35,026 bases of DNA from Candidatus Epulonipiscium sp. (GTDB taxonomy: Bacteria; Bacillota; Clostridia; Lachnospirales; Defluviitaleaceae), in assembly GCA_012518815.1 (NCBI GenBank), contig JAAYRK010000087.1, positions 1 through 35,026 of the forward strand, in the 5' to 3' direction. This document shows, piece after piece, positions 1 to 35,026 of the stretch. Every line of letters begins with the position of its first letter. Position 1 is the first letter of the stretch. The notes below the pieces were generated by a model, which ran no database searches, was not told where the DNA came from, and saw only the letters and a program-made list of their open reading frames with translations. The translations under genes and the position numbers were made by a program.

Positions 1-273
1 CTGTTCTTTATAAGGTAAGGTTTGGTAGCTACAGCCACCACATAAGCCAAAATGAGGGCAAGAAGCCTGCTTTTCTATAGGGGATCTTTCAAGGACTTCT
101 AAGATAGTTGCTTCTATTTTATCTTTTCTTTTTCTAGTTATTTTTGCTCTTACTTTTTGTCCTTTTATTGCATTTTTTATAATCACTTTTTTTCCATCTA
201 TATAAGCTATTCCTTTGTTTGGAAAGATTATATCTTCAACAATTAAGTCAATAATTTGATTTTTCTTAGGCAT
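1..273 (-). CDS. rlmD: 23S rRNA (uracil-C5)-methyltransferase RlmD-type, N-terminal part (cut by window edge)
   Basis: Only the first 91 codons are present; the gene runs off the left edge in frame, so the SAM-binding catalytic domain is not visible. The fragment has a basic beta-rich N-terminal stretch typical of the TRAM RNA-binding domain (about residues 5-60). It is followed by CPHFGLCGGC, a C-x5-C-x2-C pattern matching the [4Fe-4S] cluster cysteines of the TrmA/RlmD/RlmCD family. Family members methylate a specific uridine of 23S rRNA using S-adenosylmethionine. The ATG start is preceded by GGAGG with good spacing. A promoter lies at 349-377, and a weak hairpin with a T-run lies in the leader at 301-333. 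Which uridine is modified cannot be told from this part; RlmCD-type dual specificity is equally possible. Confidence 0.85.
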   Translation of the reverse strand, partial: MPKKNQIIDLIVEDIIFPNKGIAYIDGKKVIIKNAIKGQKVRAKITRKRKDKIEATILEVLERSPIEKQASCPHFGLCGGCSYQTLPYKEQ

Positions 274-300
274 TTTAATCCTCCATTATGTTTGGTTTTT

Positions 301-333
301 AAAAAAACAATGAGACGGTTTGCTCTTTGTTTC
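301..333 (-). promoter_or_regulatory. weak hairpin plus T-run in the leader of the RlmD-type gene
   Basis: Read on the minus strand, an imperfect hairpin (ACAA and GAG paired with CTC and TTGT around one A/A mismatch) is followed directly by seven Ts, between the promoter at 349-377 and the SD at about 280-285. It could be a weak attenuator. It also resembles a worn copy of the GGACGGTT repeat seen elsewhere in the window. Confidence 0.3.
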
Positions 334-348
334 TTATCGTTCTTTATC

Positions 349-377
349 ATAATAATATATCTACTTTTTTAATACAA
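349..377 (-). promoter_or_regulatory. sigmaA-type promoter for the RlmD-type gene
   Basis: TTGTAT, 17-base spacer, TATTAT on the minus strand, about 75 bases before the ATG. The spacer ends AGATATAT and closely matches the spacers of the promoters at 2164-2192 and 3626-3654. Confidence 0.7.
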
Positions 378-416
378 GGATAATAAAAAACCCCTAGCTC
401 TTAAAATTCTTAATGT

Positions 417-460
417 AAAAAACTGCAGGAAAATAGCATAGCTTTTTACCTACAGTTTTT
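417..460 (-). terminator. intrinsic terminator after the beta-lactamase-family gene
   Basis: Arms AAAACTGTAGG and CCTGCAGTTTT (minus strand) pair with one mismatch, and the 3' arm runs into a T-rich tract. It lies about 30 bases past the stop codon at 492. The A-rich flank on the other side would also let it work for plus-strand transcripts. Confidence 0.7.
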
Positions 461-491
461 ACACATAGAACTAAAAAATAAAGTATTCAAA

Positions 492-1907
492 TTACTTGCC
501 AAAGGTTAGCTTCCTTGCCTTTTTGATGTTTTCTTGATTCTTTCTTCTTATAATTGCCATAATTGATAAAACGATTATATCAATCAATTGAATAATCAGC
601 CCGACAAGTACGCTCCAAGGTGCCCAGACCAATGCAATATCTTTCCATCCACTTTGAAAAAGCAAAGGTATTATTATTATTTGGCAAATAAACAAAATTA
701 GTACTGTTAGATCAAAAAATAATAGTAACTTTGTCTTCTTAATGAAAAGAATGGCAATTATCAAAAGTGCTATACCAACAATAGATATCCCAGAGAAAAT
801 GATATCAAATATCCTCCATATATCAAAGGCAAAACCTTGTTTTTCCTGACCAGTTGTTATTGCAAATATATCATCACATAATCTGTCTATTGATGCTGCA
901 GCATTCATATTTGCAAGAACACACACTGCAATATCTTTCTCTTTTGAAAATATCATTCTAGATGAGTAATTGGGAGTTCCACCAGAGTGTCCGATAATCC
1001 CACTTCCAAAATATTCCCATCCTGCAAAGTAACTAGCTGGATTTTCACCATAAAGCAAATATTCATGTGAAGAATCTATCAACTTTTTATACTCTTCAGG
1101 TATCTTAGCATCTCCAAGCTGAATCATTAAATACCTACACATATCCTCAATATCTGCATACAAATAGCCGGCTGGAATGCGGCCTTCCTTGACGTCTATT
1201 TCATAATCAAATGCTATTCCATATCCAAGTCTAGTTCCTTCGCATATCATCACGTCCTTTGATGGTGTTCCGACAAAAACATTTTCTAATTGCAATGGAA
1301 TTAGTATTTCTTCTTCCATGTATTCTTTATAACTTTTTCCTGATACATTTTCAATGATTGCACCTAACAAATTGTAGTTTGTATTGGCATATGAATAACT
1401 GCTTCCCGGTTCAAACTTCAATTCACTTTTGGAAATGGAATCCACCCATTCCATTAATGACATTTCAGGATTTGCACTTGGATAATCTCTTTCAGAATTC
1501 GTAAATCCACTAGTATGTCTTAATAGTTCCTCAACACTGATTCTGGCCCTATTACCATTATAATAAAGCTCAAAGTTATCAAGTAAATCAGAAATATCAT
1601 CATCAAGGCTAAGCTTTCCTTCGTTAATAAGTTTCAATATTCCTAATCCTGTAAATGACTTTGTCATTGAGCCTATCTGATATAAACACTTTGTATTAGT
1701 GTTTCCATAATAATTTATATTACCATTATTATAAACAACTACACTCAGATTCTTTACTCCACTCTTTTTTTGAAACTCTTCAATATAGTTTTGAATCTCA
1801 TTCATTGGAGTAGCATAGGCCTTATTCCAAGTGTTTGAAACTAAAAAAACAATAGCAAATACAAAAAATATAAAATTACATCTATAAAAAAATTGCTTTT
1901 CTTTCAT
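492..1907 (-). CDS. serine beta-lactamase-family (class C/penicillin-binding-like) protein with membrane C-terminus
   Basis: 471 residues. An N-terminal hydrophobic signal segment (about 12-31) is followed by a beta-lactamase-fold domain. The catalytic motifs are all visible: S80-M-T-K83 (SxxK nucleophile), Y173-A-N175 (YxN) and H307-S-G309 in the place of KTG, as in esterase, D-aminopeptidase and FmtA-like members. The C-terminal 105 residues hold three predicted membrane helices (about 366-389, 394-417, 429-453), so the catalytic domain should face outward on a membrane anchor. The substrate cannot be assigned; cell-wall peptide or teichoic acid ester hydrolysis is more likely than antibiotic resistance. 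The start has GAGGTGAT as SD. The promoter at 2164-2192 implies a leader of about 250 bases. It stands alone as a transcript. Confidence 0.9.
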   Translation of the reverse strand: MKEKQFFYRCNFIFFVFAIVFLVSNTWNKAYATPMNEIQNYIEEFQKKSGVKNLSVVVYNNGNINYYGNTNTKCLYQIGSMTKSFTGLGILKLINEGKLSLDDDISDLLDNFELYYNGNRARISVEELLRHTSGFTNSERDYPSANPEMSLMEWVDSISKSELKFEPGSSYSYANTNYNLLGAIIENVSGKSYKEYMEEEILIPLQLENVFVGTPSKDVMICEGTRLGYGIAFDYEIDVKEGRIPAGYLYADIEDMCRYLMIQLGDAKIPEEYKKLIDSSHEYLLYGENPASYFAGWEYFGSGIIGHSGGTPNYSSRMIFSKEKDIAVCVLANMNAAASIDRLCDDIFAITTGQEKQGFAFDIWRIFDIIFSGISIVGIALLIIAILFIKKTKLLLFFDLTVLILFICQIIIIPLLFQSGWKDIALVWAPWSVLVGLIIQLIDIIVLSIMAIIRRKNQENIKKARKLTFGK

Positions 1908-2081
1908 ATATAATCACCTCAAAAAATATTAATAAATAATCTATCTCAAACAAACATATAATTGCACCTATTCTAAGAAATATTAGATAAAATCACCATA
2001 CAATAACTACACTATTTTTACTCAAAAAAGAAAAATCCGTGGTAACACGTCCCTAAAAAGCTTTCATCATCATATGTATCC

Positions 2082-2108
2082 TTAAGTTAAAACAATCATC
2101 TTTAGCAT
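2082..2108 (-). other. possible 8-codon leader peptide reading frame
   Basis: ATG followed by seven sense codons and TAA (MLKMIVLT), with AGGAG exactly seven bases upstream. It lies in the long leader between the promoter at 2164-2192 and the beta-lactamase-family start at 1907. The SD is as good as those of real genes nearby, but so short a frame could arise by chance. Confidence 0.3.
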
Positions 2109-2163
2109 ATAACTACTCCTTTTCTTCTTTTGTGCTTCTCCTACAATTTTTTCTATCTTAATC

Positions 2164-2192
2164 ATAATAATCTATTTGTTTTTTTATGACAA
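2164..2192 (-). promoter_or_regulatory. sigmaA-type promoter for the beta-lactamase-family gene
   Basis: TTGTCA, 17-base spacer, TATTAT on the minus strand. The spacer ends in AATAGAT, like the promoters at 349-377 and 3626-3654. Confidence 0.7.
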
Positions 2193-2205
2193 GAATAATC
2201 TTTAT

Positions 2206-2236
2206 AACACCTTGGATTTTTTTAATTCAAGGTGTT
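2206..2236 (+). terminator. orphan terminator-like hairpin
   Basis: A nine-base perfect stem (AACACCTTG with CAAGGTGTT) is followed by five Ts on the plus strand. No plus-strand gene precedes it, and on the minus strand no T-run follows. The same stem sequence recurs at 9053-9084 and, altered, at 4650-4703. Confidence 0.45.
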
Positions 2237-2302
2237 TTTGATAACGTTTACTTTTATTAAAAAACTATACTACATTCAACTTTTTCTTCATATTTCCCAA
2301 AT

Positions 2303-2338
2303 AAAAAAGCAGGATAGCTTTAAGCTTTCCCGCTTTTA
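2303..2338 (-). terminator. intrinsic terminator of the CapA-like gene
   Basis: On the minus strand AAAAGCGGGAAAGC pairs with GCTATCCTGCTTTT (one mismatch, one G-T pair) and is followed by TTTTTTATTT, about 50 bases past the stop. Confidence 0.7.
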
Positions 2339-2384
2339 GAATACTTAGCATTACCTAAATAAAAATTTCATTTTTTCTTGGTCA

Positions 2385-3560
2385 TTATTCCTCCACTGTA
2401 TTTGGTTTTTGAATTTCTCCTTTTTCATTTATTATGGTTCCAAAAGAAGCTGATAAGTCTCTTAGCATATCAATAATCTCTTTTCCTCTTCCCTCTTCTT
2501 TGTTTAACAAGTTGGCTTTGCAGTATTGGATATTTACTGGATAAAATTTTCCTTTTATAAAGCCTTCTTTATCTAGAGTTAATTCAAAAATTCCTGTCCT
2601 GCCACATAAATCATCATTTTTTAAGAAAATAAAGTTGCCTATGCTATATAATATGGGCTTGTCTTTATAAAATTCTATCCCTTGTAGTACATGGGAATGA
2701 TGACCTACAACAATATCAGCACCAGCATCAATCATATCGTGAGCCAATTCCCTTTGCCAATCGCTAGGTACTTGAGCATATTCTACTCCCCAATGGGGTA
2801 TTAGAGTTAAAATATCACATTCTTTAGATGCCTCTTTTATATTTTGAAGTATTCTTTCCTTATATTCGGTTTTATAAATTGCCGCTCCAGGTTTGTCTTC
2901 TGTTGCCTCCCAACTACTCCAGGGAATAATAGAAGTAAAAGCTAAAAATCCTACTTTTATTCCATTCATTTCAATAATCCTTACTTGTTCTGCTTCATCT
3001 TTGTTTTTGCCTCCACCAACATATGCAATTTTGTATTGATCCAGGGATTCTAAAGTATCATAAAAAGCATCTTCTCCAAAATCTAAAGTATGATTGTTGG
3101 CAAGAGATACTAAGTCTATGCCGCTATTTACCAAACCTTGAAGGCTATCAGGGTTAGAACGAAAACCATAGCCTTCTGGTTTTTTCGTTGAACCTCTTGT
3201 ACTAACACTAGTTTCTAAATTGATAACTGCTAAATCCGCTTCCCTAGTAATATCTGCTACATCTTCCCAAGGATAGTCAACCCCTCTCTCCCGGATATAA
3301 TCCCCTATGTAGCTATCCATCATTACATCTCCCATAAAAGCTATTACGATTTCTTGAGGCTCTTGTGGCTCTGGTATTTCGGATATTTCTTCTTTTTCTT
3401 CTAATTCAATTTCTTCATTGTTATTTTCTATTGATTGAGATTCTTTTTCTATTTGCTCGTTAGCTTCTGTTAGCGTTTCTTTAGATTCATTGCAACTAGT
3501 TAATATAAAAATTATAGATAGAATGATCAGCCATAAAATTTTTTGCTTTTTATTGTTCAT
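2385..3560 (-). CDS. CapA-family lipoprotein (PGA_cap metallophosphatase-like)
   Basis: 391 residues. A signal peptide ends in the lipobox LTSC (C23), so the protein should be lipid-anchored on the outer face of the membrane. An acidic, Glu-rich linker (about 25-70) precedes the catalytic-type domain. That domain carries the calcineurin-like family marks: GD at 77-78, NLETS at 114-118, NNH at 155-157, HWGVEY at 256-261 and GHHSH at 286-290. CapA proteins take part in poly-gamma-glutamate capsule production or anchoring, but no capB, capC or capD genes are nearby. The stand-alone gene may act on another surface polymer. Its SD is GGGGGAC, and the promoter at 3626-3654 and terminator at 2303-2338 bound a single-gene transcript. 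Confidence 0.88.
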   Translation of the reverse strand: MNNKKQKILWLIILSIIFILTSCNESKETLTEANEQIEKESQSIENNNEEIELEEKEEISEIPEPQEPQEIVIAFMGDVMMDSYIGDYIRERGVDYPWEDVADITREADLAVINLETSVSTRGSTKKPEGYGFRSNPDSLQGLVNSGIDLVSLANNHTLDFGEDAFYDTLESLDQYKIAYVGGGKNKDEAEQVRIIEMNGIKVGFLAFTSIIPWSSWEATEDKPGAAIYKTEYKERILQNIKEASKECDILTLIPHWGVEYAQVPSDWQRELAHDMIDAGADIVVGHHSHVLQGIEFYKDKPILYSIGNFIFLKNDDLCGRTGIFELTLDKEGFIKGKFYPVNIQYCKANLLNKEEGRGKEIIDMLRDLSASFGTIINEKGEIQKPNTVEE

Positions 3561-3625
3561 TTTTGCGTCCCCCAGTCAGAAGCAAAGGAAGGGTTCTTTT
3601 GCTCCCCTATCTTTTCTTCCTTATT

Positions 3626-3654
3626 ATAATAATCTATCTGCTTTTTAAAAACAA
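3626..3654 (-). promoter_or_regulatory. sigmaA-type promoter for the CapA-like gene
   Basis: TTGTTT, 17-base spacer ending GCAGATAGAT, TATTAT on the minus strand, about 65 bases before the ATG. It is flanked on both sides by sequences resembling the GGACGGTT repeat (near 3667-3685 and 3585-3606). Confidence 0.7.
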
Positions 3655-3687
3655 GTAAGACAAGTGTAAAACAAGGGGACTATTCTT

Positions 3688-4326
3688 TTAATCCTCAAAA
3701 GATTTTATAATATCGTATTTAATGAAAAGTTTTTTAGAAGAAATGCGTATATCTGGTGAATTATAAATATTACCAATATGCTTTTCTTCACTATCCTTAG
3801 TCCAATAAAGTTCATTATCCACTATCTTTGAACTAATATTATTTCGAATAATAAATTCGTCTGCACGTACAAAAATTTCTTCATTTAGTTTAAAGGCATA
3901 ATACTCTTTAAAAGTAAAGCATTCACTTTCATCAATTTGTATGAGCGTACCAACACAAGCAGTATTATCGTCTTTATTTTTTCCCTCTTGCCCCGAAGTA
4001 TTATCTTTTGTTTGATTATCATTTTCTGTTAATGTTGTGTCTTGAATAGATGCAACACTATTTTCACCTTTATCATTAATATTTACTGTTTTTGTTTCAC
4101 TATCATATACAACTTCTTTATCAAGTATTTCTGCAATGGCTCTAATTGGTACGTAAACTGTTCCATTATAAGTAATTGCACTAGTAGACACAGGTTGATT
4201 ATTAACTTTGATATTTACCTCATTAAGTAATACATTAATAGTCTTAGCAAATATTGGAGTAACTGATATAGTAAACCCTATGATTATACCTATAATTAAT
4301 TGCTTATAATTTTTAATATTATTCAT
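3688..4326 (-). CDS. copper amine oxidase N-terminal-domain (stalk-type) surface protein
   Basis: 212 residues from the chosen ATG, which has GGAGG nine bases upstream. A longer frame from a TTG at 4344 overlaps that SD and was rejected. One hydrophobic segment (about residues 8-28) acts as a signal or anchor. A copper_amine_oxidase_N1-type domain follows (about 30-85): VNNQPV, an aromatic TVYVPIRAIAE stretch and VVYDSETKTVNI. This domain is common on clostridial surface proteins and is not itself an oxidase. After a polar, low-complexity linker rich in Asn, Thr and Asp (about 88-125) comes a C-terminal region of about 85 residues that may be a second, diverged copy of the same fold. The function is not known; a cell-surface or cell-wall role is inferred. 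Confidence 0.75.
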   Translation of the reverse strand: MNNIKNYKQLIIGIIIGFTISVTPIFAKTINVLLNEVNIKVNNQPVSTSAITYNGTVYVPIRAIAEILDKEVVYDSETKTVNINDKGENSVASIQDTTLTENDNQTKDNTSGQEGKNKDDNTACVGTLIQIDESECFTFKEYYAFKLNEEIFVRADEFIIRNNISSKIVDNELYWTKDSEEKHIGNIYNSPDIRISSKKLFIKYDIIKSFED

Positions 4327-4775
4327 CAAACAACGCCTCCACAATATTGTTAATATTTTATTATTATATTATCATAATAGAAAAAATTTTTAAATATAGT
4401 TTTGGCAATAATTAGAACATCAGATAGTATTATACTTTTCTGTATGCATTTCAGCTCAATTTTATTTATTCATATCATCTTAAGTTTTTTTTATTTCATC
4501 GATAAAGGAACAAACTTTTCTTTACTTACCTTGTAAAAATTCCTATTATAATATTTTAATCTCATCATGTGTTAGTTGAATATATTCAGTGGAGCAAATT
4601 CCAGCATCTAAAAGCAAAGCAAAAAAAGAAAAAATGTATAACAAATAAAAAACACCTCCAATTGTAATTTATATTGATATACCAACTACAATTAAAGGTG
4701 TTTCATAATTAAACTCATTTGAGTTATTAAAAAAAATTACTTATGCTTTAAAGACTTTATTTTACTGGCTTTTGA
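4327..4775. other. 449-base intergenic region between the stalk-type protein and yebC
   Basis: Very AT-rich. It holds the yebC terminator (4650-4703), a small palindrome AACTCAAATGAGTT at about 4711-4724, and TATAAT-like sequences near 4360-4375 that probably serve the stalk-type gene, though no convincing -35 was found. No coding frame was recognised. Confidence 0.5.
4650..4703 (-). terminator. intrinsic terminator of yebC
   Basis: Arms AAACACCT and AATTGTA pair with their complements around a two-base mismatch (17-base arms), followed on the minus strand by TTTTTTATTTG. It lies about 75 bases beyond the yebC stop. Confidence 0.75.
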
Positions 4776-5510
4776 TTATTCTTCATCAGATTCCCAGTTA
4801 TGATATACTTCTTGTACATCATCATCGTCTTCAAGTAATTCTAACATCTTATTAAATTTCTTAATATCTTCCTCACTAGTTAGTTTCGTTGTTGTTTGAG
4901 GAATCATAGCTACTTCTGCAGAAATCATCTCTACTCCTGCTTTTTCAATAGCTTCTCTAACTGCTGAAAAATCTTCAGGACTAGTTAAAATTTCATAACC
5001 TTCTTCTTCTGCTATAAAATCTTCTGCTCCTGCATCAAGGGCCAACATCATTAATTCATCTTCATCTATTTTATCACTTTTTTCAATCATGATTTGTCCT
5101 TTTTTATCAAACATAAAAGAAACACAACCTGTTGTCCCTAAATTTCCTCCGCCTTTTGTAAAAGCATGACGAATATTGGCAGCAGTACGATTTTTATTGT
5201 CAGTTAACACATCTACTATAACAGCTACTCCGCTTGGGCCATAGCCTTCATAGGTGATAGATTCATAGCTAGATGCATCTCCTTCACCTGCAGCTTTTTT
5301 TATGCTTCTTTCTATAGTATCATTAGGCATGTTGTTTGATTTTGCTTTTGCAATTGCATCACGAAGCCTTGCATTGTTCTCAGGATCTGGACCTCCTTCT
5401 TTTACAGCTACTGCAATTTCTCTACCTAGCTTTGTAAATATTTTTCCTTTTTGAGCGTCTGCTTTTGCTTTTTTATGCTTAATATTCGCAAACTTAGAAT
5501 GACCTGCCAT
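4776..5510 (-). CDS. yebC: YebC/PmpR/TACO1-family protein
   Basis: 244 residues, the normal length. The N-terminus [16 protein letters not shown] is the family hallmark. Other conserved stretches are [14 protein letters not shown], the [10 protein letters not shown] segment and [14 protein letters not shown]. The family was long annotated as a DNA-binding regulator; recent work on bacterial YebC and mitochondrial TACO1 ties it to relief of ribosome stalling, notably at proline runs. Which role applies here is not decided by the sequence. It follows the HAD phosphatase gene by 35 bases with an AGGAGG SD, so the two are probably co-transcribed from a promoter near 6283. Confidence 0.96.
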
Positions 5511-5545
5511 TCATTTTCCTCCTAACATTTCATATCGTTGATATT

Positions 5546-6262
5546 TTAGCATGTTTCTATGGATTTGACAATATCGGCAATTTCATTCAAATCAGTAACA
5601 ATATAATCTGCAAATTCTAGGGCATTGTTGGAAGCTGAGGCCTGCTTTTTAAACCAAATAGTTTTTATACCTGCTTTTTTTGCACCAATGATATCTGCTT
5701 CAAAATCATCCCCAATAAATATTGTTTCTTCTTTTGAAACTTTGGCTTGTCCTAAAGCATATTCAAATATCTTCCTATGGGGTTTTGATTTGCCTACTGC
5801 CTCTGAATAAATAAACCAATTGAAATAATGTTTTACATTGGATTTTTCTACTTTTTTATCTTGTGTTAAAGGAAAGCCATTACTAATTATCCCTAAAGGA
5901 TATTTATTTTTTAAGCCTTCTAACAATTCTTTTGCACCGTCTATTAAAAAGGGCCAAGTGGGATAAATTGAAAGATAGATTTCATTAAGCTCCATGGCTA
6001 ATTCTTTATCTTTAATATTGTATCTATCTATTAAATCTATAAAACGATTGATACGAACTTGTGCATGACTTAGTTCTCCTTTTTTATATCCATCCCAAAC
6101 TTTTTGGTTGCATTCATCAAATATTTTTGCAAAAGCCTTTTTATCATCTGGAATGGAATACTCCTTAATAAGGTTATCATAGACTTTTTCTATGGTCTTT
6201 TCTTGTGCCAAATCATGGTTCCATAAAGTATTATCCCAATCAAAGAAAATGGCTTTTAACAT
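5546..6262 (-). CDS. HAD-superfamily hydrolase (YjjG/nucleotidase-like, subfamily IA)
   Basis: 238 residues with all four HAD motifs: D8-W-D10-N-T in motif I (Asp nucleophile and general acid), S127-N-G in motif II, K158-S-K160 in motif III and G184-D-D186 followed by EAD in motif IV. A helical cap domain (about 15-100) sits between motifs I and II, typical of subfamily IA phosphatases such as YjjG or phosphoglycolate phosphatase. It is likely a cytoplasmic phosphatase of small phosphorylated metabolites; the substrate cannot be told. The SD is GAGAGG. A TATAAT lies at about 6283-6288 on the minus strand, just upstream. It is the first gene of a pair with yebC. Confidence 0.9.
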   Translation of the reverse strand: MLKAIFFDWDNTLWNHDLAQEKTIEKVYDNLIKEYSIPDDKKAFAKIFDECNQKVWDGYKKGELSHAQVRINRFIDLIDRYNIKDKELAMELNEIYLSIYPTWPFLIDGAKELLEGLKNKYPLGIISNGFPLTQDKKVEKSNVKHYFNWFIYSEAVGKSKPHRKIFEYALGQAKVSKEETIFIGDDFEADIIGAKKAGIKTIWFKKQASASNNALEFADYIVTDLNEIADIVKSIETC

Positions 6263-6333
6263 AACTAACTTCCTCTCGGTTCATTATATATCTATTCTAC
6301 ATCAAAAGAAAAAAACAAGAAAGCACAAGAAAA

Positions 6334-6389
6334 GGACGGTTTTCTTCTTCCAAGTTAACAAGTGCCTGGAAGAAAGAAAAACCGTCTCC
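6334..6389 (-). terminator. terminator hairpin of cysK, made of a GGACGGTT-type inverted repeat
   Basis: GGACGGTTTT-CTTCTTCCA pairs with TGGAAGAAAG-AAAAACCGTC (about 19-base arms with small bulges). On the minus strand T-rich sequence follows. It begins about 12 bases past the cysK stop and belongs to the same repeat family as 13241-13330. Confidence 0.7.
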
Positions 6390-6400
6390 CTACTTCTTTA

Positions 6401-7324
6401 TTATTCTTGACTAAATAATGCAGTACTTAGGTATCTTTCTCCATAGCTTGGAGATATTGCTAAAACTTTTTTGCCTTCTCCAAGTCTTTTTGCTACTTTT
6501 AGAGCTGCTGCTACTGCAGCTCCTGTTGAAATGCCTACTAAGATTCCTTCTTCTTTTGCCATTCTTCTTGCAGTATTCATTGCCTCTTCATCTTCTATCT
6601 TTTCTATTGAGTCATATATAGTTGTATTTAAAACATCTGGAACAAAACCTGCCCCTATACCTTGGATACCATGAGGACCTTTCTTTTGTCCAGAAAGAAC
6701 TGCTGATTTAGCAGGTTCTACTGCTACAATTTCAATATTAGGAATGGCATTTTTTAATACCTCTCCGCAGCCTGTAATGGTTCCACCAGTTCCTATTCCA
6801 GATACAAAAGCATCTAAATCTGTTCCCATAGCCTCTAGGATTTCTTTTGCTGTTGTGTTGCGGTGAACTTCTGGATTAGAAGGATTTTCAAATTGTTGAG
6901 GCATAAAATATCCGTTTTTTTCTACTAATTCTTTAGCCTTATTAATAGCCCCGCTCATTCCTTCAGAACCAGGAGTTAAAACAAGATCTGCCCCAAAAGC
7001 TTTGAACAATTTTCTTCTTTCTAAGCTCATGGTTTCTGGCATTACTAAAATTACATTATAACCCTTAGCTGCCCCAATCATTGCTAAACCTATTCCTGTA
7101 TTTCCACTAGTAGGCTCTACTATTGTATCTCCAGGCTTAATTTTTCCTGCCTTTTCTGCAGCGTTAATCATACTTAAAGCAATTCTATCTTTAACACTAC
7201 TGCCTGGATTATACCATTCTAATTTAACATAAACATCAGCACTGTCTTTTTCAACTAATTTATTTAGCTTTACAATGGGAGTATTACCAATTAGTTCATC
7301 AATTGAATTATATACTTTATTCAC
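6401..7324 (-). CDS. cysK: cysteine synthase (O-acetylserine sulfhydrylase)
   Basis: 307 residues, full length. It makes L-cysteine from O-acetylserine and sulfide with pyridoxal phosphate (PLP). The PLP lysine is K45 in NPGSSVKDR. The substrate loop is PTSGNTGIG (71-78), the phosphate-binding loop is GIGTGGT (176-182), and [10 protein letters not shown] near the C-terminus is also typical. The start is GTG, chosen because AAGGAGTGG lies about seven bases upstream and the N-terminus aligns with the family. A clear promoter at 7377-7406 and a terminator at 6334-6389 make it a single-gene transcript. No cysE or T-box leader is seen next to it. Confidence 0.96.
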
Positions 7325-7376
7325 AAAACCACTCCTTTTATTAATTCATATTATTCTTATCGGTTTTTATGGTTTT

Positions 7377-7406
7377 ATTTTACTACAGCTATTCATGTAC
7401 TGTCAA
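7377..7406 (-). promoter_or_regulatory. sigmaA-type promoter for cysK
   Basis: Perfect -35 TTGACA, 18-base spacer, TAAAAT on the minus strand, about 55 bases before the GTG start. Confidence 0.75.
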
Positions 7407-7424
7407 TAACTACTTTTATAATTT

Positions 7425-7805
7425 TTATAATGTACGAAGAGCAACCAACACACAAGCCTCTACTGCATTGATTCCCTTTTCTTTAGCAAATTCTAAGATC
7501 TCTTCACTTACAGTTCCCGGTTGTAGCCAAATATTTTCAATTCCTAGTTGGGCACATTCCTTTACTATTCCTATCCCAATTTTAGGATTAACTACAAAAT
7601 CAACTACTTCAGGTTTTTCTGGTAAATCCCTTAAACTTTTATAGGCTTTATCCCCATCAATTTCTTCATACTTTGGACTAATAGGATAAACTTTATAGCC
7701 TGCTTCTTTTAATTCCTTATAGATCTTATAACCATACTTGTCTTTATCTGTTGTTGCCCCTACTACAGCCCATATTTTTTTCTTCATTAATTCTTCTGGC
7801 TTCAT
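7425..7805 (-). CDS. CoA-binding domain protein (YccU-like)
   Basis: 126 residues from the ATG with AGGAGG upstream; a longer frame to 7838 would overlap the preceding gene and lacks an SD. The whole protein is one Rossmann-type CoA_binding_2 domain: IWAVVGATTDKDKYGY near the N-terminus, YPISPKYEEIDGDKAYKSL and a conserved IWLQPGT segment. It is similar to the CoA-binding domain of succinyl-CoA synthetase alpha but lacks the ligase part. Proteins of this kind have no settled role. It starts one base after the YigZ-family stop, so the two are translationally linked. Confidence 0.9.
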   Translation of the reverse strand: MKPEELMKKKIWAVVGATTDKDKYGYKIYKELKEAGYKVYPISPKYEEIDGDKAYKSLRDLPEKPEVVDFVVNPKIGIGIVKECAQLGIENIWLQPGTVSEEILEFAKEKGINAVEACVLVALRTL

Positions 7806-7806
7806 T

Positions 7807-8481
7807 TTACTCCTCCTTAGTATTATCAAGCTCTTCAACTTTTAATTCTTCGTCTATCCATGCTCCATATACACTGTTAACTTGATTAATTTCTGCTTGA
7901 GCATTTGTCTTTTCTATTATTCTCTTACTAAAGGAATCTTTATTCTCTTCTTCAACTAAAACTATAAATTTAATTTTATCAGTATAAATAGTATCCTCTA
8001 TAACATGACCTTCTTGTAAAATTTCATACTGTACCTTTCCAAGTAATGAATAATCCGTAATTACATGAAATCTTCTATAAAGCTTTTTTTCAATTATTCC
8101 AGCTTCTAAAAGTCCTTCTTTTGCAGCCTTTCCATATGCCCTTACAAGGCCTCCTGTACCTAATAAGGTCCCACCAAAATACCTTGTCACTACAATAGCA
8201 ACATCTTTTACATCTTCTCCTTTTAAAACATCCAAAACCGGAAGACCTGCTGTGCCACTAGGTTCCCCATCATCGCTAAATCTTTGTATTTGATTTCTTT
8301 CTCCAATTTGATAAGCAAATACGTTATGGGTAGCATCCCAATATTTTTTTCTCATTTCTTCAATGAAACTTTGGGCTTCTTCTTCAGTTTTTACAGGCCT
8401 AACTGTTGCAATAAATTTTGATTTTTTTTCTATGATTTCTGCTTCTGCTTCTTTGTATATTGTTTTATATTTAATTAACAT
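7807..8481 (-). CDS. YigZ/IMPACT-family protein (UPF0029)
   Basis: 224 residues. The second in-frame ATG was chosen: AAGGAG lies seven bases before it but only one base before the first ATG at 8487. The N-terminal IMPACT domain (about 15-130) carries the family signature: RFSDDGEPSGTAG and VVTRYFGGTLLGTGGL. The C-terminal 80 residues form the small ferredoxin-like DUF1949 domain. Eukaryotic IMPACT regulates the kinase GCN2; the bacterial function is unknown, with ribosome- or nucleic-acid-linked roles proposed. It heads a two-gene operon with the CoA-binding protein. Confidence 0.92.
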   Translation of the reverse strand: MLIKYKTIYKEAEAEIIEKKSKFIATVRPVKTEEEAQSFIEEMRKKYWDATHNVFAYQIGERNQIQRFSDDGEPSGTAGLPVLDVLKGEDVKDVAIVVTRYFGGTLLGTGGLVRAYGKAAKEGLLEAGIIEKKLYRRFHVITDYSLLGKVQYEILQEGHVIEDTIYTDKIKFIVLVEEENKDSFSKRIIEKTNAQAEINQVNSVYGAWIDEELKVEELDNTKEE

Positions 8482-8524
8482 AGACATACTCCTTAATTAA
8501 ATATCATTTTAATTATTATATCAT

Positions 8525-8553
8525 ATTATAAATAAAAAATAATTTATTGTCTC
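8525..8553 (-). promoter_or_regulatory. possible promoter for the YigZ-family operon
   Basis: GAGACA, 17-base spacer, TATAAT on the minus strand, about 45 bases before the start. The -35 is a 4/6 match; a second TATAAT lies closer to the gene. Confidence 0.4.
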
Positions 8554-8630
8554 AGTTCTTTTTTTCTATAATTTACAATTAGGGCCTTTAAAAACCATAA
8601 TAACTTTGTTAGTATATTATTAACTACATA

Positions 8631-8659
8631 TTTACCTTTTCAAAAAAAAATAGTACTAT
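8631..8659 (+). promoter_or_regulatory. possible promoter with palindrome before the coiled-coil gene
   Basis: TTTACC, 17-base spacer, TACTAT. The -10 overlaps a perfect 14-base palindrome ACTATATATATAGT at 8655-8668 that could be an operator. The match to consensus is moderate. Confidence 0.4.
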
Positions 8660-8692
8660 ATATATAGTGATAATATTAGGGAGGACATCTAT

Positions 8693-9040
8693 ATGGATAG
8701 CAACCAAGTGCTAGAGCTCATACTTTCCAAAATACAAGGCATGGAAGAAAGAATATACGGAATGGAAAACAAAATAGAAAATCTTGGAAACGAATTCATA
8801 GAATTAAAATCTGGACAAGATAAAGTTATTACAAATCTTAAAAAGTTGGAGACAAAAATAGAAAATGAAATTACAGAAAAAATAAGAGGACTTTATGATG
8901 CCCGTGAAATAATAAATGATAAACTTAGTGATATAAATGATAAAGTTGACAATCTTTCAAATAGAATTGACAAACATGAACTTATTATAAAATTAACTGA
9001 AGAATCAAATGCTAGTCCTATTAAAGAAAATATACTTTAA
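8693..9040 (+). CDS. small coiled-coil protein of unknown function
   Basis: 115 residues with a strong GGGAGGAC SD. The sequence is almost entirely amphipathic helix with heptad-like spacing of Ile, Leu and Met and many Glu, Lys and Asn residues (about 5-105). It contains the near-repeats GMEERIYGMENKIENL and ISDKxDNLSNRID-like segments. No signal peptide, membrane helix or cysteine is present, so it should be a soluble, oligomerising cytoplasmic protein. I do not recognise a named family; similar short coiled-coil proteins are common in Clostridia, some next to phage or regulatory genes. It is the only plus-strand gene between the left edge and 13983. Confidence 0.75.
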   Translation: MDSNQVLELILSKIQGMEERIYGMENKIENLGNEFIELKSGQDKVITNLKKLETKIENEITEKIRGLYDAREIINDKLSDINDKVDNLSNRIDKHELIIKLTEESNASPIKENIL

Positions 9041-9052
9041 TTTTTCAATAAA

Positions 9053-9084
9053 AAACACCTTGCCTGCTTATGCACAAGGTGTTT
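9053..9084 (-). terminator. intrinsic terminator overlapping the end of the 9068 gene
   Basis: Perfect 10-base arms AAACACCTTG and CAAGGTGTTT. On the minus strand TTTTTTATTG follows. The upstream arm encodes the last codons of the 9068-9382 gene, and the stop codon lies in the loop. It may also slow transcription from the plus-strand gene ending at 9040, though only three Ts follow on that side. Confidence 0.75.
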
Positions 9085-9382
9085 CATCCATTATGTCATT
9101 AATTATATAAGACATGGTAATTGGTGTAACAGAATTTGATATTAATTTATTAATAATTTCTTTTGCTATTTCTTTTTCATGAGTAAGGCAGTCTATTTGA
9201 TCAGTTTCAGTACAAATTGCTTTCCCCAGGAAACTCTTTTTTTTCACAATCTCTATTCCATAAGTTTTCATCGAGTTATTACCATCATTTCCTTCTTTTT
9301 CGAGAAGAAAGTATTCCAATTGTATAATTTCACCATCCAGTGTACTGCAGTTTCTGGTTCCTTCTAAATACTTCGTGATCAT
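9068..9382 (-). CDS. small hypothetical protein, DUF6514-like
   Basis: 104 residues. The N-terminal half reads as a beta-rich domain (EIIQLEYFLLEKEG, then MKTYGIEIVKKK) followed by a helical stretch with ICTETDQIDCLTHEKEIAKEIINKLI. The pattern of a short YGIEI-like core followed by helix fits what I recall of the clostridial DUF6514 family, but this was not checked against a database. No signal peptide or membrane segment is seen. The SD is an unusual run of six Gs. That run borders an inverted repeat (9393-9433) just downstream of the likely promoter. The terminator overlaps the last codons. Function is unknown. Confidence 0.7.
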   Translation of the reverse strand: MITKYLEGTRNCSTLDGEIIQLEYFLLEKEGNDGNNSMKTYGIEIVKKKSFLGKAICTETDQIDCLTHEKEIAKEIINKLISNSVTPITMSYIINDIMDETPCA

Positions 9383-9392
9383 TACACTACCC

Positions 9393-9433
9393 CCCGTAAA
9401 TATTTATTAATATAAGAATTGTATACTTACGGG
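9393..9433 (-). repeat. inverted repeat at the start of the 9068-gene transcript
   Basis: Arms CCCGTAAATAT and ATACTTACGGG pair at 10 of 11 positions. The repeat spans the predicted transcription start and touches the poly-G SD, so it could be an operator or an RNA hairpin that hides the SD. Confidence 0.6.
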
Positions 9434-9436
9434 TTT

Positions 9437-9465
9437 ATTATAAAGAAATTCTTAATAAATGACTA
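9437..9465 (-). promoter_or_regulatory. promoter for the 9068 gene
   Basis: TAGTCA, 17-base spacer, perfect TATAAT on the minus strand, placing transcription start near 9430. Confidence 0.6.
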
Positions 9466-9475
9466 GTGTAAAATT

Positions 9476-9572
9476 TCGCAATATTTAATTGTTTTTAAAT
9501 AATTTCGACAACATTATAAATTAATAAATAAATTCCCTGTCGAATTATATTATATGACTTAATTATTTGCGA
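9476..9572. repeat. nested inverted repeats between hflX and the 9068 gene
   Basis: Outer arms TCGCAA (9476-9481) and TTGCGA (9567-9572) enclose inner arms ATAATTTCGACA (9499-9510) and TGTCGAATTAT (9538-9548), the inner pair matching with one bulge. No clean T-run follows, so it is not an obvious terminator of hflX. Confidence 0.55.
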
Positions 9573-9592
9573 TATTTTTTTAATAGTTACTA

Positions 9593-10852
9593 CTATTTAA
9601 TAAGATATTTTTCCATTTTATTGCATATTTTTTGACTAACATTAGCTTCTATATATATTCCTTCAGGCCTATAGTCTTCAATAAGCTTCTCTCCTTGCCC
9701 TTTTATAAGTTGAAGAATTCCTATATCTGAATAAGGAACTAAAGCTTTTATTTCTTTCCTATCAGCTTTTAAGATTTCCTCTACTGCAGACAACAAATCA
9801 TCTAGGCCTTGTTTGTTTTTTGCAGATATTTTTATTGTTTTTTCTGCTCTATTATCTATAGGAAAAATGCTTAATGGGTCTTTATCGCATTTATTATATA
9901 GAGTAATGATAGGCTTACCTAAAGCTTTAAGATTAGCCAAAGTTTCATATACTGTTTCCATATTTGCCTCTATATTTTGTGCAGTACTATCTACTACATG
10001 AAGCAGTATATCTGCATGTTGTGTTTCTTCCAAAGTAGACCTAAAAGCTTTAATTAAATGATGAGGAAGCTTTCTTATAAATCCTACAGTATCAGTAAAT
10101 AATACTTCAGAACCTCCTGGAAGCTCTACTTTTCTTGTTGTAGGGTCAAGGGTTGCAAAAAGTTTATCTTCTATTAGTACATCTGCTCCCGAAAGAGCGT
10201 TTAAAAGAGTTGATTTTCCTGCATTGGTATATCCTACAATGCTTACTAAAGGTATTCCTGTCTTTTTCCTTCTAGCTCTTACAAGTTCTCTATGACTTTC
10301 TAGTTCCTCCAATTCTTTTTTTAGCTGACCAATACGGCTTCTAATATGCCGCCTATCTGTTTCTAATTTCTTTTCCCCTGGTCCTCTTGTACCAATTCCT
10401 CCTCCAAGCCTTGAAAGATAAATCCCCGAGCCAACAAGTCTTGATAGTCTGTATCTAAGCTGTGCTAACTCAACTTGTATCTTTCCTTCCTTAGATTTTG
10501 CCCTTTGTGCAAAAATATCCAGGATAACCATAGTCCTGTCCATAACTTTACATTCTAAAAGTTTTTCGAGATTTCTCATTTGTGCAGGTGAAAGCTCATC
10601 ATCACAAATAACACCTGTTGCATTTAATTCAAAAACTCTTTCTTTAACTTCTTCAATTTTACCTTTACCAATATAGGTGCCAGGGTGAATACTGCCCCTT
10701 TTTTGAATAATTTTATCTAAAGTAATAGCCTTTGCTGTTAAAGCTAATTCCTCTAGCTCATCTAAATTCTCTTTGGTATTATCATCTTCTGTTTCTACTC
10801 CAATAAGAATAACCTTTTCAAATTCTTCATCAAAATATTCTTTATTGTTCAA
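9593..10852 (-). CDS. hflX: ribosome-associated GTPase HflX
   Basis: 419 residues from a TTG start at 10852, chosen because AAGGAG lies about eight bases before it. The longer frame to 10912 adds 20 residues that the family lacks. The N-terminal HflX domain is followed by the glycine-rich GGGIGTRGPGEKKLETDRR signature (about 150-168) and a basic coiled helix. The GTPase domain then shows G1 GYTNAGKST (207-215), G3 DTVGF (254-258) and G4 NKCD (320-323). HflX splits stalled or damaged 70S ribosomes, notably after heat stress. No hfq is adjacent. It lies behind the glutamine synthetase terminator, so it should have its own promoter within about 70 bases. Confidence 0.96.
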   Translation of the reverse strand: MNNKEYFDEEFEKVILIGVETEDDNTKENLDELEELALTAKAITLDKIIQKRGSIHPGTYIGKGKIEEVKERVFELNATGVICDDELSPAQMRNLEKLLECKVMDRTMVILDIFAQRAKSKEGKIQVELAQLRYRLSRLVGSGIYLSRLGGGIGTRGPGEKKLETDRRHIRSRIGQLKKELEELESHRELVRARRKKTGIPLVSIVGYTNAGKSTLLNALSGADVLIEDKLFATLDPTTRKVELPGGSEVLFTDTVGFIRKLPHHLIKAFRSTLEETQHADILLHVVDSTAQNIEANMETVYETLANLKALGKPIITLYNKCDKDPLSIFPIDNRAEKTIKISAKNKQGLDDLLSAVEEILKADRKEIKALVPYSDIGILQLIKGQGEKLIEDYRPEGIYIEANVSQKICNKMEKYLIK

Positions 10853-10921
10853 AGCAATTCTCCTTTTTTGTATATTATACAAAACAGATAAATTTACTAA
10901 TAAGAATGCCATTTTTTAAAA

Positions 10922-10949
10922 AAATAAAACGGCATAGACCGTTTTATTT
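10922..10949 (-). terminator. intrinsic terminator of the type III glutamine synthetase gene
   Basis: Perfect 11-base arms AAATAAAACGG and CCGTTTTATTT with a short loop; on the minus strand the 3' arm runs into TTTTATTTTTTT. It overlaps the last base pairs of the stop codon. Confidence 0.85.
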
Positions 10950-13059
10950 ATAATTGGAAAAGAAGTTCACTATAAGTAGGCATTGGCCAAATATCTTCAT
11001 CTACTAAGCTTTCTAAATAATCTGCATCTTTTCTTAGTTTTTCCATTTGATTAACTACTGCTTCCTTGTAATAACATGCCTTTTCATAGGAGTCACTAGT
11101 TATAGTTTTTGCTTTTTGTACGCATTTTTCTAATTCTTTTAAATTAATGTTAAAGGAATTTATAGTATCAGTTAATTCCTTAAGCAAGTCTTTTTGAGCA
11201 TCAACATTATAAACTCCTACATTTAAAATAGAACTAATAGATTGTGCTACATGAGTAGAATATTCCATAGCAGCAGGGAATATTTCTCTTTTAGCCATTT
11301 GAATCATAGTTTCTGCTTCAAGGCTTATGGTGTTAATATAATCTTCAAGTAATACTTCAAATCTTGAGCAAAGTTCAGATTTGGTAAATACTTTATGCTT
11401 TTCAAATAAATGAATAGATTTTTCTGAAATAAGGGCAGGAATTGCTTCCACTGTTGACCTAATGTTTGGAAGACCTCTTCTTTCAGCCTCTTTTTCCCAC
11501 TCCTTAGAGTAACCATTTCCGTTAAATATTACTCTTTTATGTTCTCTAATAGTTCTTCTTAATAAGTCATGAACTGCAAGATTTAAGTCTTCAGCTTGTT
11601 CAAGTTCATCTGCCATTTCAGATAATACTTCTGCAACAATCGTATTAGTTATTACATTAGGATCTGAAATGGAAGCTGAAGAAGGTACCATTCTAAACTC
11701 AAATTTATTACCTGTAAAAGCAAAAGGAGATGTTCTATTTCGGTCTGTAGTATCTTTAAATACTTGAGGTAGTGTAGATACTCCTATCTCTAGTATTTCC
11801 CTTTCTTTAGAACAAATATTATCTCCTTTTTCAATTTGCTCTAAAAGCTCTGTTAATTCTTCTCCTAAAAAGATGGATATAATAACAGGCGGTGCTTCAC
11901 TAATGCCTAGTCTATAGTCATTACCAGGATTTGCAGCAGAAACCCTTAGTAATTCTGGATATAAGTCAACTGCCTTAATAACTGCAGTTAAAAATATTAA
12001 AAACTGTAAGTTTTCATGAGGAGTCTTACCAGGTTTAAGTAGGTTTTTCCCTTCATCTGTTGCTAAAGACCAATTATTATGTTTTCCAGAACCATTTATC
12101 TCAGCAAAAGGTTTTTCATGAAGCAAACATGCAAAATCATGCCTGTTTGCAATCTTTTTTAGTGTTTCCATGATTAATTGGTTGTGGTCTGCAGCAACAT
12201 TTGCAGTGCTGTAAAGTGGAGCTATTTCATACTGTGCTGGTCCCGCTTCATTATGCTTAATCTTAGAAGGTACTCCAAGCTTCCACAATTCAATATCCAG
12301 CTCTTGCATAAAAGCTGCTACTCTTTCTTTTATAGTCCCATAATAATGGGCTTCTTTTTCCTGAGCCTTTGGAGTCGAAGCCCCAAATAAGGTTCTACCT
12401 GTTAACATTAAGTCTTTTCTTTTATTAAAGAACTTTTTATCAACTAAAAAGTATTCTTGCTCTGCACCAACTGTTGTGATAACTTTTTTTACCGTAGTAT
12501 TACCAAATAATCTTAGTATTCTAAGAGCCTGTTTTGATATAGCTTCCATAGACCTAAGTAAAGGAGTCTTCTTGTCTAAGGCTTCTCCCGTATAAGAACA
12601 AAAAGCAGTTGGAATATAAAGAGTTACCCCATTGGCATCTTCTTTAAGAAAGGCAGGGGAAGTACAATCCCAAGCAGTATAACCCCTTGCTTCAAAAGTA
12701 GCCCTAAGTCCTCCTGAAGGAAAAGATGAAGCATCCGATTCTCCTTTAATTAATTCTTTCCCTGAAAACTCCATAATAATACGTCCATCGGAGGTTGGTG
12801 AAATAAAAGAATTATGTTTTTCCGCAGTCATGCCTGTCATTGGCTGGAACCAATGGGTATAATGAGTTGCTCCTCTTTCAATTGCCCAATCCTTCATGGC
12901 ATTAGCAACAACTTCAGCAACTTTAATATCTAGATTAGCTCCTTCATCTATAGTTTTCTTTAAAGCTTTATATGTTTCTCTTGGTAATCTTTCCCGCATA
13001 GTTGCATCATTAAACACATTGGATGCAAATATTTCTGTTAATAAAACCTTATTATTCAC
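10948..13059 (-). CDS. glnN: glutamine synthetase type III
   Basis: 703 residues, the size of GSIII (about 700) and much longer than GlnA of type I. It makes glutamine from glutamate, ammonia and ATP. Recognised stretches are GAEQEYFL (198-205, metal-binding Glu), [14 protein letters not shown] (269-282), DHNQL, and [11 protein letters not shown] (321-331, catalytic loop). The C-terminal helical extension (about 560-703) is typical of the family. The start is GTG with AGGAGG at good spacing. The gene has a clear promoter (13178-13206), a leader of about 110 bases containing a strong terminator-like hairpin (13122-13150), and its own terminator. This suggests nitrogen-dependent attenuation. 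No glnR or amtB is nearby. Confidence 0.96.
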
Positions 13060-13121
13060 GTTTCAACCTCCTGTATTGTATATAAATAATATGATATTTG
13101 CTGCTTAGTTTATTTATAAAA

Positions 13122-13150
13122 GGCGTTCTCAAACGTGTCTTGAGAACGCC
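13122..13150 (-). promoter_or_regulatory. leader hairpin with short U-run before glutamine synthetase (candidate attenuator)
   Basis: Perfect 11-base GC-rich stem GGCGTTCTCAA with TTGAGAACGCC, seven-base loop, then TTTTATAAAT on the minus strand. It lies about 20-50 bases after the predicted start of transcription and about 60 bases before the SD. A small palindrome CGGAAATTCCG (about 13150-13160) abuts it. Confidence 0.65.
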
Positions 13151-13177
13151 GGAATTTCCGATTAGTAATTATTTAAG

Positions 13178-13206
13178 ATTTTATCATGAAATAAACTTCT
13201 TTACAA
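13178..13206 (-). promoter_or_regulatory. promoter for glutamine synthetase
   Basis: TTGTAA, 17-base spacer, TAAAAT on the minus strand, about 120 bases before the GTG start. Confidence 0.65.
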
Positions 13207-13240
13207 GTAAAACCTTTAATTAAAGGGGAAAGTGAGGGTA

Positions 13241-13330
13241 AAGCAAGAGGACGGTTCTTCTGAAGCACGGGGACGGTTCTTCTGCTTCATTCTTCAAAAA
13301 GAATGAAGCAGAAGAACCGTCCCCGTGCTT
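13241..13330. repeat. GGACGGTT-type palindromic repeat with 32-base perfect arms
   Basis: Arms at 13263-13294 and 13299-13330 are exact inverted copies (32 bases each) with a four-base loop CAAA. Next to it, 13241-13262 is a direct repeat of 13263-13284 with two mismatches, and it can pair with the same 3' arm, giving two alternative hairpins. The core reads GGGGACGGTTCTTCTG. Related but worn copies lie at 6334-6389 and near 301-333, 3585-3606 and 3667-3685. It sits just upstream of the glutamine synthetase promoter and just past the end of the 13346 gene. Confidence 0.85.
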
Positions 13331-13345
13331 TACCTGCTGTTCTTT

Positions 13346-13693
13346 TTAATTTTGATTTAATTCTTCATCATCAAAATCATCTTCTACTTCTTCATCTTGG
13401 CTTTTGATAACTTTTCCTACTTCTTCAATTGATTTTGCTGTGTTTTGAATCATGATTTTTACTATCTTTTTAACTTTAGGTTCAATGTCTTTTACTGTGT
13501 TCCCCATTTTTGATGCAAAATCTTTTGCCCATCTTTCTACATCTTTAATAAATTCTTCTCCGCGAAACTCAAATTCAGAATCTTCTTTAACAGAGTCATC
13601 TTTACCTAATGCGTTTAACATTTCTACTGCTTGTTCTGGTGTGATTTTTCCTTCGTCAACCATTTTTAAAATCATTTTAGTTTCTTCACTCAT
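13346..13693 (-). CDS. small SHOCT-like/YvlB N-terminal-type protein
   Basis: 115 residues from the ATG with AGGAGG; the longer frame to 13723 overlaps that SD. The N-terminal 30 residues (EETKMILKMVDEGKITPEQA then VEMLNAL) match the short two-helix SHOCT-like domain found at the start of YvlB and LiaX-type envelope stress proteins. The rest is helical (about 45-100, with VKKIVKIMIQNTAKSIEEVG) and ends in a very acidic tail DDFDDEEL. The DUF4097 beta-domain usually found after this domain is missing. No membrane helix is seen. The function is unknown; a link to envelope stress is possible. The palindromic repeat at 13263-13330 follows the stop closely and could end transcription. Confidence 0.75.
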   Translation of the reverse strand: MSEETKMILKMVDEGKITPEQAVEMLNALGKDDSVKEDSEFEFRGEEFIKDVERWAKDFASKMGNTVKDIEPKVKKIVKIMIQNTAKSIEEVGKVIKSQDEEVEDDFDDEELNQN

Positions 13694-13982
13694 ATTAATC
13701 CTCCTCTTGATTATTTTCATCATATTTTTATTGATTACTTATTTTCTCTAATATATACGTAGCTTATTAAATTTTGTTTGAATTTCCTTTCTTTTATTAG
13801 CATTAATTTTTATATATTTAGAATTAAGCTATTTATTTTGGGCAAGATAATAATGATTTTACTATAAACTATATTTTTAAATCACTTATAGTTATTTTCA
13901 ACATAAACTAAAGTATATGAATAATAAATTCTATAAGACATCCTCCACTATTGCAAACAGAATTAGAAAAGAGGGGGTATTT

Positions 13983-14168
13983 ATGAGTCAAGAAAGTAAA
14001 AATACAACAGAAGAAATTGAAATCCTAAAAGCAGCTTTAGAAACTTTGCTAAAACATAGAAACTATAACTTTTTGGATCCCCTTGTTCAACATCTAAGTA
14101 GAAAAATCGATACTTTAATTAATAAATTAATCGAAGAACAATCTAACTGTCCAGAAATAAAGGATTAA
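13983..14168 (+). CDS. Spo0E-like sporulation regulatory phosphatase
   Basis: 61 residues from the ATG with GAGGGGG seven bases upstream; a longer frame from 13917 lacks an SD. The sequence forms two helices around an FLDP turn: EEIEILKAALETLL, then LDPLVQHLSRKIDTLI. S39-R-K-I-D43 fits the S-x-x-x-D signature (SQELD in Spo0E), in which the Asp takes part in dephosphorylation of Spo0A-P. Spo0E-family proteins delay entry into sporulation. The short cysteine-containing tail (NCPEIKD) is not conserved. It is a single-gene plus-strand transcript facing the operon that ends at 14213. Confidence 0.8.
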   Translation: MSQESKNTTEEIEILKAALETLLKHRNYNFLDPLVQHLSRKIDTLINKLIEEQSNCPEIKD

Positions 14169-14179
14169 TATTAAAAACT

Positions 14180-14204
14180 AAGGGACATCAATTTAATGTC
14201 CCTT
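14180..14204. terminator. bidirectional terminator between the Spo0E-like gene and the pdaB-like gene
   Basis: Perfect nine-base arms AAGGGACAT and ATGTCCCTT. T-rich sequence follows on the minus strand (TTAGTTTTTAA) and weakly on the plus strand. Confidence 0.75.
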
Positions 14205-14212
14205 TACATACA

Positions 14213-15016
14213 TTATTTATTTTTAGCCTGCTTATTATCTTTTATTGGTTTTTGTCGTCCTTCATGGTCCATATAATAATTTTCCTTTAATATAAGCTGG
14301 GAAATAGGTACAATTTCATAACCTTGCTCTTTTAAGCCAGTTATAATGGTATCTAGAGCATCCTTAGTATATTTTGCATTGTTATGAAACAATACTATAG
14401 ATCCATTTCCTAAATGTTTATGGTTAAGTACTTGCTTTATAAGAGGTTCAACTCCATATTCCTTCCAATCAAGAGAATCGACATCCCACTGCACTGTATA
14501 ATAATTACATTCTTCTGCCGCTTCTATAACTGTATTGTTATATTCCCCAAATGGTGGTCTAAAAAGATTCATTTCTATGCCTGTCAGTTTTTTTACTTCC
14601 TCATGAGCTGCCATAATTTCCTTTATATTTGCTTCTTTTGATAACTGCCCCATGTGGGGATGTTTGTTGGAGTGATTCCCTATATCATGCCCTGCTGCAG
14701 CAATCTTTTTTACTTCCTCAGGGTATTTTCTTACCCAATCCCCAACCAAAAAGAAAGTAGTCTTTACGCCATGTTTATCCAGTATCGCAAGTAAATCATC
14801 TGTATCATCAGCGCCCCAAGCCGCATCAAAGCTTATTGCAATTTTTTTCTCAGGTGTTTCTACGCAATATATAGGAAGCTTCCTCTGCTGTTTACCGGAA
14901 ACTGTATTAAAGACTTCCGTTACATAAGGCCTTGAAAGACTCATACAAAAAATTATCAACAAAAGAGCCCAAACGACTTTGTTAATTCCTTTCAAATTTA
15001 TAACATATATTTTCAT
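14213..15016 (-). CDS. PdaB-type polysaccharide deacetylase
   Basis: 267 residues. An N-terminal membrane segment (about 11-29) anchors an extracytoplasmic NodB domain (about 57-250). Motif 1 reads SFDAAWG (D64), the form used by PdaB/YlxY-type sporulation deacetylases rather than TFDDG. Motif 2 is H115-S-N-K-H119, motif 3 RPPFGEYN (153-160), motif 4 DVDSLDW and motif 5 LFHN (209-212). Such enzymes remove acetyl groups from cell-wall or cortex sugars during sporulation. It is the last gene of the apbE operon, 57 bases after the polyprenyl synthase gene. Its SD, GAGGGGGGA, lies inside a strong hairpin (15021-15056), so translation may be controlled separately from its neighbours. Confidence 0.88.
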   Translation of the reverse strand: MKIYVINLKGINKVVWALLLIIFCMSLSRPYVTEVFNTVSGKQQRKLPIYCVETPEKKIAISFDAAWGADDTDDLLAILDKHGVKTTFFLVGDWVRKYPEEVKKIAAAGHDIGNHSNKHPHMGQLSKEANIKEIMAAHEEVKKLTGIEMNLFRPPFGEYNNTVIEAAEECNYYTVQWDVDSLDWKEYGVEPLIKQVLNHKHLGNGSIVLFHNNAKYTKDALDTIITGLKEQGYEIVPISQLILKENYYMDHEGRQKPIKDNKQAKNK

Positions 15017-15020
15017 AGGA

Positions 15021-15056
15021 ATCCCCCCTCTTGATATTACTATTCAAAGGGGGGAT
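15021..15056 (-). promoter_or_regulatory. hairpin that buries the SD of the pdaB-like gene
   Basis: In the mRNA, AUCCCCCC pairs perfectly with GGGGGGAU, extended by UUGA/UCAA across a small internal loop. The six Gs are the SD, six bases before the AUG. No T-run follows, so it is not a terminator. Confidence 0.7.
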
Positions 15057-15073
15057 GGCCATATTCTTATTAT

Positions 15074-16030
15074 TTATAATAATTTAAGCAAATCCATAGA
15101 AATATTTTTGTATTTATTATTCGAAAGTTTTTCTATGGTAACTATAGCTTTTTTTATAAATTTTTCTTTTAATTTTTTCGTTTTTTCTAATGCCTTAGTT
15201 TGCCTTACCAATTGTATGACTTTTGATATTTCTTCGTTTGTTATATCAGCTTTTTTATATAGTAGATTTTTAATTTGGGGACATACTTTCTTATCCTCTA
15301 AGGCATATAATAAAGGAAGGGTATATATTCCTTGCCTGATATCATTGCCAATGGGTTTTCCTTCTATTTCTTCGCTTGAAACATAATCTAAAAGATCATC
15401 ATAAATTTGAAATGCCATTCCAAAATAAGCAGCAAATTTCCCTAAGGTATTTAAAGTTTCTCTTTTGCATTTACTTTCATAGGCTCCTGTTAAAATACTC
15501 ATTATAAATAATACAGCTGTTTTTCTATAAATTCTTTTTAAATAATCTAAAACTGTCACATCCATATTATATTTTATTTCATATTGGTCTATTTCACCTT
15601 CACAAATTGTCTTAAAGCCATGAGCAATTTTATTTAAATGTTCATAATGCATTTTATCTGACAATATGGTAAATGCTTTGGTAAACAGATAGTCTCCTAC
15701 ATAAACAGCCATGTCTTCTCCCCATTTTTCCTGAACTGTTACCCTACCTCTTCTTAATTTAGAGTCATCAATTATATCGTCATGAACAAGAGTAGCTGTA
15801 TGAAGAAGTTCCATAGAGGCTGCTAAGGGAATAATCTTACTTTCATCATAGTTGCCAAACTTAGCTCCTAAAATTACAAAGGCTGGCCTTAATCTTTTAC
15901 CACCTGCTTCTATTAATTCCAAACAAATATCTGTTAGTAACTTTTTCCTGGAAGGAATGGCTTCTTTCATATAGTTTTCTACTTTTATTAGCTCATTTTG
16001 TATCTCAGGATATGCTTGCCATAAGCCCAT
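15074..16030 (-). CDS. polyprenyl diphosphate synthase (HepT/DmkB-like)
   Basis: 318 residues, a complete trans-isoprenyl diphosphate synthase. It adds isopentenyl units to an allylic diphosphate to make the side chain of (demethyl)menaquinone or a similar lipid. GGKRLRP (43-49) binds substrate. The first Asp-rich motif is D84-D-I-I-D88 and the second is Y210-D-D-L-L-D215. Residues before the first motif are small (HTATLV), which favours a long chain such as C35. It follows the EetB-like gene by 16 bases. In the Listeria EET locus the matching gene is dmkB. No prenyltransferase (dmkA/menA) is visible in the window, so the acceptor ring is unknown. Confidence 0.92.
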   Translation of the reverse strand: MGLWQAYPEIQNELIKVENYMKEAIPSRKKLLTDICLELIEAGGKRLRPAFVILGAKFGNYDESKIIPLAASMELLHTATLVHDDIIDDSKLRRGRVTVQEKWGEDMAVYVGDYLFTKAFTILSDKMHYEHLNKIAHGFKTICEGEIDQYEIKYNMDVTVLDYLKRIYRKTAVLFIMSILTGAYESKCKRETLNTLGKFAAYFGMAFQIYDDLLDYVSSEEIEGKPIGNDIRQGIYTLPLLYALEDKKVCPQIKNLLYKKADITNEEISKVIQLVRQTKALEKTKKLKEKFIKKAIVTIEKLSNNKYKNISMDLLKLL

Positions 16031-16046
16031 TATTAATCGTCCCTTC

Positions 16047-16553
16047 TTAGTTCTTTAGCCAATTTTGTGCTTTAAAATGATTATGGAGAAAATTAACAGC
16101 TACTCCAACAAAAAAACCTGTTACTACAGCTGAAACAAGAAGAACTGGTAAATAAATATAAATTTTAAAGTCTTGTATATATATTGCGGCTACAAAAAGC
16201 TGCCCTATGTTATGAAATATTGCACCACAAATACTTATAGAAGATATTCCTATAGCATCTTTAAAATACTTATATAATAAAATCATTACAATATTGCTAA
16301 GAAGTCCCCCTGTAATACTAAATAAAAAAGTAGAAAGACTTCCTCCATACATTGAACTTATTATAGTTCTTAATATAACTACTATTAGTGTTTCCTTCCA
16401 ACCTAATATTAACAAAGTAAATAAAGAAATAATATTGGCTAGTCCCAATTTTATTCCTGGAAAAAGAACTGGGATTTGACCTTCAATAATATGTATTATA
16501 ACTGCAATCCCTACCAATAAAGATAAAAAAACCATTTTTTTAGTCTTATTCAT
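16047..16553 (-). CDS. Gx-transporter family membrane protein (heptaprenyl diphosphate synthase component I/EetB-like)
   Basis: 168 residues, almost all hydrophobic, with about five membrane helices. It matches the COG4769-type family: FPGIKLGLANIISLFTLLILG near the N-terminus, a GGSLSTFLFSITGGLLSN loop, and FHNIGQLFVAA. The family is often annotated as component I of heptaprenyl diphosphate synthase because of its position, but it looks like an S-component-type membrane protein. In Listeria the corresponding gene, eetB, is needed for extracellular electron transfer. It lies between the EetA-like and DmkB-like genes with gaps of 18 and 16 bases, so all belong to one operon. Confidence 0.88.
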   Translation of the reverse strand: MNKTKKMVFLSLLVGIAVIIHIIEGQIPVLFPGIKLGLANIISLFTLLILGWKETLIVVILRTIISSMYGGSLSTFLFSITGGLLSNIVMILLYKYFKDAIGISSISICGAIFHNIGQLFVAAIYIQDFKIYIYLPVLLVSAVVTGFFVGVAVNFLHNHFKAQNWLKN

Positions 16554-16571
16554 TATATCACCATTCTGAGA

Positions 16572-16955
16572 TTAATATGAAAGTTCATCAAGATTTTCTT
16601 TCTCACCTTCTATTTTTATTAGAATATTATGAGGCATACATACTGCTATATCTCCTGGTTTAGACAACCATCCTGTATTAACACAAACCAAATCAGGACA
16701 ATTGGCCTCACTAAAACGAATTCTTCCATTCTCAATTCTAACCCTGTTATAATGCCATTCTTCATCATGTATAAGCCATTCCATAGGCTCCTTGATACTA
16801 TCTAAGTCAAATTCTTCTATGACTTCTTGATTTTTAATAACCTTAGCTTTTAACGCTTTTCCTTTATTAGCATTTCTATATATTAAAACAAATAAAGAAC
16901 TAACTACTAACAAAGAAAGTACAATTATTATAACTATCTTGTCGCCCTTTTTCAT
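16572..16955 (-). CDS. NusG domain II protein, membrane-anchored (EetA-like)
   Basis: 127 residues. One membrane helix (about 7-26) is followed by an extracytoplasmic NusG_II domain (about 35-125). It has the conserved cysteine pattern C86-P-D-L-V-C91 and C106-M-P-H109-N. Such proteins travel with Gx-transporter, ApbE and FMN-binding genes. In the Listeria EET locus the equivalent is eetA, thought to help pass electrons from membrane quinol to surface flavoprotein; this is an assignment by family and context. The three cysteines and one histidine could bind a metal or carry redox chemistry, which is speculative. The gap to apbE is 11 bases. Confidence 0.88.
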   Translation of the reverse strand: MKKGDKIVIIIVLSLLVVSSLFVLIYRNANKGKALKAKVIKNQEVIEEFDLDSIKEPMEWLIHDEEWHYNRVRIENGRIRFSEANCPDLVCVNTGWLSKPGDIAVCMPHNILIKIEGEKENLDELSY

Positions 16956-16966
16956 CTTATTTCCCC

Positions 16967-18025
16967 TTAATTATTTTTTTCAATTAAATCAAATTTTGGA
17001 TTAGTTAATTTAAAACTATCTTTAAGTCCTGCTGTAATATATACTTTATTATCATCTGTTATTATGACTGCCTCTACATTTTCCATCTTTTCTATTAAAC
17101 TTAATCCTTTTTCTAATCCCATTACATATAAAGATGTTGATAGGGCATCTGCATCAATAGAACTATCTGATACAATAGTACTACTAATGATTCCTTCTTC
17201 TGCAGGATAACCTGTTTTAGGATTCATAATATGATGATATTTCTTGCCATCTTCAATAAAATACCTTTCATAATTACCAGAGGTCACCACAGCCCTATCT
17301 TTTATTTCTATAATAGCTAGATGACTACCCCTTTCATCTAAGGGATTTTGAATTCCTATTCTCCATGGACTTCCATCAAGCTTAGTTCCTATAGTAACTA
17401 CATTCCCACCTAAATTAACAAAGGCAGTATCAATCCCATTATTTGTTAATATTCTTTTCACTTCATCTCCAGCATAACCCTTTGCAATTGCTCCTAAATC
17501 TATAGCCTGACCTTTATTTCTAAGCTTAACAGACAAATTTTTTTCATCTAATAATAAATCTTCATAATTAATTAAACTAAGAAGGGAATCTATTTCTTCC
17601 TTCTTTGGAATTCTTGCATCTTTTGTTCCTATCCCCCACAGCTTTACAAGAGGCTCTACAGTAAGATCAAAAGCTCCTTCTGATAGTTTACTATACTCAC
17701 TGGATTTCTGTATAACAAAAAAAGTGTCAGGACTAACATTAACAAAATCTATCCCTGCATTTTGATTAATGCTGATTACTTCACTTTTTTCTTTGTTTAT
17801 AGTCATTTTTTCTTCAATTTCCCTAATCCGCCATATTGATTCATCTATAGCTTTTTTGGCTTTTTTACTATCTTCATCATATATTTTAAATTCAATGATA
17901 GTACCAAGGGCAAAAATTTCTTCTTGTATTATATTTTCATTTTCTTTATTGCCTTTATTATTGCAAGATAAAAGTGTAGTTATTATAATTATAAGTATAG
18001 TCACAAAAATCATGCTTTTTTTCAT
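16967..18025 (-). CDS. apbE: FAD:protein FMN transferase, ApbE lipoprotein (FmnB-like)
   Basis: 352 residues. The signal peptide ends in the lipobox LLSC (C21), placing the enzyme outside the membrane. It moves FMN from FAD to a Thr or Ser of partner proteins using Mg2+. Family marks are ALGT (39-42), DLGAIAKGYAGD (177-188), LGGN (205-208), SGNYER (249-254), HIMNPKTGYP (265-274) and the metal-binding D291-A-D-A-L-S-T. It is the first gene of an operon with the EetA-, EetB-, DmkB- and PdaB-like genes. The FMN-binding lipoprotein encoded just upstream (18201-18650) carries the expected target motif and is the obvious substrate. A promoter (18060-18089) and a dyad over the start of transcription suggest regulation. 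Confidence 0.95.
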   Translation of the reverse strand: MKKSMIFVTILIIIITTLLSCNNKGNKENENIIQEEIFALGTIIEFKIYDEDSKKAKKAIDESIWRIREIEEKMTINKEKSEVISINQNAGIDFVNVSPDTFFVIQKSSEYSKLSEGAFDLTVEPLVKLWGIGTKDARIPKKEEIDSLLSLINYEDLLLDEKNLSVKLRNKGQAIDLGAIAKGYAGDEVKRILTNNGIDTAFVNLGGNVVTIGTKLDGSPWRIGIQNPLDERGSHLAIIEIKDRAVVTSGNYERYFIEDGKKYHHIMNPKTGYPAEEGIISSTIVSDSSIDADALSTSLYVMGLEKGLSLIEKMENVEAVIITDDNKVYITAGLKDSFKLTNPKFDLIEKNN

Positions 18026-18038
18026 TTTTTCACCAACT

Positions 18039-18060
18039 TATGTAAGTATGTTATTACATA
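18039..18060 (-). repeat. inverted repeat at the apbE transcription start (possible operator)
   Basis: Perfect seven-base arms TATGTAA and TTACATA with an eight-base spacer, directly downstream of the -10 element. The sequence does not match Fnr or Rex consensus sites that I know. Confidence 0.45.
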
Positions 18061-18089
18061 TTATATCGTTATTACTCAATAAATATCAA
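18060..18089 (-). promoter_or_regulatory. promoter of the apbE operon
   Basis: TTGATA, 18-base spacer, perfect TATAAT on the minus strand, 35 bases before the apbE ATG and downstream of the terminator at 18155-18181. It shows that apbE is transcribed apart from the FMN-binding lipoprotein gene. Confidence 0.65.
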
Positions 18090-18154
18090 TTATAATCATA
18101 TCTATATTTATAAGTCCTTAAAATATTTTAATATAAAAAACCTAACTTAAAATA

Positions 18155-18181
18155 AATTCCCCAAGCTTAACTTGGGGAATT
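18155..18181 (-). terminator. intrinsic terminator of the FMN-binding lipoprotein gene
   Basis: Perfect 11-base arms AATTCCCCAAG and CTTGGGGAATT with a five-base loop, followed by TTATTTTAAG on the minus strand. Confidence 0.8.
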
Positions 18182-18200
18182 AAATAAAACTTTAATTTAA

Positions 18201-18650
18201 TTATTTTGCTGTTTCTAATGCTTTATTAGCTATTGCTTTGAAACTGTTTGATGTGCTAGTTGCACCAGTAACAGTATCAACTGAATCTACAGCTTGTTTT
18301 TCAACAAGAGCTTCTTCAAGCTGAGGGATTGCTTCTGCTGGTCCAATTCCACTTTTGTCTTTCATATTTTGGTTATATTCTTCATTAGTCTCTTTAGAGT
18401 CACCATTTTCATTTACTTCATCATAATCAACTGTAGTAATTTTACCATCTTTAACTTCAATACTTATGACTGGCTTCCAGCCATGATCGTCAAAATCGTC
18501 TCCTTCAGCTGTATAAGTACCGTCTTTATAGGATACTTCTGTAGTTGTACCATCATTATCATTAGTTCCAGATTTATTTCCTGTATTACATCCTCCTAAT
18601 ACACTAAGAGATAAAGCTAAAACTAGACATAATACTATAATTTTTTTCAT
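18201..18650 (-). CDS. FMN-binding domain lipoprotein (PplA-like, single domain)
   Basis: 149 residues. The signal peptide ends in the lipobox VLGGC (C21), and a short Gly/Asn/Asp/Thr-rich linker (22-40) lifts one FMN_bind domain (about 40-149) off the membrane. The domain starts YKDGTYTAEG and ends with D125-T-V-T-G-A-T131-S, which fits the ApbE flavinylation motif; T131 is the predicted attachment point for FMN. In Listeria the surface flavoprotein PplA has two such domains; this one has only one. It should act as the outermost electron carrier, passing electrons to metals, free flavins or another acceptor. It has its own TTGACA promoter (18718-18746) and terminator and is probably made in excess over the operon. 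Confidence 0.92.
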   Translation of the reverse strand: MKKIIVLCLVLALSLSVLGGCNTGNKSGTNDNDGTTTEVSYKDGTYTAEGDDFDDHGWKPVISIEVKDGKITTVDYDEVNENGDSKETNEEYNQNMKDKSGIGPAEAIPQLEEALVEKQAVDSVDTVTGATSTSNSFKAIANKALETAK

Positions 18651-18717
18651 TATAAGCCTCCTCTTTTACTATAAAAATTTAATTTCTTACTAAAAGCATA
18701 AAAATTGATTACAGCAC

Positions 18718-18746
18718 ATTCTACTATAGGAAACTTTTTTTGTCAA
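18718..18746 (-). promoter_or_regulatory. strong promoter of the FMN-binding lipoprotein gene
   Basis: Perfect -35 TTGACA, 17-base spacer, TAGAAT on the minus strand, about 70 bases before the ATG. Confidence 0.75.
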
Positions 18747-18862
18747 AGGTCATATCACTCCATTTAGGAAAAATTTGAATGATTTATATTGTTTTTCTTT
18801 TGTATCCTTAGTATTCCTCTCAATTTTATTGGTTTAAATGGTATGCAATTAATAATAATTAT

Positions 18863-18870
18863 GATATACT
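18863..18870 (+). promoter_or_regulatory. extended -10 element for the Ndh2-like gene
   Basis: GATATACT, the end of a TGATATACT extended -10, about 100 bases before the ATG. The -35 position holds only a 3/6 match. Confidence 0.35.
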
Positions 18871-18969
18871 CACATTAATACTAATTTAAAAATATAATTT
18901 TTGATATGAATATCTTTATGATTAATATGTGTCAAAATGTTAATAATATACACTAAGGAGGCAAATTAT

Positions 18970-20730
18970 ATGAAGAAAAATAGTAAAAAAGTATTTATAC
19001 TTGGAGCTGGATATGGCGGAATTCAAGCAGCTCTTACATTACAAAAGAAAAAAAAGAAATCTGATAATATAGAGATTTATATCATAGATAAAAATCCATT
19101 CCACACTCTACTTACTGAACTCCATGAAGTAGCAGCTAATCGTATTGACGATAAAGGAGTAGTAGTATACTTAAAAGATATTTTCAAATATACTGATGTT
19201 AATATCATACAAGACTATATTACAAAAATAGACTTTGAAAAGCAGGAATTAATATCTGAAAAAGATAACTATGCCTACGATTATCTTATTATGGGAATCG
19301 GCAGTGAACCACAATTTTATGGAATAGAAGGTTTAGAAGAAAATGGCCTTACTCTTTGGTCTTATAAAGACGCCCTTAAAATAAAAGACCATATTATATC
19401 TATGTTTGATAAGGCTGCAAAAGAAAAGGATCCCGATATTAGAAAATCATATCTTACTTTTGCAGTAGTCGGCGGAGGATTTACTGGAACGGAAATGGTT
19501 GGTGAACTAGCTTTATGGGTTAAAGACTTAGCCGAAATTTATAATATTGATTTAAAAGAGATAAGACTTATGCTCATTGAAGCTCTACCTAAGATTCTTT
19601 CAATTATAGATGATTCTCTTATAAGTAAAGCTGTAAAATATCTTAAAAATAAATTATCTGTTGAGATTCTTACCGATAGCCCAATTACAAAAGTAAATAA
19701 AGATTCCTTTGTAATTAATAATAAAGAAACTATTAAATCTCATACTCTTATTTGGACTGGTGGTGTACAAGCTAATAACTGCCTTATAGAATTTGATTTA
19801 GAAAAAGGGAAAGGTCAAAGAGTCTGTGTAGATGAATATACAAAAACCCATTATGAAAATGTCTTTGCTATTGGAGATTTTGCATTATTTATGACAGAAG
19901 ATAATAAAGCCCTACCTGCTTTAGTTGAAACAGCCCTTGAAACAGGAAAATATGCAGCCAAAAATGTTTTAAACCTTGTACGTAATAAGGAATTAGAAAA
20001 AGCAGAACCTAAATTACACGGTATAATGGTTTCTGTAGGTAAAAACTATGCTGTTGCAGATATTATGGGAATTAAAATGTCAGGCTTACCTGCATTATTT
20101 ATGAAGCATATGGTTAATATCCATTATCTTTTTGGAATTGGTGGATTTGAGTTAATAGGAAAATACTTAAAAAATGAATTTTGGGGTGTTAAACATAAAA
20201 GAGGTATCATCCACAGACATATGGATAAGCTTTCTCCTACCTTTTTACTTGTGATTTTAAGACTTTATCTTGGTTATATGTGGCTAATGTCTGGTATAGA
20301 TAAGATAAACAATGACTGGCTTAAATATAACATGCTTGCTGGAAGTAATGCAGATGCAACTACTGGAGCATCCATTATGCAGCTTGTTTCCGAACACACC
20401 CCTGGATGGTATGCATGGATTGTAGATACTTTAATTATCCCAAATGCTATGCTCTTCCAAAAGCTTGTAATCATAACGGAAATTGGTCTTGGTTTAGCAT
20501 TTATTACAGGTACTTTTACATTCTTAGCTGCTCTTGTATCTATAGCTATGAATATTAACTTCTTACTATCTACAGGCCTTAATGATTTATGGTTCTTAAT
20601 TTCTTCCATACCTATGTTAGGTGGTGCCGGAAGGGCCTTTGGAGTGGATCATTATCTCATGCCTTATCTGATGAGACAATGGAGACATTTCGTTAGAAAA
20701 AGAAAAATCAAAATTAATCTATGGAAATAA
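18970..20730 (+). CDS. type II NADH dehydrogenase with C-terminal membrane domain (Ndh2-like)
   Basis: 586 residues from the ATG with AAGGAGG upstream; a longer frame from 18937 overlaps that SD. The first 400 residues are a two-dinucleotide-fold flavoprotein: FAD-binding GAGYGG (12-17), NADH-binding GGGFTG (168-173) and FAD-contacting FAIGD (299-303). It should move electrons from NADH to a membrane quinone without pumping protons. The C-terminal part (about 420-570) adds roughly four hydrophobic segments with RLYLGYMWLMSGIDKI, typical of DoxX-like domains. Ordinary NDH-2 (about 400 residues) lacks this extension, while the EET-specific Ndh2 of Listeria has a membrane extension of this sort. 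The gene points away from the other EET-like genes. A terminator at 20734-20757 closes the transcript. Confidence 0.9.
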   Translation: MKKNSKKVFILGAGYGGIQAALTLQKKKKKSDNIEIYIIDKNPFHTLLTELHEVAANRIDDKGVVVYLKDIFKYTDVNIIQDYITKIDFEKQELISEKDNYAYDYLIMGIGSEPQFYGIEGLEENGLTLWSYKDALKIKDHIISMFDKAAKEKDPDIRKSYLTFAVVGGGFTGTEMVGELALWVKDLAEIYNIDLKEIRLMLIEALPKILSIIDDSLISKAVKYLKNKLSVEILTDSPITKVNKDSFVINNKETIKSHTLIWTGGVQANNCLIEFDLEKGKGQRVCVDEYTKTHYENVFAIGDFALFMTEDNKALPALVETALETGKYAAKNVLNLVRNKELEKAEPKLHGIMVSVGKNYAVADIMGIKMSGLPALFMKHMVNIHYLFGIGGFELIGKYLKNEFWGVKHKRGIIHRHMDKLSPTFLLVILRLYLGYMWLMSGIDKINNDWLKYNMLAGSNADATTGASIMQLVSEHTPGWYAWIVDTLIIPNAMLFQKLVIITEIGLGLAFITGTFTFLAALVSIAMNINFLLSTGLNDLWFLISSIPMLGGAGRAFGVDHYLMPYLMRQWRHFVRKRKIKINLWK

Positions 20731-20733
20731 ACA

Positions 20734-20757
20734 AATCACCGGCTAGCCGGTGATTTT
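20734..20757 (+). terminator. intrinsic terminator of the Ndh2-like gene
   Basis: Perfect 10-base arms AATCACCGGC and GCCGGTGATT with a two-base centre, followed by Ts, directly after the stop codon. Confidence 0.8.
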
Positions 20758-20839
20758 GAATTTGTGGTAATATATAAATATAATAAATAAAAAGCTTTTA
20801 ATAGACATTAAGTATCAAATATTTAGATAGGAGCATATC

Positions 20840-21301
20840 ATGATTAACTTAAATATTTTAGATGTCAAAAAAGCTATGGATGAGCTTTTAAAAGGAAACC
20901 TTTTTGATGAGTTCGAAGTAAGAATTACTGAAGTACATACCTTTACAAAATTCCATATTGATGGCAGTTTAAATAAAGCTTTTCTAAATGATGAAGAAAA
21001 AAAATTATATAATCGGAATTTTGTCTTGTGGAAAGAAGTAAAACCTCATGTTTTTAATATTATCAAAGGAAAAAGGCCTCCTACATATTTAAAAATTGTA
21101 TTTTCTGCAGGTAAGGATATAGTTGTTGATTTTCCTTCTGAAATATCAGCTCTTTTTATTAATTTAATATATTCACAAGGAAATTTTTCCTGCACTAGTG
21201 GTATAGCATTAAATAGTTTTTCTTTAAATAAAGAAATTGAATATGAATGGGATAACTATGTTCACAATTTCTTTAAGAAAGCTAATATTTATGTAGAATA
21301 A
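20840..21301 (+). CDS. DUF5721-like protein of unknown function
   Basis: 153 residues with SD AGGAG. The sequence starts INLNILDVKKAMDELLKGNLFDEFEV, then has ITEVHTFTKFHIDGSLNK and WKEVKPHVFNIIKGKRPPTYLKIVF. This order (a helix, FxIDG, then WxExKPxxFxxIKGKRxP) is what I recall of the clostridial DUF5721 family, not checked by search. No signal peptide or membrane helix is seen, so it should be cytoplasmic. Only two bases separate its stop from that of the CBS gene on the other strand, with no terminator between, so the two transcripts probably overlap. No function can be given. Confidence 0.75.
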   Translation: MINLNILDVKKAMDELLKGNLFDEFEVRITEVHTFTKFHIDGSLNKAFLNDEEKKLYNRNFVLWKEVKPHVFNIIKGKRPPTYLKIVFSAGKDIVVDFPSEISALFINLIYSQGNFSCTSGIALNSFSLNKEIEYEWDNYVHNFFKKANIYVE

Positions 21302-21303
21302 GT

Positions 21304-21687
21304 TTATCTTTCTTTTTCAGACAGAAAATAATCTACAACATTTTCTATAGAAACCAGGCCAATAACCCTGCCTTGCTCTACTACAGGCATTCCTATGATA
21401 TTGTGCTGTCTTAACCTTTTAGCTGCTTCTCTTATTGATTCATCAGCCATAGCAGTTATAACGTCTTTACTCATGGCCCAATCTACAGGGCAAGCTTCGT
21501 AATGGCCTGTTGTACTTAAAAATCTATATATATCGGCTTTTACAATAAAACCTACAAGCATCTTATTTTCATCAACTACAGGAAGACCATTAACCTTTTT
21601 AGTCTCCATTATTGATAAGGTTTTTTCTAAAGTATCTTGAGGCATCACCATATAAAAAGTATCACTCATAATATCTTTAACTTTCAT
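21304..21687 (-). CDS. CBS-domain pair protein
   Basis: 127 residues from the ATG whose SD is GAGGTGG; a GTG three codons earlier lies inside the SD and was rejected. The protein is a tandem pair of CBS domains: VKDIMSDTFYMVMPQDTLEK to VGFIVKADIY, then CPVDWAMSKDVITAMADESIREAAKRL to VIGLVSIENVVDYFL. There is no attached enzyme or DNA-binding domain. CBS pairs bind adenosine nucleotides such as AMP, ATP or c-di-AMP and act as sensors; the partner is unknown. The cysteine insertion HYEACPVDWAM between the domains is common in clostridial members. It faces the DUF5721-like gene and diverges from htpG. Confidence 0.93.
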   Translation of the reverse strand: MKVKDIMSDTFYMVMPQDTLEKTLSIMETKKVNGLPVVDENKMLVGFIVKADIYRFLSTTGHYEACPVDWAMSKDVITAMADESIREAAKRLRQHNIIGMPVVEQGRVIGLVSIENVVDYFLSEKER

Positions 21688-21719
21688 ATCAACCACCTCT
21701 TTTAATTAATTTCACTTTC

Positions 21720-21728
21720 ATTATATCA
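21720..21728 (-). promoter_or_regulatory. extended -10 promoter for the CBS gene
   Basis: TGATATAAT on the minus strand. A 10-base direct repeat AAAGTATGAT occurs twice here, the second copy overlapping the -10. The -35 is poor. Confidence 0.5.
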
Positions 21729-21757
21729 TACTTTATTTAAAAATCATACTTTGTTGT

Positions 21758-21784
21758 TTGTCACTCACCAAGATAGAGTGCTAT
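21758..21784. promoter_or_regulatory. CIRCE-like HrcA operator upstream of htpG
   Basis: TTGTCACTC, nine bases, GAGTGCTAT. The CIRCE consensus is TTAGCACTC-N9-GAGTGCTAA; this site matches 7/9 and 8/9 with the exact spacer length. It ends seven bases before the -35 of htpG and lies between htpG and the divergent CBS gene. Confidence 0.65.
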
Positions 21785-21790
21785 TAATTC

Positions 21791-21818
21791 TTGACATTTA
21801 TTTTTTTCATGGTATAAG
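21791..21818 (+). promoter_or_regulatory. sigmaA promoter of htpG
   Basis: Perfect -35 TTGACA, 16-base spacer and TATAAG preceded by TGG (extended -10). Confidence 0.7.
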
Positions 21819-21852
21819 ATATTGTAAGAAAACAAAAGAAAGGAGATATGCT

Positions 21853-23730
21853 ATGGCTCGTGAAAGTGGGAATCTATCAATACATAGTGAAAATATCTTT
21901 CCTATCATAAAAAAATGGTTATATTCAGATTCTGATATTTTTATTAGAGAACTTGTTTCTAATAGCTCTGATGCAATATTAAAGCTAAAAAAGCTTGTAT
22001 CTTTAGGAGAAGCCTCTGTAGCTGAAGATACAGAGTACAAAATTGAAGTAATTTTGGATGAAAAAAATAAAAGTATAAAAATTATTGATAACGGTATTGG
22101 AATGACCGATGAAGAAGTAAAAAAATATATTAACCAAATTGCCTTTTCTGGGGCTGAAGACTTTTTAAAAAAATACAAAGATAAAATGGATAAAGACCAA
22201 ATAATAGGCCACTTTGGTCTTGGATTTTATTCTGCATTTATGGTAGCTGACAAGGTCCAAATAGATACCCTTTCCTATCAAGAAAATGCAAAGCCAGTAC
22301 GTTGGATTTGTGATGGTGGAACACAATATGAAATGGAAGAATCCGATAGAAGTCAACGCGGAACAACAGTTACTCTTTATATTGGAGATGACGGAAAGGA
22401 ATTCTTAAATGAATATAAGCTAAGAGAAATCCTTGAAAAGTACTGTGCTTTTATGCCCGTACCCATTTATTTTGAAAAGGTGGACCAAAAAAAGAAAGAT
22501 TCAGAAGATAAAAAAGAAGATAAAAAACCAATAAATGATACTAATCCCTTATGGTTAAAACAACCTAACAAATGCACCGATGAAGAATATAAGGAATTTT
22601 ATAAAAAAGTCTTTATGGACTTTAATGAACCCCTATTTTGGATTCATTTAAATATGGATTATCCTTTTAATCTAAAAGGAATTCTATACTTCCCAAAATT
22701 AAGAAATGATCTTGAAATAATAGAAGGAAAAATTAAGCTTTTTAATAACCAAGTATTCGTTGCAGACAATATTAAAGAAGTCATCCCAGAATTTTTACTT
22801 CTTCTAAAAGGTGCTATAGACTGTCCTGATTTGCCTCTTAATGTTTCTAGAAGCTTTTTACAAAATGACGGCTATGTAAATAAAATTTCTAACTATATTA
22901 CAAAAAAAGTTGCCGATAAGTTAGTATCCCTTTATAAAACAAAGAAAGAGGACTATATTAAGTACTGGGACGATATCCATCCCTTTGTTAAGTTTGGTGC
23001 AATAAGAGAAGATAAATTTTATGATAAAGTTAAAGATATTATACTTTATAAGACAATTAACCAAGATTATCTAACCCTTAAAGAATACTTAGATAAAAAC
23101 AAAGCCAATCATAAAGATAGAGTATTTTACGTTACCGATGAACGTCAACAAGCACAATATATTAAACTCTTTAAAGATAACAATATGGAAGCTGTTATAT
23201 TAAATTCAACTATAGATAATCCTTTTATGTCACATATAGAAATGCGTGAAACAGGTATTAGCTTTTGTAGGATTGACTCTGATTTGTCTGATAATTTAAA
23301 AGAAGATGTTAAAGATAAAGATGAAGAAAAGGATAAAGACTTTGCCGAAAAGCTAGAAAAAATCTTTAAAGACAGCTTAAATAACCAAGAACTTAAAGTT
23401 CAAGTAGAAAGTCTTAAAACTGAAGATGTTTCTGCTATGATCCTTCTTTCAGAACAATCTAGAAGGCTAGAAGAAATGAGTAAAATGTTTGGCTCTATCA
23501 ATATGCCTGGAATGTTTGCTAAAGAACAAACTCTTGTTTTAAATAAAAATAATAAACTAATACAATTGATTTATTCAAAAAGTGAAGATAATAACGAAAA
23601 AGAACTTCTAGATATGCTTTGTAATCAAATTTATGATTTAGCAATGTTAAGTCATCAACCCTTAGAGCCTGATGCAATGAATAAATTTATTGAAAGAAGT
23701 AATAAAATCTTAACTAAAATCTCAGAATAA
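21853..23730 (+). CDS. htpG: molecular chaperone HtpG (Hsp90)
   Basis: 625 residues from the ATG with AAAGGAGAT upstream, the family's usual length; the longer frame from 21751 runs back across the promoter and operator and was rejected. The N-terminal ATPase domain shows the GHKL motifs: NSSDAILKL (ATP/Mg site), DNGIGMT and GHFGLGFYSAFMVAD. A charged Lys/Asp/Glu-rich linker (KKKDSEDKKEDKK, about 215) separates it from the middle domain, and a dimerisation domain ends the protein. It refolds or stabilises client proteins using ATP. The CIRCE-like site upstream suggests repression by HrcA, unlike Bacillus subtilis, where htpG is not in the HrcA class. It is a single-gene transcript with a strong terminator. 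Confidence 0.97.
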   Translation: MARESGNLSIHSENIFPIIKKWLYSDSDIFIRELVSNSSDAILKLKKLVSLGEASVAEDTEYKIEVILDEKNKSIKIIDNGIGMTDEEVKKYINQIAFSGAEDFLKKYKDKMDKDQIIGHFGLGFYSAFMVADKVQIDTLSYQENAKPVRWICDGGTQYEMEESDRSQRGTTVTLYIGDDGKEFLNEYKLREILEKYCAFMPVPIYFEKVDQKKKDSEDKKEDKKPINDTNPLWLKQPNKCTDEEYKEFYKKVFMDFNEPLFWIHLNMDYPFNLKGILYFPKLRNDLEIIEGKIKLFNNQVFVADNIKEVIPEFLLLLKGAIDCPDLPLNVSRSFLQNDGYVNKISNYITKKVADKLVSLYKTKKEDYIKYWDDIHPFVKFGAIREDKFYDKVKDIILYKTINQDYLTLKEYLDKNKANHKDRVFYVTDERQQAQYIKLFKDNNMEAVILNSTIDNPFMSHIEMRETGISFCRIDSDLSDNLKEDVKDKDEEKDKDFAEKLEKIFKDSLNNQELKVQVESLKTEDVSAMILLSEQSRRLEEMSKMFGSINMPGMFAKEQTLVLNKNNKLIQLIYSKSEDNNEKELLDMLCNQIYDLAMLSHQPLEPDAMNKFIERSNKILTKISE

Positions 23731-23764
23731 AAACAATAACAGGCAATATTGCCTGTTATTGTTT
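23731..23764. terminator. perfect 34-base palindromic bidirectional terminator (htpG and the addA operon)
   Basis: Fully self-complementary stretch with 17-base arms, core AGGCAATATTGCCT, ending in TTGTTTTATC on the plus strand and TTGTTTTTATT on the minus strand. It lies between the convergent stops at 23730 and 23768. Confidence 0.85.
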
Positions 23765-23767
23765 TAT

Positions 23768-26700
23768 CTAATAGGAAACAGCCTGTGAAATTCCAAAAAG
23801 ATATAAACACCTTTCTTTTACCTTTTTCCCCATAATCTCTTCAATGGCCTTGCTATATATATCAATTTGTACTTTATACCTATCCATTATTTTTTTTACT
23901 TCATCTTGAGGATTGTCCCTGTCTTTTATATAATCTGTTTTATAATCAACTAAAACTATTTCGTCCCCTTCTTTAAAGAAACAATCAATAATCCCTTGGA
24001 TAAATATCTCTTCATTAGAATTTAAATTACTATATATTTTTTGGGCATTAAGAGATAGTATAAAAGGAATCTCTCTTTTTACAAAAGAAGATTTTCTAAT
24101 TCTTTCTGCCAAAGTGGACTTGCAAAAACTTAGCAAGGCAGGAATATATACTGTTTCCCTTTCTTCTTCAGTTAATAAGCCTTTAGCTTCCATATTGATA
24201 AGTTGATTTTCTATATCCTTATAATCTTTAGCATTAAAGTCTAAATGTCTCATTACCTTATGAATAATAGTACCCCTTTGAGCTCCCGTTAAGCCTTTGT
24301 CTTTTTCAATAAATTTAGGAGTTAGTGGCTGTAGATCTTCAAGCATGTAGCTAGTTTGATAATCCCTATACTCCTCCTCATACTGGCTTTTTATTTCTGA
24401 AATAGATATTTTTACTGAAATATTTGTAGCAGCCTCGTAAGGGTAGCTCCAGGACAATTTATTAAATATCTCTTCTCTTTGTGGACTATAAGCCTTTTTA
24501 TAATCCCAATTAAGAAGAATATTTCGTAATTCTTCTTTTTTTATTTTTTCAGTTTCATCTTGAATGCTTATGTCTTTTGGGGACCATGAAAAAATCTGCC
24601 AAGAAGAAGAATCTTCATAAAGTTCTTTTACAGAAGCCTTTAGGGATTTACCCCAAGTCTTAATTATTTCTCCATCCTTATGTCTTGCTAATGCTAGAGC
24701 TATCCAGTCAAGATAAGTTTTTGAATCAGATAATATATAAGGTGAAAGTTCTTGTTTATTAGAATAAAGCTGTCTTATCCACTTTTTTGCACTATCTTCT
24801 ATGTTTTTTACTGTACCCATTAGTATAAGTTTTTCTCTTGCCCTAGTAAGAGCAACATATAGTATACGCATTTCTTCTGATAAGGTTTCCATTTTTATAA
24901 CTCTTTTTATAGCAACCTTAGCCACAGTTTCATAAAAAACCCTTTTTTCATAATCCACAAAATCAGGTCCTAATCCTAAGTCTTGGTGAAGAAGTATAGC
25001 ATTATATAAATCTAGAAGATTAAATTGTTTTCCTAAACCAGCTACAATAACTACAGGAAACTCTAAGCCCTTACTTTTATGTATACTCATTATCCTTACT
25101 ATATTTTCATTTTCGCCTACAATCTTGGCAGCTCCCATATCTCCTTTACTTATTTGCATTTTTTCATTAAATCTAACAAAGTTAAATAAACCTTTAAAAC
25201 TAGTAGCTTCATAATTTGCAGCCCTGTCCCTTAATATTCTTAAGTTAGCTTGACGCTGTTCTCCACCTGGCATAGCTCCTAAATAGTTATAATAATTTGT
25301 TTCCATATATAAAGTCCATAATAATTCATCAATAGGAATATGGGCAGCTGTCTGTCTCCAACTTTCTAGTTTAACCATAAACTTTTTTAATCTATTAGTA
25401 AGTTTAGACTCTTGAAAATCATGCTCAATATATCTTTGCAAGGATTCATAAAAATCTCCGTAGGCAAAACTAGTTCTTATTTCTACTAAATCATCACAAG
25501 TTAATCCTACTATAGGAGACCTTAAAACCGTAATAAGAGGGATATCCTGCCTCGGATTATCAATGATTTGAAGTAAAGATAGTATAATTTTAACTTCTAT
25601 GGCTTCAAAATAACCTGAAGATACATCAGCATAAGCAGGGATTCCTTCTTTTGTTAATTCTTCTGTAAATATACTAGACCATTTTTCTGTAGTACGTAAT
25701 AAAATAACAATATCCTTAAAGTCTACTTTTCTATAGCCTTGTATTTTTTTATCATAGACACAAAAGTCATCTTCCTTAAGCAACTTTTTTATTCTTTTTG
25801 CTATTATCCTAGCTTCAAGTTCAATGCTAGATATAAGCTTAAGTTCATCCTCAATATCATCAACTTCATCATTAACAATTTCTGATTCTATCACATGCAG
25901 TTCAATAGGACCACCTAGATTAAGGTCTTTTGCCTCAGGATAATTTGCACTATAATTAAGGGCCGCCTTATCATCATATTCAATTTCTCCTAAACTTGGA
26001 GTCATAATCTGCTTAAATATAAAGTTAACCCCATCGAGAATATTCTTTCTACTTCTAAAGTTTTTATATAAATCTATTCTTTGTTCCTTGCCTTCTCCTT
26101 GTGTGGAATAAGAATTATACTTTTCTATAAACAAATCAGGTTTTGCTAGTCTAAAACGGTATATGCTTTGCTTTACATCTCCTACCATAAAACGATTGGG
26201 CTTAGAAGAATACTTGCCAGATATAACTTCAAGAATTGTTTCTTGAACCAAGTTACTGTCTTGATATTCGTCAATTAAAATTTCTTTATATTTATCTTGT
26301 AGTTCAAGAGCAACTGGAGAAGGAATTATTTTATCATTGCTACTTGCTTCATCCAAAAGAATATCTAAACAATAATGCTCTATATCATTAAAATCAATAA
26401 TTCCTTTTTCTCTTTTTACGGCTTGAAATCTTTCTGTAAATTCATTTAATAGTACTTCTAAAGCTTTCATAACAGGATACAATTTATGTAGGTCTTTTTC
26501 CATTTCTTTTGGGGATTTAAATAATATTTCATCTTGGAACTTCTTTTGTATTTCCTTTTTAATCATATCCCTTAGCTCTTTGCATTCTTCTTTTAAATTT
26601 TCATCAGTTTCTTTGCTACAAGGCCTTAATCTTTTAAAAGATATTTGATGGATAAATTTATATAAATCTTGTATATCTCCCTTACAAAGGCTAATTATTT

Positions 26701-27469
26701 TTTCCAATATACTAATGTCGTCATTTATTGCATCTATGTATTCTTTGGGACCTTCTGGCTCAAGACAAATTGATAAGGCCTGCTGGGCAACTTCTAATAG
26801 TTCTTTAGAACTTTGTGAGATCTGTTCTTTAATAATCTTAACCCATGTGCTTTTATTAAAATCTATATTGTCAAGATTAAAACTTTCTACTTTTTCTTTT
26901 ATCCACTGCTTTGGCCAGGGATTACTTTGTATAAAATCATAAATTCTAAGAAGCATTTCTACAAGCTTAGTGTCTTCCTTTTTCCCCCCATAACTTTCTA
27001 CAAGAGCAAAAAAGTCTTTATCTTCCCTTTCATAAAAATCTTCAAAAAGTTCTTCCATGACATCTGTTTTAATTAGAAGAATTTCATCTTCATCGGCTAT
27101 TCTAAATGTCGGTTCTAAATCTAATAGATGAAAGTGACTCCTTATAACATTTAAACAAAAGGAATGTATTGTAGAAATAGAAGCTCTATAAAGAAGAGTC
27201 AATTGCTTTTGAAGATGTGAATTTCTTGGTTCTTCTTCAAGTTTTCTTGATATAGCTTCTCCTATTCTTTCTCTCATTTCAGCTGCAGCTGCATTAGTAA
27301 AAGTAACAACTAATAGCCTGTCAATGTCTACAGGATCATCCTTATCCGTAATAATATTAATAATTCTTTCTACTAATACAGCAGTTTTTCCTGAGCCTGC
27401 AGCAGCAGCAACTAATAAGTCACATCCCCTTGTATAGATTGCTTCTTGCTGTTCTTTAGTCCACCTCAT
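23768..27469 (-). CDS. addA: helicase-nuclease subunit AddA
   Basis: 1233 residues from the ATG with GAGGAGG upstream; a TTG five codons earlier lies within the SD. AddA is the UvrD-like helicase and nuclease half of AddAB, which processes double-strand breaks up to Chi-type sites for RecA. Walker A is GSGKT (25-29), then VVTFTNAAA, motif II DEYQD (400-404), VGDVKQSIYRFR, HKSKGLEFPVVIVAG and YVALTRAREKL. The C-terminal nuclease carries DYKTD at about 1175-1179. It is the last gene of an operon started by a deacetylase lipoprotein gene. Here addB and addA are separated by alaX and aroK genes, whereas they are usually adjacent. Confidence 0.97.
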   Translation of the reverse strand: MRWTKEQQEAIYTRGCDLLVAAAAGSGKTAVLVERIINIITDKDDPVDIDRLLVVTFTNAAAAEMRERIGEAISRKLEEEPRNSHLQKQLTLLYRASISTIHSFCLNVIRSHFHLLDLEPTFRIADEDEILLIKTDVMEELFEDFYEREDKDFFALVESYGGKKEDTKLVEMLLRIYDFIQSNPWPKQWIKEKVESFNLDNIDFNKSTWVKIIKEQISQSSKELLEVAQQALSICLEPEGPKEYIDAINDDISILEKIISLCKGDIQDLYKFIHQISFKRLRPCSKETDENLKEECKELRDMIKKEIQKKFQDEILFKSPKEMEKDLHKLYPVMKALEVLLNEFTERFQAVKREKGIIDFNDIEHYCLDILLDEASSNDKIIPSPVALELQDKYKEILIDEYQDSNLVQETILEVISGKYSSKPNRFMVGDVKQSIYRFRLAKPDLFIEKYNSYSTQGEGKEQRIDLYKNFRSRKNILDGVNFIFKQIMTPSLGEIEYDDKAALNYSANYPEAKDLNLGGPIELHVIESEIVNDEVDDIEDELKLISSIELEARIIAKRIKKLLKEDDFCVYDKKIQGYRKVDFKDIVILLRTTEKWSSIFTEELTKEGIPAYADVSSGYFEAIEVKIILSLLQIIDNPRQDIPLITVLRSPIVGLTCDDLVEIRTSFAYGDFYESLQRYIEHDFQESKLTNRLKKFMVKLESWRQTAAHIPIDELLWTLYMETNYYNYLGAMPGGEQRQANLRILRDRAANYEATSFKGLFNFVRFNEKMQISKGDMGAAKIVGENENIVRIMSIHKSKGLEFPVVIVAGLGKQFNLLDLYNAILLHQDLGLGPDFVDYEKRVFYETVAKVAIKRVIKMETLSEEMRILYVALTRAREKLILMGTVKNIEDSAKKWIRQLYSNKQELSPYILSDSKTYLDWIALALARHKDGEIIKTWGKSLKASVKELYEDSSSWQIFSWSPKDISIQDETEKIKKEELRNILLNWDYKKAYSPQREEIFNKLSWSYPYEAATNISVKISISEIKSQYEEEYRDYQTSYMLEDLQPLTPKFIEKDKGLTGAQRGTIIHKVMRHLDFNAKDYKDIENQLINMEAKGLLTEEERETVYIPALLSFCKSTLAERIRKSSFVKREIPFILSLNAQKIYSNLNSNEEIFIQGIIDCFFKEGDEIVLVDYKTDYIKDRDNPQDEVKKIMDRYKVQIDIYSKAIEEIMGKKVKERCLYLFGISQAVSY

Positions 27470-27487
27470 AAAAAACCTCCTCAAAAG

Positions 27488-27994
27488 CTACTGAGCTTTC
27501 TTCCATAAAGCAGTAATCTCCATTACAATATCCTCAATACCTTTGCCAGAACATAAGATGACTTTATCAGCATATTTTTCATATAAGGGTATTCTTTCTT
27601 TATAAACCTGCAAAAGACTCTTATTATTATCCATGGCAATGCCTCTTGTCTTTATATTGTATAGCCTTTTTTCAATTTCTTTATAAGACAAGTTTAAATA
27701 TATTATCAAGCCTTTTTCTTTTAAATGCTCCATTGCCTTATCTCTTAAAATGACACTGCCACCCGTGGCAACAACAGTATTTGCAGCATCTAGTCCTAAA
27801 ATTACTTCTGCTTCAATATCAAGAAATTCCTTGATCCCTTTTTCCTCTATAATTTCTTGAAGTAATTTGTTTTCTTTTTTTTGTATTAATAAATCCGTAT
27901 CAATAAAAGACATATTTAAAGCTTTTGCTACTAGTACGCCAATGGTGCTTTTACCAGCACCTGGCATCCCTATTAATACTAAATTTTCTATCAT
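27488..27994 (-). CDS. aroK: shikimate kinase
   Basis: 168 residues, the normal size. It phosphorylates shikimate with ATP in the chorismate pathway. Walker A is GMPGAGKS (9-16), the shikimate-binding region is FIDTD (about 31-35), and ATGGS matches the conserved GGG-type loop with the last Gly replaced by Ser. The lid region RGIAMDNNK lacks the usual RPLL form, so the enzyme is somewhat diverged. The SD is GAGGAT. It lies between alaX (16-base gap) and addA (18-base gap) in the same operon, away from other aro genes. Confidence 0.88.
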   Translation of the reverse strand: MIENLVLIGMPGAGKSTIGVLVAKALNMSFIDTDLLIQKKENKLLQEIIEEKGIKEFLDIEAEVILGLDAANTVVATGGSVILRDKAMEHLKEKGLIIYLNLSYKEIEKRLYNIKTRGIAMDNNKSLLQVYKERIPLYEKYADKVILCSGKGIEDIVMEITALWKKAQ

Positions 27995-28010
27995 TATAAA
28001 TCCTCTTTTC

Positions 28011-29195
28011 TTATTCGTCTTCTAAAGATTTACAGATAACCCTTAGTGCTTGTCCGCACTTTATCAGGTCTTCTTTACTTTCAAAAATCGCTTGAGCTTG
28101 AATAGGGCTTCCTCCACCCTTGCCAGCATATTTATTTAATTCATTTTTTATGATATTTCCGCAGTGTAGGATTAAGTCTGTATTATGAGTAATAAATAGC
28201 TTCATTTCTTTTAAAGATAGTCCAATAAAAATATATTTTCCCATTTGAAAAAGCTGTTTAGAAATATTAATTATTTCATCAATTGATTTATTATCGTATT
28301 CCTCATATATTACGGTTTCTTTTGAGTTTTTCACTAGCTTTTGAGCCTCACAAACAACAGCTTCTCTTTTTAATTCCTTTATTTCATTTTCTATTTCTCT
28401 AACATCAGCCATATATTTTTCTATTTTTTCTAACAGTGTATTTTCGTTAGCAGAAAACTTTTCATTTAATATACTTACAATTTTATGCTTTTTACTGTAA
28501 TCTTCAAGGGCTCTTTTGCCACATTGAAAGTAAATTCTTGTTGCCCCTTTAGATTTTTCAGTTTTTATTATTTTAAATATGCCAACTTCTCCTGTTCTTT
28601 TTACATGGGTACCACAACATGGACAAAAGTCAACGCCATCTATTTCAACAATTCTAATATCCTCATTAACCTTAGGCTGTTTTCTTAGGGGTAATTTTTT
28701 AGCTTCTTCTATTTCTTTTAAATATGTTTTTACTTCTACGTTTTTATAAATAATTTCATTTACTTTGTTTTCGATTTCTTTTACCATTTGTGGACTAACT
28801 TCTGGAAGACTTATATCTATTGATGTATAGTCTTCTCCCATATGAAAAGCATTACTTACCCCTTTATAATATTTATAAAAAGTTGCTGCCAAAAGATGTT
28901 CTCCTGTATGCTGCTGCATATTTATAAAACGTTTTTCATAGTCTAGTTTACATAAAACCGTTTTTTTCTTTGGTGCTTTCTCCACTTGATGATAAATTTT
29001 TTTGTTCTCTTCAAATACATAGGAAACTTTAATATCATCAATTGTGCCTGAATCAGAAGGCTGCCCTCCCCCTTCAGGATAAAAATATGTTTTATCAAGA
29101 ACTATAAGATATTTATCTTCTTTAGGAATAACTTCTATAACTTCACTTTCCCAAGTGTATGTATAAGCATCATCATAATAGCATTTCTCAGTCAT
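28011..29195 (-). CDS. alanyl-tRNA editing protein with DHHA1 domain (AlaX-L type)
   Basis: 394 residues. It resembles the editing half of alanyl-tRNA synthetase without the catalytic part and should hydrolyse Ser-tRNA(Ala) made in error. YFYPEGGGQPSDSG (37-50) is the family's glycine-rich start. The zinc-binding residues are H96, H100, C193 or C194 and H197 (HxxxH and CxxxH type). The C-terminal third is a coiled segment followed by a DHHA1 domain with KYAGKGGGSPIQAQA, the long AlaX form. Its start overlaps the addB stop by eight bases, so translation of the two is probably coupled. Confidence 0.92.
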   Translation of the reverse strand: MTEKCYYDDAYTYTWESEVIEVIPKEDKYLIVLDKTYFYPEGGGQPSDSGTIDDIKVSYVFEENKKIYHQVEKAPKKKTVLCKLDYEKRFINMQQHTGEHLLAATFYKYYKGVSNAFHMGEDYTSIDISLPEVSPQMVKEIENKVNEIIYKNVEVKTYLKEIEEAKKLPLRKQPKVNEDIRIVEIDGVDFCPCCGTHVKRTGEVGIFKIIKTEKSKGATRIYFQCGKRALEDYSKKHKIVSILNEKFSANENTLLEKIEKYMADVREIENEIKELKREAVVCEAQKLVKNSKETVIYEEYDNKSIDEIINISKQLFQMGKYIFIGLSLKEMKLFITHNTDLILHCGNIIKNELNKYAGKGGGSPIQAQAIFESKEDLIKCGQALRVICKSLEDE

Positions 29196-32100
29196 GGTCT
29201 ACTTCTACCTCTTTTCTATTTGCTTCTTTTATCTTTTCCCATACTTTTTCTTTATTTAATTTATTAAGATTTTTATATTTATTATCTTCTAAAAGAGTGT
29301 CGAATTGACAAACAGATTTATAAAGGCAGTAACTACAGGATGTAATATCACCGCTTTTATATGGGCTAATCTTTACATTTCCTTTTAGAATTTCTTCCCC
29401 TATCTCCACTGCCATATTTCTCACATATTGTCTTAATTCATCAAACTGCTCCATTGTAGCTGTGCTTGAGTTTTTGCCAATTCCATTTTTATTTATTTCT
29501 ACTGGAATGATATTTGAATATCTTCCTATACTATTATCCATTTGTCTTATAATGTTTTCATCTTCTAAAACTATTCCCGAAAGCTTTAATTCTTTAAGAA
29601 GAAGTGCTTCTAATTCTTCATCTGACATTTCCTTAGCAGAATTAATAATAGGGTCATCAATTTTAAAATAAAAAGCTCCTGCAGGAAATAAATTTTTGCC
29701 ATACAATTCTTTTCCACTTTCTATAAATGCATCTAGATATAAAATAAGCTGCATCTGTATTCCATAATAAATATCAGCAAGATTAAAGGATTGACTGCCT
29801 GACTTGTAGTCGATAATATTAACAAACACTTTATCATCTTCATCTAATATATCAACCCTGTCAATTCTTCCTGTAAGTATAAGTTTTTCGCCGTTAGAAA
29901 GCTCTATTACTATTGGGGGTAGGGGATGATTTACACCAAAAGCTACTTCAGATTCTGCAGGTTTAAAATTACCTCTTCTTATATGTTCAGATAAGGCCCA
30001 AACTGCCCGCTTTGTAATTCTTTTTAATCTACTTATTAAATATTTATTTCTTTCGCTACTTAAAAGTATTTCGTTATCTACCTTTGGTGCTATTTCATTT
30101 ATAGTCTCTTCAACCATCTTGTCTCTTAAACTATCCGTTAAATCTTTCCAAGAAGTCTTATTATCTACAAGTTTTTTGGAAAATATATCTAAGGCATTAT
30201 GAAAGAAAATCCCTATATCAGGAAGACTTAATTTATATACTTTCCTCTCTTTTGCCTTTAAGCCATACTGAACGAAATATCCAAAAGGACATGCTGCAAA
30301 CTTTTCAAGTCTAGAAACGCTTGCGTATATTTTATCCTTATAAAGCTTTTTAACAGTCTCTTTTTTCAAATAATATTCTTGATTACTATGGAACAAGCCT
30401 TGAATAGTTATATTTATTTGATCCTGCCAGTCTTCTTGTCCCACATACCAACTTAGTACATCCTTCCATACATCTAACAAATCATTTTCATCCAACAGAC
30501 CCCTTAAGGCCTGACCTAAATATTGAAAGGTAGCAATGGGAGATGAAATAAGTTCATTTTCATCATAAACAATTAAATCACTTGATTGGCTTAATTTTGG
30601 AAAAATCTTTTTTATTCTGGAAATAAGCACAGAAGGCCTTAAAGCTTTGCCTTCAACATCTCCTAAAGAAAAACTCAACAGTAAATACTCTTGAGGTTTT
30701 GTAAGACCAGAATAAATAAGAAATTGTTCTTCAAAAGCCTTTCTTCTGCTATCTGGTGCCAGTTCCACCCCTAAAGTTTCCATTGTTCTTCTTTCTTCAT
30801 CAGAAAATAATCTTAACTCTTCCTTATTAGCAGGAATTATTCCATCATTGATACCAATTACAAACAAGGCTTTTATATGAGGAAGCCTTGACCTTTCTAA
30901 ATCCGCAACTACTATTTGGTCTAAAGCTGGTGGAATAAGACTTAGTTCACACTGCTCAAAACCAGAGTTCAAAACTTTGGGATATTGCTTTAATGTAATT
31001 TTCTCATCTCCTAAGATTTCTACCATTTTATCAAAAAGTTCAATAATAGAATCCCAAATTTGCAGATTTTCATTAACTAAATTTAATTTGTTTTCTTCCT
31101 TAAATTGATTAATATAATCTGATAATCTTTCCCTTACTCCTAAATCCTCAAGAAATTCATAAAGGGCAACTGTTATAGCCTTAAAGGTAAGATTTTTCTT
31201 ATTCTTAACCTTCTTACTAAATATTACAAGAGGCTCTACTACTTTTATTCTTGTTTGATTTATTCTTTCTAAAATACTTTCTTCGTATTTCTTTTCAAGT
31301 TCATCTTCAAAAGTTTCTTTATTGATTTTCCAATTTTCTTTTGTCCACCTATCTATACCCCTTATACCATAAGCAAGAACATAATTTTCTAACAAATCTA
31401 CCTCTTCCATAGATATGCCTGTAAAGCCTGTTTTTAAATATCTAAAAATACTTTCATAACTCCAGTTGGTATTGAGAATTTCTAAGGCAGCCAGTATAAG
31501 TTCAATTAAAGGATGGGAAAGTATATCTTTTTTATCATCTATAAAGTATGGAATTTTATATTCTTTAAAAACTCCTTCTATTATTTTCTGATATTGAGCT
31601 ATCTTTCCCGTAACAACTGCTATATCTCTATAACGATAACCTTTTTCTCTTACAAACTTTAAGATTAATCTTGCTGTATGTTCTATTTCGCTATAAGGGT
31701 TTGATGCAGCAAAAAGCTTTATATGTTTTGTTTCTTTTTGGTATTCCTCCACTGGATAATTAAAATATTCTTTTTCTAAATGAAATAACTCTTTATTTTT
31801 TTCTAGTTCTTTATTTTGATTAAATAGTTTTACAGGCTCCTTTAAAGAAATATTATAAAAGGCTGTTATTTTATTTAGTTTATCAAAAGTCCTTCTGCTT
31901 TCATAAAAAGGATCCGTTTCATCAAAAGACTGATACAAGTCTCCCCTTGAATCTAATGTAAGAGTAAGACTAACTTCTTTAGCCTTTTTAAATAATTCAA
32001 CCAAAATTCTGTATTGTTGAGGAGTAAAACCATAAAAACCATCTATCCATATATAAGCATTTTCTAAAAAAGTGGAATCTTTAATCTTGGCTGCTAAAAA

Positions 32101-32646
32101 ATCAAGGTTTTCTTCTAAAGTAATATATTTTTCTTTTATATAATCATTAAAAGCTTGATAAACTAACAATAAATCATTAATTTTAGCTTCTAATATAGGC
32201 CTGTTTTTTACAAGCTCTCTTTTATCAAGTAAGTCACAAGGACTAATATCATACTGTTTAAATTCACAAATCATATCTCCCAAATTTTTCATAAAACCTG
32301 GCTGCTTTACAGATTTATGATAGATATTTAACTCCTCACTAATATCATCAATTACCTTTCTTAAAACCATATTTCTTCCTAATTCACCTAATAGCTTTTC
32401 TCTAGGGGCACCCAACTCTTCAAAAACCCTAAAGGCTAATCTTTGAAAACTAAGAATTTCAATTTCCATAATGCCTTTTTGATTTAAAAAACTAATTAAG
32501 TCTTTTTGAGTTTGAAAAGTAAATTGCTCAGGTACAATTAAAATAAGTGTAGCATTTTTCTTTTCTAATAGTTTGTTTTTAATATCAGCAAATATATATT
32601 TAGTCTTACCAGAACCAGACCGGCCTATAATATATTGAACACTCAT
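29188..32646 (-). CDS. addB: helicase-nuclease subunit AddB
   Basis: 1152 residues. The Walker A-type loop GRSGSGKT (8-15) opens an inactive-helicase-like region used for Chi recognition and DNA binding. The C-terminal RecB-type nuclease has GRID (926-929) and DYKSG (946-950). Four cysteines, C786 and C1104-x2-C1107-x5-C1113, fit the [4Fe-4S] cluster of AddB-type nucleases. AddB works as a dimer with AddA in break repair. The SD is AGAGGAT. The gene starts 29 bases after the deacetylase lipoprotein stop with no terminator between, placing it second in the operon. Confidence 0.97.
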   Translation of the reverse strand: MSVQYIIGRSGSGKTKYIFADIKNKLLEKKNATLILIVPEQFTFQTQKDLISFLNQKGIMEIEILSFQRLAFRVFEELGAPREKLLGELGRNMVLRKVIDDISEELNIYHKSVKQPGFMKNLGDMICEFKQYDISPCDLLDKRELVKNRPILEAKINDLLLVYQAFNDYIKEKYITLEENLDFLAAKIKDSTFLENAYIWIDGFYGFTPQQYRILVELFKKAKEVSLTLTLDSRGDLYQSFDETDPFYESRRTFDKLNKITAFYNISLKEPVKLFNQNKELEKNKELFHLEKEYFNYPVEEYQKETKHIKLFAASNPYSEIEHTARLILKFVREKGYRYRDIAVVTGKIAQYQKIIEGVFKEYKIPYFIDDKKDILSHPLIELILAALEILNTNWSYESIFRYLKTGFTGISMEEVDLLENYVLAYGIRGIDRWTKENWKINKETFEDELEKKYEESILERINQTRIKVVEPLVIFSKKVKNKKNLTFKAITVALYEFLEDLGVRERLSDYINQFKEENKLNLVNENLQIWDSIIELFDKMVEILGDEKITLKQYPKVLNSGFEQCELSLIPPALDQIVVADLERSRLPHIKALFVIGINDGIIPANKEELRLFSDEERRTMETLGVELAPDSRRKAFEEQFLIYSGLTKPQEYLLLSFSLGDVEGKALRPSVLISRIKKIFPKLSQSSDLIVYDENELISSPIATFQYLGQALRGLLDENDLLDVWKDVLSWYVGQEDWQDQINITIQGLFHSNQEYYLKKETVKKLYKDKIYASVSRLEKFAACPFGYFVQYGLKAKERKVYKLSLPDIGIFFHNALDIFSKKLVDNKTSWKDLTDSLRDKMVEETINEIAPKVDNEILLSSERNKYLISRLKRITKRAVWALSEHIRRGNFKPAESEVAFGVNHPLPPIVIELSNGEKLILTGRIDRVDILDEDDKVFVNIIDYKSGSQSFNLADIYYGIQMQLILYLDAFIESGKELYGKNLFPAGAFYFKIDDPIINSAKEMSDEELEALLLKELKLSGIVLEDENIIRQMDNSIGRYSNIIPVEINKNGIGKNSSTATMEQFDELRQYVRNMAVEIGEEILKGNVKISPYKSGDITSCSYCLYKSVCQFDTLLEDNKYKNLNKLNKEKVWEKIKEANRKEVEVDHD

Positions 32647-32675
32647 AATATCCTCTTCCCTGCCTTTTGGATATG

Positions 32676-33815
32676 TTATTCTTCAATTGTATATACAAAT
32701 AACTCCTTGTCCCCTAAGCTAGTTTGATTAATGTTGTTTTCTTGTTCTTTTGGAATGGAAATACGATTTGGATTTCCATCAGAAATATATCTATAGTTTG
32801 GATGTTTGTCATAATAGTCTAAATACCACCATAAATCTCCTTCTTCCCCTTCAGAACCTCTTACCCTGGGAACGTTATAAGGGTCAAACTTAATATGATT
32901 AATTGGAACAAAGGGTCCACTGGGTCCTTCCCTTAAAGCTATCTTATAATTGTATTCCTTCCCCTCATAAACTCCTTTTTCTATAAGGTGCCTTAATTCT
33001 TCTTTAGGCCTTTCACCAAAAGGATATGAAAAAGAGTCTAATGTATAATTTGGTAATAATTCTTTTATCATATTATCTACTTTTCCAACTTGTTCTTGTA
33101 TTTCATCTGCTGATAGCTTAGATAAATGGGCATGAGAATATGTATGATTTGATACTTCATAGCCATTATCTACTAAATATTGAAGACGTTCTTTAAGAGT
33201 ACCTGCTCCTGCAAAGGGATCATTATCTCCATTAATGTAGAAAACTGCATTCCTTCCGAAATCAGGATGCTCTTCATAAAATTTATTCATAATGTCTACC
33301 GCCGAATTAGGAGTAGGTTTTAACTCCCCATTTTCTTCAATGAGTGAAAAACTAGTAGTTATTCCATCGTCAAAAGTTATTATCACAGGAGTACAGCCTG
33401 CTTCAACAGAAATATTATTATCTATATAATCTCTCATGGATATTGTTCTATACCCATTATCATATAAGTATTTTAAATCTTTCTTAAAACCTTCAATAGT
33501 TCTTTGATAAGGACTTGGAGGATTATCTTCTACTAATCCATGATACATAATAATCATAATATGTCCTAATTCATTAGGTTTTACTTTATTATAATCAATT
33601 TCTACTATTTCTTTTTCTGTTTCTTCTTTTATTAATTCTTCTTCCTTTTCATCTTCTATGTCTTGTTCTTCTTTTTCTTCTTTGATTTCTTCTTTAGTAT
33701 AATCTTGTGTGTTTATATCACCATTATTAGAATAACCGCTATTTTTATCACACGCGGTCAAACAAAATAAAATAATGCAGATAAATAAAAAAACAAATTT
33801 TAAATTTTTAAACAT
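32676..33815 (-). CDS. polysaccharide deacetylase lipoprotein
   Basis: 379 residues from the ATG with GGAGGG upstream; the longer frame to 33845 overlaps the promoter. The signal peptide ends in the lipobox CLTAC (C22). A Glu/Lys-rich, probably extended linker (about 38-75) leads to a NodB domain. There, TFDDG (147-151) holds the metal-binding Asp, HTYSH (224-228) the metal-binding His pair, and YPFGERP (264-270) motif 3. It should deacetylate a cell-wall or surface sugar polymer at the outer face of the membrane. It is the first gene of the operon with addB, alaX, aroK and addA, which have no evident link to cell-wall work. Its own promoter at 33850-33878 is near consensus. Confidence 0.9.
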   Translation of the reverse strand: MFKNLKFVFLFICIILFCLTACDKNSGYSNNGDINTQDYTKEEIKEEKEEQDIEDEKEEELIKEETEKEIVEIDYNKVKPNELGHIMIIMYHGLVEDNPPSPYQRTIEGFKKDLKYLYDNGYRTISMRDYIDNNISVEAGCTPVIITFDDGITTSFSLIEENGELKPTPNSAVDIMNKFYEEHPDFGRNAVFYINGDNDPFAGAGTLKERLQYLVDNGYEVSNHTYSHAHLSKLSADEIQEQVGKVDNMIKELLPNYTLDSFSYPFGERPKEELRHLIEKGVYEGKEYNYKIALREGPSGPFVPINHIKFDPYNVPRVRGSEGEEGDLWWYLDYYDKHPNYRYISDGNPNRISIPKEQENNINQTSLGDKELFVYTIEE

Positions 33816-33849
33816 GATAAATAATCCCTCCAGTATTTTTGTCATTATT

Positions 33850-33878
33850 ATTATACTATTATTTATAACTCATACCAA
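33850..33878 (-). promoter_or_regulatory. promoter of the deacetylase-addB-alaX-aroK-addA operon
   Basis: TTGGTA, 17-base spacer, perfect TATAAT on the minus strand, about 35 bases before the ATG. Confidence 0.75.
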
Positions 33879-34009
33879 GAAATAAATAATTTAACTGATT
33901 TTTTTACAAATTTCGAACTAATTCAATAAGTTTTGTCTTTTAATTCTTTATTCAATAGTTTATAATTAAATAAAGAATAAAGACAATTTATATATAAGGG
34001 GGTCATATA

Positions 34010-35002
34010 ATGGCATTCTTAAAGAAAAAAAGCCAAGGTTCTAATGTTCCAATTGGTCAATCACAACAAGCTCAAAGTGATTTTATTGCTAAAGTAGATG
34101 AAGCTATTGTCCCTGTAAAATTCTGTGCAAAAGAATTAAAAGATATCCTTGCCAAGATTTATTCATCCACTCAAAGTATTTCATCCCTTTTAAGTGAACA
34201 AGATTCATCACAAGTAGGGGATTTGTCAGAGCTTTCAATAAAATATCAAAACTTGGAAAATGAAATAAAACAAATATCGAGAAATATCGATTCTATGAGA
34301 GAAATTGCTGAAAATGCAGTAAAAACCGCAAGAGAAGGTCAAGTTTTTCTAAAAGAATCTATTGAAAAAATTAACAAACTTAGAAATACAATAGAAAGAA
34401 CTAATCAAACTATTAGCTCTCTTAATAAAAGTTCTAGTGAAATCGGTAACATTTCACAAATTATTACTAGTATCTCCACTCAAACAAACTTACTTGCATT
34501 AAATGCTTCTATTGAAGCTGCTAGAGCTGGAGAACATGGTAAAGGTTTTGCTGTTGTTGCTGAAGAAGTAAGAAAACTAGCGGAGCAATCTACTAAATCT
34601 GCAGAAGACATTACAAATTTAATTTCTGGCTTACAACAACAAACTGTTGAAATCTCTGAAATAATGTCCACTAGTGCTAGTGAAGTAACAGAAACTGTTT
34701 CAGCAGTTAATAAGGCTGGTAATGCCTTTGAGATTATTAGTCAATTTGTTGAAACCATATTAACACAATCAAGTTCAATTAATAATACTATAGAGTTAAT
34801 CATTAGTAACATGAAATCTATCGCTGTTGATGTTGACAGTTCATCAGCTGCTGCACCTTCAGATAGTAGTCTATTTGAAGAATTACGAAAAAATAATCAA
34901 TATCAAATCCAAGCAATGGCAGAATTTAAACAAGTTTACGATAATCTAGTAAATAAAATCGCTGCCCTTCAAATTTTGACACAATCTTATAATGAAAATT
35001 AA
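34010..35002 (+). CDS. soluble methyl-accepting chemotaxis-type signalling protein
   Basis: 330 residues with a GGGGG-type SD. No membrane helix, signal peptide or HAMP domain is present, so the protein should be cytoplasmic. The N-terminal 30 residues are polar and Gln/Ser-rich. The rest is a long helical hairpin of the MCP signalling domain with the conserved tip region around [20 protein letters not shown] and [17 protein letters not shown]. That tip binds CheA and CheW. No PAS, globin or other sensory domain is recognised; the helical segment of residues 20-100 may be the input. No che or flagellar genes are in the window. A TATAAT at about 33961-33966 could be the -10. Confidence 0.9.
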
Positions 35003-35026
35003 CAACGAGGCTGTCACACTAGTTAA

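Follow-up and report, generated by a model that had tools for sequence, protein, structure and literature searches.

The seven genes at positions 14213–20730 of the window, the whole 35,026-nucleotide stretch of DNA analyzed here (contig G000:C39 of the source genome), very probably form a locus for electron export of the flavin-based extracellular electron transfer (FLEET) type, joined to a general supply for protein flavinylation. The gene set, the motifs, homology, gene order, and co-occurrence described below point to this reading. A FLEET-like locus had been proposed in the initial annotation, and the proposal is supported by Listeria homologues for every gene, by the presence of DmkA in the genome, and by the co-occurrence of Ndh2 and DmkA; electron export itself is what we infer from these sequence data. 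Against it we count that the PplA-like protein has one domain and scores below the NCBIfam cut-off, that EetA is found throughout the order, and that no menB was found.

According to the proposed mechanism, Ndh2 would oxidize cytosolic NADH and pass the electrons to a membrane naphthoquinone, with the polyprenyl tail made by DmkB and joined to the head group by DmkA, encoded on another contig; the head group would probably be DHNA acquired from neighbours. From the quinone, electrons would reach FMN covalently bound on the surface PplA-like lipoprotein and then iron, free flavins, or other acceptors, a discharge that would regenerate NAD+ for fermentation. EetB, together with EcfA, EcfA′, and the sole EcfT of the genome, would export the FAD that ApbE/FmnB uses to flavinylate PplA, and RnfG and RnfD, parts of the Rnf complex encoded elsewhere, would most likely be flavinylated through the same FAD export and ApbE. 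Quinone uptake and the dual use of ApbE and of EcfT are predicted features of the scheme.

With this locus, a complete Listeria-type kit for electron export is found in a fermenting family of Clostridia, the Defluviitaleaceae; the locus adds a member to a known system and does not define a system of a new kind. A literature search found no paper reporting such a kit in this family.

Gene Content and Conservation of the Locus

The source genome comprises 2.19 Mb in 117 contigs and is about 92% complete, and absences in it are weak for this reason. Pfam and NCBIfam profile matches confirmed all seven annotated genes in place, each in its expected family. Six of them lie on the minus strand. The gene for the PplA-like lipoprotein (18201–18650) encodes one FMN-binding domain (PF04205, FMN_bind) and one flavinylation motif, DTVTGAT at residue 125, which bears out the matching motif noted earlier. 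It is followed by fmnB/apbE (16967–18025), encoding a lipoprotein FAD:protein FMN transferase (PF02424, 318 bits; 39% identity to Listeria FmnB along its length). Both proteins carry a lipobox. The best match of ApbE among solved structures was the FAD:protein FMN transferase 7esa (E = 2.7e-79), which we take to be Listeria FmnB. Next come eetA (16572–16955), for a one-helix membrane protein with a NusG domain II (PF07009; predicted helix at residues 7–25; 34% identity to Listeria EetA over 85 amino acids), and eetB (16047–16553), for an ECF-S type membrane protein (PF07456; 37% identity to Listeria EetB). The last two genes are dmkB (15074–16030), encoding a polyprenyl diphosphate synthase of the HepT/GerC3 type (PF00348, TIGR02748; 43% identity to Listeria DmkB), and, at the end of the operon, a gene for a PdaB-like polysaccharide deacetylase (14213–15016; PF01522), whose score for TIGR02764, 227.5 bits, is slightly below the cut-off of 237.4. 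The seventh gene, ndh2 (18937–20730, plus strand), encodes a type II NADH dehydrogenase with a DoxX/DoxD-like C-terminal membrane domain (PF07992, PF07681, PF04173).

The organism had been described as a probable clostridium; it is not a Clostridium, and its closest named Ndh2 relatives, from ‘Candidatus Epulonipiscium’ MAGs (84 and 76% identity) and Defluviitalea phaphyphila Alg1 (76%), identify it as a bacterium of the Defluviitaleaceae, order Lachnospirales. D. phaphyphila (loci L081 and L034) provides a cultured relative with the locus. The gene order is conserved in the genomes of the family wherever the region is readable, and when 72,556 records were searched blind at the DNA level, the hits were limited to Listeria pplA and a single Fusobacterium record; on these grounds, the cluster is not due to chance. 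The pdaB-like gene adjoins the cluster in the family genomes but not in L040 and L076, which are more distant loci, and its product is probably a bystander.

On the other side of the locus, a DUF5721 gene (20840–21301) is kept next to ndh2 in all family genomes read, and a gene for a protein with two CBS domains (21304–21696) is kept near ndh2 in those read except L034, where it was not seen.

Transcription Units

The genes from fmnB to dmkB are 11–18 bases apart, pdaB follows after 57 bases, and ndh2 and pplA diverge from an interval of 286 bases. The proposed division into two minus-strand transcripts and a divergent ndh2 is backed by two terminator-like hairpins found on the minus strand by a consensus scan, one ending the pplA transcript between pplA and apbE (18155–18181; 12 pairs followed by a T-rich tail) and one 3′ of pdaB (14180–14204). 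The same type of scan gave a promoter-like site upstream of fmnB (18060–18089, minus strand) with 11 of 12 matches, sites of this kind being no commoner than in shuffled sequences. The promoter-like site of pplA (18718–18746, minus strand) reads TTGACA-17-TAGAAT, and its TTTGACA is unchanged across an alignment of seven relatives. We also considered a common regulator site in the divergent promoter and rejected it, as conservation covers only the −35 region of pplA and part of the ndh2 leader. An Rfam scan of the window gave no match.

Comparison with Known Electron-Export Loci

The reference was the locus of Listeria monocytogenes (L102, NZ_LR134400.1; the record is filed as a plasmid, yet has ribosomal genes), in which fmnA, a dmkA match, fmnB, and pplA lie on one strand and ndh2, eetA, eetB, and dmkB on the other. 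Each of ndh2, pplA, fmnB, eetA, eetB, and dmkB has a one-to-one homologue in the window. The arrangement had been called different from that of Listeria, which holds for the position of eetA-eetB-dmkB (after ndh2 in Listeria, after fmnB here) and for the pdaB-like gene that ends the operon here, but the divergent core fmnB-pplA | ndh2 is identical. The core recurs as ndh2 | pplA-fmnB in L041, from another member of the order, with dmkA behind ndh2. Moreover, fmnA and dmkA belong to the locus in Listeria, whereas here dmkA is unlinked and no dedicated FmnA was found.

The extended Ndh2 shares 35% identity with that of Listeria over residues 17–585, the C-terminal membrane part included, and the DoxX match is present in both. 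The AQxAxQ motif of the quinone site in solved NDH-2 structures is replaced by VExA in the window Ndh2; the change is real, but it is common to Listeria Ndh2, and we therefore rejected it as a novelty and regard it as a family trait.

The PplA-like protein matches the NCBIfam PplA model with E = 7e-36, but at 123.9 bits against a cut-off of 325. PplA has two FMN domains in Listeria and one here, and this single domain is 47% and 52% identical to the two Listeria repeats. Within the family, the number of domains varies: the protein is of one-domain size in the window, L033, L034, and L035, and about twice as long in L036, L038, and L039 (279–294 amino acids), with two FMN-binding domains in L036.

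The chain could instead feed a specific extracellular reductase or a defence against oxygen or peroxide at low redox potential, rather than minerals or electrodes, which we consider improbable. Electron transfer in Gram-positive bacteria is known to have flavinylated extracellular reductases as partners (Light 2019, as cited in PMC13134045), and a second FMN-binding protein is encoded beside a nitroreductase-like gene on contig C96; however, the family genomes show no reductase gene within the cluster or next to it, and the lipoprotein belongs to the PplA type. The protein in question (L055, G000:C96, 5987–6388) has 134 amino acids, a membrane anchor, and the motif DAVSGAT, and its gene lies between TetR-like and nitroreductase-like genes.

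Quinone Supply

The initial annotation listed dmkA as missing, which is correct for the window and incorrect for the genome: a DHNA polyprenyltransferase, DmkA, is encoded on another contig (G000:C28, 7201–8154; NF004752, 371 bits, cut-off 289). The protein shares 54% identity with the DmkA encoded next to ndh2 in L041 and matches the dmkA position of the Listeria locus at 47% and 41%. In the latter record, dmkA (3913–4817) appears as two separate matching pieces and has no gene-table entry, as though the strain had an interrupted copy. A similar layout is known from the EET operon of the Paenibacillus isolate Paeni-Cedars (PMC10373932), where the other genes also form one operon and dmkA lies elsewhere in the genome; that operon differs in containing ecfA1-ecfA2-ecfT.

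In a survey of the order covering 196 genomes, 34 had extended Ndh2 (E of 1e-30 or better) and 34 had DmkA (E of 1e-20 or better), with both present in 29. The Fisher p value for this co-occurrence is 1.7e-24, and 1e-18 with the family itself left out, the p values serving only as a guide since the genomes are related. Another Ndh2 relative, 47–48% identical, occurs in the Ruminiclostridium MAG MnB_11 (Mn-Ruminiclostridium, L086), whose name suggests a manganese enrichment.

The profile search gave no match to menB in the genome (about 92% complete); menB was above the cut-off in none of the 34 Ndh2 genomes, and 2 of the 196 genomes of the order pass. Because of this absence, the cells probably scavenge the head group of the quinone as outside DHNA, by analogy with Lactiplantibacillus, and the locus predicts reliance on quinone from neighbours; without outside DHNA, the quinone pool may be absent. 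Listeria differs in having its own DHNA synthesis. L. plantarum has a functioning FLEET that depends on exogenous DHNA (PMC9888254, PMC10746273). The predicted DHNA requirement and the export genes, including dmkA and dmkB, are shared with that system, as judged from its published description rather than by sequence, although there dmkA lies inside the locus.

The lack of menB in these genomes also suits a variant of the scheme in which there is no quinone pool, Ndh2 directly reduces free DHNA-like shuttles or flavins, and DmkA and DmkB are dispensable. Mutants of L. plantarum in dmkA and dmkB still produce current (PMC9888254), and DmkA is undetectable in G013 and G014, the two whose Ndh2 is next closest, one of them being listed as 100% complete. 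All eight family genomes contain DmkA, which speaks against this variant; we regard it as rather unlikely. In the genome listed as complete, G014 (L009 and L076), ndh2, pplA, fmnB, eetAB, and dmkB are all present.

Flavin Supply and Its Probable Relation to Rnf

The function of EetB as an FAD-export subunit is assigned by homology with the substrate subunit of the FAD exporter (PMC9973259). When the EetB profile was compared with solved structures, the sole match (E = 2.3e-5) was 3p5n, a protein for riboflavin uptake. EetA-type proteins were found in 161 of the 196 Lachnospirales genomes, including all 34 with Ndh2. By itself, EetAB therefore does not indicate electron export and was rejected as proof of it; deletion of eetA in Listeria gave no electron-export phenotype (PMC9973259). 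The argument for export rests on Ndh2, PplA, and DmkA, and matches to EetA or EetB alone in Clostridia should not be taken as electron export. In genomes lacking Ndh2, the neighbours of eetA-eetB vary and are sometimes rnf genes (L064) or apbE (L065). A pairing of standalone EetAB with a multi-FMN flavoprotein was also considered and rejected, the long neighbour being amidase-like when its sequence was read by eye.

A complete rnfCDGEAB operon is located on contig C73, where the 12 kb read contain no apbE. RnfG and RnfD carry the flavinylation motifs ESISGAT and DGVTTAT, so that ApbE and EetB occur in a genome with flavinylation sites in both. The window ApbE is the sole one found in this genome (about 92% complete), and because the full rnf operon lies elsewhere, it probably serves Rnf too. 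If the missing 8% holds no second ApbE, the window enzyme would modify PplA, RnfG, RnfD, and the protein on C96, the last being a possible third client. The association of EetB with Rnf flavinylation in Clostridia is described (PMC9973259), with eetB and rnf colocalized in 572 genomes; EetB likewise occurs here with ApbE and a putative flavin supply to Rnf, but the operon in the window also adjoins ndh2 and pplA.

These data raise the question of whether apbE-eetA-eetB-dmkB is mainly a supply for Rnf flavinylation, adjacent to ndh2 and pplA by an accident of lineage and forming no export unit. The wide spread of EetA relative to Ndh2 (161 against 34 genomes), the position of EetAB beside rnf or apbE in some genomes lacking Ndh2, the colocalization in Clostridia, and the location of the only ApbE here with rnf elsewhere are all in line with it. 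Nevertheless, we find this improbable, since DmkA tracks Ndh2, the unit is conserved across the family, and a dedicated PplA-like lipoprotein is encoded divergently from ndh2, as in Listeria. To our knowledge, DmkB has no role in Rnf flavinylation.

The absence of fmnA, noted earlier, was reproduced: a dedicated FmnA was not found in the genome (about 92% complete), and the one ECF-T detected belongs to an ecfA-ecfA′-ecfT operon among ribosomal genes. FmnA is absent from some published loci, and we treated it as an accessory of FLEET, outside its definition. A RibU-like gene lies downstream of the only FMN riboswitch of the genome. Tentatively, and with slightly less than even confidence, we suggest that two electron systems draw on a common flavinylation line, in which a single ApbE would modify both the ion-pumping Rnf and the surface PplA, and a single ECF-T would import riboflavin with RibU and export FAD with EetB. 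This would differ from Listeria, where FAD export needs the dedicated ECF-T FmnA (PMC9973259). Exactly one ECF-T match was found in 11 of the 34 Ndh2 genomes, 6 of which are at least 95% complete.
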